Position numbers and translations under genes: made by a program. A stretch of 64,000 nucleotides of DNA, taken from positions 1 to 64,000 of the forward strand of contig JACQYA010000040.1 in assembly GCA_016208425.1 (NCBI GenBank). Direction: 5' to 3'. The stretch is from Betaproteobacteria bacterium. GTDB lineage: Bacteria > Pseudomonadota > Gammaproteobacteria > Burkholderiales > Rhodocyclaceae. Positions 1-64,000 of the stretch are shown here, one piece after another (positions within the stretch are counted from its first letter, which is position 1; each line of letters starts with the position of its first letter). The notes under the pieces were generated by a model. It made no database searches. It saw nothing but the letters and a program-made list of their open reading frames with translations, and was not told where the DNA came from.

Positions 1-1756
1 CCGCGTGGTCGGAAACCGCGCGCCGCAGCGCGCCGACGAGCGGCGCCAGGTGGCCGTGCGCCTCGGCTAGCCGGAGGTAGGCTCGGAGCTTGCCGGCTAC
101 GGGGTCTTGCCGGGCGGTTTTTTCTGCTCCCAGCTCGGCGGCGGAAGCTACCCGGCCGCTATCGCCGCCCGCGCCGCCAGCACCCGCTTGCGCTCCCCCG
201 ACCCGATCGCCCTGTCCACGTACTCCTGATTCCGAGGGGAGTCTACCGCCCAGTCTCTCCTGATTTGCGCGATCGCTTCCTCCTCTTCCGCCAGCTCTTC
301 CTCCGTCATCTGACACCTCGTCCCCGTTGGTAAGGGCGTTCACTCTACCCGCAATTTCCGGGAGAATGCGTTCGATGCGCGACTTTATACGCCCGACATC
401 CTCCTCGCTCATCTCGCTGTCCAGCTCGGAGAGCATCGCCGACGGGGGCATCCTGTACAGGTTTAGCACGCCCTTCTTCAAGGTCTTCTCTTGATCGGCC
501 GACAGCTTCGCCCTCGCCGCGTTAAACGCCGGAACCCCCTTGCGCAGCTTCTCGAACGCCCAGTCGCGCGCGTCGGTCACGGGGTCGGCCCGCCGGGTGC
601 GCGGGATGTCCCTGACGACCGGCGCCATGTCTTCCGGGTAAACGATCTCCGACACCCTGTCGGGCATGTGCGTCGCGCCGAGGCCGCCGTCGGGGACGCC
701 GTTCTGTAGCCCCCGGTGATCGCGGTAGATCCGGGGCTCCTCTTCGACGGTATCCCCTTGCGGTCGCGGCCCCTTGGCGCCGCCTTGCGGGCCGAGGGGA
801 GGGAGCCACTGTCCGTTCTTTCTCGCCTGCCCGATCAGGGTTTGCTGGTAACGGACATCGTCGCTATCGCGGATCGCCCTGCCGGCCGCCTCGCGCGCGA
901 CGTTGCCGCCCTGCGGGGCGTCGGCGGGGGACTGGTGGTTGCTCCCCCACTCCCCGGAGTTGTCGCGCAGATCCCGGTACAGCTTCTCGATCTCCCCCGG
1001 CACACCCTTGCGCAACACGCCCGCCAGATAGAAGGAGAACTCCATCGACTCCGTTTTCTTCTGCAACTCCTCCAGGGCGGCGACCTTGCCCTCGAACGTC
1101 GTGGCGAACGCGAGTTTTTCGGAGGACGGGTCTCCGCCGTGCAGCGTCTTGGCCGCCTGCTTCCGCGCGTCGCCCACCGCATTCCGGTGCAGGGCCAGCG
1201 CCATCGCTGGGGGGAGCTGCGCCAGGGGGCCGCCCGACAGCCAGGTCACACGGCTGCCCGGGTGGAGCTTGTAGCCGATCCTCCCGGTGAACTTCGGGTC
1301 GTGTTCCATCAGCGCGGCGACCGCCGACAGCATGTCCTGGTAGTCCCCCAGCGCCTCGAACGCGGAGACCGCGCTCTGCGGCACCGTATCCGCCGCCGCG
1401 CCTTTCTCCAGCCTGACGGCCTCGGGCTTGACGAGCCGGAAGCGCTTGTCGATCTTTCGGAAAATATGCTTACGCAGCATGGCGGGCATCGCCATGATCG
1501 TTTCGCCGACGCCCGCGCCGTACTCGGCGATCGCCGCGCGCTGCACGGGTTTGAGGTAGTCCTCGCCGTACTCGTCGAGCACCGCCAGCTCGGCATCGCG
1601 CAGCGCCTCCCCGGAAAACTTGTCCCGCAGGTGCGTCCACAGGCCGACCGTGTATTTTTCTTCCCTGACCGCGCCTTTCCCGACGCGCGACGCGTAGTCT
1701 GCCGTTTGAACCGGGTCTTCTTTGTCGTAGGGGAGGTTGTCTTTGCCCCAGCCTGG
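1..1756 (-). CDS. Large unrecognised protein, partial at both ends, probably from a mobile element
   Basis: I do not recognise the family. One frame stays open for 585 codons from just after an in-frame TAA (1757-1759) and continues past the left edge. Two things say it is coding: strong third-position GC, and a natural-looking protein with charged helical stretches (for example around EELQKKTESMEF) and a proline/glycine-rich middle. No convincing start or ribosome site lies near 1756, and the protein sense begins immediately after the TAA, so the 5' end looks lost by deletion, frameshift or recombination near 1760. Arginine AGG recurs and CTA, GTA and ATA are common, unlike the chromosomal genes further right, which suggests transfer. 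Between about 309 and 150 the frame becomes a low-complexity Gly/Arg/Ser linker while another frame looks coding. A phage or integrative-element polyvalent protein is possible but not shown. Confidence 0.6.
148..309 (-). CDS. Small acidic 53-residue protein overprinted on the large open frame
   Basis: A short frame starts at ATG (307-309), 5 bases after a GAGG ribosome site, and ends at TAG (148-150). The product begins MTEEELAEEEE, continues with a mixed charged helix (AIAQIRRDW) and ends in an Ala/Arg-rich helix. Its codons are GC-rich at third positions and it reads like a real small protein. In the same stretch the surrounding long frame gives only Gly/Arg/Ser-rich sequence. Either the two genes overlap in different frames or this small gene is the true coding sequence here. 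No family recognised. Confidence 0.5.
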   Translation of the reverse strand: MTEEELAEEEEAIAQIRRDWAVDSPRNQEYVDRAIGSGERKRVLAARAAIAAG

Positions 1757-2054
1757 TTAGAGACAGGGTATCGGCGGTCATCGCACCTGCCGGCGCTGCC
1801 AAATCCGCACCGTCGCCGCTGCCAGTGTGGCAGTTGTGGCGTAAGCGCGACTCCTTGCCATCGATCTCGATAATCCCAACTTATTGGTTATATGGCGAAA
1901 CCAACAGAACAAGAAAGTTGGCACGGTATTTGATTAAGAGTCGCCTTTGAATTCTGCGGGGTGTGTTGCAAGAACAGTGTGTCTTGACCGGGGTTCGACA
2001 CATCGGGCACCCGCTTTCGGGATCGACTTTTCGACAACAATTTAGGGGTTATTC
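1757..2054. other. Intergenic stretch between foreign-looking DNA and the NifX-like gene
   Basis: About 300 bases with no convincing gene. The left part (to about 1870) may be remnant of the truncated minus-strand gene: another frame reads in sensible codons but is not continuous with it. At 1884-1889 and 1899-1904 there is a TTGGTT/AACCAA inverted repeat with a 9-base spacer that could be an operator. A sigma-54-like promoter at 1918-1934 follows. The change in base composition near 1760-1870 may mark the edge of the inserted element. Confidence 0.4.
1918..1934 (+). promoter_or_regulatory. Probable sigma-54 (RpoN) promoter
   Basis: TTGGCACG (1918-1925), four bases, then TTGAT (1930-1934). 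This matches the -24/-12 consensus TTGGCACG-N4-TTGCW with the correct spacing and one mismatch, C to A in the -12 GC. It points at the NifX-like gene about 120 bases downstream. A nitrogen-, redox- or stress-linked enhancer-binding activator would be expected; its site is not identified, though the inverted repeat at 1884-1904 is close by. Confidence 0.5.
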
Positions 2055-2399
2055 ATGCAGATTGCCATTACCAGCCAGAATCGAAAAACCATTACCGAAC
2101 ACGCTGGAAAGTGCCGCAAGTTCTGGATCTACGAGGTCGACAACGGGGAGGTATGCGGTAAAACGTTGCTCGAACTCTCGCCGGGACAAGGTTTCCACCA
2201 GTCGTCGGTTATCGGGGCGCATCCGCTGTGCCACATCAATATCCTTATCTCCGCAGGGATGGGGCAGCGTTTGCGTAGCCGACTGACGCAAAAGGGTATC
2301 CAAACGGTCGATACCTTGGAGAGCGACCCCGATCAAGCCGTTGCCGCGCTGCTGGAAGGACGCTTGGCACAACAGTTGCTCCATCGCCGCGATCACTGA
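2055..2399 (+). CDS. NifX/NifB-family dinitrogenase iron-molybdenum cofactor domain protein
   Basis: A single-domain protein of 114 residues. It opens with the short beta strand typical of the family (MQIAITSQNRKTITEHAGKC), has a central strand and glycine turn (INILISAGMGQRLRSRL), and ends in helices. Family members such as NifX and the C-terminal part of NifB bind or carry iron-molybdenum cofactor precursors in the cytoplasm; many stand-alone relatives lie outside nitrogen-fixation clusters and have no known job. No other nif gene is in the window. The sigma-54-like promoter upstream fits nitrogen or redox control. The next gene starts 29 bases downstream and is probably cotranscribed. Confidence 0.75.
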   Translation: MQIAITSQNRKTITEHAGKCRKFWIYEVDNGEVCGKTLLELSPGQGFHQSSVIGAHPLCHINILISAGMGQRLRSRLTQKGIQTVDTLESDPDQAVAALLEGRLAQQLLHRRDH

Positions 2400-2428
2400 G
2401 CGGGCATCGAAAACAGATCGGGGTCAAG

Positions 2429-2842
2429 ATGAAAAAAAGCATGCTGAACGACCGTTACCCGGTAATGGTTCTCGAATTGAAAAAGCCCGACTGCATTTGT
2501 CGGACGGTGGAAGAGGTGGGCGATTATTTCAGGGCACGTATCGCCGAAAACCCGAAGGTGCAGTTTATCGGCGTGTTCGACCATTTCGCACATACCCGGA
2601 AAATTGGAGGCGAGATCGATCCGGGAATTTGCGCGGCGGTGGACATCGTCTTCTGCTTCGGGTTCGCGCTCCCCAACCCGCAAATTCTGGCGCTTCGCCC
2701 GCGTTCGATCGGCGTCGCCGACATGGGAGACCGCTTTGTCGTGAGCTTCATGGAAGCGCCCATGCAACCGGCAAACGTCGCGATGGAGTCATGGTCTCTC
2801 GGGTTACGCAAAATCCCGGCACCAATAGTGGGCCGGCAATAG
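2429..2842 (+). CDS. Conserved protein of unknown function
   Basis: 137 residues, no signal peptide or membrane segment, probably cytoplasmic. Visible features are a Cys pair near the start (DCICRTVEEV), FIGVFDHFAHTRKIGGEI in the middle, an IVFCFGFALPNP stretch and a conserved-looking RPRSIGVADMGD segment before the C terminus. It may belong to the DUF6858-type family, but I cannot confirm that. It follows the NifX-like gene at 29 bases and probably shares its sigma-54-type promoter, so a role in metal or redox-cofactor handling is possible. No function assigned. Confidence 0.65.
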   Translation: MKKSMLNDRYPVMVLELKKPDCICRTVEEVGDYFRARIAENPKVQFIGVFDHFAHTRKIGGEIDPGICAAVDIVFCFGFALPNPQILALRPRSIGVADMGDRFVVSFMEAPMQPANVAMESWSLGLRKIPAPIVGRQ

Positions 2843-3037
2843 GCACGCCTGACACCGGTCGCCCGTAACGTCCGGGCGAAAACACGGCGTCACGCTATCA
2901 GGCCGACGCCTGCCCGCGACAATAGCGTCGCGTAAAACAGGAATTCGCGGGGATGGAAATTGCCTGCCCGTGTTGTATGGAAAATAAGAATTTGTCTCTG
3001 GTGGACAAGCGAACAAATTTAATGGAGGGGGTATTTC

Positions 3038-3586
3038 ATGGTCAAGATTATCGCCAGCTTTTTGCTTGGAGCGGTCAGTGTAACAGCGCTTCTTTGGCAT
3101 TCGGCTTCGTCGCTGATGTTCAGCGAGCGCGTCAGTCCCTTCGGCGTCGAGGAAACGGTGGCCCGGATCCAGGAGAATATGCAAAATGCCGGAAACGGCT
3201 GGTCGCTTTCGGGGTTGCGGAACGCCGCCAAGCCAATCCAGAAGGATGGCGGAAACGTGCTCCCGGTGCTCATGGTCGAGGGGTGCAGCACCCGCTATTC
3301 CGGGCCGATCCTGAAGGACGACAACCTTCGTTTTCTCTCGATCCTCATGCCTTGCAAGGTCTCCGTCTATAAGAAAAATGACGGGAAGGTCTACATTGCG
3401 ACCATGAATGCGGCACTGATCGGCCGCCTGTTTGGTGCAAAAGTCGGCGGCATCATGGCAAATGTCGCCAACGATCAGGCGAAGTTCTTGGAGTTCGACG
3501 CCAGCAAGCCCGCGCCGAAGATGATAGAGGGTACGCCGGGAGCGGGCGGGCCGGGCGCCGGTTCCGGCGCGGATGGCGGGTGTTGA
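3038..3586 (+). CDS. Membrane-anchored DUF302 protein
   Basis: 182 residues. An N-terminal hydrophobic segment (about residues 3-24) is a signal anchor or uncleaved signal. It is followed by a DUF302-like domain (about 33-160), beginning VEETVARIQENMQNAGN and containing the FLSILMPCKVSVYKK strand. DUF302 proteins are small alpha/beta proteins often found beside sulfur-metabolism and cytochrome genes; their biochemical role is not settled. The C terminus is a Gly/Pro-rich tail ending in Cys. A strong ribosome site (GGAGGGGG) precedes the ATG. It lies 49 bases before the first octaheme cytochrome gene on the same strand and is probably the first gene of that operon, acting at the periplasmic face of the membrane. 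Confidence 0.75.
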   Translation: MVKIIASFLLGAVSVTALLWHSASSLMFSERVSPFGVEETVARIQENMQNAGNGWSLSGLRNAAKPIQKDGGNVLPVLMVEGCSTRYSGPILKDDNLRFLSILMPCKVSVYKKNDGKVYIATMNAALIGRLFGAKVGGIMANVANDQAKFLEFDASKPAPKMIEGTPGAGGPGAGSGADGGC

Positions 3587-3635
3587 GCCGTCCGCGCCGC
3601 ACGATTCCATAGAACGACGCTTCGGGAGGGGATGC

Positions 3636-5315
3636 ATGTTGTCAATATCAAGAGCCGCCATCGCCGCATGGACGGTGGGTGCCGCGCTGATCTGCGCCAG
3701 CGCGTTTTCGGCGACATCGCCGCAGCCAGCGGGTGCCGTTGCGTCGTCCGCCGATCCGGCCGCCGCGTCCGGTGTGCCGTTCAACGCCGCGACCTCGGCC
3801 GAATTCAGGAAAGGCGCCAGCACGGCGGATCACTCCAGGTTCAGGGAGCTGGACAAGGAATTCAAGTCGGGGCCGGAGGTCACCAAGGCCTGCTTGTCCT
3901 GCCACAACGAGGCCGCCCGGCAGGTGCAGCACACCAAGCACTGGACTTGGGATGTGGTCAATCCCGAAAACAAAAAGCGTCTCGGCAAAAAGAACGTCAT
4001 CAACAACTATTGCACCAGCCCGATCTCCAACGAAAAGGACTGTATGGCATGTCACGTCGGCTACGGCTGGAAAGACGGCAACTTCGACTTTTCCAGCGAA
4101 GAGAACGTCGACTGCCTGGTCTGCCACGACACCACGGCGACTTACCGCAAGCTGCCGGGCGACGCCGGGCACCCGGTTTACGAACGCAAGGAATTTCCGC
4201 CGCACTCCGGGAAATTTGTCGAGGCCGCCGATCTGAAAAAGATCGCCCAGCGTATCGGCAAGTCCGGTCGCAGCAACTGCGGTGCCTGCCATTTCTACGG
4301 TGCCGGGGGCGACGGCACCAAACATGGCGACCTGAGCAGCGCGCTGAAAAAGCCGGGAAAATACCTCGACGTGCACATGAACGCAGAGGGGCTGAACTTC
4401 ACTTGCACCAAGTGTCACCAGACTTCCGGGCACCAGGTTGCGGGCAGCCGCTATCAGCTCCCGGCCGCCGAAAAAGGTGCGGCGCATATACGCGGCAAGG
4501 CCGATGCCGCGCCGGAAGCCTGCCAGGCGTGTCACGGCAATACGCCGCATTCCGGCCGGCTGTCTTTGCTCAACGACCATACGGCCAGGGTCGCGTGCCA
4601 GACCTGCCATATTCCCGAGTTCGCCCGCGATCCGATCGGCACTGAAATGAGCTGGGACTGGTCTACCGCGACCAAAATGGGGCCGGACGGCAAGCCGGTG
4701 GTGACCAAGGACAGTGCGGGCCGACGCGCCTTCGATACGAAGAAGGGCACGTTCGTTTGGGACTCCTATGTCATACCCGAGTACGTCTGGTTCAACGGGA
4801 AGTTCGACTACAAGGCCGTTGGCGACAAAATCGATCCGGCTCAGGTGGTGAAAATCAACCGGCCAGAGGGCAGCCCGGCAGGCGACGATTCGCGCATTTG
4901 GCCGATGAAAGTGCATACCGGAAAACAGGCATACGACAAGGTGAACAACACGTTGATCGTCGCCCACACGGCCGGCGAGGACGACACTGCGCTGTGGCAC
5001 AACTTCGACTGGGTCAAAGCGATAGGCGCCGGCATGAAAGCGGCCGGCTTGCCCTTCAGCGGCGAATACGGGTTCGTCAGCACCGAAATGCGCTGGCCGA
5101 TAGCGCACATGGTCGCGCCCAAGGAAGACGCGCTGAACTGCATTCAGTGCCATAGCCCCGACGGGCGCATGAAGAATATCGGGGGCGTCTATTTGCCGGG
5201 GCGGGATGCCAAGCCCTGGTTCGACTGGGGCGCGGGAGTTCTTTCCGTGCTGATTTTTCTAGGTGTCCTGATTCACGGCGGAATCCGCTATATTTCGACC
5301 AGAAAAGGAGTCTGA
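3636..5315 (+). CDS. Octaheme c-type cytochrome, tetrathionate-reductase (Otr) family, copy 1
   Basis: 559 residues, starting at an ATG 4 bases after GGGAGGGG. A signal sequence (about 1-26) leads into eight CXXCH heme sites. Seven begin at residues 86, 136, 160, 215, 257, 296 and 321; the eighth, CIQCH, lies near the C terminus. A single C-terminal membrane helix (GVLSVLIFLGVLIHGGI) anchors it. The heme spacing and the HWTW and VGYGWKDGNFDF motifs match the Otr family; purified Shewanella Otr reduces tetrathionate, and nitrite and hydroxylamine in vitro. A non-heme Cys126 (NNYC) and the DTT..Y.KL segment after heme 3 are candidates for the active-site Cys/Asp/Lys set known in Otr. The membrane anchor and the adjacent cytochrome b suggest a quinone-linked reductase or oxidase. 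Substrate is inferred, not shown. Confidence 0.9.
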   Translation: MLSISRAAIAAWTVGAALICASAFSATSPQPAGAVASSADPAAASGVPFNAATSAEFRKGASTADHSRFRELDKEFKSGPEVTKACLSCHNEAARQVQHTKHWTWDVVNPENKKRLGKKNVINNYCTSPISNEKDCMACHVGYGWKDGNFDFSSEENVDCLVCHDTTATYRKLPGDAGHPVYERKEFPPHSGKFVEAADLKKIAQRIGKSGRSNCGACHFYGAGGDGTKHGDLSSALKKPGKYLDVHMNAEGLNFTCTKCHQTSGHQVAGSRYQLPAAEKGAAHIRGKADAAPEACQACHGNTPHSGRLSLLNDHTARVACQTCHIPEFARDPIGTEMSWDWSTATKMGPDGKPVVTKDSAGRRAFDTKKGTFVWDSYVIPEYVWFNGKFDYKAVGDKIDPAQVVKINRPEGSPAGDDSRIWPMKVHTGKQAYDKVNNTLIVAHTAGEDDTALWHNFDWVKAIGAGMKAAGLPFSGEYGFVSTEMRWPIAHMVAPKEDALNCIQCHSPDGRMKNIGGVYLPGRDAKPWFDWGAGVLSVLIFLGVLIHGGIRYISTRKGV

Positions 5316-5317
5316 TC

Positions 5318-5911
5318 GTGGCCGAACGGCTTTTTATCTTCAAACGTTTCGAGCGCTTCTGGCACTGGTCGCAAGCCGTTCTGATCGTCGTCATGATGCT
5401 TACCGGCTTCGAGGTGCACGGCTTCTATACCTTGTTCGGCTTTGGCGACGCAGCCGTCTACCACACCACGGCGGCGTGGTCGCTGCTGACGATCTGGGCG
5501 TTTGCCGTCGTCTGGCAGTTCACCACCGGCGAGTGGCGGCAGTACATTCCCTCGTTGCGGAATGTAGACGTAATGTTTTTCTATTACCTTTTCGGAATTT
5601 TTACCGGCGCCTCCAGCCCCTTTCACAAAAGCGCCACGCAGAAGCATAACCCCCTGCAACGCCTTGCCTACTTGGCGTTTTTATCGTTCATGTCGCCCAT
5701 CGTTTGGATTTCCGGGTTGCTTTACCTGTTTTACCCGCAGTGGCCGGCGTGGGGAGTGGACAATCTCTTGGCGCTTGAGTGGATTGCTTTGTTCCACACC
5801 TTCGGCGCTTTTCTCGTGCTCTGGTTCTTCATCGTGCACGTCTACCTGGCGCTATCGGGACCTGTTGCTCACCTCAAGGCGATGATTACCGGCTGGGAGG
5901 ACGTGGAATAG
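5318..5911 (+). CDS. Cytochrome b561-type membrane subunit, partner of octaheme cytochrome copy 1
   Basis: 197 residues, GTG start preceded by AAAAGGAG, only 2 bases after the octaheme gene, so translation is probably coupled. Four hydrophobic helices and conserved histidines (FWHWSQAV in helix 1, YHTTAAWSL in helix 2, FHTFGAF and FIVHVYLAL in the later helices) match the b-type cytochromes that serve hydrogenases, formate dehydrogenase and thiosulfate reductase. These carry two b hemes and exchange electrons between quinones and a periplasmic partner, here presumably the octaheme cytochrome. It ends MITGWEDVE; its paralogue at 8921-9553 shares the MITGWE motif. The gene converges with the triple-rhodanese gene 45 bases away. 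Confidence 0.9.
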   Translation: MAERLFIFKRFERFWHWSQAVLIVVMMLTGFEVHGFYTLFGFGDAAVYHTTAAWSLLTIWAFAVVWQFTTGEWRQYIPSLRNVDVMFFYYLFGIFTGASSPFHKSATQKHNPLQRLAYLAFLSFMSPIVWISGLLYLFYPQWPAWGVDNLLALEWIALFHTFGAFLVLWFFIVHVYLALSGPVAHLKAMITGWEDVE

Positions 5912-5923
5912 GGACGGTTGCAG

Positions 5924-5942
5924 CGCCCGTATTCGTCGGGCG
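5924..5942. terminator. Short GC hairpin between convergent operons
   Basis: CGCCCG (5924-5929) and CGGGCG (5937-5942) form a perfect 6-base stem with a 7-base loop, in the 45-base gap between the convergent cytochrome b and rhodanese genes. There is no T-run on either side, so intrinsic termination is uncertain; position is the main argument. Confidence 0.3.
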
Positions 5943-5956
5943 GGCAGCGTTATGGC

Positions 5957-7123
5957 TTATTTTTGCCTGGCGCTGAAAGTGCCGTCCGGGTTGAATTTGA
6001 TCTCGGCGTCCAAGAAGAACACCGGCAGGTCACCACGCAGCAGCTTCACGGTGTCGTAGGCTTCGCCGGCTCGGGCGCCGGTGCCGCAGATGAAGACCGT
6101 CGGCTTGTCCTTGGGCAGCAGGTCAAGCTTCCTTTCCAAGTCGTTGATCGAAACGCTTGCCGCGCCTCTGATGGTGGCGGCGGCGAATTCTTTGGCGTCG
6201 CGCACGTCCACGAGATTGATCGCGCCAGGATTCTCCTTCCATGCCTTTTCGAAAGACGCGAGCGTTACCGAACCCTTTTCCTTGCCCGGTTCCAGTGCGG
6301 GCGTTGTGGGCTTGGTGCCTTTGTCCGTCGCGCCGCCAGACGCAGCGGTGCCGCTGCCGTGGATTTTTTCCCACTCGGGATGCCCTGGCGGGTAGGTGAC
6401 GACGTTGTTGTAGCCCAGCTTGCGCGCCTTGTCGGCTGACTTGTCGGAAAGAACACATTCGAGACCGCCGCAGTAGTAGATAAGCAGTGACGCTTTGTCG
6501 GCCGGAAGTTTGTCCACATGCTTGTCGAACTCGGTGTCCGAAATATTGATCGCGGTCGGAATCATACCCTTGTCGGCGACCCGCTTCGGGCGCGCGTCTA
6601 CCAGCGTATAGGGCGTGCCACCTTTGCCGCTCTCGTCGATCAGCTTCTTCAGGTAGGCTGCAGAAACCGATGCCGTCCCGCCCCTAGCCTTCCAATCGGG
6701 CATGCCGGCAGCGTAAACCTTGATGTTGGAATAGCCTAGTTTTTCCGCTTTCTGAGCGGAGTTGTGGCTCAGCATGCATTCGAGACCGCCGCAATAGAAG
6801 ATTAATAGCACCGTCTTGTCGGCTGGCAGCTTGTCGGCCAGTTTGTCAAACTGGCTGTCGGGGATATTGACGGAGCCCGGGATATGCCCTAGATCATACT
6901 GGCGCGCGGCGGGGCGAGAGTCTATAAGCATGATGCCATTCTTTGGGGGGATATCGACGTTCGGGCGCACGAAATCGAAGTCAGCGAGATCCTTGAACCA
7001 GCCCTCCCTAGGCTGCAACTGTTGGGCATGAGCCGGGGTCGTCCAGATCGCGGCCGACAGAGGCAGGCCAACGGGCGCAATCAAGGCCAGCGCGACGGCG
7101 AGGTAGTGCAATCCGGTCTTCAT
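5957..7123 (-). CDS. Exported protein with three rhodanese domains
   Basis: 388 residues. The ATG is preceded by AAGGAGGGATCC. A signal peptide ends near AHA (about 31-33), placing the protein in the periplasm. Domains 1 (about 45-150) and 2 (about 155-255) each have the loop CGGLEC, with likely catalytic cysteines at 111 and 218. After a Gly/Thr/Pro-rich linker, domain 3 (about 283-388) has the loop CGTGAR with Cys346. Rhodaneses transfer sulfane sulfur from thiosulfate or persulfides to an acceptor. It is the last gene of the minus-strand run that starts with the second octaheme cytochrome, 25 bases after the thiosulfate-transporter gene. A role in handling thiosulfate or polythionate sulfur in the periplasm is inferred. 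Domains 1 and 2 look like an internal duplication. Confidence 0.85.
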   Translation of the reverse strand: MKTGLHYLAVALALIAPVGLPLSAAIWTTPAHAQQLQPREGWFKDLADFDFVRPNVDIPPKNGIMLIDSRPAARQYDLGHIPGSVNIPDSQFDKLADKLPADKTVLLIFYCGGLECMLSHNSAQKAEKLGYSNIKVYAAGMPDWKARGGTASVSAAYLKKLIDESGKGGTPYTLVDARPKRVADKGMIPTAINISDTEFDKHVDKLPADKASLLIYYCGGLECVLSDKSADKARKLGYNNVVTYPPGHPEWEKIHGSGTAASGGATDKGTKPTTPALEPGKEKGSVTLASFEKAWKENPGAINLVDVRDAKEFAAATIRGAASVSINDLERKLDLLPKDKPTVFICGTGARAGEAYDTVKLLRGDLPVFFLDAEIKFNPDGTFSARQK

Positions 7124-7148
7124 GGATCCCTCCTTGATATGAAAGCAA

Positions 7149-8378
7149 TCAAATGACAGTGAACTTCTCCGTCGATTCGTTGTAGCGTACCGCCAGATAC
7201 CATGCCAGCAATATGCCGAAGCCGACGGCGTAGGCCCAGCCCCAGCCGCCAAGCATGTCGGGCAGGTAAGCCTGGGTGCCGACCTTGGTGAATTCGATGC
7301 TTTCCAGATCGACGTCGCGCGTCATCACGTCCCAGTGGCGCAGGATGCCCGAGAAGGTCGAGCCGCCCCAGGCGAAGAAGAATACCGCCACCCACAGCTT
7401 GAAATGTCCCTCGCCTGCGCGCCACAAGGCGCCCGACGCGCAGCCGCCGGCGAACACCATGCCGAGGCCGAAGATCAAGCCGCCGAGCAACGAGCCGAGC
7501 CAGAAGGTCGGCGGAATGGCGATGTAGGGGTCGATCAGCTTTTTCTCGAAGAGCAGCGACGCGGCCGGGATAGCGATGGCCAGCGCCAGGATGATGGCTT
7601 TGGTCATGCCGCCCTCGGCGGTCATGAAGGGTTCGCGGAAGGCGCGAGCGAAACACAGGCGCGAGCGATGCATGACGAAGCCCATCAGGAAGCCGGAGAT
7701 GACAATGATCGCGCGGTTGACCAGCTTCTCGTCGCCGGCGCCGAACCAGGCGACCGTCCACGCGACGATGGCAAAGAACAGCGCCACGCCGATCCAAGGG
7801 TGCCAGGCGCGTAGCGGGGGTGTGATCGGTGTCGGAACCCGCATGCCCCATTCGACGTTTTCCAACGTCCACATGAGCAGTTTCAAGCCGGCGACGGCGC
7901 CGACGACCAAGCCGAAGCCCATCACCCAGCCGGCCGGCGACGAGTGCATGGCGGGCGTAAAAAAGCCGCCCGTGGTGCAGCCGCCAGCGAGCGTCGCGCC
8001 GACGCCCATCAGCGTGCCGCCCAGGGCGCCCCAGATGTATTCGAGCCGGGGTGCGCGGTAGAAGTCGAACTGGCGGGAGATGAGCGCCGCCGCGAAGGCG
8101 CCGACGATCAGGGTGATGTTCATCAGCGACATGCGGTCGATCAGCGGGCTGTCGAGCTCCGCCTTGATCTTGAGCAGGCCGCCCAGCCCGATGGCGGTGT
8201 TGAACCAGTCGCCCCAAAGCTTGAGGCCACCAAAAACGCCCCAGAACAGCCCGTTGACCATCAGGCCGAGGATGACCAGCACCAGCAGAACGGCGCCGAC
8301 ATGGGGCGACCAGGGGTCGACGAAAATAGTCTTGTAGTCGGCGCGCAGGCCGCTACTCAAGTTTGAACCTTCAGACAC
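7149..8378 (-). CDS. YeeE/YedE (TsuA-like) thiosulfate transporter
   Basis: 409 residues with many hydrophobic helices, an inner-membrane protein. It has the two inverted YeeE/YedE repeats and the three conserved cysteines that relay thiosulfate in TsuA: Cys134 in AGGCTTGG, Cys242 in RSRLCFARAF and Cys313 in AGGCASGAL. TsuA imports thiosulfate; some YedE relatives are linked to selenium or other sulfur species. The start is GTG with GGAG eight bases upstream. It sits between a monoheme cytochrome c and the triple rhodanese in the same orientation, so the three probably act together on sulfur supply to, or from, the octaheme system. Confidence 0.85.
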   Translation of the reverse strand: MSEGSNLSSGLRADYKTIFVDPWSPHVGAVLLVLVILGLMVNGLFWGVFGGLKLWGDWFNTAIGLGGLLKIKAELDSPLIDRMSLMNITLIVGAFAAALISRQFDFYRAPRLEYIWGALGGTLMGVGATLAGGCTTGGFFTPAMHSSPAGWVMGFGLVVGAVAGLKLLMWTLENVEWGMRVPTPITPPLRAWHPWIGVALFFAIVAWTVAWFGAGDEKLVNRAIIVISGFLMGFVMHRSRLCFARAFREPFMTAEGGMTKAIILALAIAIPAASLLFEKKLIDPYIAIPPTFWLGSLLGGLIFGLGMVFAGGCASGALWRAGEGHFKLWVAVFFFAWGGSTFSGILRHWDVMTRDVDLESIEFTKVGTQAYLPDMLGGWGWAYAVGFGILLAWYLAVRYNESTEKFTVI

Positions 8379-8455
8379 GATCTGTCTCCGAGTCGTTGGA
8401 AGGAAAGCGGCGCGGCGGTACGCTTACCCCGCCGCGCCCCGGGCCGCGCTATCGG

Positions 8456-8842
8456 TCAGCTGCAACTGGCGGGCGCGTCGCCGTCCTTGGCGCCTTTTTG
8501 CAGGAACGCCTTGACGTCGTCGAGCAGATCCTGGTCGGGCACCTCGGCGAATTTTGCCGCCGCCTGGTTGGTGGCTTTGATGCTGGCGCGATACGGTTTA
8601 CCAAAATACTGCTTGACCGTCTCCTTGCCCTTGGCGTGCTTGTCGGCCTGAAGATAGGCGGCCCAGTCGGCCTTGACCTTGTCGTTCGGCGCGATTGGCT
8701 TGGGCATTTGCGCGGTGTGACAACTGGTGCAGATCTGCCGGTAATACACCCGGCCACGCTTCCAGTCGGCATCGTAGGCCACAGCGCTGCCGGCGGCGAC
8801 GGAGCCGAGCACGGCGGCGATCAACATGAGGGAACGTTTCAT
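8456..8842 (-). CDS. Periplasmic monoheme cytochrome c
   Basis: 128 residues with a cleavable signal (about 1-22) and one heme site, CTSCH at residues 38-42. The GKPYRAS.K segment and the final helix (DLLDDVKAFLQKG) give a small class I-like fold, and the protein ends in a Cys-containing tail (ASCS). The ATG follows AAGGAGTTCCC. It lies 78 bases after the second cytochrome b gene and 77 bases before the transporter gene. It is likely a soluble electron shuttle for the octaheme cytochromes or the sulfur enzymes of this cluster; the true partner is not shown. Confidence 0.85.
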   Translation of the reverse strand: MKRSLMLIAAVLGSVAAGSAVAYDADWKRGRVYYRQICTSCHTAQMPKPIAPNDKVKADWAAYLQADKHAKGKETVKQYFGKPYRASIKATNQAAAKFAEVPDQDLLDDVKAFLQKGAKDGDAPASCS

Positions 8843-8920
8843 GGGAACTCCTTGTTGCAAAGTTGAGATAAGAAAGCAAAGCCTGGTAAGCGACCGGTGC
8901 CGGCGCCGGATTTCATTCCT

Positions 8921-9553
8921 TCATTTCGCTGCCGGAGCTCCGGTCTCTTCGTCGCCGACTTCTTCCCAGCCGGTAATCATCGCCTTGATGTGCGACGTGG
9001 GCGTGTGCCCGGCGGTGGTCAGGTAAACGTGGGCGATCAGGAAGATCAGCATCATGAAGGCGGCGACGGTGTGAAAGAAGGCGACCGTTTCCAGGCTGAG
9101 GTATTTGTCCCAACCCCACGCCGTCCAGTTGTCGTGCAAGATGTAGAACCAGCCGGTGACCCAGATCAGCGGGCTGATGAACAGCAGGACGCCGAGGTAG
9201 GCGAGCCGCTGGAGCGGATTGTGCTTTTTCAGGCGCGTGGCGCGGAACGGGTGCGGCGCGTCGGTGAAAATCCCCAGCGCGTAGTATTTGATCATCGCGT
9301 CGACCTTGGCCAGCGTCGGGATGTACTGCTTCCATTCGCCGGTCGTGAAGTGCCAGAAGATGGCGAACACCCACAGGCCGACCAGCGACCACGCGGCGAT
9401 GGTGTGGTAGCCGGCCGCCCGCTCGAACCCGAACAGCCGGTAGGCGCCGTGCACCTCGAAGCCGGTAGTCAGCAGGGTAAGGACGAGCAGCATCTGAGCC
9501 CAGTGCCAGAAACGCTCGAAACGCTTGAAAACGTAGATTTTTGTCGCGGACAT
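8921..9553 (-). CDS. Cytochrome b561-type membrane subunit, partner of octaheme cytochrome copy 2
   Basis: 210 residues. The ATG is preceded by AGGAGGAAG, which overlaps the end of the octaheme gene (2-base gap), so the two are translationally coupled. Four membrane helices with the b-heme histidines (FWHWAQML, YHTIAAWSL, FFHTVAAFMM, IAHVYLTTAG). It is a clear paralogue of the protein at 5318-5911, with near-identical starts (VFKRFERFWHW against IFKRFERFWHW) and the same KHNPLQRLAYL loop. It differs by a longer, charged C-terminal tail. Predicted to pass electrons between quinone and the octaheme cytochrome. Confidence 0.9.
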   Translation of the reverse strand: MSATKIYVFKRFERFWHWAQMLLVLTLLTTGFEVHGAYRLFGFERAAGYHTIAAWSLVGLWVFAIFWHFTTGEWKQYIPTLAKVDAMIKYYALGIFTDAPHPFRATRLKKHNPLQRLAYLGVLLFISPLIWVTGWFYILHDNWTAWGWDKYLSLETVAFFHTVAAFMMLIFLIAHVYLTTAGHTPTSHIKAMITGWEEVGDEETGAPAAK

Positions 9554-9555
9554 GA

Positions 9556-11175
9556 CTACTTCCTCCTGCTCATGACGATGCGCAATGCGCCGTGGATCAG
9601 CACGCCCAGCAGCGTCGCGGCGGCGGCCAGCCAGCCGGCGATGTCCAGCCAGCGCTTCTGGCTGTGCGACGGCATGTAGATGCCGTCGATGCCCTTCAGG
9701 CGGCTGTCCGCCGAATGACACTCGGCGCAGGCGAGCGCCTTGTCCTTGGGCGCCACCATGTGGGTGATCGGCCAGAACATTTCGGTCTTGATGAAATCGA
9801 CCTTGCCCGAGAAGGGGGCGCCCATGTTCTGCATGCCGTCGGCGATGGCCTTCTCCCATTCGAGATTTTTCCAGAAGCCGATATCATCGTTGCCTGCCGT
9901 GTGCGGCATGACCAGCGTCTTGTTGATCGGGTCGAATGGCTGGACGCCGCGCATGACTTTCATCGGCCAGATCATCGAGCGCCCGTCGGCCGGCGAGCCG
10001 CCGATGCGGTTGACGCCGGTCGGGACATCGGATTTTTCGACCTTGTCGCCGAGCAGCGTGTAGCTGATGTCGCCGTTGAACCAGCGGTATTCGGGCTTGA
10101 CCTTCTCGCCGAGAACGAAATCGCCTTTGCGCGTATCGTAGATGACGTGGTTGTGGTCGTCCTTCCTCGTCATGTGCTTACCGTCGGCGCCCTTCTGGCC
10201 GGCCGTCGACCAGTCCCAGGACATCTTGGTGGCGACGCCGCCGCGCGCGAAGGTGGGAACGTGGCAGGTCTGGCAGGCGATCTTCTCGGCGTGGGTGTTC
10301 AGGCGCGCTTTTTCCTTGTGCGGCGTGTTGCCGTGGCAGGCCTGGCAGGTGGCCGGGTTGCCCTGACCCATCTTGCCGCGAATATGGGCGCCGTGCTTGT
10401 CGGTCGCCGTCGGCTTGTAACGGCTGCCCGGCACGTCGTGGGAGGAAGTGGCGTGGCATGTGGCGCAGGTAAAGTCCAGGCCGGTGGCGTCCATATGGAT
10501 GTCGAGATCCTTGTCGGGCGCCGCCAGAGAGCTGTCCATGTCGCCATGCTTGACGCCGTCGCCGCCACCGCCGAAGAAGTGGCAGGCGCCGCAGGTGTCG
10601 CGGCTGGTTTTGCCGATCTTCTGCGCGATCTTGGCCAGGTCGGGCGGCTTGACCATGTTGCCCGAACCGGGAGGGGTTTCGACGGGCTTGTACGCCGGGT
10701 GCCCGGCCAGCCCCGGCAATTTCTTGTAGTTGCCGGTCGTATCGTGACAGACGAGGCAATCGACGTTTTCCTCGGCGGCGAAGTCAAAATTCTTGTCCTT
10801 CCAGCCGTAGCCTACGTGGCAGGAAGTGCAGAACGGGTAGTTTTGCGAGATGGATATACAGAAGTTGTTGAGAACATTTTTCTTGCCCAGGCGCTGCTGG
10901 TTGTCCGGGTTCAGGAATTCCCAAGTCCAGTGTTTGGTGCGATGCACTTGCCGGGCGGCTTCCGTGTGGCAGGAAAGACAGGCCTTGGTGACCTTTGGCC
11001 CGGAATCGAACGTCCCCTGCAACTGCTTGAACTTGCTGTGGTCGGCCGTACTGTCCAGTCTTACCGGTGGCGCTTCCTTTGCTTCCTTAATTTCGGCGGC
11101 AGCGAAAGCCCCCGCCGAAATCAGCCACAAGCCGGCCACTACCCCCTGCCATCGACGTGTAGTCGAGTTTCTCAT
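9556..11175 (-). CDS. Octaheme c-type cytochrome, tetrathionate-reductase (Otr) family, copy 2
   Basis: 539 residues from an ATG behind GAGGGGGAG. Signal sequence (about 7-27), then eight CXXCH sites: CLSCH (66), CTSCH (116), CLVCH (140), followed by CGACH, CATCH, CQACH, CQTCH and a distant CAECH. A C-terminal membrane helix (AAAATLLGVLIHGALRI) ends in SRRK. Spacing of hemes is the same as in copy 1, as is the extra Cys (NNFC, residue 106) before heme 2 and the DTT..Y.KL segment after heme 3. It starts the run octaheme cytochrome, cytochrome b, cytochrome c, transporter, rhodanese. The link to thiosulfate genes is stronger for this copy than for copy 1. Real substrate could be tetrathionate, thiosulfate, nitrite or another oxyanion. 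Confidence 0.9.
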   Translation of the reverse strand: MRNSTTRRWQGVVAGLWLISAGAFAAAEIKEAKEAPPVRLDSTADHSKFKQLQGTFDSGPKVTKACLSCHTEAARQVHRTKHWTWEFLNPDNQQRLGKKNVLNNFCISISQNYPFCTSCHVGYGWKDKNFDFAAEENVDCLVCHDTTGNYKKLPGLAGHPAYKPVETPPGSGNMVKPPDLAKIAQKIGKTSRDTCGACHFFGGGGDGVKHGDMDSSLAAPDKDLDIHMDATGLDFTCATCHATSSHDVPGSRYKPTATDKHGAHIRGKMGQGNPATCQACHGNTPHKEKARLNTHAEKIACQTCHVPTFARGGVATKMSWDWSTAGQKGADGKHMTRKDDHNHVIYDTRKGDFVLGEKVKPEYRWFNGDISYTLLGDKVEKSDVPTGVNRIGGSPADGRSMIWPMKVMRGVQPFDPINKTLVMPHTAGNDDIGFWKNLEWEKAIADGMQNMGAPFSGKVDFIKTEMFWPITHMVAPKDKALACAECHSADSRLKGIDGIYMPSHSQKRWLDIAGWLAAAATLLGVLIHGALRIVMSRRK

Positions 11176-11305
11176 CGCTCCCCCTCTTGGTTTTCTTGAA
11201 CTACCTTCGCTCGGCTCCAGGCGTGGCGCACGAACCCGGCGCCCGGCCGCATTTTTTAACGGTACGGCCACCCGCTTCCGGCGTCAGGGCACCCGCAAAT
11301 GCATG

Positions 11306-12160
11306 CTACTCGCCGCGTAGCGATCCTGCAATGCGAATGTGGCGCGCGGTATCTCTGTCGGCGTGAAATAGCGCCAAGGCGTTGGCCGATGTGGCGGACG
11401 CGGCTTCCTCGACGGAAATGCCGCGCAGTGCCGCGAAAATGGCGGCAATGCGCGGCAAATACCCGGGCGAGTTGCGCGCGCGGCCGATAAATTCGGGCGG
11501 GATGTCCGGCGCGTCGGTTTCCAGAACGATGCACCCGATCGGCAAGGTGGCCGCCAAGCGCCGGATGCGGGTTGATCCCGGGTAGGTCATGGCGCCGCCG
11601 AAGCCGAGCTTGAAACCGAGTTTGATGAATTCGTCCGCTTGCTGCCGGCTGCCGTTAAAGGCGTGCGCGATGCCGCCGCACACGCGGATACGGCGCAAGT
11701 CCTTGAGCGCGGCGTCAAGCGCGCGGCGGGTGTGCAGGAGAACGGGCAGATCGAAATCCCGGGCGATTTTCAGTTGCTCGACAAAGAAGGCTTCCTGGCG
11801 CGCCGTATCGAAATCGGGAACGAAGAAATCGAGCCCGATCTCGCCGACGGCGACCGGCGGATGTTCTCCCGCCAATTCTTGCGCGATCCACGCGCGCAGC
11901 GTCGCCAAGTCGGCCTCTTCCGCGCGTTCGGCGCAAATGGGGTGGATACCATAAGCCGGGACACAGGTCGGATAGCGCAGGCAACACTCGCGCACGGCGG
12001 CGAAGTTGCCCGCCCCGACAGCCGGCACGACAAGAGCCGCTACCCCCGACGCGAGCGACCGGGACACCACCGCGTCCCGGTCGCCGGAAAATTCGGCGGC
12101 ATCGAGGTGGCAGTGGGTGTCGATCAGGCGGGCGGCGATCGCGGGCGCCGCCTTGATCAC
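11306..12160 (-). CDS. TatD-family metal-dependent hydrolase
   Basis: 284 residues, GTG start that overlaps the stop of the upstream hydratase gene (GAGTGATC), indicating coupled translation. Metal ligands of the family are present: HCH at 16-18, Glu in VGEIGLDF, His in LLHTRRA, His in IAHAFNG and Asp in ETDAPD. The family are TIM-barrel enzymes with 3'-5' exonuclease or D-aminoacyl/DNase activities in the cytoplasm. An open frame continues upstream of this start, but it lies in the hydratase gene in another frame. Which TatD paralogue this is (TatD, YcfH, YjjV) cannot be told from the sequence alone; the short insert pattern is closest to YjjV-like proteins. Confidence 0.85.
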   Translation of the reverse strand: MIKAAPAIAARLIDTHCHLDAAEFSGDRDAVVSRSLASGVAALVVPAVGAGNFAAVRECCLRYPTCVPAYGIHPICAERAEEADLATLRAWIAQELAGEHPPVAVGEIGLDFFVPDFDTARQEAFFVEQLKIARDFDLPVLLHTRRALDAALKDLRRIRVCGGIAHAFNGSRQQADEFIKLGFKLGFGGAMTYPGSTRIRRLAATLPIGCIVLETDAPDIPPEFIGRARNSPGYLPRIAAIFAALRGISVEEAASATSANALALFHADRDTARHIRIAGSLRGE

Positions 12161-12954
12161 TCGTCCCCCGCGAACCGCGCCGGGCGCTTCTCGAAGAAGG
12201 CGGCCAGCCCCTCGGAGAAATCGGCGTGTACCCCGCACGCCGCAAACGAGTGTTGCTCGGCGAGCAACTGCGCGGCCAGCGAGTTGTCGGGCGACCGGTT
12301 GATGAGCGCCTTGGTTCGCCCCAACGCTTCGGCCGGACCGCCGGCCAGACGCTGCGCCAGCTTTTGCGTTTCGGCCGCAAGGTCGCCCACGGGCACGACG
12401 CGATTGACGAGCCCCAGCTCGCGGGCGCGGGCAGCGTCGAAGCGGTCGCCGAGCAGGGCGATTTCCATCGCCTGCTTGAGGCCGACCTGGCGCGGTAGCG
12501 ACCAGGTCGCGCCACCGTCCGGCGATAGCGCGATGTGGCAATAAGCGAGCGTGAAGTAAGCGTTGTCGGCGGCGACAACGAGATCGGCAGCCAGCATCAG
12601 GGATAGCCCGAAACCGGCCACCGCGCCGTGCACGGCGGCGATGACGGGCTTCTCCATCGCCTTGAACTGCAGCACGGAGGCATGAGCCGACGCGATGGTG
12701 TTTTCCAGCAGCGGCCGGCGCTTCTGCGGCGGGAGCGCGAGTTGCGCGCGAAACCACTTGAGATCCCCGCCGGCCATGAAGTGCTCGCCCGCGCCGCGCA
12801 GGACGACGACGCGCACGTCCGGGTCGAAAGCGGCGCGGGAACTGGCCGCACGCAGGTCGCCGATCATTTCCAGGTCGAGTGCGTTGAGCGACTCGGGGCG
12901 GTTGAGCGTGAGCGTGGCGATACTGTCCCGAACTTCATATATCACGGCGGCCAT
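12157..12954 (-). CDS. Enoyl-CoA hydratase/isomerase family protein
   Basis: 265 residues, ATG with GGAG upstream; an upstream in-frame ATG would lack a site. The crotonase fold is clear: NRPESLNALDLEM near the start, oxyanion-hole segments HFMAGGDLKWF and HGAVAGFGLSL, and ADLVVAADNAYF. The region that carries a catalytic Glu in typical hydratases (PEI..GTIPGAGG) reads YCHIALSPDGG here, so that Glu is absent. This resembles the PaaG/isomerase-type relatives, and a delta-isomerase or other crotonase reaction is as likely as hydration. It sits between dadA and tatD in one orientation with short gaps, so it may be cotranscribed with the stringent-response gene spoT. Confidence 0.8.
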   Translation of the reverse strand: MAAVIYEVRDSIATLTLNRPESLNALDLEMIGDLRAASSRAAFDPDVRVVVLRGAGEHFMAGGDLKWFRAQLALPPQKRRPLLENTIASAHASVLQFKAMEKPVIAAVHGAVAGFGLSLMLAADLVVAADNAYFTLAYCHIALSPDGGATWSLPRQVGLKQAMEIALLGDRFDAARARELGLVNRVVPVGDLAAETQKLAQRLAGGPAEALGRTKALINRSPDNSLAAQLLAEQHSFAACGVHADFSEGLAAFFEKRPARFAGDE

Positions 12955-12984
12955 GATGTCTCCGTTTCCCACGTTGTCGCCGCC

Positions 12985-14250
12985 TCACCCGAGCAAAAAC
13001 CCGAGCCGGCTGTCCGGCGGTTTGCCGCCGACGATGTCGGCCAGCGCGCGGCCCGACCCGCAGGCCATCGTCCAGCCCAGCGTGCCGTGGCCGGTGTTGA
13101 GGTAAAGATTGCCCACGGGCGAGCGGCCGATGAAGGGCATGTTGGACGGCGTCGCCGGCCGCAGGCCGGCCCAAAACACGGGGTCGCCGCCCGGGCGCAA
13201 ATCGGGGAACAATTCGTTCGCGCGCCGCATCAGAGCCTGGCAGCGAACGTCGTTCAACCCGGTGTTGTAACCGTTGAATTCGGCGGTGCCGGCAATACGC
13301 AAGCGCTGGCCGAGGCGGGAAAACACCAGTTTGTGACCGTCGTCGGTCAGGCTGACGGTCGGCGCCACGCTCGTCTCGCCGAGCGGCAAGGTCGCCGAAT
13401 AGCCCTTGGCCGGATAGACCGGCAGGTGGATACCCAGCGGACGCAGCAGCGGCGGCGTGTAACTGCCGAGCGCGGCGACGTAGGCGTCGGCGCTCAGGCG
13501 CTCGCTTTCCCGTTCGTTTCCCCGAGCGCTTTTTACCACCACACCGGCCACCTTGCCGCCGGCCGTCTCCAGCCTTTCGATCGCGCTGCCGTAACGGAAA
13601 ACGACGCCCTGCGCGGCGCACAGCGCGGCGAGATTTTGTGTGAAGCGCAGCGCGTCGCCCGATTCGTCGGCGGCCGTATAGTCGCCGCCGACCAGCAACG
13701 GGCGCGCGGCGGCCAGCGCGGGCTCGATGGCGACGCAGCGGTCGGCGTCGACCGTCTGCCGCGCACAGCCGAACTCGCGCAATACCGCCGCGACGGCCGT
13801 CGCCGACGCAAACTCCCGCGCGTCGGTATAAACATGCAGGATGCCGCGCTCCAGATGGTCGTACTCGATGCCCGTTTCGGCGCGTAGCGCCTGGAGCTGG
13901 CCACGGCTATAGAGCGCCAGTGAAACGATGTTGCGCATGTTGTCGCGCGTGCGCGCCGGCGTGCATTCGCGCAGAAAGCGCAGGCTCCAGCCGAACAGCG
14001 CCGGATCCCAGCGCAGGCGGAAGAGCAGGGGCGCATCCTCGCGCCCCATCCAGGCGAGCGCGCGCAAGGGCGCATGCGGGTTGGCCCACGGCTCGGCGTG
14101 CGATACCGAGATCTGTCCGCCGTTGGCGAAGCTCGTTTCCTGCCCGGCGGCGGGCTGCCGGTCGAGCACCGTGACGCTATGCCCCGATCTGGCCAGATAC
14201 CACGCGCTGGTGACGCCGATGACGCCGGCACCGAGGACGAGAATTTTCAT
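12985..14250 (-). CDS. dadA: D-amino acid dehydrogenase, FAD-dependent small subunit type
   Basis: 421 residues. It opens with the FAD-binding GAGVIG motif at residues 7-12, followed by SAWYLARSGHSVTVLDR, and then ETSFANGGQISVSHAEPWANP, a hallmark of DadA. The C-terminal part has GLRPATPSNMPFIG and the closing NTGHGTLGWTMACGSG. DadA oxidises D-amino acids (mainly D-alanine) to 2-oxo acids at the inner membrane and passes electrons to the respiratory chain. The start is preceded by GGAGTAAGGA, which overlaps the end of spoT; the two genes are 3 bases apart and surely cotranscribed. No alr/dadX racemase is next to it. Confidence 0.9.
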   Translation of the reverse strand: MKILVLGAGVIGVTSAWYLARSGHSVTVLDRQPAAGQETSFANGGQISVSHAEPWANPHAPLRALAWMGREDAPLLFRLRWDPALFGWSLRFLRECTPARTRDNMRNIVSLALYSRGQLQALRAETGIEYDHLERGILHVYTDAREFASATAVAAVLREFGCARQTVDADRCVAIEPALAAARPLLVGGDYTAADESGDALRFTQNLAALCAAQGVVFRYGSAIERLETAGGKVAGVVVKSARGNERESERLSADAYVAALGSYTPPLLRPLGIHLPVYPAKGYSATLPLGETSVAPTVSLTDDGHKLVFSRLGQRLRIAGTAEFNGYNTGLNDVRCQALMRRANELFPDLRPGGDPVFWAGLRPATPSNMPFIGRSPVGNLYLNTGHGTLGWTMACGSGRALADIVGGKPPDSRLGFLLG

Positions 14251-14253
14251 TCC

Positions 14254-16485
14254 TTACTCCCGTTCGCGGCCGATGCGTACCACATCCGGGATGCGGCGCA
14301 GGCTGCGTATCAGTTGGGCGAGATGCACGCGGTCGGATACCTGGACAATAAAGTGCAGCTCGGTGTACAACCCGGTGTTCTTCTCGTCCATCGTAAAGTG
14401 TTCGATGTTCGATCCCGCTTCGGAAATGCCGGTGGCGACGCGACCGAGAACGCCGCGCATGTTTTTCGCCGTAATTTTGATGCGCACGTTGAACAGTTTG
14501 CCGGACTCCGCTTCCCACTCCACGTCTATCCATTTTTGCGGCTCGTTGCTGCGCGATTTGCGGATCACCGGGCAGTCGTGCGTGTGGATCAGCAAGCCTT
14601 GACCCTTGCGGATCGAACCGATGATCGGGTCGCCGGGGATCGGCTGGCAGCACGGCGCGAGCTGGATGGCCATGCCTTCCGTGCCGCGAATGACCAGGGG
14701 AGCGAGCGGCGCCGCCGTGCCGTCTACCGAACGCGGCGACTCGTCGCCGGTCAGCAGGCGGCGGGCAACGACCGCGGCCAGACGGCGGCCTTGCCCGATG
14801 TCGGCAAAAATCTCCTTCATCGTCTTGTTGCCCGAATCGCGCAACACCTGTTCCCAGGCGAGAGCGGGAACTTCGGGAGGCGCGACGCCGAGCGCACGCA
14901 ATTCCTGGTTCAGCATGCTCTCGCCCAGCGATCCCGACCCGTCGTTCTGCATCGTCTTCAGGAAATGGCGGATCCGGTTGCGCGCGCGCCCTGTCCTGAC
15001 ATAACTCAGCCAGGCCGGGTTCGGATGGGCGTGTTCGGCGGTAACGATCTCGATCTGGTCGCCGTTGCACAGCTCGGTGCGCAGCGGCATCACGTCGTGG
15101 TTGATGCGCCCGGCGACGCAGCGATGGCCGACGTCGGTGTGCACGGCGTAGGCAAAATCGACGATGGTCGAGCCGCGCGGCAGCGCCATGATCCTGCCTT
15201 TTGGTGTAAAAACGTAAACCTCGTCGGGGAAGAGATCGACTTTGACGTACTCTAGGAATTCCGAGGAATCGCCGACCGTGTGCTGTAGTTCGAGCAGCGA
15301 TTGCAGCCATTTGCGCGTCTTGAGCTGCAAATCGGCGCCGCTCTCCTCGCTGTCTTTGTACAGCCAGTGCGAGGCGACGCCCTCCTGAGCGACATGGTGC
15401 ATGCCTTCTGTGCGGATCTGCACCTCGACCGGCGTCCCGTAGGGGCCGATCAGCGTCGTATGCAGGGACTGGTAACCGTTACCCTTGGGGATGGCGATGT
15501 AGTCCTTGAACTTGCCGGGGACGGGCTTGTACAGCGAATGCAGCGCGCCGAAGGCGAGGTAGCAGGTCGGAATATCGCGCACGACGACGCGGAAGCCGTA
15601 AATATCGAGCACCTGCGAGAAACTGAGGCGCTTTTCGGACATTTTCCGATAAATGGAAAACAGGCTCTTCTCGCGTCCGAACACCTGCGCGTCGATGCCG
15701 GCTTCGGCCATTTTGCCGCGAATGCCGTCGAGAATGCGCGACAGCAGTTCGCGCCGGTTGCCGCGCGCGGCCTTTACCGCCCGCGCCAGCACGCGCGAGC
15801 GCAGCGGGTGGATATGCGCGAAGGAAAGATCTTGCAACTGCCGGTAAAGCTTGTTCAGCCCGAGCCGGTTGGCGACGGGCGCGTAGATCTCCAGCGTTTC
15901 GTGGGCGATGCGGCGCCGTTTTTCCGGGCGCACGGCCGACATCGTTTGCAGGTTGTGCAAGCGGTCGGCAAGCTTGACGAGCACGACGCGCAGGTCGCGC
16001 GCCATCGCCATCAGCATTTTTCGGAAATTCTCGGCCTGCGCTTCCTGGTAGGACTGGAATTCGATCTTGTCGAGCTTCGAGAGCCCGTCGACCAGTTCGG
16101 CGACCGGTTTGCCGAAAGTACCGGCAATTTCGGCTTTGCTTACCGACGTGTCTTCCATCACGTCGTGCAGCAAGGCGGCGATAACGGTTTGCACGTCCAT
16201 CCGCCACTCGGCCATCGCGCCGGCGACGGCCAGCGGGTGCGTTATGTACGGTTCGCCGGACAGGCGCGTCTGTCCTTGGTGCGCCGTTTCGCTGAAACGG
16301 TAGGCTCGGAGAACGAGATCGATTTCTTCCGGCTTGAGGTAAGCCAAGTTGCCGACAAAGGCCGCGAGAGCCGGGTTATCGGGCGGTGGTGATCCGCAGG
16401 CGGCGGATACCGGCGCGCCCGCAAGGTCGGGGGTGTTGGCAGAAGCGTTGGCAGAAGCGGCGGCGGGCGCGGTGCTCGAACCCAT
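14254..16485 (-). CDS. spoT: Bifunctional (p)ppGpp synthetase/hydrolase
   Basis: 743 residues. Domains in order: an Ala-rich N-terminal extension (1-35), an HD hydrolase domain with ALLHDVMEDT (His107-Asp108), a RelA/SpoT synthetase domain (VPGKFKDYIAIPKGNGYQSL), a TGS domain beginning VFTPKGRIMALPRGSTIVDF, a helical region, and a C-terminal ACT domain. The intact HD site indicates (p)ppGpp hydrolysis; the synthetase part also looks complete. It controls the stringent response in the cytoplasm. The gene order gmk-rpoZ-spoT is standard, with rpoZ 29 bases upstream. Here dadA follows instead of the often-seen downstream partners. Confidence 0.95.
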   Translation of the reverse strand: MGSSTAPAAASANASANTPDLAGAPVSAACGSPPPDNPALAAFVGNLAYLKPEEIDLVLRAYRFSETAHQGQTRLSGEPYITHPLAVAGAMAEWRMDVQTVIAALLHDVMEDTSVSKAEIAGTFGKPVAELVDGLSKLDKIEFQSYQEAQAENFRKMLMAMARDLRVVLVKLADRLHNLQTMSAVRPEKRRRIAHETLEIYAPVANRLGLNKLYRQLQDLSFAHIHPLRSRVLARAVKAARGNRRELLSRILDGIRGKMAEAGIDAQVFGREKSLFSIYRKMSEKRLSFSQVLDIYGFRVVVRDIPTCYLAFGALHSLYKPVPGKFKDYIAIPKGNGYQSLHTTLIGPYGTPVEVQIRTEGMHHVAQEGVASHWLYKDSEESGADLQLKTRKWLQSLLELQHTVGDSSEFLEYVKVDLFPDEVYVFTPKGRIMALPRGSTIVDFAYAVHTDVGHRCVAGRINHDVMPLRTELCNGDQIEIVTAEHAHPNPAWLSYVRTGRARNRIRHFLKTMQNDGSGSLGESMLNQELRALGVAPPEVPALAWEQVLRDSGNKTMKEIFADIGQGRRLAAVVARRLLTGDESPRSVDGTAAPLAPLVIRGTEGMAIQLAPCCQPIPGDPIIGSIRKGQGLLIHTHDCPVIRKSRSNEPQKWIDVEWEAESGKLFNVRIKITAKNMRGVLGRVATGISEAGSNIEHFTMDEKNTGLYTELHFIVQVSDRVHLAQLIRSLRRIPDVVRIGRERE

Positions 16486-16514
16486 ATCTGCGCACCACGT
16501 TGCCTTAGGCCCGG

Positions 16515-16721
16515 TCAGCCGTTGGCGCGTTTGAGAATTTCCACCCCGTATCTGCCCAGAGCCAGTTCGCGCAGGGCGATAACGGTCGGCTTATCCCGGC
16601 CCGCGTCTACCTGCGGCATGGCGCCCAAAGTGATCTGGCGGGCGCGATAAGTCGCCGCCAGCGTCATCTGGAAACGGTTGGGGATGCGGTGCAGACAGTC
16701 GTCTACGGTCACTCGTGCCAT
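16515..16721 (-). CDS. rpoZ: RNA polymerase omega subunit
   Basis: 68 residues, typical length for beta-proteobacterial omega. Motifs: [18 protein letters not shown] at the start and [13 protein letters not shown] in the middle. Omega helps fold and assemble the beta' subunit of RNA polymerase, and in proteobacteria forms part of the ppGpp site. A ribosome site (AGGA) precedes the ATG by 8 bases. It lies 17 bases after gmk and 29 before spoT, so the three are one operon. Confidence 0.95.
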
Positions 16722-16738
16722 GGCAAAATCCTAACAAA

Positions 16739-17347
16739 TCAGAGTAATGATGAAAACAGCGCGGAATGGCGCTGCCGCTGGCTCGCGGTATCAAGCCGGG
16801 AAGCGCCGACGACCAGGAGTAGTTCGTCCAGCGCCTGCTGTAGCCTGTCGTTGATAATAACATAGTCGAATTCGTCCACATGCCGCATCTCGTCGCGTGC
16901 GGCGGCGATGCGCCGGGCGACCGTTTCGGCGGAATCCGTGCCGCGTCCCGAAAGACGCAGTTCGAGGGTTTCCAGCGAGGGCGGCAAAATGAACACGCCG
17001 ATCGCGCCCGGGAAGATTTTGCGAACCTGTTGTGCGCCCTGCCAGTCGATTTCGAGCAGCACGTCACGTCCGGCGGCCATCTCGGCTTCTATCCAGCGCT
17101 TCGAGGTGCCGTAGTAGTTGCCGTGCACCTCGGCCCATTCGAGGAACTCGTCGCGTTCGAGCCGCTCGCGGAAAGTCGGCACGTCGACAAAATGGTATTC
17201 GCGGCCATCCGCTTCGCCCTTGCGCGGCGAACGGGTGGTAGTCGAGATCGACAGTCGAATGCCCGGATCTTTTTCCAGCAGCAAACGGACCAGCGTTGTT
17301 TTGCCGGCTCCGGAGGGCGCCGAGAGAATGTAGAGATGTCCGCTCAT
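16739..17347 (-). CDS. gmk: Guanylate kinase
   Basis: 202 residues. The P-loop SAPSGAGKTTL (9-19), the STTTRSPRKGEADGREYHF GMP-binding segment and the EWAEVHGNYYGTS motif are all present. It phosphorylates GMP to GDP with ATP in the cytoplasm. First gene of the gmk-rpoZ-spoT operon, reading away from the CoA-transferase gene over a 149-base divergent intergenic region that should hold promoters for both sides. No obvious Shine-Dalgarno sequence lies before the ATG. Confidence 0.95.
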   Translation of the reverse strand: MSGHLYILSAPSGAGKTTLVRLLLEKDPGIRLSISTTTRSPRKGEADGREYHFVDVPTFRERLERDEFLEWAEVHGNYYGTSKRWIEAEMAAGRDVLLEIDWQGAQQVRKIFPGAIGVFILPPSLETLELRLSGRGTDSAETVARRIAAARDEMRHVDEFDYVIINDRLQQALDELLLVVGASRLDTASQRQRHSALFSSLL

Positions 17348-17496
17348 GGTAATTGCGCGTGAAGATAAGAATGGCTGGATTGTACCTGCGACGCCCGCAT
17401 CTTGCCGACCGTGGCGGCGCCGTGTCGGGGTCTTTATCTGCCGGCAAGCGAAAAATGGTACGCTAGACCAACAGCAAAAAGAGTGAGGAGCATGTC

Positions 17497-19149
17497 ATGC
17501 CATTGGCGCCCCATCCGCCACCGGGCGATCCGCGGCAAGCCGTGGGGCGGCGCAACAAGATCGTCGGCGCGGCCGAAGCGGTGCGCAGGATACGCGACGG
17601 CGATACCGTTGCGACGGCCGGCTTCGTCGGCATCGGCTTCGCGGAAAACATCGCCGTCGCGCTCGAACGGCGTTTTCTCGGCCTCGATCCGCAGCCCCCG
17701 GCCTCGCCGGCCGGCAGCCCGCGCAACCTGACGCTGGTCTACGCCGCCGGCCAGGGGGACGGCAGGGATCGCGGGCTGAATCATCTGGGCCACGAAGGGC
17801 TGGTGGCGCGCGTGATCGGCGGTCACTGGGGGCTGGCACCAAAGCTGCAGCAACTGGCTGTGAGCGATCGAATCGAAGCCTACAACCTGCCCCAAGGGAT
17901 CATCACCCACCTGTTCAGAGATATCGCAGCCGGCAAGCCGGGCCTGCTTTCGCGGGTCGGTCTGGGAACCTTCGTCGACCCGCGCCACGGCGGCGGCAAG
18001 ATCAACGGGGTCACGAAAAAGAATCTGGTCGAGCTGAAAATCATCGACGGCGAGGAATATCTTTTCTACCGGACATTTCCGGTCAACGTCGGCATCGTTC
18101 GCGGCACGACGGCCGATTCCGACGGCAACGTGACGATGGAGCGCGAGGCGCTTACGCTCGAAGCGCTGGCTATCGCGATGGCCGCGCACAATTCGGGCGG
18201 CATCGTCATCGTCCAGGTCGAGCGCATCGCCGAGCGCGGCTCGCTCAACCCCAGGCAAGTGAAGATCCCCGGCATCCTGGTCGATTGCGTCGTCGTCGCC
18301 GAGAAGCCGGAATACCATTTGCAGACCTTCGGCGAGCCGTACAGCCCGGCCTTTTCCGGCGAGATCAGGGTGCCGATGTCGTCGATTCCGGTCATGGCGC
18401 TCACCGGGCGCAAGATTATCGCGCGCCGTGCAGCCTTTGAGCTCAGGCCGAACAATATCGTCAATCTCGGCATCGGCATGCCCGAAGGCGTGGCCAGTGT
18501 CGCCGCCGAAGAACAGGTGATCGACCTGATGACGCTGACGGCCGAGCCGGGGGTGGTCGGCGGCATTCCGGCTGGAGGGCTGAGTTTTGGCGCTGCCGTC
18601 AACGCCGAAGCGATCATCGACCAGCCCTACCAGTTCGACTTTTACGACGGGGGCGGGCTGGATCTGGCTTTTCTCGGCCTGGCGCAGGCCGACCGGCACG
18701 GCAACCTCAATGTCAGCAAGTTCGGCCCGCGTCTGGCCGGTGCCGGCGGTTTCATCAACATCAGCCAGAATGCCAAGAAGGTCGTCTTCGTCGGCACCTT
18801 CACCGCCGGTCACCTGGCCGTTGCCGTTGCCGACGGGGCATTGAAGATCCTCAAGGAAGGCGAAACGATCAAGTTCGTCGAAAACGTCGAGCATTGCACC
18901 TTCAGCGGCGAATACGCCTCCAAGCGCGGACAGCCGGTGCTCTATATCACCGAGCGCTGCGTGTTCCGGCTGATCGACAGCGGGCTGGAACTGATCGAGA
19001 TTGCGCCGGGGATCGATCTGGAGCGCGACATTCTGGGGCAGATGGCGTTTCGACCGGTGATCGCCCCTAATTTGAAAACGATGGACCCGCGCATATTCCA
19101 CGACGCGCCTATGGGCTTGCGCGGCGCGCTCTCGTTGGCGCTTGAATAG
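17497..19149 (+). CDS. Acyl-CoA:acetate/propionate CoA-transferase (YdiF/Pct type)
   Basis: 550 residues, alpha and beta CoA-transferase domains fused in one chain, as in E. coli YdiF and propionate CoA-transferase. The N-terminal half holds [16 protein letters not shown] and [14 protein letters not shown]; the C-terminal half holds [19 protein letters not shown] and the active-site segment [10 protein letters not shown], with the catalytic Glu at residue 350. The enzyme swaps CoA between short-chain acyl-CoAs and acetate or similar acids in the cytoplasm. Start ATG follows GAGGAG. The small exported protein gene starts 14 bases after its stop. Substrate range cannot be read from the sequence. 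Confidence 0.9.
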
Positions 19150-19163
19150 CTCAGGAGAATCGA

Positions 19164-19511
19164 ATGTTGCGACGTGATTTGTTGTTGCCGCTCGCGCTGG
19201 CCGGAGCGCTGCTATCGTCGGCCGGCGCGGAGCCGCTGAAACTGGCCGGTTTTGACGACATGTCCTGCCAGGCATGGATCAAGTCCAGGGACGACGCGGA
19301 GCAGCGCGCGCGCTATGTGGTGTGGGTGCGCGGTTTCCTGAGCGGCCACAATTACGTCAACCGGAGCCAGCAGGTGTCGGCGATTTCGGGCGGCACGGTC
19401 GAACAGTATGTCAACCGCTACTGTAGCGAAAAGCCGCAGGGTAACTTCGGCGACGCCGCACAACGCTTGAGCGATCAGTTCTCCGGCAGAAATGCGCCGA
19501 TCACCAAGTAG
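19164..19511 (+). CDS. Small exported protein with two cysteines
   Basis: 115 residues with a signal peptide (about 1-22, cleavage near SAGA-EP). The mature part has a conserved-looking SCQAWIKSRDD segment and a second Cys in YCSEKP; the pair may form a disulfide in the periplasm. It contains WVRGFLSGHNYVN, a pattern seen in HdeA/Rap1a-like small periplasmic proteins, but I cannot assign it to a named family with confidence. A ribosome site (CAGGAGAA) precedes it and it starts 14 bases after the CoA-transferase gene, so the two probably share a transcript. Function unknown. Confidence 0.6.
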   Translation: MLRRDLLLPLALAGALLSSAGAEPLKLAGFDDMSCQAWIKSRDDAEQRARYVVWVRGFLSGHNYVNRSQQVSAISGGTVEQYVNRYCSEKPQGNFGDAAQRLSDQFSGRNAPITK

Positions 19512-19538
19512 TTAGGGCGGATATCAGGAGGCGTGACA

Positions 19539-21005
19539 TTGCTATCAGGTCTTGAACAAACCCGTTTGGAAGTATCAGGACGAACCGATGCGAAGAAAAA
19601 ATCGCAGCTCGGGCAATTTCTTACGCCGGCAAATACGGCATCATTTATGGCAGGGCTTTTCCCTGCATCGAGCGGTGAATGCCGCCTACTGGATGCTGGG
19701 GCAGGGATTGGTTCTTTATCGAGCGCATTTCTTGAAAGGTGCATAACTGGACATCTGAACTTCACAGAAATACAACTCAAGGCATTTGAGCTTGACGATT
19801 CTATACACGACGAACTTCAGAACTCTCTTTCGCCCTACATTCAAAAATGCCGCTTCTCTTTTGAGGTGATTGGAAATGATTTTATTGAAGAAGCAGTTAA
19901 TGCAATTCAGTTTCAGAAATACAATTTCACGCACGCCATACTGAACCCACCGTACAAAAAAATCGGAAGCAATTCAAGTTACCGGATGCTTCTTCGTGAG
20001 ACCGGAATTGAAACCGTCAATCTCTATTCGGCTTTCGTGGCGCTGGCCGTCGCGATGGCAGCTCCGGGCGGGCAGATCGTGGCGATTATCCCGCGCAGCT
20101 TCTGCAATGGGCCGTATTACCGCCCGTTCCGTGATTTCATCCTTGAACGTGCAGCCATCCGGCACATGCACTTATTCGAGTCGCGCAGCAAGGCATTCAA
20201 GGATGATGACGTGCTGCAAGAGAACATCATCATCCGGCTTGAGCGTGGTGGCCAGCAAGGGCCGGTAACGGTTTCCACATCGACGGACGACAGCTTTTCC
20301 GACCTTGAAATCCATGAACACCCGTTCGACCGAATCGTGTTCCCGGATGACTCCGAGCGGTTCATTCATGTGCCTGCATTGGCCGAAAAATCCATCGAGC
20401 TATCCCCGGTCATCCGTCATGCGTTGATCGATCTTGGCATTAAGGTTTCGACCGGACCGGTAGTCGATTTCCGGCTGAAAGAGCATTTGCTCGACATGCC
20501 CGAATCCGGCACTGTTCCCTTGCTTTATCCCGGCCATTTCAGCAACAGCACCACGACATGGCCGCAAGCTGGCATGAAGAAACCGAATGCGATCCAGCGC
20601 AACGGTGAAACCGAAAAATGGCTGTATCCGAGCGGTTTTTATTGTGTGGTGCGCCGCTTCTCATCGAAAGAAGAAAAGCGCCGGGTCGTGGCGGGTGTGG
20701 TTGATCCTGGCGCATTCGATGATGCCCCCATGTTGGGCTTCGAGAACCATCTAAACCTGTTCCATGAGAACAAGCGCGGCTTGCCGCAAGCGCTGGCGCG
20801 TGGGCTGGCCGTATTCCTCAATTCGACCGTTGTCGATGATAATTTCAGACGCTTTAGCGGCCATACACAGGTCAATGCAACCGACCTCAAACAAATGAAG
20901 TACCCGAGCCGTGACGCCCTGATTGAGCTTGGCGAATGGGCGATGCAACACGGGGATCTCACGCAAACAATGATTGATAACAAGTTAGGGACACTCACCG
21001 CATGA
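19539..21005 (+). CDS. N6-adenine DNA methyltransferase of a PstI/BsuBI-type (Eco57I-family) system
   Basis: 488 residues from TTG at 19539, chosen because AGGAGG (19526-19531) is 7 bases upstream; GTG at 19533 would be too close. Motif X region KSQLGQFLTP, motif I LLDAGAGIGSL (SAM binding) and motif IV NPPY (catalysis, in HAILNPPYKKIG) are intact. A C-terminal target-recognition part ends in NSTVVDDNFRRFSGHTQVNATDLKQMKYPS. It methylates adenine in a specific DNA site; PstI-like CTGCAG is a guess from the endonuclease next door. The gene is AT-richer than its neighbours, most of all in the first 500 bases, a sign of transfer. Its stop overlaps the start of the endonuclease remnant (ATGA). Confidence 0.9.
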   Translation: MLSGLEQTRLEVSGRTDAKKKSQLGQFLTPANTASFMAGLFPASSGECRLLDAGAGIGSLSSAFLERCITGHLNFTEIQLKAFELDDSIHDELQNSLSPYIQKCRFSFEVIGNDFIEEAVNAIQFQKYNFTHAILNPPYKKIGSNSSYRMLLRETGIETVNLYSAFVALAVAMAAPGGQIVAIIPRSFCNGPYYRPFRDFILERAAIRHMHLFESRSKAFKDDDVLQENIIIRLERGGQQGPVTVSTSTDDSFSDLEIHEHPFDRIVFPDDSERFIHVPALAEKSIELSPVIRHALIDLGIKVSTGPVVDFRLKEHLLDMPESGTVPLLYPGHFSNSTTTWPQAGMKKPNAIQRNGETEKWLYPSGFYCVVRRFSSKEEKRRVVAGVVDPGAFDDAPMLGFENHLNLFHENKRGLPQALARGLAVFLNSTVVDDNFRRFSGHTQVNATDLKQMKYPSRDALIELGEWAMQHGDLTQTMIDNKLGTLTA

Positions 21006-21436
21006 ACGACAAGAACGGCACCATCGAGGCCGCGCACCAAATCATCATTTCTTTGGGCTTGCCTCGGGCACAACAGAACGAGCGTTCCGCCCTTTGCTTG
21101 CTGGCCTTATTGAACCTGACGCAGGGCACGGCGTGGGTCGACGCACCTGATGTAGTGCTGCACTTCACCGCGAAAAATTGGCTGCTGCTGGTTGAGTCCG
21201 TTACCAGTCACGGCCCCGTCGATGGCAAGCGGCACGCCGAGCTTGCCAAGCTCTTTGCCGGATCGACTGCCTGGCTGGTCTATGTGACGGCCTTCCCGAA
21301 CCGGGCGATCATGGGTCGCTACCTTGGCGAAATTGCGTGGGAAACGGAAGTGTGGGTGGCTGATGCGCCGTCCCGCCTGATCCACTTCAACGGCGTGCGT
21401 TTTCTTGGCCCATACAATATGCGAGATGTAAGTTGA
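21002..21436 (+). pseudogene. BsuBI/PstI restriction endonuclease with a large internal deletion
   Basis: 144 codons against about 300-330 in PstI and BsuBI. The first 40 residues (to about LLALLNLTQGTAW) match the N-terminal helix-turn-helix domain. From residue 49 on, PDVVLHFTAKNWLLLVES to the end match the C-terminal nuclease part. The middle, about half of the protein, is missing without loss of frame; the junction lies near 21139-21147. The PD...E catalytic element remains (PDVVL and LVESVTSHG), but much of the DNA-binding domain and the start of the nuclease fold are gone, so activity is unlikely. The start overlaps the methylase stop by 4 bases, as in an intact system. The result would be an orphan methylase. 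Confidence 0.75.
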
Positions 21437-21448
21437 TGGAGCGCTGCA

Positions 21449-22264
21449 TTGTCCGCCACTGACCAAACCGGGGCGACGCCAGAGTCGCCCGAGCCGAATC
21501 CAGAGCAGGTTCCGAATTTACGCCCGCATTTTCGCCAACTCGCCATCCAGTTTGCCGCGGCGATCCTCGTTCTGTCGCTCGCCTGGCCGTATTACGGGAT
21601 GCGCAACGAGGCGATGCCGTGGCCGGAGAGCGCCTTCGCGGTTGGCCTCGCGGCCGCGCTGATCGCCGTTTTGACGCGCCAGCCGTGGTGGTGGTGCGCG
21701 ATCCATGCAGTTTTTGCGCCGCTGGCTTGGGCGGTGGCCGGGCTGGCTATCGACCCCGGCTGGTTCCTGCTGGCTTTTGGCCTGCTCCTGCTGGTTTATC
21801 GTGGCGCGCTCGACGGCCAGGTGCCGCTCTATCTGTCGAACACGCAGACCGCCGCCGCCCTTGCCGAGCTGACGGCAGACCGCACCAGTTTCCGTTTTCT
21901 CGATCTCGGTGCCGGCATCGGCAGCGTGGTCTGCCCGCTGGCCGGGGCGCGGCCGGAATGTCGGTTCACCGGGGTCGAGAACGCGCCCGTGACTTGGGCG
22001 GTCGGGCGCTTGCGCAGCGCCGGCCTGAGCAACTGCGACTGGCGCTGGGGCGACATCTGGCAGACCGACCTGTCCGGCTTCGACGTGGTCTACGCCTTTT
22101 TGTCGCCCGTGCCCATGCCGGCCTTGTGGCAGAAGGCGCGCGCCGAAATGCGTCCGGGAAGCTTGTTCGTCAGCAACAGCTTTGCGGTACCGGAGGTCGA
22201 GGCCGACGAGGTCTGCGGGGTTGAAGACCGGCGGCAAACGCGGCTCTACTGCTACCGGCTTTGA
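21449..22264 (+). CDS. Membrane-anchored class I SAM-dependent methyltransferase
   Basis: 271 residues from TTG at 21449 (GGAG 7 bases upstream). A hydrophilic start of about 30 residues is followed by about four membrane helices (residues 31-120) and then a cytoplasmic domain with SAM motif I (RFLDLGAGIGSVVCPLA), a FTGVENAP motif II-like acidic strand and DVVYAFLSPVPMP. The fold is that of small-molecule or protein methyltransferases; target unknown. Base composition is that of the host chromosome, unlike the two restriction-modification genes just before it. It starts 12 bases after the endonuclease remnant and is followed by a histidine kinase gene 16 bases on. Confidence 0.7.
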   Translation: MSATDQTGATPESPEPNPEQVPNLRPHFRQLAIQFAAAILVLSLAWPYYGMRNEAMPWPESAFAVGLAAALIAVLTRQPWWWCAIHAVFAPLAWAVAGLAIDPGWFLLAFGLLLLVYRGALDGQVPLYLSNTQTAAALAELTADRTSFRFLDLGAGIGSVVCPLAGARPECRFTGVENAPVTWAVGRLRSAGLSNCDWRWGDIWQTDLSGFDVVYAFLSPVPMPALWQKARAEMRPGSLFVSNSFAVPEVEADEVCGVEDRRQTRLYCYRL

Positions 22265-22280
22265 GCCGGCGGACGCTCTC

Positions 22281-24167
22281 GTGAAGCGCTGGGGAATCCG
22301 CACCCGCGTCCTGTTGCTCGCGCTGCTGCCGGCCGTGCTGATCGCCGTCGTGCTGGCCGGCTACATGGTGTACCGGGTGGCCGCCGACGCGGATCGCGAG
22401 CTGGTCGCCTACGGTCGCGGCTTGTCGCGACAACTGGCCGCCGTTTCCGAATTCAGCGCCTATTCGGGCGACCGGGCGGCCTTGGGGATCATCGCGGCGG
22501 CGGCACTCGACGAGACGCACATCACGGCGGTGGCGATTTTCGACGCCGATGGCGTGCCGGTCGCCAACAGCGGCCCGCCGCCCGCGCGCTTGAGCCCCCT
22601 GCCGCCCGGCCGGCAGCCGTCGCTGCTCGGCAGCGATGAGAACAGCCTGTTTTTCGCGGCGCCTATCGTCTTGCAGCGCGCCCAGATCGGCGACCTGCTG
22701 TTCGCCGAAAGCAGTGCGTCGGAACGGCAGCGGGAGGCGGCCACGCTGGGATGGGTGACCTTGAGAATGTCGCGTTCCGCGACGCGGCAACGCAAACGCG
22801 AGGCGGTATTCATCGCTTTGTTTTCCACTTTCGTTGTCTCCGTGTTTGCCGGTGCTCTGGCCATGGCGCTCGGGCGCCAGGTCACACAGCCCATCCTGCG
22901 GCTGGAAGGCGCCGTCGCCAGAATCCAGGAGGGGAATCTGGATGTGCGGGTGCCGGCCGATAGCGGCGGCGATTTGCAGCGCCTCGAAGATGGGATGAAC
23001 TCGATGGTGGCGGCGCTCGGCGAGAACCGCGAATTTCTCCAGGCGCGAATTGCCGCCGCCACGACCGAACTCGAACAAAAGAAAAGCGAGGCAGAGCGCG
23101 CCAACGTCGCCAAATCACGTTTTCTCGCCGCCGCCAGCCACGATTTGCGACAACCGCTGCACGCCTTGTCGCTGTTCGCCGCCGATCTCGGGCACGAAGC
23201 CGTCACGCCCGCGCAGCAACGCTTGAGCCGACAAATCAACGAGTCGGTGAGCAACATTTCGGAACTGCTCGACGCACTGCTCGATATTTCCCGCCTCGAT
23301 CTGGCGGATATCGTCCCCCAAAAAACCTGTTTCCCGGTGGGGGAAGTCTTCGCCCAACTCGAATCCGGCTATTCCCGCCTCGCCGGCGCCAGGGGTTTGC
23401 GCTTCCGTTGCCGCCCCACGCATCTGGCGGTCTGGGCCGATCCGGCATTGCTGGTGCGCCTGCTCGGCAATCTCGTGTCCAACGCCATCGCGTACACCGC
23501 CAGCGGCGGCGTCCTGGTCGCCGCGCGCAGGCGGGGCGACGGGGTGCATATCGAGGTGCGCGATAGCGGTGTCGGCATCGCTCCCGAATATCAGCAGGTG
23601 ATTTTCGAGGAGTTTTTCCAGGTCGGCAACGCCGGCCGTGTCCGCAACCAGGGCTTGGGTCTCGGGCTGGCCATCGTCAAGCGTCTCGCCGGCATACAGG
23701 GCCTGAAGGTCGCCGTGCGCTCGGCGCCGTGGCTGGGCTCGGTGTTCAGCGTGGTCTTGCCTCCCGCTCCGGCGCCCGCAAGCGGTTCGCCGGCAGCGCT
23801 CCCGGCGTCCGGTCCCGCGCCGGTTTCTCGGCGGCTGGCATTGTTGCGCCCGCAGACGCCGCAACTCGTCGAGGTGGCCGCTTTGGCCGAACGCTGGGGA
23901 ATCGCCGTCGTCTGGGCCGACTCGTGCGAAGAGTGTATTGGCATAGCCGGCTCCGGCGTCTCGGGAAAAGGGGCGGTAACGGTCGTGGCCGGCATGCAGG
24001 AAGGTTTGGCGCAGAGCATTCTGGAGCGCGCGGCAGAATGCGGCACCGCGCTCGTCTTGCTCGGCAACGCGGCAACCCCCAGGCCGGCCACCGCGCACGT
24101 TCTGTCGTTGCCCTTGCGTCCGGCCAGGCTGCGGGCGCTGTTGGGGCGCTTGATGTCTATAGCTTGA
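22281..24167 (+). CDS. Membrane histidine kinase with a degenerate C-terminal receiver-like domain
   Basis: 628 residues from GTG. Domains: membrane helix (about 8-30), periplasmic sensor region (30-165), second helix (about 170-192), HAMP (to about 245), coiled coil, HisKA with SHDLRQPLHAL (phospho-acceptor His), HATPase with NLVSNAIAYTASGG, RDSGVGI and GLGLGLAI. After a Pro/Ala-rich linker the last 110 residues resemble a receiver fold, but the phospho-acceptor Asp is not evident (ALVLLGNAAT). A start further upstream would overlap the methyltransferase gene. The convergent response-regulator gene overlaps its 3' end by 11 bases and is the likely partner. Signal unknown. Confidence 0.85.
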   Translation: MKRWGIRTRVLLLALLPAVLIAVVLAGYMVYRVAADADRELVAYGRGLSRQLAAVSEFSAYSGDRAALGIIAAAALDETHITAVAIFDADGVPVANSGPPPARLSPLPPGRQPSLLGSDENSLFFAAPIVLQRAQIGDLLFAESSASERQREAATLGWVTLRMSRSATRQRKREAVFIALFSTFVVSVFAGALAMALGRQVTQPILRLEGAVARIQEGNLDVRVPADSGGDLQRLEDGMNSMVAALGENREFLQARIAAATTELEQKKSEAERANVAKSRFLAAASHDLRQPLHALSLFAADLGHEAVTPAQQRLSRQINESVSNISELLDALLDISRLDLADIVPQKTCFPVGEVFAQLESGYSRLAGARGLRFRCRPTHLAVWADPALLVRLLGNLVSNAIAYTASGGVLVAARRRGDGVHIEVRDSGVGIAPEYQQVIFEEFFQVGNAGRVRNQGLGLGLAIVKRLAGIQGLKVAVRSAPWLGSVFSVVLPPAPAPASGSPAALPASGPAPVSRRLALLRPQTPQLVEVAALAERWGIAVVWADSCEECIGIAGSGVSGKGAVTVVAGMQEGLAQSILERAAECGTALVLLGNAATPRPATAHVLSLPLRPARLRALLGRLMSIA

Positions 24168-24816
24168 TGCCGTACTTCGCCACAGCAAGCAGCGCTTGGG
24201 TGCGGCTGGTCACGCCCAGCGCCTTGAAGATGGCGGTGATGTGGGTTTTTACCGTCCCGGGTGTCAAACCGAGATGGGCGGCGATCTCGCGGTTCGATTT
24301 GCCGCGCGCGACCAGTGCAAGAATTTCGATTTTGCGCTCGGTCAGGCCAAACTCCATCGCCGATACGGGTTTGCTCGGCGCGAGATCTGGCGCGGGGGGG
24401 CGGTCGGCGCCGAGCTTGACCGGCAGCGTGCGGTCGGGTTCGAAAATCCGCCCCTCTAGCACCTCGCGTAGCGCCCCGATCAGCCGGTCGCCGGAATAGG
24501 ACTTCGGGACAAAACCGGATGCCCCGTTTTTCAGCGCCCGGTTGACCGTGTGCGCGTCGTCGTAGGCCGAGACAATCACTACCGGCATCGTCGGATAGCG
24601 TTGCCGGAACATCGCCAGGCAAGCCAGACCGTCGAGTCCCGGCAAACCGAGATCGAGCAGCACGAGGTCGAAATCGTAACCTTCCTCAAGCAGCAGGACG
24701 GCGCGGTGGCAATTGGAGGCTTCAAAAACGCTAATTTCCTCGTCGAGCCGGCGCAGCGTTTGCACCAAACCTTCCCTGACCAGAGCGTGATCTTCGACAA
24801 TGAGAAGCTTTAGCAT
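24157..24816 (-). CDS. NarL/LuxR-family response regulator
   Basis: 219 residues. An N-terminal receiver with VEDHALVREGL, phospho-acceptor Asp in DLVLLDLGLPG and Lys in FVPKSYSGD, then a linker and a LuxR-type helix-turn-helix (LTERKIEILALVARGKSNREIAAHLGL, TPGTVKTHI). A phosphorylation-controlled transcription factor. It overlaps tail-to-tail with the histidine kinase at 22281-24167. Target genes are unknown. The receiver is complete, so the missing receiver Asp in the kinase need not matter for the phosphorelay. Confidence 0.9.
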   Translation of the reverse strand: MLKLLIVEDHALVREGLVQTLRRLDEEISVFEASNCHRAVLLLEEGYDFDLVLLDLGLPGLDGLACLAMFRQRYPTMPVVIVSAYDDAHTVNRALKNGASGFVPKSYSGDRLIGALREVLEGRIFEPDRTLPVKLGADRPPAPDLAPSKPVSAMEFGLTERKIEILALVARGKSNREIAAHLGLTPGTVKTHITAIFKALGVTSRTQALLAVAKYGIKL

Positions 24817-24930
24817 AGCCTTTGAGCGATGGAGGAACTATCCGCCAGTCTACCAGCCCGGATTGCGTCAGGCCGGAGCTCTGGAAAATTTGCTAAGATC
24901 GGCATGGCATTCATCAACCGGGAGACGGTT

Positions 24931-25380
24931 ATGGCAAAAGAGACTCCTGCGGGCGGCTCGACGGAATTTATAAAGAATTTGTGGGGCAACATGGGATTCT
25001 CGTTGCCCGGCATGGTGGCTCCGACCTTCGATGTCGAAGAGCTCGAAAAACGGATCAAAGATTTGAAGTCGGTCGAAGGCTGGTTGAAGATGAACCTGTC
25101 GATGCTGCAAATGACGATCCAGAGCCTCGAAATGCAATCGTCCACGCTGGTTGCGGTAAAAGCGATGGGGGCTGTGGCTTCCGCCCGGAGCGCTGGCGAA
25201 GCGGCGGTTGGGGGGGCGCCGCAAGCCGCGCTGTGGCCGTGGAGCCTGATGCAGCAAGTGCGGGAACAAACGCAGCAGAACCCGGCCGGGCCGCCCGCTA
25301 CCGGGCACGATCCCGTTCCCGCTCCAGCGCCTGCCGGGCCGCCCGAGCCACGGGCCAAACGGCCGAAAAAAGCCGCGTAA
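24931..25380 (+). CDS. phaM: PhaM-like polyhydroxyalkanoate granule protein
   Basis: 149 residues. The first 80 carry the PhaM signature: FIKNLWGNMGFSLPG, PTFDVEELEKRIKDLKSVEGWL and MLQMTIQSLEMQSSTL. The C-terminal part is an Ala/Pro-rich linker ending in a Lys-rich KRPKKAA tail. PhaM in Ralstonia activates PHA synthase and ties granules to DNA through a lysine-rich tail like this one. The start at 24931 is preferred for its GGGAGAC site; an in-frame ATG at 24904 is possible. No other PHA gene is in the window. Confidence 0.75.
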   Translation: MAKETPAGGSTEFIKNLWGNMGFSLPGMVAPTFDVEELEKRIKDLKSVEGWLKMNLSMLQMTIQSLEMQSSTLVAVKAMGAVASARSAGEAAVGGAPQAALWPWSLMQQVREQTQQNPAGPPATGHDPVPAPAPAGPPEPRAKRPKKAA

Positions 25381-25445
25381 TTTCGGATTGCGCCGCCGGG
25401 GCGATCCGATGCGTTGCGCCCATTGCTCCCGCGGTTGTTTGCCGG

Positions 25446-28040
25446 CTACCCGGCGCGTTCCTGCCAGCGCGCAATCCAGGTTTCGGCCGGTTCGGGGCGA
25501 CCGTACAGGTAGCCCTGGTGGATCACCGTCGCCCGGGCGTTGAGGAAGGCCGCCTGTTCTTCCGTTTCCACCCCTTCCGCCACCACCTTCAGGTGCATGT
25601 GCCGGGCGACCGAGAGGATGGTTTCGACCAGCGCGGCGTCGTCCGGGTCGGTCGGCGCATCCTGGACGAAGCTGCGGTCTATCTTCAGCTCGTGGATCGG
25701 CAGGCGCTTGATGTAGGCCAACGACGAGTAGCCGGTGCCGAAGTCGTCGAGCGAGAAGTGGCAGCCGATTGCCGTCAGCTCGCTCATCTTCGCCACCACG
25801 TCGTTGATGTTGTCGATCATCAGCCCCTCGGTGACTTCCAGCGTGAGATGCGTCGGGTCGGCGCCGGTCGCGGCGATCAGATCGCGCAGCCAGGGGATAA
25901 ACCCCTTTTGCCGGAAGTGGCGTGGACTCAGGTTGACCGACAGGCGTAGCGGGTAACCGGCGACGTCCTGTTGCGCCATCAGGCGACAGGCCTCGGCCAG
26001 AACCCAGGCGCCCAGGTCGACGATCAGGTCGGACTCCTCGGCGACGGGGATGAAGGCGCTCGGCGGCACCAGGCCGCGTTCCCGGTGTTGCCAGCGCACC
26101 AGCGCTTCGGCGCCGACCAGATCGCCCTGCGCCGTCACTTGCGGCTGCAGGTAGAGGCGCAAGTCTCCGGCCGGGATCGCCTGGCGCAACTCGCGTTCGA
26201 TCCTGAAGCGCCGCTCCGCCGATTCGCCCATGTCGGACTCAAAAAACGCCGTCTGGTTGCCGCCGGCCTCCTTCGCCCGGTGCAGCACGTTGTCCGCGCG
26301 GCGCAGGATGTCGTCGGGCGTTTCGTCGCGTATTTCGGGAAACAGCGTGATGCCGATGCTGGCCGTCACGGAAAATGTTTCACCCCCCGTTTCAACGGCC
26401 GTCCCACCCCCCCCTGCCCCGGCAATTTCACCGCCCGTTTCCCCGCCGACTGACAGGGGGATGCGCAGAGCCTGGTGGATTTTCTCCGCCACGGTCAGGG
26501 TGTGGCGGCTGGCCTGCTCGGCGCTGTGGTTCAGTTCGGGCAGGAGGACGGCGAACTCGTCGGCCGCCATGCGCGCCAGCGTGTCGCCTTCGCGCAGCAC
26601 GCCGGACAACCGTTTGGCCAGCGCTCTTAACAGGCGGTCGCCGAGGGCATGACCGCGCGCGTCGTTGATGTTCTTGAAGCGGTCGATGTTGATGAGCATC
26701 AGCGCTTCCTGGTGCTGCGACCGGCGGCCGGCGGCCAGCGTCTGCGCCAGACGATCCATCATCAGCGTGTGGTTGGGCAGGTCGGTCAGACCGTCGTAGA
26801 AGGCCAGGCGCTGGATTTCCGCCTCGCTGCGCTTTTTTTCCGAGAGATCCTGGCGCACCATCAAATAGTGGCTGACCTTGCCGTCGGCGGCGCGCACCGG
26901 GGAAATGCTGACAAATTCCGGGTATTCGCTGCCGTCCTTGCGGATGCAGGAGAACTCGCCCTGCCACACGCGGCCTTCGTTCAGCGCGCCGCACAAGGAC
27001 GCAAAAAGCTCGCTCTGCGCGGTCTTGGAAGCCGTATCGAAAACGGGCGCCCGGGTGCCCAGCACGTCTTCGCGAGAGTAACCGGACTTGTGGACGAAGG
27101 TGGCGTTGACGTATTCGATGGTGCCGTAGAGGTCGGTAATCACCACGCTCTCCGGGCTTTGCTCGACGGCCTGCGACAACTTGCGCAGCGACAGGTCGCG
27201 GCTTTGCACTTCCGCCGCCATCTGGTTGAACGTGTGTGCCAGGCGGGCGACTTCGTCCTTGCCCCGGCCGGTGGCGACGCGCGCTTCGTAGCGGCCGGCG
27301 GCGATCTGGTCGGCCGCCGTTTGCAGGCGCGCCAGGCGCCGCGTGACCAGGCGCTCCAGGAACAAGCCCAGCGCGAGAAACAGCACCGCGTAGCCGACCA
27401 GGCTTTTCAGCAACTGCCCGCTCCACACGCGGAGCAGGCGCGCGTCGAAGGTCGCTGTCGGCACCTTGATGCTCACCAGGCCGCGCAGGTCGCCTTCCTT
27501 GTAATCGTAGGCCGTCGCGTACTGGTCGCCGACGCCCTCGGGCGCCGCGCCGCGCTCGCCGTGGCAGCGCAGGCACGAGCGTTCGATAAGGATCGGCGCG
27601 GTGTACAGGAGGTAGCTGACGCCCTGCTCGCTGACGATGTTGCGCAGCCGCTCGGCCGCTTTTGGCCGGTCGCGGAACCACGCCATATCTTCCAGCTCGA
27701 AGCGGTCGGCCTGGTTGCCGGGGTTGCGCGGAACGTCGGAGACGTTGTTGAAGATGATCCCGCTGTTGTTCCAGTTGGCGAAATCCTTGGAGATGCGCGA
27801 GAACGAATGCGCCGGCAGGAAGCCGATGGTCTTGCGGTTAACCGGCAGCTCGCTTTCGATGAACTGCTGCTGGTAGATCCGGCGCGTCGACATCATGAAG
27901 CCGTAGACCGTGCGCGCTTCGTACTCGGTGGCGTTGCGCAGTTCGTCCGACAGTTTTTCGTAGGTGATCGCGAGATCGACCGCGAGCACACCGCCCATCA
28001 ACAGGCCGAGCAGCAACCAGATTTTGGCCTTCAGTTTCAT
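25446..28040 (-). CDS. Membrane sensor with heme-type Tll0287 domain, HAMP, PAS, GGDEF and EAL
   Basis: 864 residues. A membrane helix (about 7-25), a periplasmic Tll0287-like (DUF3365) domain with a c-type heme site CLRCH at 156-160, a second helix (about 218-240), HAMP, PAS (VITDLYGTIEYVNATF), GGDEF and EAL domains. The cyclase signature is AADEF (in RMAADEFAVLLPE), lacking both glycines, so cyclase activity is doubtful. The EAL site looks whole: EALVRWQHRERG, NLSPRHF, LDDFGTGYSSL and EGVETEEQ. It is thus more likely a cyclic-di-GMP phosphodiesterase driven by a periplasmic heme. A Gly-rich insert lies just before the ITLFPE strand of the GGDEF domain. Start at 28040 matches the family; an upstream start is possible. 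Confidence 0.85.
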   Translation of the reverse strand: MKLKAKIWLLLGLLMGGVLAVDLAITYEKLSDELRNATEYEARTVYGFMMSTRRIYQQQFIESELPVNRKTIGFLPAHSFSRISKDFANWNNSGIIFNNVSDVPRNPGNQADRFELEDMAWFRDRPKAAERLRNIVSEQGVSYLLYTAPILIERSCLRCHGERGAAPEGVGDQYATAYDYKEGDLRGLVSIKVPTATFDARLLRVWSGQLLKSLVGYAVLFLALGLFLERLVTRRLARLQTAADQIAAGRYEARVATGRGKDEVARLAHTFNQMAAEVQSRDLSLRKLSQAVEQSPESVVITDLYGTIEYVNATFVHKSGYSREDVLGTRAPVFDTASKTAQSELFASLCGALNEGRVWQGEFSCIRKDGSEYPEFVSISPVRAADGKVSHYLMVRQDLSEKKRSEAEIQRLAFYDGLTDLPNHTLMMDRLAQTLAAGRRSQHQEALMLINIDRFKNINDARGHALGDRLLRALAKRLSGVLREGDTLARMAADEFAVLLPELNHSAEQASRHTLTVAEKIHQALRIPLSVGGETGGEIAGAGGGGTAVETGGETFSVTASIGITLFPEIRDETPDDILRRADNVLHRAKEAGGNQTAFFESDMGESAERRFRIERELRQAIPAGDLRLYLQPQVTAQGDLVGAEALVRWQHRERGLVPPSAFIPVAEESDLIVDLGAWVLAEACRLMAQQDVAGYPLRLSVNLSPRHFRQKGFIPWLRDLIAATGADPTHLTLEVTEGLMIDNINDVVAKMSELTAIGCHFSLDDFGTGYSSLAYIKRLPIHELKIDRSFVQDAPTDPDDAALVETILSVARHMHLKVVAEGVETEEQAAFLNARATVIHQGYLYGRPEPAETWIARWQERAG

Positions 28041-28092
28041 TTCTTGCTGTAGACCTCTTCGCTCGATCGCGGCGAATACTGTCACGGACGGC

Positions 28093-29463
28093 TCAGTTTC
28101 CCGCCACCTTCATCCGCTCGATCAGGATCGACCCCACTTGCTTGGAACCCCTTGCCAGCACGTCGTTGCCGACCGCCGCCACGTTGCGGTACATGTCGCG
28201 CAGGTTGCAGGCAACCGTGATTTCCTCGACCGGGTGCACGATTTCGCCGTCTTCCACCCAGTAGCCGGCCGCGCCGCGCGAGTAATCGCCGTTGACGTAG
28301 TTGATACCCTGGCCGAGCAGCTCGGTGACCAGCAGCCCGCGCCCCATCTTTTTGAGCAGCCCGCGAAAGTCGCGCTTGCCGGGATGCACGATCAGGTTGT
28401 GGCAGCCGCCGGCGTTACCGGTCGTCTGCATGCCGAGCTTGCGCGCCGTATAGGCGCTCAGGAAATAGCCTTGAAGTTTGCCGTCGACGACCACCTCGCG
28501 GTCGTGCGTGGCGACGCCATCGTTGTCGAAAGGGCTGCTCGACAGGCCGCCGCGCAGATGTGGGCGCTCGCTGATTTGCACTTTTTTCGAGAAGATGCGC
28601 TTGCCCAGGCTGTCGGCCAGGAAGGACGTTTTGCGGTAGAGGCTGCCGCCGCTCGCCGCGTGCACGAAACTGCCGATCAGCGACGCGGCGAGCGGCGCCT
28701 CGAACAAAACCGGCACCTCGCAGGTCTTGATTTTGCGCGCGCCGAGACGCGATAGCGCGCGCCGCGCCGCGTAGTCGCCGATGTCCTCCGGCGAGGCGAG
28801 GTTCCGCGCGTCGCGCGAGGTCGAGTACCAGTCGTCGCGCTGCATTTTGTCGTTCTTGCCGGCGATCACCGAACACGAGAGGTAGTGCCGTGAAGTCGGG
28901 AAGCCGCCCATGAAGCCGAGGCTGTTCGCCGAAACGAACTGGCCTTCCTGAACCGACACCGTCGCGCCTTCCGAATTGGTGACCTGCGGGCTGACGCCAA
29001 ACGCCGCCGCCTCGCAGCGCCGCGCGAGTTCGATCGCGCCGTCGACCGGGATCAGCCACGGGTGGTAGAGATCGAGGTCGATATCCGCGCCGCTCCCGGC
29101 CAGCAGCCCGGCGTCCGGCAGCCCGGCACAGGGGTCGGGGGCGGTAAAGCGGGCGATGTTGCGCGCCGCTTCCACCGTTTCGCGCAGGGCGGTCGCCGAA
29201 AAATCCGAAGTGCTGGCGTGACCCTTTTGCTGGCCGAGGTAGACGGTGACGCCGATTCCTTTGTCGCGGTTGTGCTCTATCGTTTCGATTTCGCCGCAAC
29301 GCACCGTCACCGACTGGCCGAACCCCTCCGAAACATCGACCTCGCAGGCGCTGGCGCCGAGTTTTGCGGCGTGTGCCAGCACGTCGCGGGCAAACTCCTG
29401 CAACGTGTCCAGCCGGTGGCTGAAACGCGATTCGGCGGAGGCGGAAACCGGGGTTTGCGGCAT
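28093..29463 (-). CDS. pmbA: Metalloprotease-family protein PmbA/TldE
   Basis: 456 residues, close to the usual length. Visible family parts are EVDVSEGFGQSVTVRCGEIETIEHNRDKG cut into the N-terminal domain, and the C-terminal segments CHNLIVHPG, GLLVTELLGQGINYVNGDYSRGAAGYWVEDGEI. TldE (PmbA) pairs with TldD as a cytoplasmic protease that matures peptides such as microcin B17 and CcdA; TldE itself lacks the metal site. Divergent from darP with a 92-base gap, an arrangement seen in many proteobacteria. No clear Shine-Dalgarno before the ATG. Confidence 0.9.
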   Translation of the reverse strand: MPQTPVSASAESRFSHRLDTLQEFARDVLAHAAKLGASACEVDVSEGFGQSVTVRCGEIETIEHNRDKGIGVTVYLGQQKGHASTSDFSATALRETVEAARNIARFTAPDPCAGLPDAGLLAGSGADIDLDLYHPWLIPVDGAIELARRCEAAAFGVSPQVTNSEGATVSVQEGQFVSANSLGFMGGFPTSRHYLSCSVIAGKNDKMQRDDWYSTSRDARNLASPEDIGDYAARRALSRLGARKIKTCEVPVLFEAPLAASLIGSFVHAASGGSLYRKTSFLADSLGKRIFSKKVQISERPHLRGGLSSSPFDNDGVATHDREVVVDGKLQGYFLSAYTARKLGMQTTGNAGGCHNLIVHPGKRDFRGLLKKMGRGLLVTELLGQGINYVNGDYSRGAAGYWVEDGEIVHPVEEITVACNLRDMYRNVAAVGNDVLARGSKQVGSILIERMKVAGN

Positions 29464-29555
29464 GTGAGGAGAAAGGGGGCGTGGAAAATCGCTATCATAG
29501 CAGCTCGCCAGGCAGCGTCTGCGCCGGCAAGCCACCTATTAGCGAAGACTTTGCG

Positions 29556-30095
29556 ATGAACCCTGCGGAAGAAGAACCCATCCCCCTCTCGAAAACCCGG
29601 CGCAAACAGGCGATGGCCGACCTCCAGGCGCTGGGCGAGGAGCTGGTCGAGCTGTCCGCCGACCGCGTCAAGAAAATCTGCATCCCCGATTTTCTGCGCG
29701 ACGCGGTCCGCGAGGCGCAGCGCATGACGCGGCACGACGAGGCCAGGCGCCGGCAGATGCAGTATGTCGGCAAGCTGATGCGCGATGTCGACCCGGAGCC
29801 GGTTCGCGCCGCGCTGGCGCTGGTGCGCGGCGAATCGGCCGGAGAAACGGCCAAGCTGCATCGGCTGGAGCGCTTGCGCACCGAGTTTCTCGCCGATGAG
29901 AAGGTCTTGCACGAAATCGCCAACCTGTATCCGGGCGCCGACCTGCAACACCTGCGCTCGCTGCGCCGCGCGGCGCTCAAGGAGCGCGAGCAGAACAAGC
30001 CGCCGCGCAGCTATCGCGCGATCTTCCAGACCCTAAAAGAACTGGAGGCGCTTGGCGGCGAGTTTGACGGCGATTCGGGAGCGCATGAAAAATGA
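29556..30095 (+). CDS. darP: DarP/YjgA ribosome-associated protein (DUF615)
   Basis: 179 residues, highly charged and helical. The start region SKTRRKQAMADLQALGEELVELS and the LHRLERLRTEFLADEKVLHEI segment are typical of the YjgA family. YjgA (DarP) binds the late 50S ribosome precursor and promotes its assembly. It is divergent from pmbA and its stop overlaps the start of mogA by 4 bases (ATGA), so the two are coupled. The ATG is chosen because it fits the family N terminus; the preceding frame is leader sequence. Confidence 0.9.
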   Translation: MNPAEEEPIPLSKTRRKQAMADLQALGEELVELSADRVKKICIPDFLRDAVREAQRMTRHDEARRRQMQYVGKLMRDVDPEPVRAALALVRGESAGETAKLHRLERLRTEFLADEKVLHEIANLYPGADLQHLRSLRRAALKEREQNKPPRSYRAIFQTLKELEALGGEFDGDSGAHEK

Positions 30096-30709
30096 GCGAA
30101 GAAATTCTGATCGGCCTGGTTTCGGTCAGCGACCGCGCGTCGCTCGGCGTCTATGAAGACAAGGGGATTCCCGCGCTGCGCGAGTGGTTCGGCGCGGCTC
30201 TGGCCAGCCCCTGGCGCGTGGAAACGCGGCTGATCCCAGACGATCTGGCATCCATCGAAAAAACCTTGATCGAACTCGTCGATACGGTCGGCTGCCACCT
30301 GGTGCTGACTACCGGCGGCACCGGCCCCGCGCCGCGCGATGTGACGCCGGAAGCGACGCTCGCCGTGGCCGACAAGGTGCTGCCGGGATTCGGCGAGGAA
30401 ATGCGGCGCATCAGCCTGAATTTCGTGCCGACCGCGATCCTTTCGCGGCAGGTCGGCGCCGTGCGCGGCAAGGCGTTGATCCTCAACCTGCCCGGTCAGC
30501 CGAAGTCGATCCGCGAGACGCTGGAAGGCGTCAAGGGGTCAGATGGCGCGACCGTGGTGGCGGGCATCTTCGCCGCCGTCCCGTATTGTATCGACCTGAT
30601 CGGCGGGCCTTACGTGGAAACCGTGGCCGGCGTAGTCAAAGCTTTTCGGCCGAAATCGGCGATCCGTCGATCCGGCGGCCAAGGTCAGGCCAGCGGTTGC
30701 TCGCGATAG
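30092..30709 (+). CDS. mogA: Molybdopterin adenylyltransferase
   Basis: 205 residues. Key motifs: LVSVSDRASLGVYEDKG at the start, LTTGGTGPAPRDVTPEAT (MPT-binding loop), GFGEEMRRISL and LNLPGQPKSI. MogA adenylates molybdopterin before molybdenum insertion, so the organism makes Mo enzymes. Overlaps darP by 4 bases. Its last 25 bases overlap the 3' end of the convergent PilZ-like gene. The Arg/Gly-rich tail (about 15 residues) is longer than usual. Confidence 0.95.
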   Translation: MSEEILIGLVSVSDRASLGVYEDKGIPALREWFGAALASPWRVETRLIPDDLASIEKTLIELVDTVGCHLVLTTGGTGPAPRDVTPEATLAVADKVLPGFGEEMRRISLNFVPTAILSRQVGAVRGKALILNLPGQPKSIRETLEGVKGSDGATVVAGIFAAVPYCIDLIGGPYVETVAGVVKAFRPKSAIRRSGGQGQASGCSR

Positions 30710-32292
30710 CGCCCGATCTGGTAATCGCAGCCGCTTTCGTCCAGCGCGATCGGGGATAGCGCGGTGCGCCGGTTGTCCGGCGCGAACTCCAGGCTCTGCC
30801 CGGCGTTGAAGGTGTTTGGCGGCAGCACGATGCGCGCTTCGCCCGCCGCGCCGCCATCGCGTAGCCAAATGCCGGGGAAGCCGGAAGCGGCGGCTCTTCC
30901 CGAGCTGTGCAGGTGCAGCTTGACGCCCGCCGCCCGCCGCGACAGCGACTGGATGCCGACCCGCGCCAGCGTATCGTTGCGCCGGCCATAGCGCCGCACG
31001 ACACCGAGTATCCAGTTCGCCCCGCCTCCGGGTTGCACGCAGAGCAGGGCGCCAAGTTTTGGCCAGTTGCTTTGCGAACAATCGACTTCGGCGCCAAACC
31101 CACCAAAGCTGACATTTTCGACCTCCCAGCTTTCCCCGGTATCGTTGGCGCCGCCGCCGGTCAGGGTGGCGTAGCAATCGCGGAAACCGTGCACGATGGC
31201 GCAGCGGTTTTTCACGAAATGCCGCGGATGCTCGCGCTGCGGCGGTTGCGCCGCCCAGTAACGCGCCAGATGCCCGAGCACCGGCAATAGCTGCCTGGCG
31301 GCAGACGGTCGGCCGAGGTTCAAGTCCTCGGGAAGCTCGCCGCGCGTCACTTTGCCGATCAGTTCGTCCACCACCTGCGGCGCGTGCCCCGGCGAAAAAA
31401 AGCGCATCGAAGCCGTCATCTCCGCCGGTTGCCGCACCAGCCTCACGGGCGGGATGCCGCTGGCGGCATCGACCCAATAAACGCTGTCGGCGCCCGACTC
31501 GGCGGAAAGCACGAAGGCCGGCAGAAGATGCTCGATCAGGCGGTCCGCCAGCTCGATTTCGAGCGGCACCAGGCAATCTATCGACGACGCCTGCAAGACC
31601 AGAGCCTGCAAATACTGCTGCGCGACAGTGCGCCGCACAAGCTGTTCGGGATAGAGCCGCAGAGGCTCTTCCGCGTAGTCGAGCGCGTCCGCCACCAGGT
31701 AGGCGCGGCCGATATCGCCCCACAGAGCCCCGTTGCTCGGCGCGTAATGGTAGGCCAGCCATTTGAGCTGCGCGGCGCGCGCGGCGACAAGCCTGGCGGA
31801 TACCAGCGGCAGGTTTGTCTGCAAAAATTCGTGCGCCTTGTCCTTGGGTTCTTCGAGGAAGCGCTCGATACACCGCGCATAAAGATCGGCGACCAGGCGC
31901 CAGTAATCGTGGTTGGTCGCCCACAAGCGGCCTTCCTCGCTTGCCGACGGTCGCGACAAATTCAGATATTCGCGAGCCAGGCGTTGCAGGTGCGGCTGCG
32001 CGGCTTCATCGAGCTGGCGCAAGGCTTCGAAGTGCGGGTCGAGCGGCATGTCGCCGGCCCGGCCCAGCGCTTGCAGCCAGCCGGAAACCCGGTCGATCGC
32101 GTCAAAGGCGTTGTCGAGCGGCAACCCGGCAACCAGGCGCCTGACTTCCTTGGCGTCGGCCAGCGGGTGCGAGACGCGGGGGGAAAAGAGCTTGCGGATC
32201 ATCGTGCGGGGTACGCGTACCTTTTCGGTGACGGGCTCGGGCGAATAATGAGCGAGTATAGAACGCCGTCGCCCGAACGCAAAAGTCGACAT
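30685..32292 (-). CDS. Large protein with a PilZ-like C-terminal region
   Basis: 535 residues, no membrane segment. The N-terminal two thirds are helical and not recognised. Near residue 393 is a NVSFGGFGAEV segment, the (D/N)XSXXG motif of PilZ cyclic-di-GMP receptors, followed by beta strands (ALLCVQP, WILGVVRRYGRRNDTLARVGIQSL). A preceding Arg-rich stretch could supply the RXXXR half, but it is not clear. The start at 32292 has GGAGCGG in front; an ATG at 32202 (MIRKLF) is an alternative. The frame continues upstream across thyA on the opposite strand, but that part is antisense. Likely reads cyclic-di-GMP; output unknown. Convergent with mogA and divergent from thyA. Confidence 0.65.
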   Translation of the reverse strand: MSTFAFGRRRSILAHYSPEPVTEKVRVPRTMIRKLFSPRVSHPLADAKEVRRLVAGLPLDNAFDAIDRVSGWLQALGRAGDMPLDPHFEALRQLDEAAQPHLQRLAREYLNLSRPSASEEGRLWATNHDYWRLVADLYARCIERFLEEPKDKAHEFLQTNLPLVSARLVAARAAQLKWLAYHYAPSNGALWGDIGRAYLVADALDYAEEPLRLYPEQLVRRTVAQQYLQALVLQASSIDCLVPLEIELADRLIEHLLPAFVLSAESGADSVYWVDAASGIPPVRLVRQPAEMTASMRFFSPGHAPQVVDELIGKVTRGELPEDLNLGRPSAARQLLPVLGHLARYWAAQPPQREHPRHFVKNRCAIVHGFRDCYATLTGGGANDTGESWEVENVSFGGFGAEVDCSQSNWPKLGALLCVQPGGGANWILGVVRRYGRRNDTLARVGIQSLSRRAAGVKLHLHSSGRAAASGFPGIWLRDGGAAGEARIVLPPNTFNAGQSLEFAPDNRRTALSPIALDESGCDYQIGRYREQPLA

Positions 32293-32376
32293 GTTGTCGG
32301 CCCGCTCCGACCCAATCGCGGGTGGCGGGCTCCGTGCTATCCTCACCGCCCGAGAAATTTCAGTTGATACCAAGAC

Positions 32377-33192
32377 ATGAAACAGTATCTGGATCTGATG
32401 CGCCACGTGCTCGAACATGGCAACGTCAAGGCAGACCGTACCGGTACCGGCACCCGTTCGGTGTTCGGCTGGCAGATGCGGTTCGATCTGGCGGCCGGCT
32501 TCCCGATGCTGACGACCAAAAAGCTGCACCTGCGTTCGATCGTTCACGAGCTGCTGTGGTTTTTGCAAGGCGATACCAACATCCGCTACCTGAAGGAAAA
32601 CGGCGTTCGCATCTGGGATGAGTGGGCCGACGAAAACGGCGATCTGGGGCCGGTTTACGGCCATCAGTGGCGACACTGGAAAACGCCGGACGGGAACGAG
32701 ATCGACCAGATCGTCCAGCTCGTGGACGGGCTGAAAAACAATCCCGATTCGCGCCGGCACCTGGTCACGGCGTGGAATCCGGCCGATGTCGACCGCATGG
32801 CGCTGCCGCCCTGCCACGCCTTGTTCCAGCTCTATGTGGCGCCGCCGGCAGCGCCCGGCGAAGCGCGCAGGCTCAGTTGCCAGCTCTACCAGCGCAGCGC
32901 GGACATCTTTCTCGGCGTGCCGTTCAACATCGCCTCCTACGCGCTGCTGACGATGATGCTGGCACAGGTTTGCGGTTTCCGGCCGGGGGAGTTTGTGCAC
33001 ACCTTGGGCGACGCACACCTGTACAGCAACCATCTGGAACAGGCGGCGTTGCAGCTCTCGCGCAGCCCGCGCCCGTTGCCGGCCTTGCGCGTCGCCCCCG
33101 ACGCAAGCGACCTGTTCGCCTTCCGTTTCGAGGATTTCACGCTCGAAGGCTACGACCCGCACCCGCACATCGCGGCGGCGGTTGCCGTGTGA
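32377..33192 (+). CDS. thyA: Thymidylate synthase
   Basis: 271 residues, slightly longer than the E. coli enzyme (264). The nucleophile Cys146 is in [10 protein letters not shown]; the folate/dUMP segments [39 protein letters not shown] and [13 protein letters not shown] are intact. It makes dTMP from dUMP with methylene-tetrahydrofolate in the cytoplasm. Divergent from the PilZ-like gene over 84 bases. No dihydrofolate reductase gene follows; a repeat-rich intergenic region does. Confidence 0.97.
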
Positions 33193-33241
33193 TTCAGGAA
33201 ACGGCGTAATTCCAATTCGCGTTAGAAACAGGAATTATGTG

Positions 33242-33290
33242 GGAGCGGCCTTGGCCGCGATGGGTGCCGTATCGCGGCCAAGGCCGCTCC
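33242..33290. repeat. Perfect 20-bp inverted repeat, REP/palindromic element
   Basis: GGAGCGGCCTTGGCCGCGAT (33242-33261) and its exact complement (33271-33290) are separated by 9 bases. The GTGGGAGCGGCC...GGCCGCTCCTAC outline matches REP-type palindromes known in gamma- and betaproteobacteria. It lies 50 bases after thyA. It may act as a transcription-stopping or mRNA-stabilising hairpin, or be a mobile REP copy. Confidence 0.85.
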
Positions 33291-33307
33291 TACGAAGCGC
33301 AACGGTT

Positions 33308-33390
33308 ATTCGCATTTGTATTGCGAATCGGAATAACGCCTCGGGCAGACATCGAAAACGCCGCCATTCTCGCCTGCGCGGGAATGGCGG
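33308..33390. repeat. Two further hairpins in the thyA downstream region
   Basis: ATTCGCA (33308-33314) pairs with TGCGAAT (33322-33328), and GTTATT before it with AATAAC after it. Further on, CCGCCATTC (33361-33369) pairs with GAATGGCGG (33382-33390) around a 12-base loop. The second resembles a dispersed intergenic repeat of betaproteobacteria (CATTCCCGCG type). With the perfect palindrome just before, they fill nearly all the space between thyA and the diguanylate cyclase. Confidence 0.7.
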
Positions 33391-33417
33391 AACGGGGTGC
33401 CGGGTTCTGCGAAAAGG

Positions 33418-34449
33418 CTAGAAAAGCTCCACGTCGCCCGTAGCGGCGACGGATTCGACGATCACGCCTCGGGCGACCAGCGCGTGATAGCTGCAAACCC
33501 GGTTGCGGCCGTGACTCTTGGCGTGATAGACGGCTTTGTCGGCGCGCTCGAAAGCGCCGCTCGGCGTATCTCCCGCGTGCAGGGCGGAAAAGCCCGTACT
33601 GACGGTGATGTGCCCGACTTGCGGGAAAACGTGGTGCTCGGTGCTTGTCCTGAACCGTTCGAGGGAAAGCGCCGCCGCCGCTTCGTTGGCGCACCGCATC
33701 AACACGACAAACTCCTCGCCGCCAAAACGGTAGAGCTGGTCGTTCTGGCGAAAAGTCTCGCGCATCAACCGCGCGAGCAGGAGCAGCACTTCGTCGCCGA
33801 TCAGGTGCCCGAAAGTGTCGTTGACCCGCTTGAAATGGTCGATGTCGATCACTGCCAGCCAGTAGCTGCCGGTTGTTTCGCCCGCGCGGCGACCGGCATC
33901 GTGGCCGCCGGACCGCTCGCACAGCTCTAGCGTCGCCTTCATGAAGGCGCTGTCGAAGGTCTTGCGGTTGAGCAGTTCGGTCAGCGAGTCTCGCTCGCCG
34001 TAGTCCAGCAAGCCATGAAAATTGCGGTAGAGGCGCAGAATGCCGCTCACCAGTTTGTGCGCGTCTTCCGGCAGTGCGTCGCGCGTGCCCAGTTCGAGAA
34101 TGCGCGGCGCTTCTTGCCTGGTCGCGAGCGGGAAAACCGTGATGTGGGGTGCGCCGCCGGAGCGGATCGCGTTCTGCGATTCGAGCGCCTGCTGCCGCAT
34201 CGGGTAGTCGGCCAGCTTGGGCAAGGTGTCGGGGTGCGCCCATTCCGAGTCGCTGCTGGGCAACGCCTGGTCGGCGGTCAGGTGGGCGCAGGTCAACCAG
34301 CGGTCGTCGCCCATCTCGCCCACGCACCGGTAGATGGCGGCCGTTTCGGGTTGCAGCAAGTCCCTGATCGTGCCGACCAGGGCGACATCCAGCGCATCCC
34401 GATCGCGCAGCGCGGTCAGGTTGGCGAGGCTGTCGACGAGTTCGGGCAT
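33418..34449 (-). CDS. Diguanylate cyclase with GAF-like sensor
   Basis: 343 residues from ATG at 34449; an upstream in-frame start at 34569 cannot be excluded. No membrane segment. The N-terminal 170 residues look like a GAF-type domain (LVGTIRDLLQPETAAIYRC). The GGDEF domain begins DSLTELLNRKTFD, carries IDIDHFKRVNDTFGH and the active-site GGEEF (in YRFGGEEFVVLMR). It makes cyclic-di-GMP in the cytoplasm. There is no clear RXXD inhibitory site. It reads toward the thyA repeat region and stands alone. Confidence 0.85.
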   Translation of the reverse strand: MPELVDSLANLTALRDRDALDVALVGTIRDLLQPETAAIYRCVGEMGDDRWLTCAHLTADQALPSSDSEWAHPDTLPKLADYPMRQQALESQNAIRSGGAPHITVFPLATRQEAPRILELGTRDALPEDAHKLVSGILRLYRNFHGLLDYGERDSLTELLNRKTFDSAFMKATLELCERSGGHDAGRRAGETTGSYWLAVIDIDHFKRVNDTFGHLIGDEVLLLLARLMRETFRQNDQLYRFGGEEFVVLMRCANEAAAALSLERFRTSTEHHVFPQVGHITVSTGFSALHAGDTPSGAFERADKAVYHAKSHGRNRVCSYHALVARGVIVESVAATGDVELF

Positions 34450-34632
34450 GCGGCTGGCCTGTTCGGTTATCAGGTTATTTCGCGCGGGGCGAAGGGCGGT
34501 CGGGCTACGCTTTCCGGTCTGTTTCCCGATCCTGACCGCGATTATCTGCCGTGCGGCGTGCCGGAACAAGGCCGCCCCGAGCTGCCCCGGGAAATCCCGG
34601 GAGCGGCACCACGATATTCTGGAATATACACG

Positions 34633-35076
34633 TCAAATATCGATGTCCAGCATGTGGGGCGGCATCTCCAGATCGTCGTAGGGCGTATGGATATGATCGA
34701 AGAGCGCGAGCTGTTCCCCGGGCGGACGCGCATCCGGCGCCCGGCCCGGCACCGGCGCTTCGGGCCGTGCGGGAAGCAGGAACTGTTTGATGTCCAGCCA
34801 CTTCACTTCGCCGCGCGGCAGGTGGCGGAAAAGATTGTCGGCCATTTCGCGCGAGAGTTTTTCGCCGTGTCCGTCTTCCGTCACGAAAACGGCGCATTCG
34901 TACTGTCCGCCGTGCGCCTGAAGTATTTCGAGGCGGTCGTAGACCGCCAGCAAGGCGCTGTGCAAGCCGAGCTTGCTGGCCGGATGAACCGAATAATCGA
35001 CCCACTGCGGCTGTTCGCCCGTTCCGTCGGGCGCTTTGGGAAGCCGCGACGACCAGTAGCGAACGGCGAACTTCAT
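34633..35076 (-). CDS. Hypothetical protein downstream of the REC-TPR regulator
   Basis: 147 residues, no signal or membrane segment. Features: a Trp-rich start (VRYWSSRLPKAPDG), a SKLGLHSALLAVYDRLEILQAHGG helix, an acidic FVTEDGHGEKL segment, a Pro-rich linker and a C-terminal DHIHTPYDDLEMPP. I do not recognise a family. Its ATG is 8 bases after the stop of the REC-TPR gene, so it is probably cotranscribed with it and may act with it. Confidence 0.55.
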   Translation of the reverse strand: MKFAVRYWSSRLPKAPDGTGEQPQWVDYSVHPASKLGLHSALLAVYDRLEILQAHGGQYECAVFVTEDGHGEKLSREMADNLFRHLPRGEVKWLDIKQFLLPARPEAPVPGRAPDARPPGEQLALFDHIHTPYDDLEMPPHMLDIDI

Positions 35077-35084
35077 GGGTTCCG

Positions 35085-36815
35085 CTAAGCGCTTTGCTTT
35101 TCGGCGGCGCCGCGCGCGCCGCCGATGGGAACGACCGCGATGCCGAACTTGCGCGCCACGCTCTGGTACAACTCGCGCGCCGAGATGACCTTCGCGCTGC
35201 GCGCGTCCCGGGTTTGCGCCAGTTGCAGGTAGCGGACGCCGTGCTCGGCCATCGTTTCATCCCAGCCGCGCCGCTCCAGAAGGGTGAAGATGGCTTTTGT
35301 CGCGTTGACCAAAAACTGGAGGTTGGGCACGCGGTCGGCGGCTTCCATCAGCAGTTGTACCGACGCTTCGATATCGCCCTGGCGGGCGGCCAGCACGCCC
35401 CGGTTGTTGAGCTCGACGATTTCCTGGCCGACCTGGGCGAGCATGGCTTGCCCGGCGTCTTCCCTTCCGGTTTTGGTAAAAACGCCCTCGATGTGGGAAA
35501 TCATGCTGCGGTCTTCGTGGTTCTCCGCCGCAATTTTGCGCAGGATTCGCTGCGCCGAGGTTTCGTCGCCGGAAACCAGGCAGGCGTGTGCGAGGTCGAC
35601 GGCGATCTTGCGCGAAACTTCCGTGTTCTCGCTCCCGCTTCCCAGGGAGCCGTGCAGCGCCAAAGCCTTGTCCAGCGCCACCCTGGCTTTGCCCGGATCG
35701 CCCTCCTTGTCGGCGCACAGGCTTTCGATGACGAGCGCGGTCAGCTCCCCTTGCGGGCTGCCGCGCAGTTCGCGCCGAATTTCCTGCGAGAGTTTCCGGG
35801 CGCCTTCGGTATGGCCGCGATCGAGCATGACGCGCGACAGGTTGGCGTAGTCGTCGAGGTTTTTCAGCGACGAGCCGCGATGGCGTTCCAGCACTTTGTT
35901 GAAGGCGCGTTCGGCGGCTTCCAGGTCGTTGTTGCGCACCGCGACGTCGCCGACCAGCCGCTGGCGTGCCGAATTGTTGGGCGAAATCGCCGCCGCCTGG
36001 AGCAGCATCTCCTGCGCCTCGGTCAGTTTGCCCTGCTCTTCGCGCACGTCGGCGACGAAATCGTAGGCCGCCAGATACTCGGGAAAATCGTCGATCAACG
36101 ATTGCCCGAGCAATTCTGCTTCGGCGAGCTGCGCCTGGCCGCGCAGCGCGACCGCCAGCCCCATGCGCGCCCAGGGAACCATGCGGTTTTTCAGCACCTC
36201 CTGATACACCGCTTCCGCTTCCGCATGCCGGCCGAGCACGTTCAGAATTTCGCCCTTGAAGCGCAGCGTGTCGTAGAAAAAAATGTCCCCGGACACGATC
36301 AGCGACTCGCAGGCGGCGAGCGCGTCGGCATAGGCGCCGTTGTCGAGCAGTTCGAAAACGCGGCCGAAGAAGTGTTTTTTATAGATCGCGCGCATCAACC
36401 GGCTTTCCAGTTGATCGGCGGTAAACGGTTTGATGAGATAGTCGTCCGGCGCCAGCTCGGCCACCGAAACGACTTTCTGGTAGGCGCGCTCGCCGGTGAT
36501 TATCATGAACACCGTCGACAGCGGGATCAGGTGCTGGTGCCGGAGCTCTTCGAGCAACTGCTGGCCATCGCGCCCGTCGTCGAGCAGGTAGTCGGAAAGA
36601 ATGATGTCGAAATGGTGGGTTTTCACCTGCCGGATGACTTCGGCCGAGTGTCCGGCGCTATGCACGGCCGTGATGCCGAGCGTGGACAGCATGATGCGCA
36701 GCGAGGTGCGGGCATTGGGGTGACGGTCGACGATCAGCGCCCGTTTGCCGGGGAGCTCCTTGATGAGCTTTTGCAACAGATCGGCGGTGATTTCGCTGGA
36801 ATTTGGTTGGCTCAC
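35085..36815 (-). CDS. Response regulator with tetratricopeptide repeats
   Basis: 576 residues from GTG. An N-terminal receiver (about 22-145): LIVDRHPNARTSLRIML, phospho-acceptor Asp in FDIILSDYLLDDG, Lys in DDYLIKPFTADQ. The rest is a long run of helical repeats of TPR type (GRHAEAEAVYQEVL, GKLTEAQEMLLQAAAI, NDLEAAERAFNKVLERH). No DNA-binding or enzymatic output domain, so it should act by protein-protein contact in the cytoplasm. No kinase is adjacent on this strand. Followed at 8 bases by a hypothetical gene. Confidence 0.85.
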   Translation of the reverse strand: MSQPNSSEITADLLQKLIKELPGKRALIVDRHPNARTSLRIMLSTLGITAVHSAGHSAEVIRQVKTHHFDIILSDYLLDDGRDGQQLLEELRHQHLIPLSTVFMIITGERAYQKVVSVAELAPDDYLIKPFTADQLESRLMRAIYKKHFFGRVFELLDNGAYADALAACESLIVSGDIFFYDTLRFKGEILNVLGRHAEAEAVYQEVLKNRMVPWARMGLAVALRGQAQLAEAELLGQSLIDDFPEYLAAYDFVADVREEQGKLTEAQEMLLQAAAISPNNSARQRLVGDVAVRNNDLEAAERAFNKVLERHRGSSLKNLDDYANLSRVMLDRGHTEGARKLSQEIRRELRGSPQGELTALVIESLCADKEGDPGKARVALDKALALHGSLGSGSENTEVSRKIAVDLAHACLVSGDETSAQRILRKIAAENHEDRSMISHIEGVFTKTGREDAGQAMLAQVGQEIVELNNRGVLAARQGDIEASVQLLMEAADRVPNLQFLVNATKAIFTLLERRGWDETMAEHGVRYLQLAQTRDARSAKVISARELYQSVARKFGIAVVPIGGARGAAEKQSA

Positions 36816-37006
36816 AGGACGGCACCTTACGCTAGCGGGGGCGGCGCATCAAGTCGGCCCGACCGGTGGCGCGCCGGCGCCCGATGACGCCTCTTTGGCG
36901 CTAGAATGGCTCGCGGATAAAGTGTTCCGGCGTTCCGGTGTTCCCGTGTTCCGCCGGTTCTATCCGGGGTGTTTCTTCCGATTTGCTCGAAGCCTGGAGG
37001 GTCATC

Positions 37007-37822
37007 ATGACCAATGGGGGGGTTCTGCGCCTCGCGGCGCAGCGCATTTTTATTCTGGCGGCGTTGCCGGGCTTGGTCTTGTCCGCCGGCGTCGCGCTGG
37101 CGCAGGCGGCGAAATCCGAGATGCTGATCTATTGCGGCATCACGATGGTGCGGCCGATGACCGAAATCTCCCAAGCGTTTGAAAAGAAGGAGAATGTCAG
37201 GATCACGCTGGCGCAAGGAGGATCGGAGGATCTCTATCAGTCGGCGAAGAAAAGCGGCGTCGGCGATCTGTATTTGCCGGGCGAGCCGAGTTTTCGCGAC
37301 AAATATGTGAATGAAGGCCTGCTCGGGGAGTTCCAGACCGTGGGATACAACCAGATGGCGATTGTCGTTCCGAAAGGAAATCCAAAAAAGGTAAAAGGCG
37401 ACCCGCGCGAGTTGTTGCGCAAGGATCTGATCGTAAGCATAGGCAACGCCGCATCCGGCAGCGTCGGCTACGAAACCAAGGAGATTCTCGACGGGCTGAG
37501 GATTTACCAGAAAGTCGTCGCCGCCGCCGTATTTTTGGCACCGGATTCGCGCGGTCTGAACAATGCCCTAAAAAAGGGCGAGGCCGATGTCGCGATGAAT
37601 TGGCGGGCGACGGGTTTCTTCCCGGACAATGTCGGCGCGCTGGACGTTATCGATCTCGACCCGAAGCTTGCCCGCCCCCAGGCGTTGTTGCTCAACCTGC
37701 TGACGTTCTCCAAACAAAAGGAGCTTGCGCGCCGTTTCATCGCTTTCGCGGCGGGTGACGAGGGGCAGGCGATTTTTCGCAAATATGGTTTTCTGGACAA
37801 CCGGAACCGTCCGCCAAGGTGA
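37007..37822 (+). CDS. ModA-like periplasmic substrate-binding protein
   Basis: 271 residues. Signal peptide about 1-32, then a type II periplasmic binding fold: MLIYCGITMVRPMTEISQAFEKKENVRI, AQGGSEDLY, VGDLYLPGEPSF, GYNQMAIVVPKGNPK. It resembles ModA/WtpA-type oxyanion-binding proteins, yet no ABC permease or ATPase follows. Instead a hybrid histidine kinase gene starts 9 bases later, so the binding protein may act as the sensor's ligand-binding part. Molybdate, tungstate or another oxyanion is possible. Start ATG has GGAGG 6 bases upstream. Confidence 0.8.
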   Translation: MTNGGVLRLAAQRIFILAALPGLVLSAGVALAQAAKSEMLIYCGITMVRPMTEISQAFEKKENVRITLAQGGSEDLYQSAKKSGVGDLYLPGEPSFRDKYVNEGLLGEFQTVGYNQMAIVVPKGNPKKVKGDPRELLRKDLIVSIGNAASGSVGYETKEILDGLRIYQKVVAAAVFLAPDSRGLNNALKKGEADVAMNWRATGFFPDNVGALDVIDLDPKLARPQALLLNLLTFSKQKELARRFIAFAAGDEGQAIFRKYGFLDNRNRPPR

Positions 37823-37831
37823 TTTCAACGT

Positions 37832-40255
37832 GTGCCGGAGCCGTTTGTCGTGTCGCTGACCGCGTCCTCACCCCGCCGTTCCAAGCCTCTCCCGGGGCGC
37901 GAGAGCAGTTTGCCCGCAGTGTCGGCGACCCGCCTGCTATGGCTGTTGGGCGTATTCTTTGTCGGCCTGTTGCTGGTGGTGGGGTTAAAGGTCTTTTTTG
38001 CAGACCTGTACACGCAACTTGAACAGCGCGGCGCCAACGAGCGCTCGCGCTTGTCCATCGGCGAGGAAATCGTGCGCGGGATACGCGGCGTGGAAACCGA
38101 CGTTTACCGTCTGGCGTCGGCCAGCAACCCGGTAGCGCTGAAGCGTATCCGCAAGGATATGGAGATCCAGATCGGCAAGCTGGAGAACGATCTGGCGGTG
38201 CTCAAGCAAGGCGGGGTGGTGCGCCGCGAGATCTTTCTGAACATCGAGGGCCGCGACGAGATGGTTCGGGAAATTCCCTATTCTCCGAACCCGGAAGATT
38301 CGTCGTATGTGATGGAGCTGATCGAGATCGCGCCGCTGCTCGACCTGATCCGCAGCAAGGCGGGCGAACTGGAGCGGCTGTTGCTCCGGCGCTGGGACTC
38401 TCGCGATCGGGGCGAACGCAACCGCGCCTTCCTGCTGGAGGAGGAAATCAGCCTCTTCATAAAGCACGTTCCGCCGCTTTTCTTCCGCATCAACGAAAAC
38501 GCCAATCGACTTTTTTTCGACAGCAGCGAGCGGTTGCGCCGGATCGAGTCCGATCTGGCCGCACAGCGGGCGCATTTCAAGACGACCGAATGGGCGCTGA
38601 TTTGGCTGGTGGTGGCGCTGGCGACCCTCTCCGGCCTGTTGTTCGCCCACCAGGTCCACGAGACCAACCGCAAATTGCGCCAGGCGTGGGAAGACATGCG
38701 CGCGGCCAAGGAAGAGGCGGAGCGCGCCAGCCGGGCCAAGTCCGATTTCGTCTCGCGCATGAGCCACGAGCTGCGCACGCCGATGAACGCCATTCTCGGG
38801 TTCGCCCAGCTGCTTGAGGGAGAACCGCTGCAGCCGTCGCATAAGAACTACGTGGGCCTGATCAACCGCTCGGGGCAGCATCTGCTCGAGCTGATCAATC
38901 AGGTGCTCGATCACGCGAAGATAGAAGCCGGACACCTGACGCTGGAGAACGTTGCCTATGATTTTCGCGAAACGGTCGCCGAGGTCGGCGCCATCGTCTC
39001 CGAGCGGGCCGGCGCCAAAGGGCTACAGTTCGTGGCCGAACTCGCTCCCGATTTGCCGCAGCGACTGATGGGCGATCCGACACGCCTCAGGCAGGTGCTG
39101 CTCAATCTGACGGTCAACGCCGTGAAATTCACCGAGCACGGTTCGGTCGGGCTGCGCGTCGCCCACGACGGCGAGCGACTGTTTTTCAGCATTCGCGACA
39201 CCGGTATCGGTATGGACGGGAAGGCGCTGAAGCGGCTCTTCCAGCCGTTTGGCCAGGCGGACGAGTCGATCACCCGAAAATACGGCGGCACCGGCCTCGG
39301 CCTCATCATTTCGCACGACCTGGTGCGGGCGATGGGGGGCGACATCGAGGTCGATAGTGCGCCGGGAGTCGGAAGCTGCTTCTGGTTTTCCCTGCCGTTG
39401 CGCCGTCCTGCCCCGTCGTCGGGCGAGCCGGCGAGGATTGCCGGGGGCGCGGCGGCGCCCGCCCAGGACGTTGCGCGAACGCTTGCCGAAGTGGTCGATG
39501 GCCCGATCTTGCTGGTCGACGACAACCGGGTAAATCTCGCTCTCGGAGCCGCCATGTTGGGCAAGAAGGGCTTGGCGCACGATACCGCCGGCAACGGGGT
39601 GGAGGCCTTGCAGCGTTTGAACGACAAGCGATACGCACTGGTCTTGATGGATATGGAGATGCCGGAAATGGACGGGCTGACCGCGACCAGGCGCATACGC
39701 GAGCGGGAGGCGGCGAGCGGCGGGCACGTCCCCATCATAGCCATGACGGCCAACGCCTTGCAGGGCGATCGCGAGCGTTGTCTCGACGCCGGTATGGATG
39801 GGTACATTTCCAAGCCGATCGACCTGGCGGCAGTGGATCGGGAGTTCCGCCGCGTGATGGGGCAGACGGCAAGCGCCGCGCGCTCCGGCGCAACCTCGCC
39901 CGGCGACGCGGCGCGGCGGGGGGGCGATCTTCCGGTCTTCGGCCGCGCGGAAGCGGTCGCGCGGGTCGGCGGCGAAGATCTCTTCGACGAGCTGGCGCAG
40001 ATGTTCATCGCCGACTTTCCCGCGAATATGGCGGCACTCGAAGCGGCGCTCGCCGCTCGGGACTGGGTGCGGCTTCGCCGCGAGGCGCACACCGTCAAGG
40101 GTTTGCTGGCGACGTTCTGCGGGTATCGCGCGGAAGCGCGGGCAAAGGCGCTGGAGGCGGCCGCTGCGGCGGGCGAACGGGCGGCGTGCGAAACGCTCGC
40201 CGCCGACGTGCGACGGGAGGCGGGGATTTTCATGCAGGCCCTGCAAACGGCCTGA
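37832..40255 (+). CDS. Hybrid histidine kinase with receiver and Hpt domains
   Basis: 807 residues from GTG. A membrane helix (about 34-55), a long periplasmic helical region, a second helix (about 252-272), coiled coil, HisKA with [16 protein letters not shown], HATPase ([34 protein letters not shown]), a receiver with Asp in [13 protein letters not shown], and a C-terminal Hpt domain with His in [13 protein letters not shown]. Phosphate should pass His-Asp-His to an outside regulator; none is adjacent. The ModA-like protein gene lies 9 bases before and is the likely signal input. Confidence 0.9.
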
Positions 40256-40273
40256 GCGGCCTGTGTCCGGGCG

Positions 40274-40297
40274 GGCGTCGCGCGGTACGGAGACGCC
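40274..40297 (+). terminator. Possible weak terminator after the hybrid kinase gene
   Basis: GGCGTC (40274-40279) and GACGCC (40292-40297) form a 6-base stem with a 12-base loop, followed by a short T-run (GATTTT). It lies between the hybrid kinase and mnmG on the same strand. The stem is short, so confidence is low. Confidence 0.3.
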
Positions 40298-40436
40298 GAT
40301 TTTGCGGGAAACCTGTTATTTTTCAGCCAACTGGCGTAAACTCCGCCACCCTTGGGAACGCTCCGCCATACGCACCGGAATTTCCTGCGGATTTTTCTAC
40401 CGATTTTTCGACAACTCCCCTACCGACGCACCTTTC

Positions 40437-42344
<1,908 letters not shown>

Positions 42345-42348
42345 AACG

Positions 42349-42993
42349 ATGAACCCGCAATGTCAACCGGAGCAACTGGAAGCGGGTCTGGCCGCACTGG
42401 GTATCGATCTTTCGCCGACCGTGCGGGAGAAATTGCTGGCCTACGCGACGCTGCTCACCAAGTGGAACCGGACGTTTAACCTGACCGCATTGCGCGAGCC
42501 TTCGCTCGCCGTCAGCCATCACCTGCTGGATTCGGCGGCCATACTCCCCTACGTGCGAGGCGGGGCGCTGCTCGATGTCGGTAGCGGCGGCGGTCTGCCG
42601 GGGGTGCCGCTGGCGGTTGCCCGTCCCGATCTGCGCGTCACCTTGCTCGACAGCAATTCCAAGAAGACGGCTTTTTTGCGGCAGGCGGCTATCGAGCTTG
42701 ATTTGCCGAATATTGCCGTACACTGTGGGAGGGTCGAGCAGTATCGGCCGCCCGCGAAATTTTCGGCCATCGTATCGCGCGCTTTTTCGGAGCTGGCCGA
42801 TTTCGTGATCTTGTCGCGCCATCTGCTGGCGGCCGATGGCCGCTGGCTGGCGATGAAGGGGGTCTGGCCGCATGAGGAGATCGCGCGTTTGCCGGCGGAC
42901 GTCACCGCCGAGTCGGTGCACGGGCTGGTCGTTCCGGGCGTCGGCGGCGAGCGACATCTGGTGGTGATGCGCGCCGCCGACGTACAGAATTGA
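42349..42993 (+). CDS. rsmG: 16S rRNA (guanine527-N7)-methyltransferase RsmG (GidB)
   Basis: 214 residues. SAM motif LLDVGSGGGLPGVPLA, the preceding KWNRTFNLTALRE and HHLLDSAAILPY segments and a C-terminal GRWLAMKGVWP motif fit RsmG. It methylates G527 of 16S rRNA; loss gives low-level streptomycin resistance in other bacteria. Starts 4 bases after mnmG and ends 6 bases before parA, so it is part of the same transcript. Confidence 0.95.
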   Translation: MNPQCQPEQLEAGLAALGIDLSPTVREKLLAYATLLTKWNRTFNLTALREPSLAVSHHLLDSAAILPYVRGGALLDVGSGGGLPGVPLAVARPDLRVTLLDSNSKKTAFLRQAAIELDLPNIAVHCGRVEQYRPPAKFSAIVSRAFSELADFVILSRHLLAADGRWLAMKGVWPHEEIARLPADVTAESVHGLVVPGVGGERHLVVMRAADVQN

Positions 42994-42999
42994 GGGGGT

Positions 43000-43836
43000 A
43001 TGGGAGTGGGGGGGGCGAAATTGGCAAAAGTATTGGCGGTAACGAACCAGAAGGGCGGTGTCGGCAAAACGACGACGGCGGTCAACCTTTCGGCTTGTCT
43101 GGCGGCGCTGGAACAGCGGGTGCTGATGATAGACCTCGATCCCCAGGGCAACGCGACGACCGGTTGCGGCATCGCCAAGCGGAGCGCTCTGCCCTCCGTT
43201 TACCAGATGCTGATCGGCCGCTCGACGTTGGCCGAAGTGCGCATCAAGACCGAATTCGGCTTCGACTTGTTGCCCGCCAACAGGGAATTGGCGGGCGCCG
43301 AGGTGGAGCTGATCGAGATGGGCGGGCGCGAGTACCGCTTGCGCGAGGCGCTGGCCGGCGCCGGCGGCGAATACGATTTCATCCTGCTCGATTGCCCGCC
43401 GGCGCTCAACATGCTGACCGTCAACGGCCTGGTCGCCGCGCAGGCGGTGATGATCCCTATGCAGTGCGAATACTATGCGCTGGAAGGGCTGACCGACCTC
43501 GTTGCGACGTTGAAGAAGGTGCGCGCCAATCTGAATCCGGTACTCGAAATCGAAGGGCTGTTGCGCACCATGTTCGACCCGCGCTCGACGCTGACGCAAC
43601 AGGTGTCCGCCGAGCTGGAATCGCATTTCGGCGCCAAGGTCTATCGCACGATCGTGCCGCGCGCCGTACGCTTGGCCGAAGCGCCGTCGTACGGGAAGCC
43701 CGTTATCGCTTTCGATCCCTCTTCCAAGGGCGCGCAGGCCTATCTGTCGCTGGCGCAGGAAATGCTGGGCCGCATTGTCGGGCCAGACCTTTCCGGCCTT
43801 TCCGGCGACGGTGCCGCACAGGGAGCAACCGCATGA
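43000..43836 (+). CDS. parA: Chromosome-partitioning ATPase ParA (Soj)
   Basis: 278 residues. Deviant Walker A KGGVGKTTT (18-26), Walker A' IDLDPQGNATTG, and Walker B ILLDCPPALNMLTVNGLVAA. ATP-dependent nucleoid binding by ParA moves ParB-parS complexes apart. The ATG at 43000 follows GAGGGGG closely; a TTG at 43021 (MAKVLAVTNQ) fits family length well and is an alternative. Its stop overlaps the parB start (ATGA). I found no parS site in the window. Confidence 0.95.
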   Translation: MGVGGAKLAKVLAVTNQKGGVGKTTTAVNLSACLAALEQRVLMIDLDPQGNATTGCGIAKRSALPSVYQMLIGRSTLAEVRIKTEFGFDLLPANRELAGAEVELIEMGGREYRLREALAGAGGEYDFILLDCPPALNMLTVNGLVAAQAVMIPMQCEYYALEGLTDLVATLKKVRANLNPVLEIEGLLRTMFDPRSTLTQQVSAELESHFGAKVYRTIVPRAVRLAEAPSYGKPVIAFDPSSKGAQAYLSLAQEMLGRIVGPDLSGLSGDGAAQGATA

Positions 43837-44672
43837 AACTGAAAGGACTCGGTCGCGGCCTCGACGCGCTGCTCGCCGGGAATGAAATGCAGAACCGGGA
43901 GCAGCAGCGCTCTTTGCCGGTCGGCAACCTGCAACCCGGCAAGTATCAGCCGCGCACCCAGATGGACAGCGCTTCGCTCGAAGAGCTCGCCGCGTCGATA
44001 CGGGTGCAGGGGCTGATGCAGCCCATTCTCGTGCGGCCGGTGGGCGACGACAAATACGAGATCATCGCCGGCGAACGCCGCTGGCGCGCCGCGCAAATGG
44101 CCGGCCTGGGCGAAGTGCCGACGCTGATTCGCGATATCCCCGACGAAGCGGCTCTGGCGATGGCATTGATCGAAAACATCCAGCGCGAGAACCTCAACCC
44201 GCTGGAAGAGGCGCTCGGCCTGCAACGGCTGGTCGACGAATTTTCGATGACGCACCAGCAGGCGGCCGATGCGGTAGGCCGCTCGCGGCCCGCCGCTTCC
44301 AATCTGCTGCGCCTTTTGCAACTTGCCCCGCCGGTGCAGGAACTGCTGATGCGCAGCCAGATCGATATGGGGCACGCGCGCGCGCTGCTGCCTTTGTCGG
44401 GCGCGCTGCAGATCCAGTTGGCCCAACGGGTGGTGCATAAAGGGCTGTCGGTGCGCGATACGGAGCGCCTGGCACAACACGCGCTGAAGCCCCCGAAAGA
44501 GAGCGAGGCAAAAAAAGAAGACCGCGATGTGCTGCGTTTGCAGGAGGAGCTGGCCGATCTTCTCGGTGCGCCGGTCGAGATTCAAGCCAACCGGAAAGGC
44601 GCCGGCAAGGTGCACATCGGCTTCGGCGACCTGGATCAGCTCGAAGGTATCTTGCAACGCTTGCGGCATTGA
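43833..44672 (+). CDS. parB: Chromosome-partitioning protein ParB (Spo0J)
   Basis: 279 residues. Start MKLKGLGRGLDALLAGN is typical. The CTPase region holds GERRWRAAQMAGL and LIENIQRENLNPLEEA; the helix-turn-helix is MTHQQAADAVGRSRPAASNLLRLL. C-terminal dimer domain ends LEGILQRLRH. ParB binds parS and spreads as a CTP-dependent clamp. Overlaps parA by 4 bases; followed by the atp operon promoter. Confidence 0.95.
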   Translation: MKLKGLGRGLDALLAGNEMQNREQQRSLPVGNLQPGKYQPRTQMDSASLEELAASIRVQGLMQPILVRPVGDDKYEIIAGERRWRAAQMAGLGEVPTLIRDIPDEAALAMALIENIQRENLNPLEEALGLQRLVDEFSMTHQQAADAVGRSRPAASNLLRLLQLAPPVQELLMRSQIDMGHARALLPLSGALQIQLAQRVVHKGLSVRDTERLAQHALKPPKESEAKKEDRDVLRLQEELADLLGAPVEIQANRKGAGKVHIGFGDLDQLEGILQRLRH

Positions 44673-44763
44673 TGCGACGCAACAAACAGGTTTCTTTAGA
44701 AGTGTTTAATACTACACCGAAGACATGCCGGACGGGGGTGTGCCGGTTTTTTTGCGACCGCGT

Positions 44764-44792
44764 TTGACTCTTATATAAGACCCTGTTATCAT
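44764..44792 (+). promoter_or_regulatory. Sigma-70-type promoter of the atp operon
   Basis: TTGACT (44764-44769), exactly 17 bases, TATCAT (44787-44792): near-consensus -35 and -10 boxes with ideal spacing. It is the only clear promoter between parB and atpI and lies about 25 bases before the atpI GTG. A run of seven T's at 44750-44756, with GC-rich sequence before it, may end the parB transcript. Confidence 0.8.
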
Positions 44793-44816
44793 TCGCTGGT
44801 TTTAGAGAGGGGCGCC

Positions 44817-45975
<1,159 letters not shown>

Positions 45976-46061
45976 GGCACGGCTGGACGGCCGGCGCGCG
46001 GGAAACCTTTTCGATTCACATTACGCACCTTTCAATTAACGCATTCAGCAAGTTTAACTAG

Positions 46062-46340
<279 letters not shown>

Positions 46341-46379
46341 TTTTTCCTCCTTCGGATCAACTCTTAACAGGAGGTTAGC

Positions 46380-46820
46380 GTGGACATCAACGCAACGTTG
46401 ATTGGCCAAGCGATCTGGTTTGGCGTGTTCATCTGGATCACGATGAAAGCCGATCGCCAAAAACTGATCGCCGACGGCCTGGCCGCCGGCGAGCGCGGCA
46501 AGCATGAGCTGGAACTCGCCGGCAAGCGTTCCGCCGACGCCATGCGCGAGGCCAAGGAAAAGGCGGCCGAAGTCATTTCCGGCGCCGACAAGCGCGGCGC
46601 ACAATTGATCGAGGAAGCCAAGCTGGCGGCAAAAGTCGAGGCCGACAAGGTCGTCGCCGCCGCCAAGGCCGAGATCGACCAAGAAGTCGAGCGCGCGCGC
46701 GCGGCCTTGCGCGAGCGGGTGGCCGAACTTGCTGTCGCCGGCGCCGAGCGCATCCTGAAGCGCGAAGTCGACGCCAAGGCGCACGCCGAAATGCTGGCCG
46801 CGCTCAAGCAGGAACTGTAA
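46380..46820 (+). CDS. atpF: F1Fo ATP synthase subunit b
   Basis: 146 residues from GTG (AGGAGG 5 bases upstream). One N-terminal membrane helix (LIGQAIWFGVFIWITMK) and a long, charged Ala/Glu/Lys-rich coiled coil. Two copies form the peripheral stalk that holds F1. Starts 39 bases after atpE. Confidence 0.95.
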   Translation: MDINATLIGQAIWFGVFIWITMKADRQKLIADGLAAGERGKHELELAGKRSADAMREAKEKAAEVISGADKRGAQLIEEAKLAAKVEADKVVAAAKAEIDQEVERARAALRERVAELAVAGAERILKREVDAKAHAEMLAALKQEL

Positions 46821-46824
46821 ACCC

Positions 46825-47361
46825 ATGGCCGAACTCGTCACCATCGCGCGCCCCTACGCCGAAGCGGTTTTCCGCATCGCGCGGGAAAACAAGGCGCTGG
46901 CGGCCTGGTCTGAGCGGTTGTCGTTGCTATCCGCTATCGCCGGGGATGCCCAGATGCGCCGCTGCATCGGCAACCCCCAGTTGTCCGCCGCGCAGAAGAG
47001 CGAGCTCTTCAAGTCGCTGGCCGGGCAGGCGGTGGATGGTGCCGAAGCCAATCTGATCGACATCCTCGCCAAAAACGAGCGGCTTTCCGTGCTCCCCGAA
47101 ATCGCGGAGACCTTCGAGGCGCTCAAGGGTGCCGAGGAAGGGGTTGCGGAAGCCACGATCCATAGTGCTTTCCCGCTTGACGATAAGCAGCGCGCGGATC
47201 TCGTCGCAGACCTCGAAGCGCGCTTCAAGACCCGGCTCAATGCCGAAGTGGTCGTCGATCAATCCCTGATCGGCGGCGTCAAGATTGTGGTTGGCGACCA
47301 GGTTCTCGATACTTCCGTGCGCGGAAAGCTCGAGAGCATGGGGTTGGCGCTCAAGAACTAG
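46825..47361 (+). CDS. atpH: F1Fo ATP synthase subunit delta
   Basis: 178 residues. N-terminal helical domain with [15 protein letters not shown]-like start ([17 protein letters not shown]) and a C-terminal [27 protein letters not shown] segment cut short here. It links the peripheral stalk to the top of F1. Four bases separate it from atpF. Confidence 0.95.
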
Positions 47362-47371
47362 GAGAATTTCC

Positions 47372-48910
47372 ATGCAGTTGAATCCTTCCGAAATCAGCGA
47401 ACTGATCAAGAGCAAGATCGAGAACCTCAAGATCAGCGCCGATCTGCGCACCCAGGGCACCGTCGTATCGGTGACCGACGGCATCTGCCGCATCCACGGC
47501 CTGACCGATGTCATGCAGGGCGAAATGCTGGAGTTTCCCGGCAACACCTTCGGCATGGCGCTGAACCTGGAGCGCGATTCGGTCGGCGCCGTGGTGCTGG
47601 GCGAATACGAGCACATCTCCGAGGGCGATACGGTCAAGACGACCGGCCGCATTCTCGAAGTTCCGGTGGGACCGGAACTGCTCGGCCGCGTGGTCAACTC
47701 CCTGGGGCAACCGATCGACGGCAAAGGCCCGATCGGCAACAAGCTGACCGACAAGATCGAAAAAGTCGCGCCGGGCGTGATCTGGCGCAAATCGGTGTCG
47801 CAGCCGGTGCAGTCCGGCCTGAAGTCGATCGACGCGATGGTGCCGATCGGTCGCGGCCAGCGCGAGCTGATTATCGGCGACCGGCAGACCGGCAAGACGG
47901 CGGTGGCGATCGACACGATCATCAACCAGAAGGGTCAGGACATGCTGTGCATCTACGTGGCGGTCGGCCAGAAGGCTTCGACCGTCGCCAACGTGGTGCG
48001 CAAGCTGGAAGAAAATGGCGCGATGGGCTACACCATCGTCGTCGCCGCCACCGCCGCCGAGTCCGCGGCGCTGCAATTCATCGCGCCGTATTCCGGCTGC
48101 ACGATGGGCGAATACTTCCGCGACCGCGGGCAGGACGCGCTGATTATTTACGACGACCTGACCAAGCAGGCCTGGGCCTACCGCCAGGTGTCGTTGCTGT
48201 TGCGCCGACCGCCGGGCCGCGAAGCCTATCCGGGCGACGTGTTCTATCTGCATTCCCGCCTGCTCGAACGCGCCGCTCGTGTTTCGGAAGCGTGGGTCGA
48301 GCGTTTCACCAACGGCGAAATCAAGGGCAAGACCGGTTCGCTGACCGCGCTGCCGGTGATCGAGACGCAGGCCGGCGACGTTTCCGCTTTCGTTCCGACC
48401 AACGTGATTTCGATTACCGACGGCCAGATCTTCCTGGAAACCGACCTCTTCAACGCCGGTGTCCGCCCGGCCATGAACGCCGGCGTTTCCGTATCGCGCG
48501 TCGGTGGCGCGGCGCAGACCAAAGTCATCAAGAAGCTGGGCGGCGGCGTCCGTCTGGCGCTCGCGCAGTATCGCGAGCTGGCGGCCTTCGCGCAGTTTGC
48601 GTCCGACCTCGACGAGGCCACGCGCAAGCAGCTCGACCGCGGCCGCCTGGTGACCGAGCTGATGAAGCAGCCGCAGTATTCCCCGCTGTCCGTTGCCGAA
48701 ATGGCGATTACCCTGCACGCGGTCAACAAGGGCTTGTTCGACGATGTTGAGGTGAAGAGGGCGCTGGAGACGGAAAAGCAAATGCACGGCTTCGTCAAAC
48801 AGAAGTACGCCGATCTCGTCGGCAAGATCGAGACGAGCAGGGATCTCGACGCCGACGCTGAGCAGAAGCTCACCGGGGCGATCGAGGAGTTCAAGGCCAC
48901 GTTGGCCTGA
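47372..48910 (+). CDS. atpA: F1Fo ATP synthase subunit alpha
   Basis: 512 residues. P-loop [14 protein letters not shown], the [15 protein letters not shown] motif and the alpha signature [14 protein letters not shown]. Non-catalytic nucleotide-binding subunit of F1. The ATG at 47372 has TAGGAGAATTTCC upstream; the open frame before it runs through atpH. Ten bases after atpH. Confidence 0.98.
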
Positions 48911-48928
48911 TCGGTCGAGGAGCGCGCC

Positions 48929-51237
<2,309 letters not shown>

Positions 51238-51299
51238 TGGCGGTCGTCGTGTCCGCGCCGAAGCAGGCGCGAGACGCGACTCAGCAGAGGAAACTAACC

Positions 51300-51722
51300 A
51301 TGTCGATCAGAGTTCATGTTGACGTCGTCAGCGCCGAGGAGCTGATTTTCTCCGGAGAAACGGATTTCGCGGTGTTTCCGGGCGAAGCCGGCGAGCTGGG
51401 CATTTACCCGCGCCACACGCCGCTGCTCACCCGCATCAAACCCGGTACCGTGCGCCTGAAAGTGCCGGACAGCGACGAGTACGAGCTGGTTTACGTATCC
51501 GGCGGCATGCTGGAAGTCCAGCCCAACCTGATTACGATGCTGGCGGACACAGCGATCCGCGCGCACGACCTGGATGAGGCGAAGGCGCTGGAAGCCAAGC
51601 GTCGTGCCGAGGAGGCGCTGAAGGATCGCTCTTCGGATGTCGGCTACGCCTCGGCCGAGGCCGAGCTGGCGCAGGCGGTGGCGCAACTGCAAGCACTCAA
51701 AAAGTTGCGCGCCCGGCATTGA
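51300..51722 (+). CDS. atpC: F1Fo ATP synthase subunit epsilon
   Basis: 140 residues. N-terminal beta sandwich ([19 protein letters not shown]) and a C-terminal helical hairpin ([14 protein letters not shown]). It couples the shaft to the c-ring and can inhibit ATP hydrolysis. Last gene of the operon, ending 30 bases before a strong terminator. Start at [10 protein letters not shown], preceded by GAGGAAACTAACC. Confidence 0.97.
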
Positions 51723-51751
51723 GTTTGCGCGGAAGATAAGCGCGGAAAAAA

Positions 51752-51775
51752 GGCAGCCACCCGGCTGCCTTTTTT
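51752..51775 (+). terminator. Intrinsic terminator of the atp operon
   Basis: GGCAGCC (51752-51758), loop ACCC, GGCTGCC (51763-51769), then six T's; six A's lie before the stem, so it can also work for the convergent ubiJ operon. A textbook bidirectional terminator. Confidence 0.95.
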
Positions 51776-51808
51776 CTGTCCGATGCCGGAACAACGTTCA
51801 GCGCAACG

Positions 51809-52390
51809 TTAGCGCTGTCCGGCTTGTTGCAGCCGCCTTTCAAGTCTGGCGCAGTCTTCGCGAAGCGCATCGACCGCCGCGTAAAACCCTTCAAGATCCG
51901 GGCGGCGCGCAATGGCGGGCTTCTCCTCGACGAGATATTCCACCACGTTGAGCGACAAGCGTTTCGCCATCTCGCGATGCCAGGCGGCGAGGCGCCGGCT
52001 TTCGCGGACGACGCGGTAAGCCGCCACGTCACCGATCAGCCCGGCAAGATCGCTTTCGATGTCCCAGCGCAGGTTGCGCATGACAAAACCCAGCGCTTCC
52101 GCGAAGTCGACGGCACCCGAGATGCGCGCCAGACCGAAGATCGAAGCGCGGTCGGTGATGGCGCGCAAAGGCCAGTCGGGCGGCAAGACAACCGTCACCG
52201 CCGCCGGCGACGCACCGTCGCTTCCGGCCAACAACCCGCTGCCGGCAACAGATACCGGAACCGTCACAGCACCCGCGACGACGCAAAGCGTTTGGCCGGC
52301 GAAGGGCGTCAGCCGAACACGCGCCCAGTTTTCCCGGGCCAGCAGGCGATTGACGAAATGAACTGCGCTTCCCGCAAGTATCCCCGGCAT
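51809..52390 (-). CDS. ubiJ: Ubiquinone biosynthesis accessory factor UbiJ
   Basis: 193 residues. SCP2-like domain: NRLLARENWARVRLTPFAGQTLCV near the start, ISGAVDFAEALGFVMRNLRWDIE in the middle, and a C-terminal coiled coil (EGFYAAVDALREDCARLERRL). UbiJ binds lipids with UbiK and scaffolds the late aerobic ubiquinone steps. It is last in the visible run DUF971-ubiE-Tim44-ubiJ; ubiB, which often follows, is not here. It converges with atpC at the shared terminator. Confidence 0.85.
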   Translation of the reverse strand: MPGILAGSAVHFVNRLLARENWARVRLTPFAGQTLCVVAGAVTVPVSVAGSGLLAGSDGASPAAVTVVLPPDWPLRAITDRASIFGLARISGAVDFAEALGFVMRNLRWDIESDLAGLIGDVAAYRVVRESRRLAAWHREMAKRLSLNVVEYLVEEKPAIARRPDLEGFYAAVDALREDCARLERRLQQAGQR

Positions 52391-52398
52391 GGGAACTT

Positions 52399-53256
52399 TC
52401 AGCCCAGTTGCTGGATACCCACTATTGTCCAGCCCTTGTTGCCGTCAACCGGTTTGGAAAGGTTCCAGACTTCGCTAAAAGGTGTCGCCGCCGAACCCGC
52501 GTCTTCGCGGATCATGCCGCCGAAGCGGACGCTGGCCAGATGATGGCTACCTTCGGTGACGACTTCGAGCAGATCCGCGTTCAATGTCACGACGTCCGTA
52601 TGCTGTTCTGTTGCGCCACGCTCATCTATCTGTAGCTTGATTTCGGCAAACATCTCCGGGCTGACGAATTCGCGGATGTCGTCCAGGTTTCTCGCGTCGT
52701 TGGACGCCTGCAAGCGAACGAAATTGAGCTTGGCGACGCGCAGGAACCCGTCGGTGTCGAACCCGGCCGGAACCTGCGGCGCCGCTTGTGCGACGGGCGC
52801 CGCCGGCGTTGCGCCGGAAGAAAGCCCCGGGTCGGACATCGGCGGCGCCATGCCCGGCCCACCGACGCCGGCGTAGCGCATCGCGTCGGGCGGCTGCATC
52901 GACGTTTCCTTGCGCCGGAACAGGAACTTGAAGGCAAACACCCCCGCGACGACCAGCAATCCGACCAGCAGGAAGTTGGCCAGCCCTTCGCCCATGCCGA
53001 AATGCGAGAGCAGCGCGGCGATACCCAAGCCGGCGGCCAGACCGGCGAGCGGCCCCATCCAGTTGCGCTTCGGGGCGGCGGGCGCCGGTGCCGCCGCCGC
53101 GTTATTCGGTGCCGGCGTCGCCGCCTGCTTTTGCGTCACCGACTCGCGTTGCACGCCGCTCGATTTTCCGCCGCCCAAGCGCTTGGCTTCGGCATCGCCC
53201 AGCGTTAGCCCCAACGACAGCACACCAACCGCCAATGTCAAGAGAAATCTTTTCAT
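52399..53256 (-). CDS. Tim44-like domain protein with signal and membrane anchor
   Basis: 285 residues. Signal peptide (about 1-22), Ala/Pro-rich linker, membrane helix (about 90-112), and a C-terminal Tim44-like domain (FLRVAKLNFVRLQASNDARNLDDIREFVSPEMFAEI). Bacterial Tim44-like proteins are common beside ubiE/ubiJ in betaproteobacteria, with unknown role; a lipid-binding or inner-membrane scaffold function is possible. Strong AGGAGG site. Between ubiE and ubiJ with gaps of 12 and 8 bases. Confidence 0.85.
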   Translation of the reverse strand: MKRFLLTLAVGVLSLGLTLGDAEAKRLGGGKSSGVQRESVTQKQAATPAPNNAAAAPAPAAPKRNWMGPLAGLAAGLGIAALLSHFGMGEGLANFLLVGLLVVAGVFAFKFLFRRKETSMQPPDAMRYAGVGGPGMAPPMSDPGLSSGATPAAPVAQAAPQVPAGFDTDGFLRVAKLNFVRLQASNDARNLDDIREFVSPEMFAEIKLQIDERGATEQHTDVVTLNADLLEVVTEGSHHLASVRFGGMIREDAGSAATPFSEVWNLSKPVDGNKGWTIVGIQQLG

Positions 53257-53268
53257 AGATCCAGCCTC

Positions 53269-54039
53269 CTAGAATTTGAAACCACGGTGCAGCGCAACCA
53301 CACCGAGCGTGAGATTAAAATATTCGACCTTTTCCAACCCGGCATGTTCCATCATCGCCTTCAATGTCTCCTGGTCGGGATGCACGCGGATCGACTCGGC
53401 CAAGTAGCGGTAGCTGGCCTCGTCCCGGGTGATGATCTGGCCGATCCTCGGGATTACCTTGAACGAGTAGAAATCGTAGAGCGGCGCAAGGGGTTTCCAA
53501 ATTTGCGAAAACTCCAGAACCAGCAGCCGTCCGCCCGGCCGCAACACGCGCTGCATCTCGGCCAGCGCGACCTCCTTGCGGGTCATGTTGCGCAGGCCGA
53601 AGGCGACGGTCACACAATCGAAATAGTCGTCCGGGAAGGGCAGCTTCTCGGCGTCGCATTGCGCGGCCGGCATCATGAAGCCTTTGTCGCAGAGACGGTC
53701 GCGGCCGCGCGTGAGCATCGCGTTGTTGATGTCGGTCAGCCAGACCTGACCGCTACGGCCGACGCGCCTGGCGAAAGCGAGCGACAGATCTCCGGTGCCG
53801 CCCGCCACGTCGAGCACGCGCGAGCCTTCGCGCGCACCGCTTTTGGCGATCGTGAACATCTTCCAGAGACGGTGCATGCCGCCCGACATGACGTCGTTCA
53901 TCAGGTCGTAGCGTTGCGCCACCGAGTCGAAGACATCGGCGACACGCTGTGCTTTTGCCTCTTCCGCGACTTCTTCAAAGCCGAAATGCGTGGTGGAGGT
54001 GCCGTTGGTGGCGTTCCGGGTTGTGCTGTTTTCGTTCAT
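53269..54039 (-). CDS. ubiE: Ubiquinone/menaquinone C-methyltransferase
   Basis: 256 residues. Ubie family markers: [26 protein letters not shown] motif [11 protein letters not shown], and [16 protein letters not shown]. UbiE methylates the benzoquinone (and demethylmenaquinone) ring. The Asn/Thr-rich first 15 residues are a family-variable extension. Second in the DUF971-ubiE-Tim44-ubiJ run. Confidence 0.95.
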
Positions 54040-54069
54040 CTTGTTTGATCGAAGTTTGTTCGTTTGGGC

Positions 54070-54492
54070 TCAGTGAGCGCCACAGCCCCCTTGCGGCCCT
54101 GGCGAGAATGGCGCCGCAGCGGTATCCCTGCTCGCGCCGGTGGCCGACAGCTTGTCCAGGTAGGCCTGCCAGAGCTCGTCGCGATGAACCGCCAAGTTAT
54201 AGAGCAGATCCCACGAATAGATGCCCGTATCGTGACCGTCGGAAAATACCGGTTGAACCGCATAGTTGCCTACGGGTTCCAAGCGCTCGATAGCAACATC
54301 GCGTTTGCCGACCTGAAGCGTTTCCTGTCCCGGCCCGTGTCCGCGCGCTTCGGCGGAGGGCGTGAAAACGCGCAAAAACTCGCAAGCAAGCTCGAAATGC
54401 TCGCCGCTAGGATAGGTCAGCTCCAGAACGCGGGACTTCTGGTGGAGCTTGATTTCGCTTGGGATCTGGGTTGTCGGATCTAAACCGGACAT
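54070..54492 (-). CDS. DUF971 protein
   Basis: 140 residues. The DUF971 (gamma-butyrobetaine hydroxylase N-terminal-like) domain: SEIKLHQKSRVLELTYPSG, VAIERLEPVGNYAVQPVFSDGHDTGIYSW and LYNLAVHRDELW. The domain is small, binds zinc or iron-sulfur in some relatives, and is found beside ubiE in many betaproteobacteria. A C-terminal GCGAH tail includes one Cys. Start at 54492 has GAGAGG upstream. Molecular role unknown. Confidence 0.85.
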   Translation of the reverse strand: MSGLDPTTQIPSEIKLHQKSRVLELTYPSGEHFELACEFLRVFTPSAEARGHGPGQETLQVGKRDVAIERLEPVGNYAVQPVFSDGHDTGIYSWDLLYNLAVHRDELWQAYLDKLSATGASRDTAAAPFSPGPQGGCGAH

Positions 54493-54627
54493 ACGTACCT
54501 CTCGTGAAAGCCGAGGCGCAATGATAGCCGAAAACCGCCGGCTAAACCCGGCGTCACCGGCAACCGGGCGCGATCGGAAGCGCGGGGGATACCGGCTGTG
54601 CATCCGTCATGGGCGGATGCCGCCCCA

Positions 54628-57204
54628 TCAAGGCGAACCGGCTTTATCGGGAGCTGGCGACCAGTCCGCGGGAAGGATCTCGCGCGACGGCCGTCCGACA
54701 TAGTAGCCCTGCGCCAGATGTATGCCGAGGACGCCCAGCTCTTCGAGCACCTCCTGCGTTTCGACATACTCCGCCACCATCGTGATCCCGAGTTCCAGCG
54801 CCAGCGAACGGATGCTGTGCACGAAAGCCCGATCCTTGGAACTGGTCAGCATGCTGCCGATGAACTCACCCTCGATCTTCAGGAAGTCGATGGGAAAGCG
54901 CCGCAGGTAGTGGAACGACGAGAAGCCGGAACCGAAATCGTCGATGGCCAGCTTGAACCCCTCCAGCTTGAGGTCGGCGAGAAAGCGTTCGAGCAGCCCC
55001 ATGCTTTTCACCGTGTCGCGTTCGGTGATCTCAAAGACGATGCGCTCCGGCGAAACCCCGCTATCGGCGACGATACGGCGGACGTTTTTGGCGAACTCGT
55101 TGAGAATCAGGGCGCGCGGCGACAGGTTGATGAAGATGTAGCCCTCGTCGTGCCCCTGTTCCCGCAAGCTGTTGAGCGCCAGCTCGATAACCAGCGTGTC
55201 GAGGCGATGGATGACGCCCATCTTCTCGGCAATTTCGACGAACTCTTCGGCGCGCACGACCGAATCGCCGATCTCGATGCGCGACAGCACTTCGTAACCG
55301 ACGATACGCCGCGTTTGCACGTCCAGAATCGGCTGAAAGTAAGGCGTCACCCGCCGTTGCTCGATAGCGTCGAGAATCATGACGCTTTTTTGCGAGATGT
55401 CGCGGAAGACGTTGACCACATCGTCCGGCGTCGGCATGACCAGGCGGTCGCGGCCGGCTGCCTTGGCCCGGTACATCATGTTGTCGGCAAAAAGAAAGAG
55501 ATCCTTGGCGTTGTCGGCATGGTCGGGGTAGATGGCCAACCCGATCGATCCGGTGCCGTGAATATGCCGATCATCATCGTCCAGAACCATCGTGCTGGTC
55601 GCCTCGAGAACGCGCTGGGCGATGGTCGCCGTCACTTCCAGGTCGGCATCGGGCAGGAGGACGACGAACTCGTCGCCGCCGTAACGGGCGAAGATGTCGC
55701 CGCCGCGCAAAGCGTGCTGTACCGTTCGCGCAAACTGCTGCAGGTAGCGATCGCCGGTCGGGTGGCCGTAGTTGTCGTTAATCAGCTTGAAGTGGTCGAG
55801 GTCGATCAGCAACAGCCCGAATGAGTACTCCTGGCGTTGCGCGCGCACGATTTCGTAGCCGATCAGCTCCCAGAAAACGCGCTGGTTGAAGAGGTCGGTC
55901 AAAGGGTCGCGCGTCGCGTAGTATTCGAGATCGTGCGTATATTTGTAGATGGCCTTGACCGAGCCGACAACGTTGAGCAAAGTCGATAACACGCTATCCA
56001 TCACCAGGTGCCGGGTTTCATCGTCAAGCGCGCTGGAATGGACGCCGATACCGACGATACCGCCGATTTTCGGCAGCTCGACAAAGAAAGACTTCACGCG
56101 CAAATCGACCTCGTGCTCGGAAAGACGGATCTCGCCACCGTCGTGCAGCACGATATTGTGATGCATGGTGCAAGTCGTAAATTCGCTGAAATGCGAATGC
56201 GCCGCCAGCGCGCTACGGATGTACTTCTCGATCATTTCCCGCGTTTCTGGGGTCGGCGGGTAGTGCCAGAAAACTTCGAGGTCGAACAGCTCATCGTCGA
56301 TCTTGAACACCGAAAACAGCACATGGGCAGTCATGATGCGATTGATCTCGACCAGCAACTGGCCGACGTACTCGCGCCAGTCCTTGACAACATCGGATGT
56401 GATGATGAATTTTTCGAGCAGGCCGATCTCGAACTTCAGGAGGTCTTTGTCGACGGCAATGCCGCGCAGTTTGTCCACCAAACCGTCGAGCGCGACGAGC
56501 AGGCCGTTGAACTCGACGAAACCCAGATCGTGCCGGGTCAGCGAGATATGGCGCAAATCGCTGATCGAGTTCACTTCGTCGAAGTGCTTGCTGACGGTGC
56601 GCACCGAGCGCTCCAGGCGGTGGCTTACCACCCACACGCCAACGGCGGCGAAGAGCAAAGCCAGCGGCAAGAAAGCGGAGAGCGCGACAACCAGCTCGCG
56701 GCGCGCCTGTGCCAGCAGCGGCGCAAGCTCCTGGCGCACTTCGATGGCGCCAAGCGTGCTGCCGACCGCGGCGTTCCTGTGGCAACGCAAACATTTTTCT
56801 TCGGCCACCAGCGGGTAGATATGGCGGATCGATCCGTCCACATCCGAATGGCGCGGTCGCCCCTCTTTGATCGCCAGGGTAAGTTCGTCGTCGAGCGGCG
56901 GTTGATCGATCTCGCCAAAGCGGTCGATCACCAGTTCGCTGCGGTAGATCTGGATCGATTGCGCCGAACCGCGCGAAGCTTCGCGCGTGGCGCTGAGAAA
57001 AGATTCGGCCTGAGGGCGCCGCCAGCCGGTGCTCATCAGCTCGTACATCGTCGCGAAGGTGACGCGCGCCACACCGTCCGAGGCCTGCCGCGCGTTTTCC
57101 TTGACGGCGCTGTCGAATATCCGGCCTACCGTCCAATAACTGCCGCCGAAAAAAAGCAGCGCCACCACGGCCGATGCCGCAAAGATGAATGTTCGGATAC
57201 GCAT
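54628..57204 (-). CDS. Membrane sensor with periplasmic heme site, GGDEF and EAL
   Basis: 858 residues from ATG (GGGAG upstream). Membrane helix (about 5-25), a periplasmic domain with c-type heme site CLRCH at 138-142, second helix (about 170-192), a long middle region that looks GAF-like (HVLFSVFKIDDELFDLEVFW), a GGDEF domain with the intact signature RYGGDEFVVLLP and DLDHFKLINDNYGHPTGD, and an EAL domain with EVLSR in place of EAL, plus NLSPRAL, IDDFGSGFSSF and AEYVETQE. Both activities may be present. Heme in the periplasm suggests a redox or gas signal. It is a paralogue in layout, not in close sequence, of the protein at 25446-28040. Confidence 0.85.
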   Translation of the reverse strand: MRIRTFIFAASAVVALLFFGGSYWTVGRIFDSAVKENARQASDGVARVTFATMYELMSTGWRRPQAESFLSATREASRGSAQSIQIYRSELVIDRFGEIDQPPLDDELTLAIKEGRPRHSDVDGSIRHIYPLVAEEKCLRCHRNAAVGSTLGAIEVRQELAPLLAQARRELVVALSAFLPLALLFAAVGVWVVSHRLERSVRTVSKHFDEVNSISDLRHISLTRHDLGFVEFNGLLVALDGLVDKLRGIAVDKDLLKFEIGLLEKFIITSDVVKDWREYVGQLLVEINRIMTAHVLFSVFKIDDELFDLEVFWHYPPTPETREMIEKYIRSALAAHSHFSEFTTCTMHHNIVLHDGGEIRLSEHEVDLRVKSFFVELPKIGGIVGIGVHSSALDDETRHLVMDSVLSTLLNVVGSVKAIYKYTHDLEYYATRDPLTDLFNQRVFWELIGYEIVRAQRQEYSFGLLLIDLDHFKLINDNYGHPTGDRYLQQFARTVQHALRGGDIFARYGGDEFVVLLPDADLEVTATIAQRVLEATSTMVLDDDDRHIHGTGSIGLAIYPDHADNAKDLFLFADNMMYRAKAAGRDRLVMPTPDDVVNVFRDISQKSVMILDAIEQRRVTPYFQPILDVQTRRIVGYEVLSRIEIGDSVVRAEEFVEIAEKMGVIHRLDTLVIELALNSLREQGHDEGYIFINLSPRALILNEFAKNVRRIVADSGVSPERIVFEITERDTVKSMGLLERFLADLKLEGFKLAIDDFGSGFSSFHYLRRFPIDFLKIEGEFIGSMLTSSKDRAFVHSIRSLALELGITMVAEYVETQEVLEELGVLGIHLAQGYYVGRPSREILPADWSPAPDKAGSP

Positions 57205-57375
57205 GGTCTGCTCCCTGGATCGGCCATTCCCGTACCCCATGCCGTTGACTGTGACTATCCGTGACCGGTGCGGTGCCGGACGGCATGAAGCCTGCTCGGG
57301 AACGGGTAACGATACACTCATTCCCGAGGAATTTCATCGTGTATACCTCGCGCATTCCGTCGCCGCGATACCGTG

Positions 57376-60300
57376 TTATAGAAGAACCCGTTCGACCCCC
57401 CCGTTATTGGCCTTTCCGACATAGGCTTCCATCCAGTTTTCGCCCAGCAGGTGCCGCGCCATCTCGACGACCGCATAATCCGCCCGTGTCCCGGCGTCGT
57501 CGTTGTAGCGGGAAAGCCCTTGCAGGCACGAGGGGCAGGAGGTCAGTACTTTCACCTGCCCCTTGAACCCGTCGGCGCGCAGTTTGCGGGCGCCGGCTTC
57601 GATTTCCTCCTGTTTGCGGAAGCGTACCTGCGTCGAGACATCGGGGCGCGTTACCGCCAGCGTCCCCGATTCGCCGCAGCAGCGATCCGAAAGATCGACC
57701 GGCTGGCCCATCAGTTCGTTGACCACCTTGATGCCTTGCGCGGTCTGCATCGGCGCATGGCAAGGTTCGTGGTACAGGTAGCGTACGCCTTCGACGCCTT
57801 CGAGTTTGACACCCTTTTCGAGCAGATATTCATGGATGTCGAGCAGGCGACAGCCGGGAAAGATCTTGTCGAACTGGTACTTCAGCAGTTGATCCATGCA
57901 AGTGCCGCAGGAAACGATCACCGTCTTGATGTCGAGATAGTTCAGCGTATTGGCCACGCGATGGAATAGCACGCGATTGTCGGTGGTGATTTTCAATCCC
58001 TGATCGGCCTCGCCGGCGGCGGTCTGCGGGTAGCCGCAACACAGGTAACCCGGCGGCAACACCGTCTGCGCGCCGATTTCATAAAGCATCGCCTGCGTCG
58101 CCAGGCCGACCTGCGAGAACAGCCGCTCCGACCCGCAGCCGGGAAAATAGAAGACGGCATCGCCGTCGTAGCCCTCGGCGCCCACCTTCCGCGGATCGCG
58201 GATGACCGGCACGACCTTGTCGTCTTCGATGTCCAGCAGGGCGCGCGAGGTGCGCCCCGGCAGCCCTCCGGGCATCGGTTTGTTGATGAAATGGATGATC
58301 TGCGACGGGATCGACGGCCGCCCGAGCGTCGCCGGGGGTTGCCGGGTCTGGCTCTGGATCGCGCCGAACGCCCGGGCGATCCGGTAGCCCAGCCGTTGCC
58401 CCGCATAGCCCCACCCGATCATGGTTTTGCGCACCAGCTTGATCGTCGCCGGGTCTTTCATGGTCAGGAAGGCCATCGCGGCGGCTTTGGCCGGAACAAA
58501 TTTCTTCTTGCCCTGTTCGCGCAGGAAATTGCGCATCCTGATCGACACGTCGCCGAAGTCGATATCGACCGGGCAGGGCTTCACGCATTTATGGCAGACC
58601 GTGCAGTGGTCGGCGACATCGTTGAACTCGTCGAAATGCCTTAGCGAGATGCCCCTGCGAGTCTGCTCTTCGTAAAGGAAGGCCTCGATCAGCAGCGAGG
58701 TGGCGAGGATTTTGTTGCGCGGCGAATAAAGCAGGTTGGCGCGCGGGACGTGCGTCGAACAGACAGGCTTGCACTTTCCGCAGCGTAGACAGTCCTTGAC
58801 CAACGCCGAGATATTGCCGATTTCGGACTGCTCCATAATCAGCGATTCGGTGCCCAGCAGCGAGAAGGAGGGCGTATAGGCGTTTTCCAGATCGCCGCCC
58901 GGCAGCAGCTTGCCCTTGTTGAAATGACCCTCGGGGTCGACCCTGGCCTTGTAGTCCCGGAAAGGCTGGATTTCCGCTTCGGTCAGGAATTCCAGCTTGG
59001 TGATGCCGATGCCGTGCTCGCCGGAAACGACGCCGTCCAGGGAACGAGCCAGCGACATGATGCGCGCCACCGCAACGTTCGCCGTTTGCAGCATTTCATA
59101 GTTGTCCGAATTGACCGGAATGTTGGTGTGCACGTTGCCGTCGCCGGCGTGCATGTGCAGGGCGACGAAAATCCGTCCGCGCAACGTTTCGGCGTGAATC
59201 GCCCCGATGCGGTCGAGAACGGGGCGGTAGACGTTGCCGTCGAAGATCGTTTCCAGTTGCGGCCAAAGCTCTGTTTTCCACGAAACGCGCACCGAATAAT
59301 CCTGCACGCGGTGGAAAAGCGTGGGATTCGCGGGGGGGGGCGTGGCGATATCCGTAGCAGAATTCTTGGCAGAAATCGCCGCTTTGTTGGACAGCGTGCC
59401 GGCTTCGATACCGAAGGCGGCGAACTGTGCTTCGGCTTGTGCCAGCGGCAGGTCAAGATGGTCGAGCAACCACTGCCAGCGGTTGTGCACGATGGAAATC
59501 GCGTCCAGCGCGGCCTGGCGGCGGTCGCCGATCAGCACCTCGTTGTCGAGATTGCTGTCGCCGCGATGCAGCGGCAAATTCTTCGGCTCGCCGCGCAGGA
59601 AGTCGGCGAGGTGGTCGCACAGTGCCAGCTTGTTGCGGATCGACAGCTCGATATTGATCCGCTCGATCCCGTCGCAGTATTCGCCCATGCGCGGCAGCGG
59701 GATGACCACATCTTCGTTGAGCTTGAACGCGTTGGTGTGGCGGGAAATGGCGGCGGTGCGCGAGCGGTCGAGCCAGAATTTCTTGCGCGTGTCGGCATCG
59801 ACTGCGACAAACCCTTCCGCGCCGCGCAGATTGCACATGCGAACGACTTCGGACGCGGCGGCCATGACCGCCGTTCCGTCTTCGCCGACGATGTCGCCGA
59901 CCAGCACCATCTTCGGGCGTCCCGAGTTTTCCCCTTTGCGTTTGGCCTTGGTGGCGTAACCGACGGCGCGGACGTAACGTTCGTCAAGGTGTTCGAGGCC
60001 GGCAAGCAACACGCCAGCCCGATGACCGGCGCCGCCCGGTTTGAAGTAGTTGGTGATTTCGACAATGGCCGGCACCGCTTCCCGAACCTGGCCGAAAAAT
60101 TCCAGGCAGACTGTCCGCGTGTGCGGCGGCATCTTGTGCAGCACCCAGCGTGCAGCGACGATCAGTCCGTCGGTGCCCTCTTTCTGAACACCGGGCAGTC
60201 CGGCCAGGAATTTGTCGGTCACATCCTTGCCGAGGCCGACCTTGCGGAACTGCTGGCCTGGGATTTCAAGAATTTCCGGTTCGCCGAACAGCGCTTTGCC

Positions 60301-61308
60301 GTCGCCCCGAAAACGGCGAATCTCGAAACGCGCCACGTCCTGCTCGTGGATTTTCCCGAAGTTGTGGCCGATACGGGTGATTTCCATGAGGTGGCCGCTG
60401 GGGTCGACCATCTTCCACCACGCCAGGTTGTCGAGCGCGGTGCCCCACAGCACGGCCTTTTTGCCGCCGGCGTTCATCGCAACGTTGCCGCCGACGCACG
60501 AGGCTTCGGCGGATGTCGGATCGACCGCGAATACCCGGCCGACTGCCGAGGCAGCTTCCGAGACGCGCGCCGTGACGACGCCGGCGCCGGTACGAATGGT
60601 TGAGTACGGTCGGTCGCAGCCGGGAAGCAGGGTTTCTTCGACCGCGCCGACAGCGATCAACTTTTCGGTGTTGATGACGGCAGACAGCGGGGTCAGCGGC
60701 ACCGCGCCTCCGGTATACCCGGTGCCGCCGCCGCGCGGGACGATGGTCAGCCCGAGTTCGATGCAGCCGCGCACCAGCGGTGCGATCTCTTCCTCGCTGT
60801 CCGGGGTGAGCACGACGAAGGGGGTTTCGATACGCCAGTCGGTCGCGTCGGTGACGTGCGAGACGCGGGTCAGGCCGTCGAAGGCGATATTGTCGCGCCG
60901 CGTATGCTTGAGCAAGGTTCGCCTGACTTTGGCGCGCAGCCGGGCGGTGTCCTCGAAATGGCGCTCGAAGCGGCTGACGGCGATGTGCGCCGCTCCGATC
61001 AATTCCGACACCTTGTCGTTGCCCTGGCGGCGTTTTTCGATTTCCCCGAGGCGGTGACGCAGTGCCTGTACCAGCGCGTCGCGCCGCTCGCGGTTGGCGA
61101 GCAGATCGTCCTCCAGATACGGGTTGCGCTGCACCACCCAGATGTCGCCCAGCACCTCGTAGAGCATGCGTGCCGAACGGCCGGTGACACGCTCGCCGCG
61201 CAATTCGTCGAGAACGGCCCAACGCTCGGCGCCGAGCAGGCGAATGACGATCTCTCGATCCGAAAACGACGTGTAGTTGTAGGGGATTTCGCGCAGGCGG
61301 GCGGTCAT
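57376..61308 (-). CDS. Fused DUF3683 / FAD-linked oxidase / 4Fe-4S / cysteine-rich domain oxidoreductase
   Basis: 1310 residues. Order: an N-terminal DUF3683 domain (1-160), an FAD-binding type-4 domain ([24 protein letters not shown]), an FAD-oxidase C-terminal domain ending near [13 protein letters not shown], two 4Fe-4S clusters ([11 protein letters not shown] and [12 protein letters not shown]), and two cysteine-rich (CCG) domains ([14 protein letters not shown] and [12 protein letters not shown]). This is the layout of D-lactate/glycolate dehydrogenases with the iron-sulfur partner fused. It probably oxidises a 2-hydroxy acid and passes electrons to the quinone pool or to a heterodisulfide-type partner. 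Exact substrate is not shown. Start ATG at 61308 is preferred; a TTG two codons earlier is possible. Confidence 0.9.
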
Positions 61309-61426
61309 GGGCAATTCCTGGAGGCTTGCAGGAAGCGGAATTCTAGCTTATCGCAGTGCAACATTGCGGAAGCGTGGGATATCCTTTACGCAGAATGGTA
61401 CGCAGAAACGTTTCGCCGCCACAGAA

Positions 61427-63760
61427 ATGCGTATACGATTGCTCGCTGCAATCGGGCAAGCGCCGGTCGCCCCCGATGCGATACCGGAGCCAACCTTTTT
61501 CGTGATTGATACCGACTCTCCCGTGAGCACATCCGATCAAAGCACCCAGCCTTCCCGCAGCGTAAGGGGCGACAACGCGAGGGATCGCGCAAAGGACAGC
61601 GCAAAGGACAACGATTTTGTTGCCGGGTTGCGCGAGGATCAGCTGCATCACGACCCCCTGCTCGCCTGCCTCGTCGAACTGACCCGGCTGCACGGGCGGC
61701 CGAGCACCCAGGCCGCGCTGTCGGCCGGCTTGCCGCTCGAAGGCGGGTGCCTCACCCCTTCGCTTTTCGCCCGGGCGGCAGCGCGCGCCGGCCTGTCCAG
61801 CAAGATCGTCCGCCGGTCGCTGGAGAGTATCGACAGCGCCCTGTTGCCGGTCATTTTGTTGCTCAAAGGCGATCAGGCGTGCGTTTTGCTGCGCTGGAAC
61901 AGATCCAGGGACGCGGCGCGCGTCCTCTTCCCGGAAACCGGGCAGGGCAAGGTGACGCTTACCCTGAAGGAACTCAACGAACGCTATATCGGCGTCGCCC
62001 TGTTCGCCCGTCCGCGCTTCAACCTCGATGCGCGGACGCCGGAAGTGCGCAAGGTGGTCGACCGCCACTGGTTCTGGGGGGCGATGATCGAACAGTGGCC
62101 CTTGTATCGCGACGTGATCGGCGCGGCGCTGCTGATTAACCTGTTTGCCCTGGTCACCCCGCTGTTCTCGATGAATGTCTATGACCGGGTGGTGCCCAAT
62201 AACGCCATCGAGACGCTGTGGGTGCTGGCTTTGGGCGTCATACTGATGATCGGCATGGACTTCACCCTGCGTTTGTTGCGCGGCCGCTTCATCGATCTGG
62301 CCAGCGCGCGTATCGATGTCAAGCTGTCGGCCATGATTATGGAGCGCGTGCTGGGCATGCGGATGGAAGCCCGCCCCGCGTCTGTCGGGTCTTTTGCCTT
62401 GACGCTCCGCTCTTTCGAGTCGGTCAGGGACTTCATCGCCTCGGCGACGGTGACGGCGCTGATCGATTTCCCGTTCGTGCTGATTTTTTTGCTGGCGATG
62501 GCCTGGATTTCGTGGCCTCTCGTGCTGATACCCGTTGTCGGGTTGGTGGTCGGCTTGATCTACGCCGCGATCATCCAGAAGAAGATGATGGTGCTCACCG
62601 AGACGACTTATCGCGCTTCGGCCTTGCGCAACGCCTCGCTGATCGAAAGCCTGACGGCGCTGGAAACGATCAAGACGCAGGGCGCCGAGGGCGCGGTGCA
62701 GAACAAATGGGAGCGCACGACAGCTTTTTTGGCGCGCACCAACGCGGAAACACGTTTGCTGTCCGCATCCGTCACCAACAGCACGGCGGTGATTACGCAA
62801 ATCGTCAACGTGCTGCTGATCGTCGCCGGGGTTTATCTGATTCAGGAACGCATGCTGACCATGGGCGGGATGATTGCCGTCACCATGCTCGGCGCGCGCG
62901 CGATGGGGCCGCTTTCGCAAGCGGTCGCGCTGCTCATGCAGTACCAGAACGCGGGCATGGCCTTGTCCACTCTGGATGGGATGATGGCGCAAGAGGTCGA
63001 GCGCCCGGCCAACGCCGCCTTCATTCACCGGCCGATCCTGAAAGGCAAGATCGAGTTCCGCAACGTTTCGTTCAGCTATCCGGGGCAGGGCGAGCCGGCG
63101 TTGCAGAACGTTTCCCTGCTCGTCGCGCCCGGCGATCACGTGGTCATCATCGGGCGTACCGGATCGGGAAAAACCACGCTGCAAAAGCTGATGCTCGGGC
63201 TGTATCAGCCGAGCAGCGGCGTCGTGCGTTTCGACGGCGTCGATCTGCGCCAGCTCGATCCCGCCGATCTGCGGCGCAATGTCGGTTTTGTCGGCCAGGA
63301 CGCGACCCTGTTTTACGGGACGCTGCGCGAGAATATCTCGATCGGGGCGCCCTATGCCGATGATTCGGCGATCATCGCCGCCGCCGAAGTCGCGGGGTTG
63401 ACGCAGTTCGTCAACCGCCATCCGAAAGGTTTCGACATGTTGATCGGCGAACGGGGAGAATCGCTCTCCGGCGGGCAGCGCCAGGAAGTGGCCATCGCCC
63501 GCGCCGTCCTGATGGATCCGCCGGTGCTGTTCTTCGACGAGCCGACCAGCGCGATGGACTTTACGACCGAGCACGGGTTCAAGGATCGCCTGAAGCGTTT
63601 CGCGGCGAACAAAACAATGGTGATCGTCACGCACCGTACCAGCCTGATCGAACTGGCGACCCGGATCATCGTGGTGGACGACGGGCGGATCGTCGCCGAC
63701 GGGCCGCGCGACGAGGTGGTGCAGGCCTTGCAGTCGGGTCGCGTGGGGAGGGCGTCGTGA
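61427..63760 (+). CDS. Type I secretion ABC transporter (LapB/LssB-like)
   Basis: About 777 residues. N-terminal C39-like peptidase domain without its full catalytic set (HHDPLLACLVELTRLHGRP), five or six membrane helices (about 240-500), and an ABC ATPase: Walker A GRTGSGKTTL, signature LSGGQRQE, Walker B PVLFFDEPTSAMD. The LssB/LapB family exports large adhesins. Start is uncertain: ATG at 61427, or GTG at 61502 or 61523; the N terminus is divergent, and none has a good ribosome site. It faces the oxidoreductase gene head to head. The next gene overlaps its stop (TGATG). Confidence 0.9.
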   Translation: MRIRLLAAIGQAPVAPDAIPEPTFFVIDTDSPVSTSDQSTQPSRSVRGDNARDRAKDSAKDNDFVAGLREDQLHHDPLLACLVELTRLHGRPSTQAALSAGLPLEGGCLTPSLFARAAARAGLSSKIVRRSLESIDSALLPVILLLKGDQACVLLRWNRSRDAARVLFPETGQGKVTLTLKELNERYIGVALFARPRFNLDARTPEVRKVVDRHWFWGAMIEQWPLYRDVIGAALLINLFALVTPLFSMNVYDRVVPNNAIETLWVLALGVILMIGMDFTLRLLRGRFIDLASARIDVKLSAMIMERVLGMRMEARPASVGSFALTLRSFESVRDFIASATVTALIDFPFVLIFLLAMAWISWPLVLIPVVGLVVGLIYAAIIQKKMMVLTETTYRASALRNASLIESLTALETIKTQGAEGAVQNKWERTTAFLARTNAETRLLSASVTNSTAVITQIVNVLLIVAGVYLIQERMLTMGGMIAVTMLGARAMGPLSQAVALLMQYQNAGMALSTLDGMMAQEVERPANAAFIHRPILKGKIEFRNVSFSYPGQGEPALQNVSLLVAPGDHVVIIGRTGSGKTTLQKLMLGLYQPSSGVVRFDGVDLRQLDPADLRRNVGFVGQDATLFYGTLRENISIGAPYADDSAIIAAAEVAGLTQFVNRHPKGFDMLIGERGESLSGGQRQEVAIARAVLMDPPVLFFDEPTSAMDFTTEHGFKDRLKRFAANKTMVIVTHRTSLIELATRIIVVDDGRIVADGPRDEVVQALQSGRVGRAS

Positions 63761-64000
63761 TGGCGTCACCCGTGTTCTCGGCGATACGCCGCGTGCTGGC
63801 CTGGCTCGAAATGGCGCGTCTGCGCGTACAGCCTTCGGCCGATCCCGCCTTGAACCGGCTGCCCGACGCCGATAAGGCCGACGAACACCGGGGTTTTCTG
63901 GCCGACTCGGATTACGCCATCCTGCAGCAGGAGCCGCTGCGCGCCAAGGTGCTGGTAAAGGCGATCGGATTTGTCTTCGTCGCATTCGTCGCCTGGGCTG
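63760..64000 (+). CDS. Type I secretion membrane-fusion protein (HlyD/LapC-like), partial
   Basis: The first 80 codons of a gene that leaves the window. The ATG overlaps the stop of the ABC gene, so the two are coupled. The visible part is an amphipathic start (MASPVFSAIRRVLAWLEMARL), an acidic segment (DADKADEHRGFLADSDYA) and the start of the membrane helix (AIGFVFVAFVAW). Position and helix placement match the HlyD/LapC adaptor; the outer-membrane channel or adhesin genes should follow beyond 64000. Confidence 0.8.
   Translation, partial: MASPVFSAIRRVLAWLEMARLRVQPSADPALNRLPDADKADEHRGFLADSDYAILQQEPLRAKVLVKAIGFVFVAFVAWA

Follow-up and report, generated by a model that had tools for sequence, protein, structure and literature searches.

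Two distinct octaheme cytochrome modules, one linked to a set of sulfur genes, lie side by side in a Rhodocyclaceae genome

Octaheme c-type cytochromes of the OTR family have mostly been studied as soluble enzymes without a settled physiological role. The window analyzed here, a 64,000-nucleotide stretch of a genome assigned to the Rhodocyclaceae, carries two of them in a single cluster (3038-11175), and this raises the questions of whether the two arms of the cluster are copies of one another and what they do together with the sulfur genes that lie between them. The forward arm, module A, consists of genes for a DUF302 protein with an N-terminal signal or anchor and two invariant Cys, C83 and C106 (PF03625; 3038-3586, +), the octaheme protein OTRa (3636-5315, +) and the cytochrome b CybA (5318-5911, +). 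The reverse arm, module B, consists of genes for OTRb (9556-11175, -), the cytochrome b CybB (8921-9553, -), a monoheme cytochrome c (8456-8842, -), a transporter of the YeeE/YedE family (Sulf_transp, PF04143; 7149-8378, -) and a periplasmic triple rhodanese (three PF00581 domains; 5957-7123, -). The rhodanese has a Sec-type signal peptide, and its start was placed at 7123, downstream of the start of the longest ORF. The convergent arms meet at 5911/5957, and the gap between the stop of each OTR gene and the start of its cytochrome b gene is 2 bp. All the genes named in the first-pass annotation were thus recovered, namely the converging octaheme and cytochrome b pairs on opposite strands, the DUF302 gene of the forward arm, and the cytochrome c, transporter and triple rhodanese genes of the reverse arm. 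We found no further PF11783 gene in the genome of the window beyond OTRa and OTRb.

Judged by profile scores and motif content, both octaheme proteins are full members of the OTR family TIGR04315. OTRa and OTRb scored 608.9 and 627.9 bits over model positions 1-440 (curated cut-off, 375 bits), and nearly their whole length could be aligned with the solved Shewanella OTR, 1SP3 (8e-117 and 5e-113, respectively). They are 57% identical to each other. The residues aligned with K153 (KHGD) and C64 (NNFC) of 1SP3, which we take to be the heme-ligand active-site Lys and a nearby Cys, are kept in both proteins (as KHGD and NNYC motifs in OTRa) and in all rows of the two OTR clades described below. Like the Shewanella oneidensis protein, each has eight CxxCH motifs. 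However, the Shewanella OTR is a soluble protein supplied with electrons via CymA/STC (PMC4484225), whereas both OTRa and OTRb have a C-terminal transmembrane helix and are accompanied by a cytochrome b gene.

The cluster had been read in the first-pass annotation as an inverted duplication with a sulfur-handling insert. To place the two copies, a scan of our genome collection yielded 80 OTR loci, order- and phylum-wide searches added more, and a tree of 87 rows was built from the heme-containing part, with the C-terminal anchor left out. Two arrangements recurred among 129 distinct OTRs: in arrangement A (DUF302-OTR-cytochrome b), DUF302 was directly upstream in 75, and in arrangement B (OTR-cytochrome b with cytochrome c, transporter and rhodanese), members of the sulfur set were nearby in 21. 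More distant OTRs mostly had a cytochrome b as their sole module partner. The two kinds were separated in the tree (SH-aLRT 97 for A and 93 for B), and neighborhood labels changed only 6 times on it, compared with 40 in shuffles. OTRa was placed in clade A beside a same-family relative (G067), and OTRb in clade B with sequences of G248 (Sulfurisoma-type) and G024. Both neighborhoods recur across Beta- and Gammaproteobacteria in many genera. An origin by recent inverted duplication and insertion of sulfur genes, for which the convergent arms, the paralogous OTR-cytochrome b pairs and some long complementary stretches speak, is scarcely credible, as those stretches match at only 71-74%, the window copies are not each other's closest relatives, forcing them together was rejected (delta lnL 297, p-AU 0.000109), and each clade has its own neighbors. 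The insert reading is also wrong because cytochrome c, transporter and rhodanese are inherited partners of the clade B OTR. According to the tree, the window holds two distinct, anciently separated OTR modules side by side; OTR in its membrane-anchored, cytochrome b-linked form thus comprises two old lineages, and a private sulfur kit is inherited along with one of them.

The two modules meet in other genomes as well. G243, which the OTR tree places near Sulfuricella sp. T08, has one head-to-tail run of DUF302, OTRa, cytochrome b, cytochrome c, transporter, rhodanese, OTRb and cytochrome b (locus L122), and at three further loci (L056, L059 and L082) module B begins in this way after a cytochrome b. 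A and B are far apart in G248 and G043. A and B have thus become neighbors in at least two distinct arrangements; this suggests, without proving it, a joint function.

Both cytochromes b are predicted to have four transmembrane helices (PF01292), and the four His residues expected to be the ligands of two b hemes are invariant in 27/27 sequences. They resemble the PhsC/Ni-hydrogenase type of b-heme subunit, a four-helix protein that connects a periplasmic enzyme to quinone. However, their best NCBIfam match, PRK15006, gave 90 and 108 bits and lies below its cut-off of 204 bits, and their partner is an octaheme protein rather than a molybdoenzyme. Unlike the TtrABC and PhsABC molybdoenzyme operons, the region 2055-11175 encodes no molybdopterin catalytic subunit, and each cluster gene has another assignment. 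In sequence, CybA and CybB have drifted to 57% identity. In three other genomes (L122, L123/L124 and L116/L115), the two cytochrome b genes of the same genome are 99-100% identical and the C-terminal ends of the OTRs 83-100% identical, whereas the remaining OTR body is mostly 53-78% identical; taken as a whole, the paired OTRs differ by 30-40%. In L122, the near-identical genes are located at 5124-5729 and 10598-11203. Such conservation of the cytochrome b while the OTRs diverge points to one shared membrane module, and gene conversion that keeps a common membrane partner for both OTRs is likely in these genomes.

The linkage of OTR, cytochrome b, transporter and rhodanese was found again in relatives. 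Among 300 genomes of the order, the triple rhodanese occurred in nine, all of them OTR-positive; eight copies were near full length; of these, six belonged to the OTR cluster, while the other two were located on a different contig and on a contig fragment. Strong matches to the module cytochrome c were also confined to nine of the 300, again all OTR-positive, and the next match scored 26 bits. For both proteins, nearly all of the strong matches lay at the module B locus. Fisher tests of co-occurrence with OTR gave 1e-9 to 1e-10 for these two proteins, with kinship ignored. Neighbors of module B were sulfur or electron-transfer proteins only, and clustering of all ORFs at B loci yielded the five module families and no further conserved gene, the rest being out-of-frame or antisense shadows. 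On this comparative evidence, module B is a real and recurrent unit.

The cytochrome c of this module ends in a Cys (..GDAPASCS) that is present in 19/19 sequences. It has one invariant His outside the heme motif, H69, and no conserved axial Met was seen across the aligned sequences. Its AlphaFold model (mean pLDDT 81) shows a helical core and a low-pLDDT tail that carries the C-terminal Cys, and in this model the tail is probably mobile. In fold searches, the matches (c6/c549/c550) were all weak and did not reach E 0.001. There is an analogy to TsdA and SoxXA, c-type cytochromes with a functional Cys in thiosulfate chemistry; however, the module protein has one heme, its Cys is at the extreme C-terminus, and homology to them was not shown. 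The rhodanese has CxxxxC loops in domains 1 and 2 and a single Cys loop in domain 3, and its five Cys columns are invariant (20/20 in four of them and 19/19 in the fifth).

The transporter had been described as TsuA-like, and this held only in part. It belongs to the YeeE (Sulf_transp) family together with TsuA/SoxT and YedE, and the three Cys of TsuA-type transport are kept (LCFARAFREP, AGGCASG and AGGCTTG motifs) and invariant in full-length copies. However, it reached only 105 of 400 bits and 83 of 645 bits against the TsuA family cut-offs (NF052577 and NF041049), and its halves, and with them the Cys motifs, align to TsuA (6LEO) in swapped order. Because of the low scores and the swapped halves, we regard it as a YeeE-family protein of YedE/FdhT order and not as a strict TsuA. 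It is missing from module B at four loci (L062, L076, L080 and L081). At a fifth, L120, a C-terminal fragment is left (9473-9724) beside intact cytochrome c and rhodanese. Inspection of locus L073 by eye showed that a DsrE-like protein carrying a signal peptide is encoded between the transporter and cytochrome c genes (7432-7863), with a second YeeE-family gene nearby (4744-5823).

Genome-wide searches placed these loci in a sulfur context. SoxB was above cut-off in 26/27 OTR genomes and in 114/273 others (140/300 overall; Fisher p 1e-8), and DsrA, fragments included, in 23/27 compared with 39/273, although these counts are phylogenetically non-independent. By these markers, the OTR-carrying genomes are those of sulfur oxidizers. 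In the genome of the window, SoxB, AprA and a MenB scored above cut-off, whereas SoxC and DsrA did not; because the genome is 96% complete, the absence of DsrA is uncertain.

For this system we propose quinol-linked reduction of polythionate, in particular tetrathionate, with periplasmic sulfur trafficking in module B, and we would put the chances of this at about even. The sequences establish gene content, clade separation, linkage, specificity, the conserved heme, Lys and Cys residues and the sulfur-oxidizer setting, whereas we infer the direction of electron flow, the substrate, the passage of sulfur among the components and the quinone partner. In this scheme, electrons from quinol would enter the cytochrome b with its two heme-b sites and pass to the membrane-anchored, periplasm-facing OTR, which would reduce a compound with a sulfur-sulfur bond; conversion of tetrathionate to two thiosulfates is the most likely reaction. 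This core would be common to A and B. In module B, the Cys-tailed cytochrome c and the triple rhodanese might take over sulfane sulfur or thiosulfate, which the transporter could carry into the cytoplasm for oxidation. Import through the transporter would not be essential, since it is missing or truncated in some genomes with module B. Given the potentials of quinones, reduction of tetrathionate by a quinol is downhill relative to a couple at +198 mV. Tetrathionate is the best candidate because this is the potential of the tetrathionate/thiosulfate couple (PMC5146829) and because it is reduced by the nearest relative with a cytochrome b neighbor whose activity has been assayed. That relative, BOGUAY_2386 of an orange Guaymas Beggiatoaceae, is an OTR-type octaheme protein with a thiosulfate-reductase-type cytochrome b among its downstream genes; it reduces tetrathionate and, less or more slowly, nitrite (PMC6449678). 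A set of rhodanese, YeeE protein and monoheme cytochrome c was not reported there.

The hosts, being sulfur oxidizers that carry Sox genes, would also fit an oxidative role. OTRb, with or without OTRa, might oxidize thiosulfate to tetrathionate, with quinone as electron acceptor via the cytochrome b or with an oxidase or denitrification chain as acceptor via the monoheme cytochrome c. A dedicated cytochrome c in module B is consistent with this, and so is DUF302, whose genes also occur in sox clusters of bacteria that oxidize thiosulfate via tetrathionate (PMC5037610, PMC5248467). However, at the +198 mV of the couple (PMC5146829) the oxidation of thiosulfate with ubiquinone is uphill, OTR is known as a reductase (PMC6449678), and neither module A nor the outgroup OTR loci contain the cytochrome c, so that we consider this direction rather doubtful. 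Tetrathionate itself has a competitor, as nitrite reduction is proven for the family: both the Shewanella OTR, which also reduces hydroxylamine (PMC4484225), and BOGUAY_2386 (PMC6449678) act on nitrite. OTR and cytochrome b could then serve quinol-linked, ammonifying reduction or detoxification of nitrite (or hydroxylamine), with the sulfur genes as mere neighbors. Against this, the neighbors of module B are sulfur-related and co-inherited with it, co-occurrence with SoxB and DsrA is strong, and turnover of BOGUAY_2386 is faster on tetrathionate than on nitrite (PMC6449678), which makes the nitrite reading unlikely.

Two less probable proposals concern sulfane sulfur. In the first, module B as a whole would be a new periplasmic sulfane-sulfur pathway that performs, outside the cytoplasm, the task of SoxYZ-SoxCD in other bacteria, and the Cys-armed cytochrome c would act as a combined sulfur and electron carrier between the triple rhodanese and the quinone-linked octaheme protein; we hold this to be quite unlikely. 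In the second, OTRb would be a SoxCD-independent sulfane dehydrogenase that oxidizes sulfane sulfur borne by the cytochrome c or the rhodanese to sulfite, with electrons passing via the cytochrome b to quinone. The invariant Cys on a low-confidence, probably mobile tail is compatible with such a task, and the reduction of nitrite and hydroxylamine by OTR (PMC4484225) would amount to six-electron chemistry if the product is ammonia. SoxC was below cut-off in 8/9 genomes with the module cytochrome c; however, most OTR genomes that lack module B have no SoxC either, nor do most SoxB controls (7/11, hand-picked), and we rejected its absence as a marker of module B. In addition, DsrA, present in nearly all these genomes, already does the same job in the cytoplasm, and a precedent for OTR acting on a persulfide is lacking. 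This dehydrogenase is therefore very unlikely.

The claim that the cluster could be an undescribed quinone-linked sulfur module is supported in part. Conserved linkage, the specificity of cytochrome c and rhodanese, the sulfur-oxidizing hosts and the invariant heme-b His residues speak for it, but OTR adjoining a thiosulfate-reductase-type cytochrome b had already been noted in orange Beggiatoaceae (PMC6449678). Taken singly, OTR, its cytochrome b neighborhood, YeeE transporters and periplasmic rhodaneses are known. Searches of the open literature gave no earlier account of the five-part module, the split into A and B or the Cys-tailed cytochrome c, and open-licence full texts yielded no paper on OTR with a triple rhodanese, YeeE protein and monoheme cytochrome c. 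Gene content and its conservation suggest that module B is an undescribed sulfur-trafficking unit. The co-inheritance of one OTR lineage with the sulfur set offers a specific physiological role for OTR, open to testing, in sulfur oxidizers such as Sulfuricella and Sulfurisoma. It also points to an uncharacterized cytochrome c family, whose invariant tail Cys suggests direct sulfur handling.

Several minor observations were made along the way. A selenocysteine-containing protein of the OTR family, WP_331457571.1, is listed under TIGR04315 in a review of selenoproteomes (PMC13188914). An OTR remnant broken across two frames and interrupted by in-frame TGA stops (G154:C12:112544-112847) occurs in a genome that has an intact copy elsewhere. 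In the window, module A is preceded by a NifX-like gene (2055-2399, +) and a DUF6858 gene (2429-2842, +). Both kinds of gene also follow OTR-cytochrome b at locus L075, and DUF6858 is found after OTR-cytochrome b at L135 and near DUF302-OTR at L027. The first 16 kb of the window contained no RNA families, and a promoter scan found no excess over shuffles; terminator-like sites numbered 22, compared with 11.7 expected. Further downstream, an ORF that by eye resembles N6-adenine methyltransferases (NPPY motif; 19533-21005) lies in a stretch of lower G+C (0.53 compared with about 0.63) and was possibly acquired.
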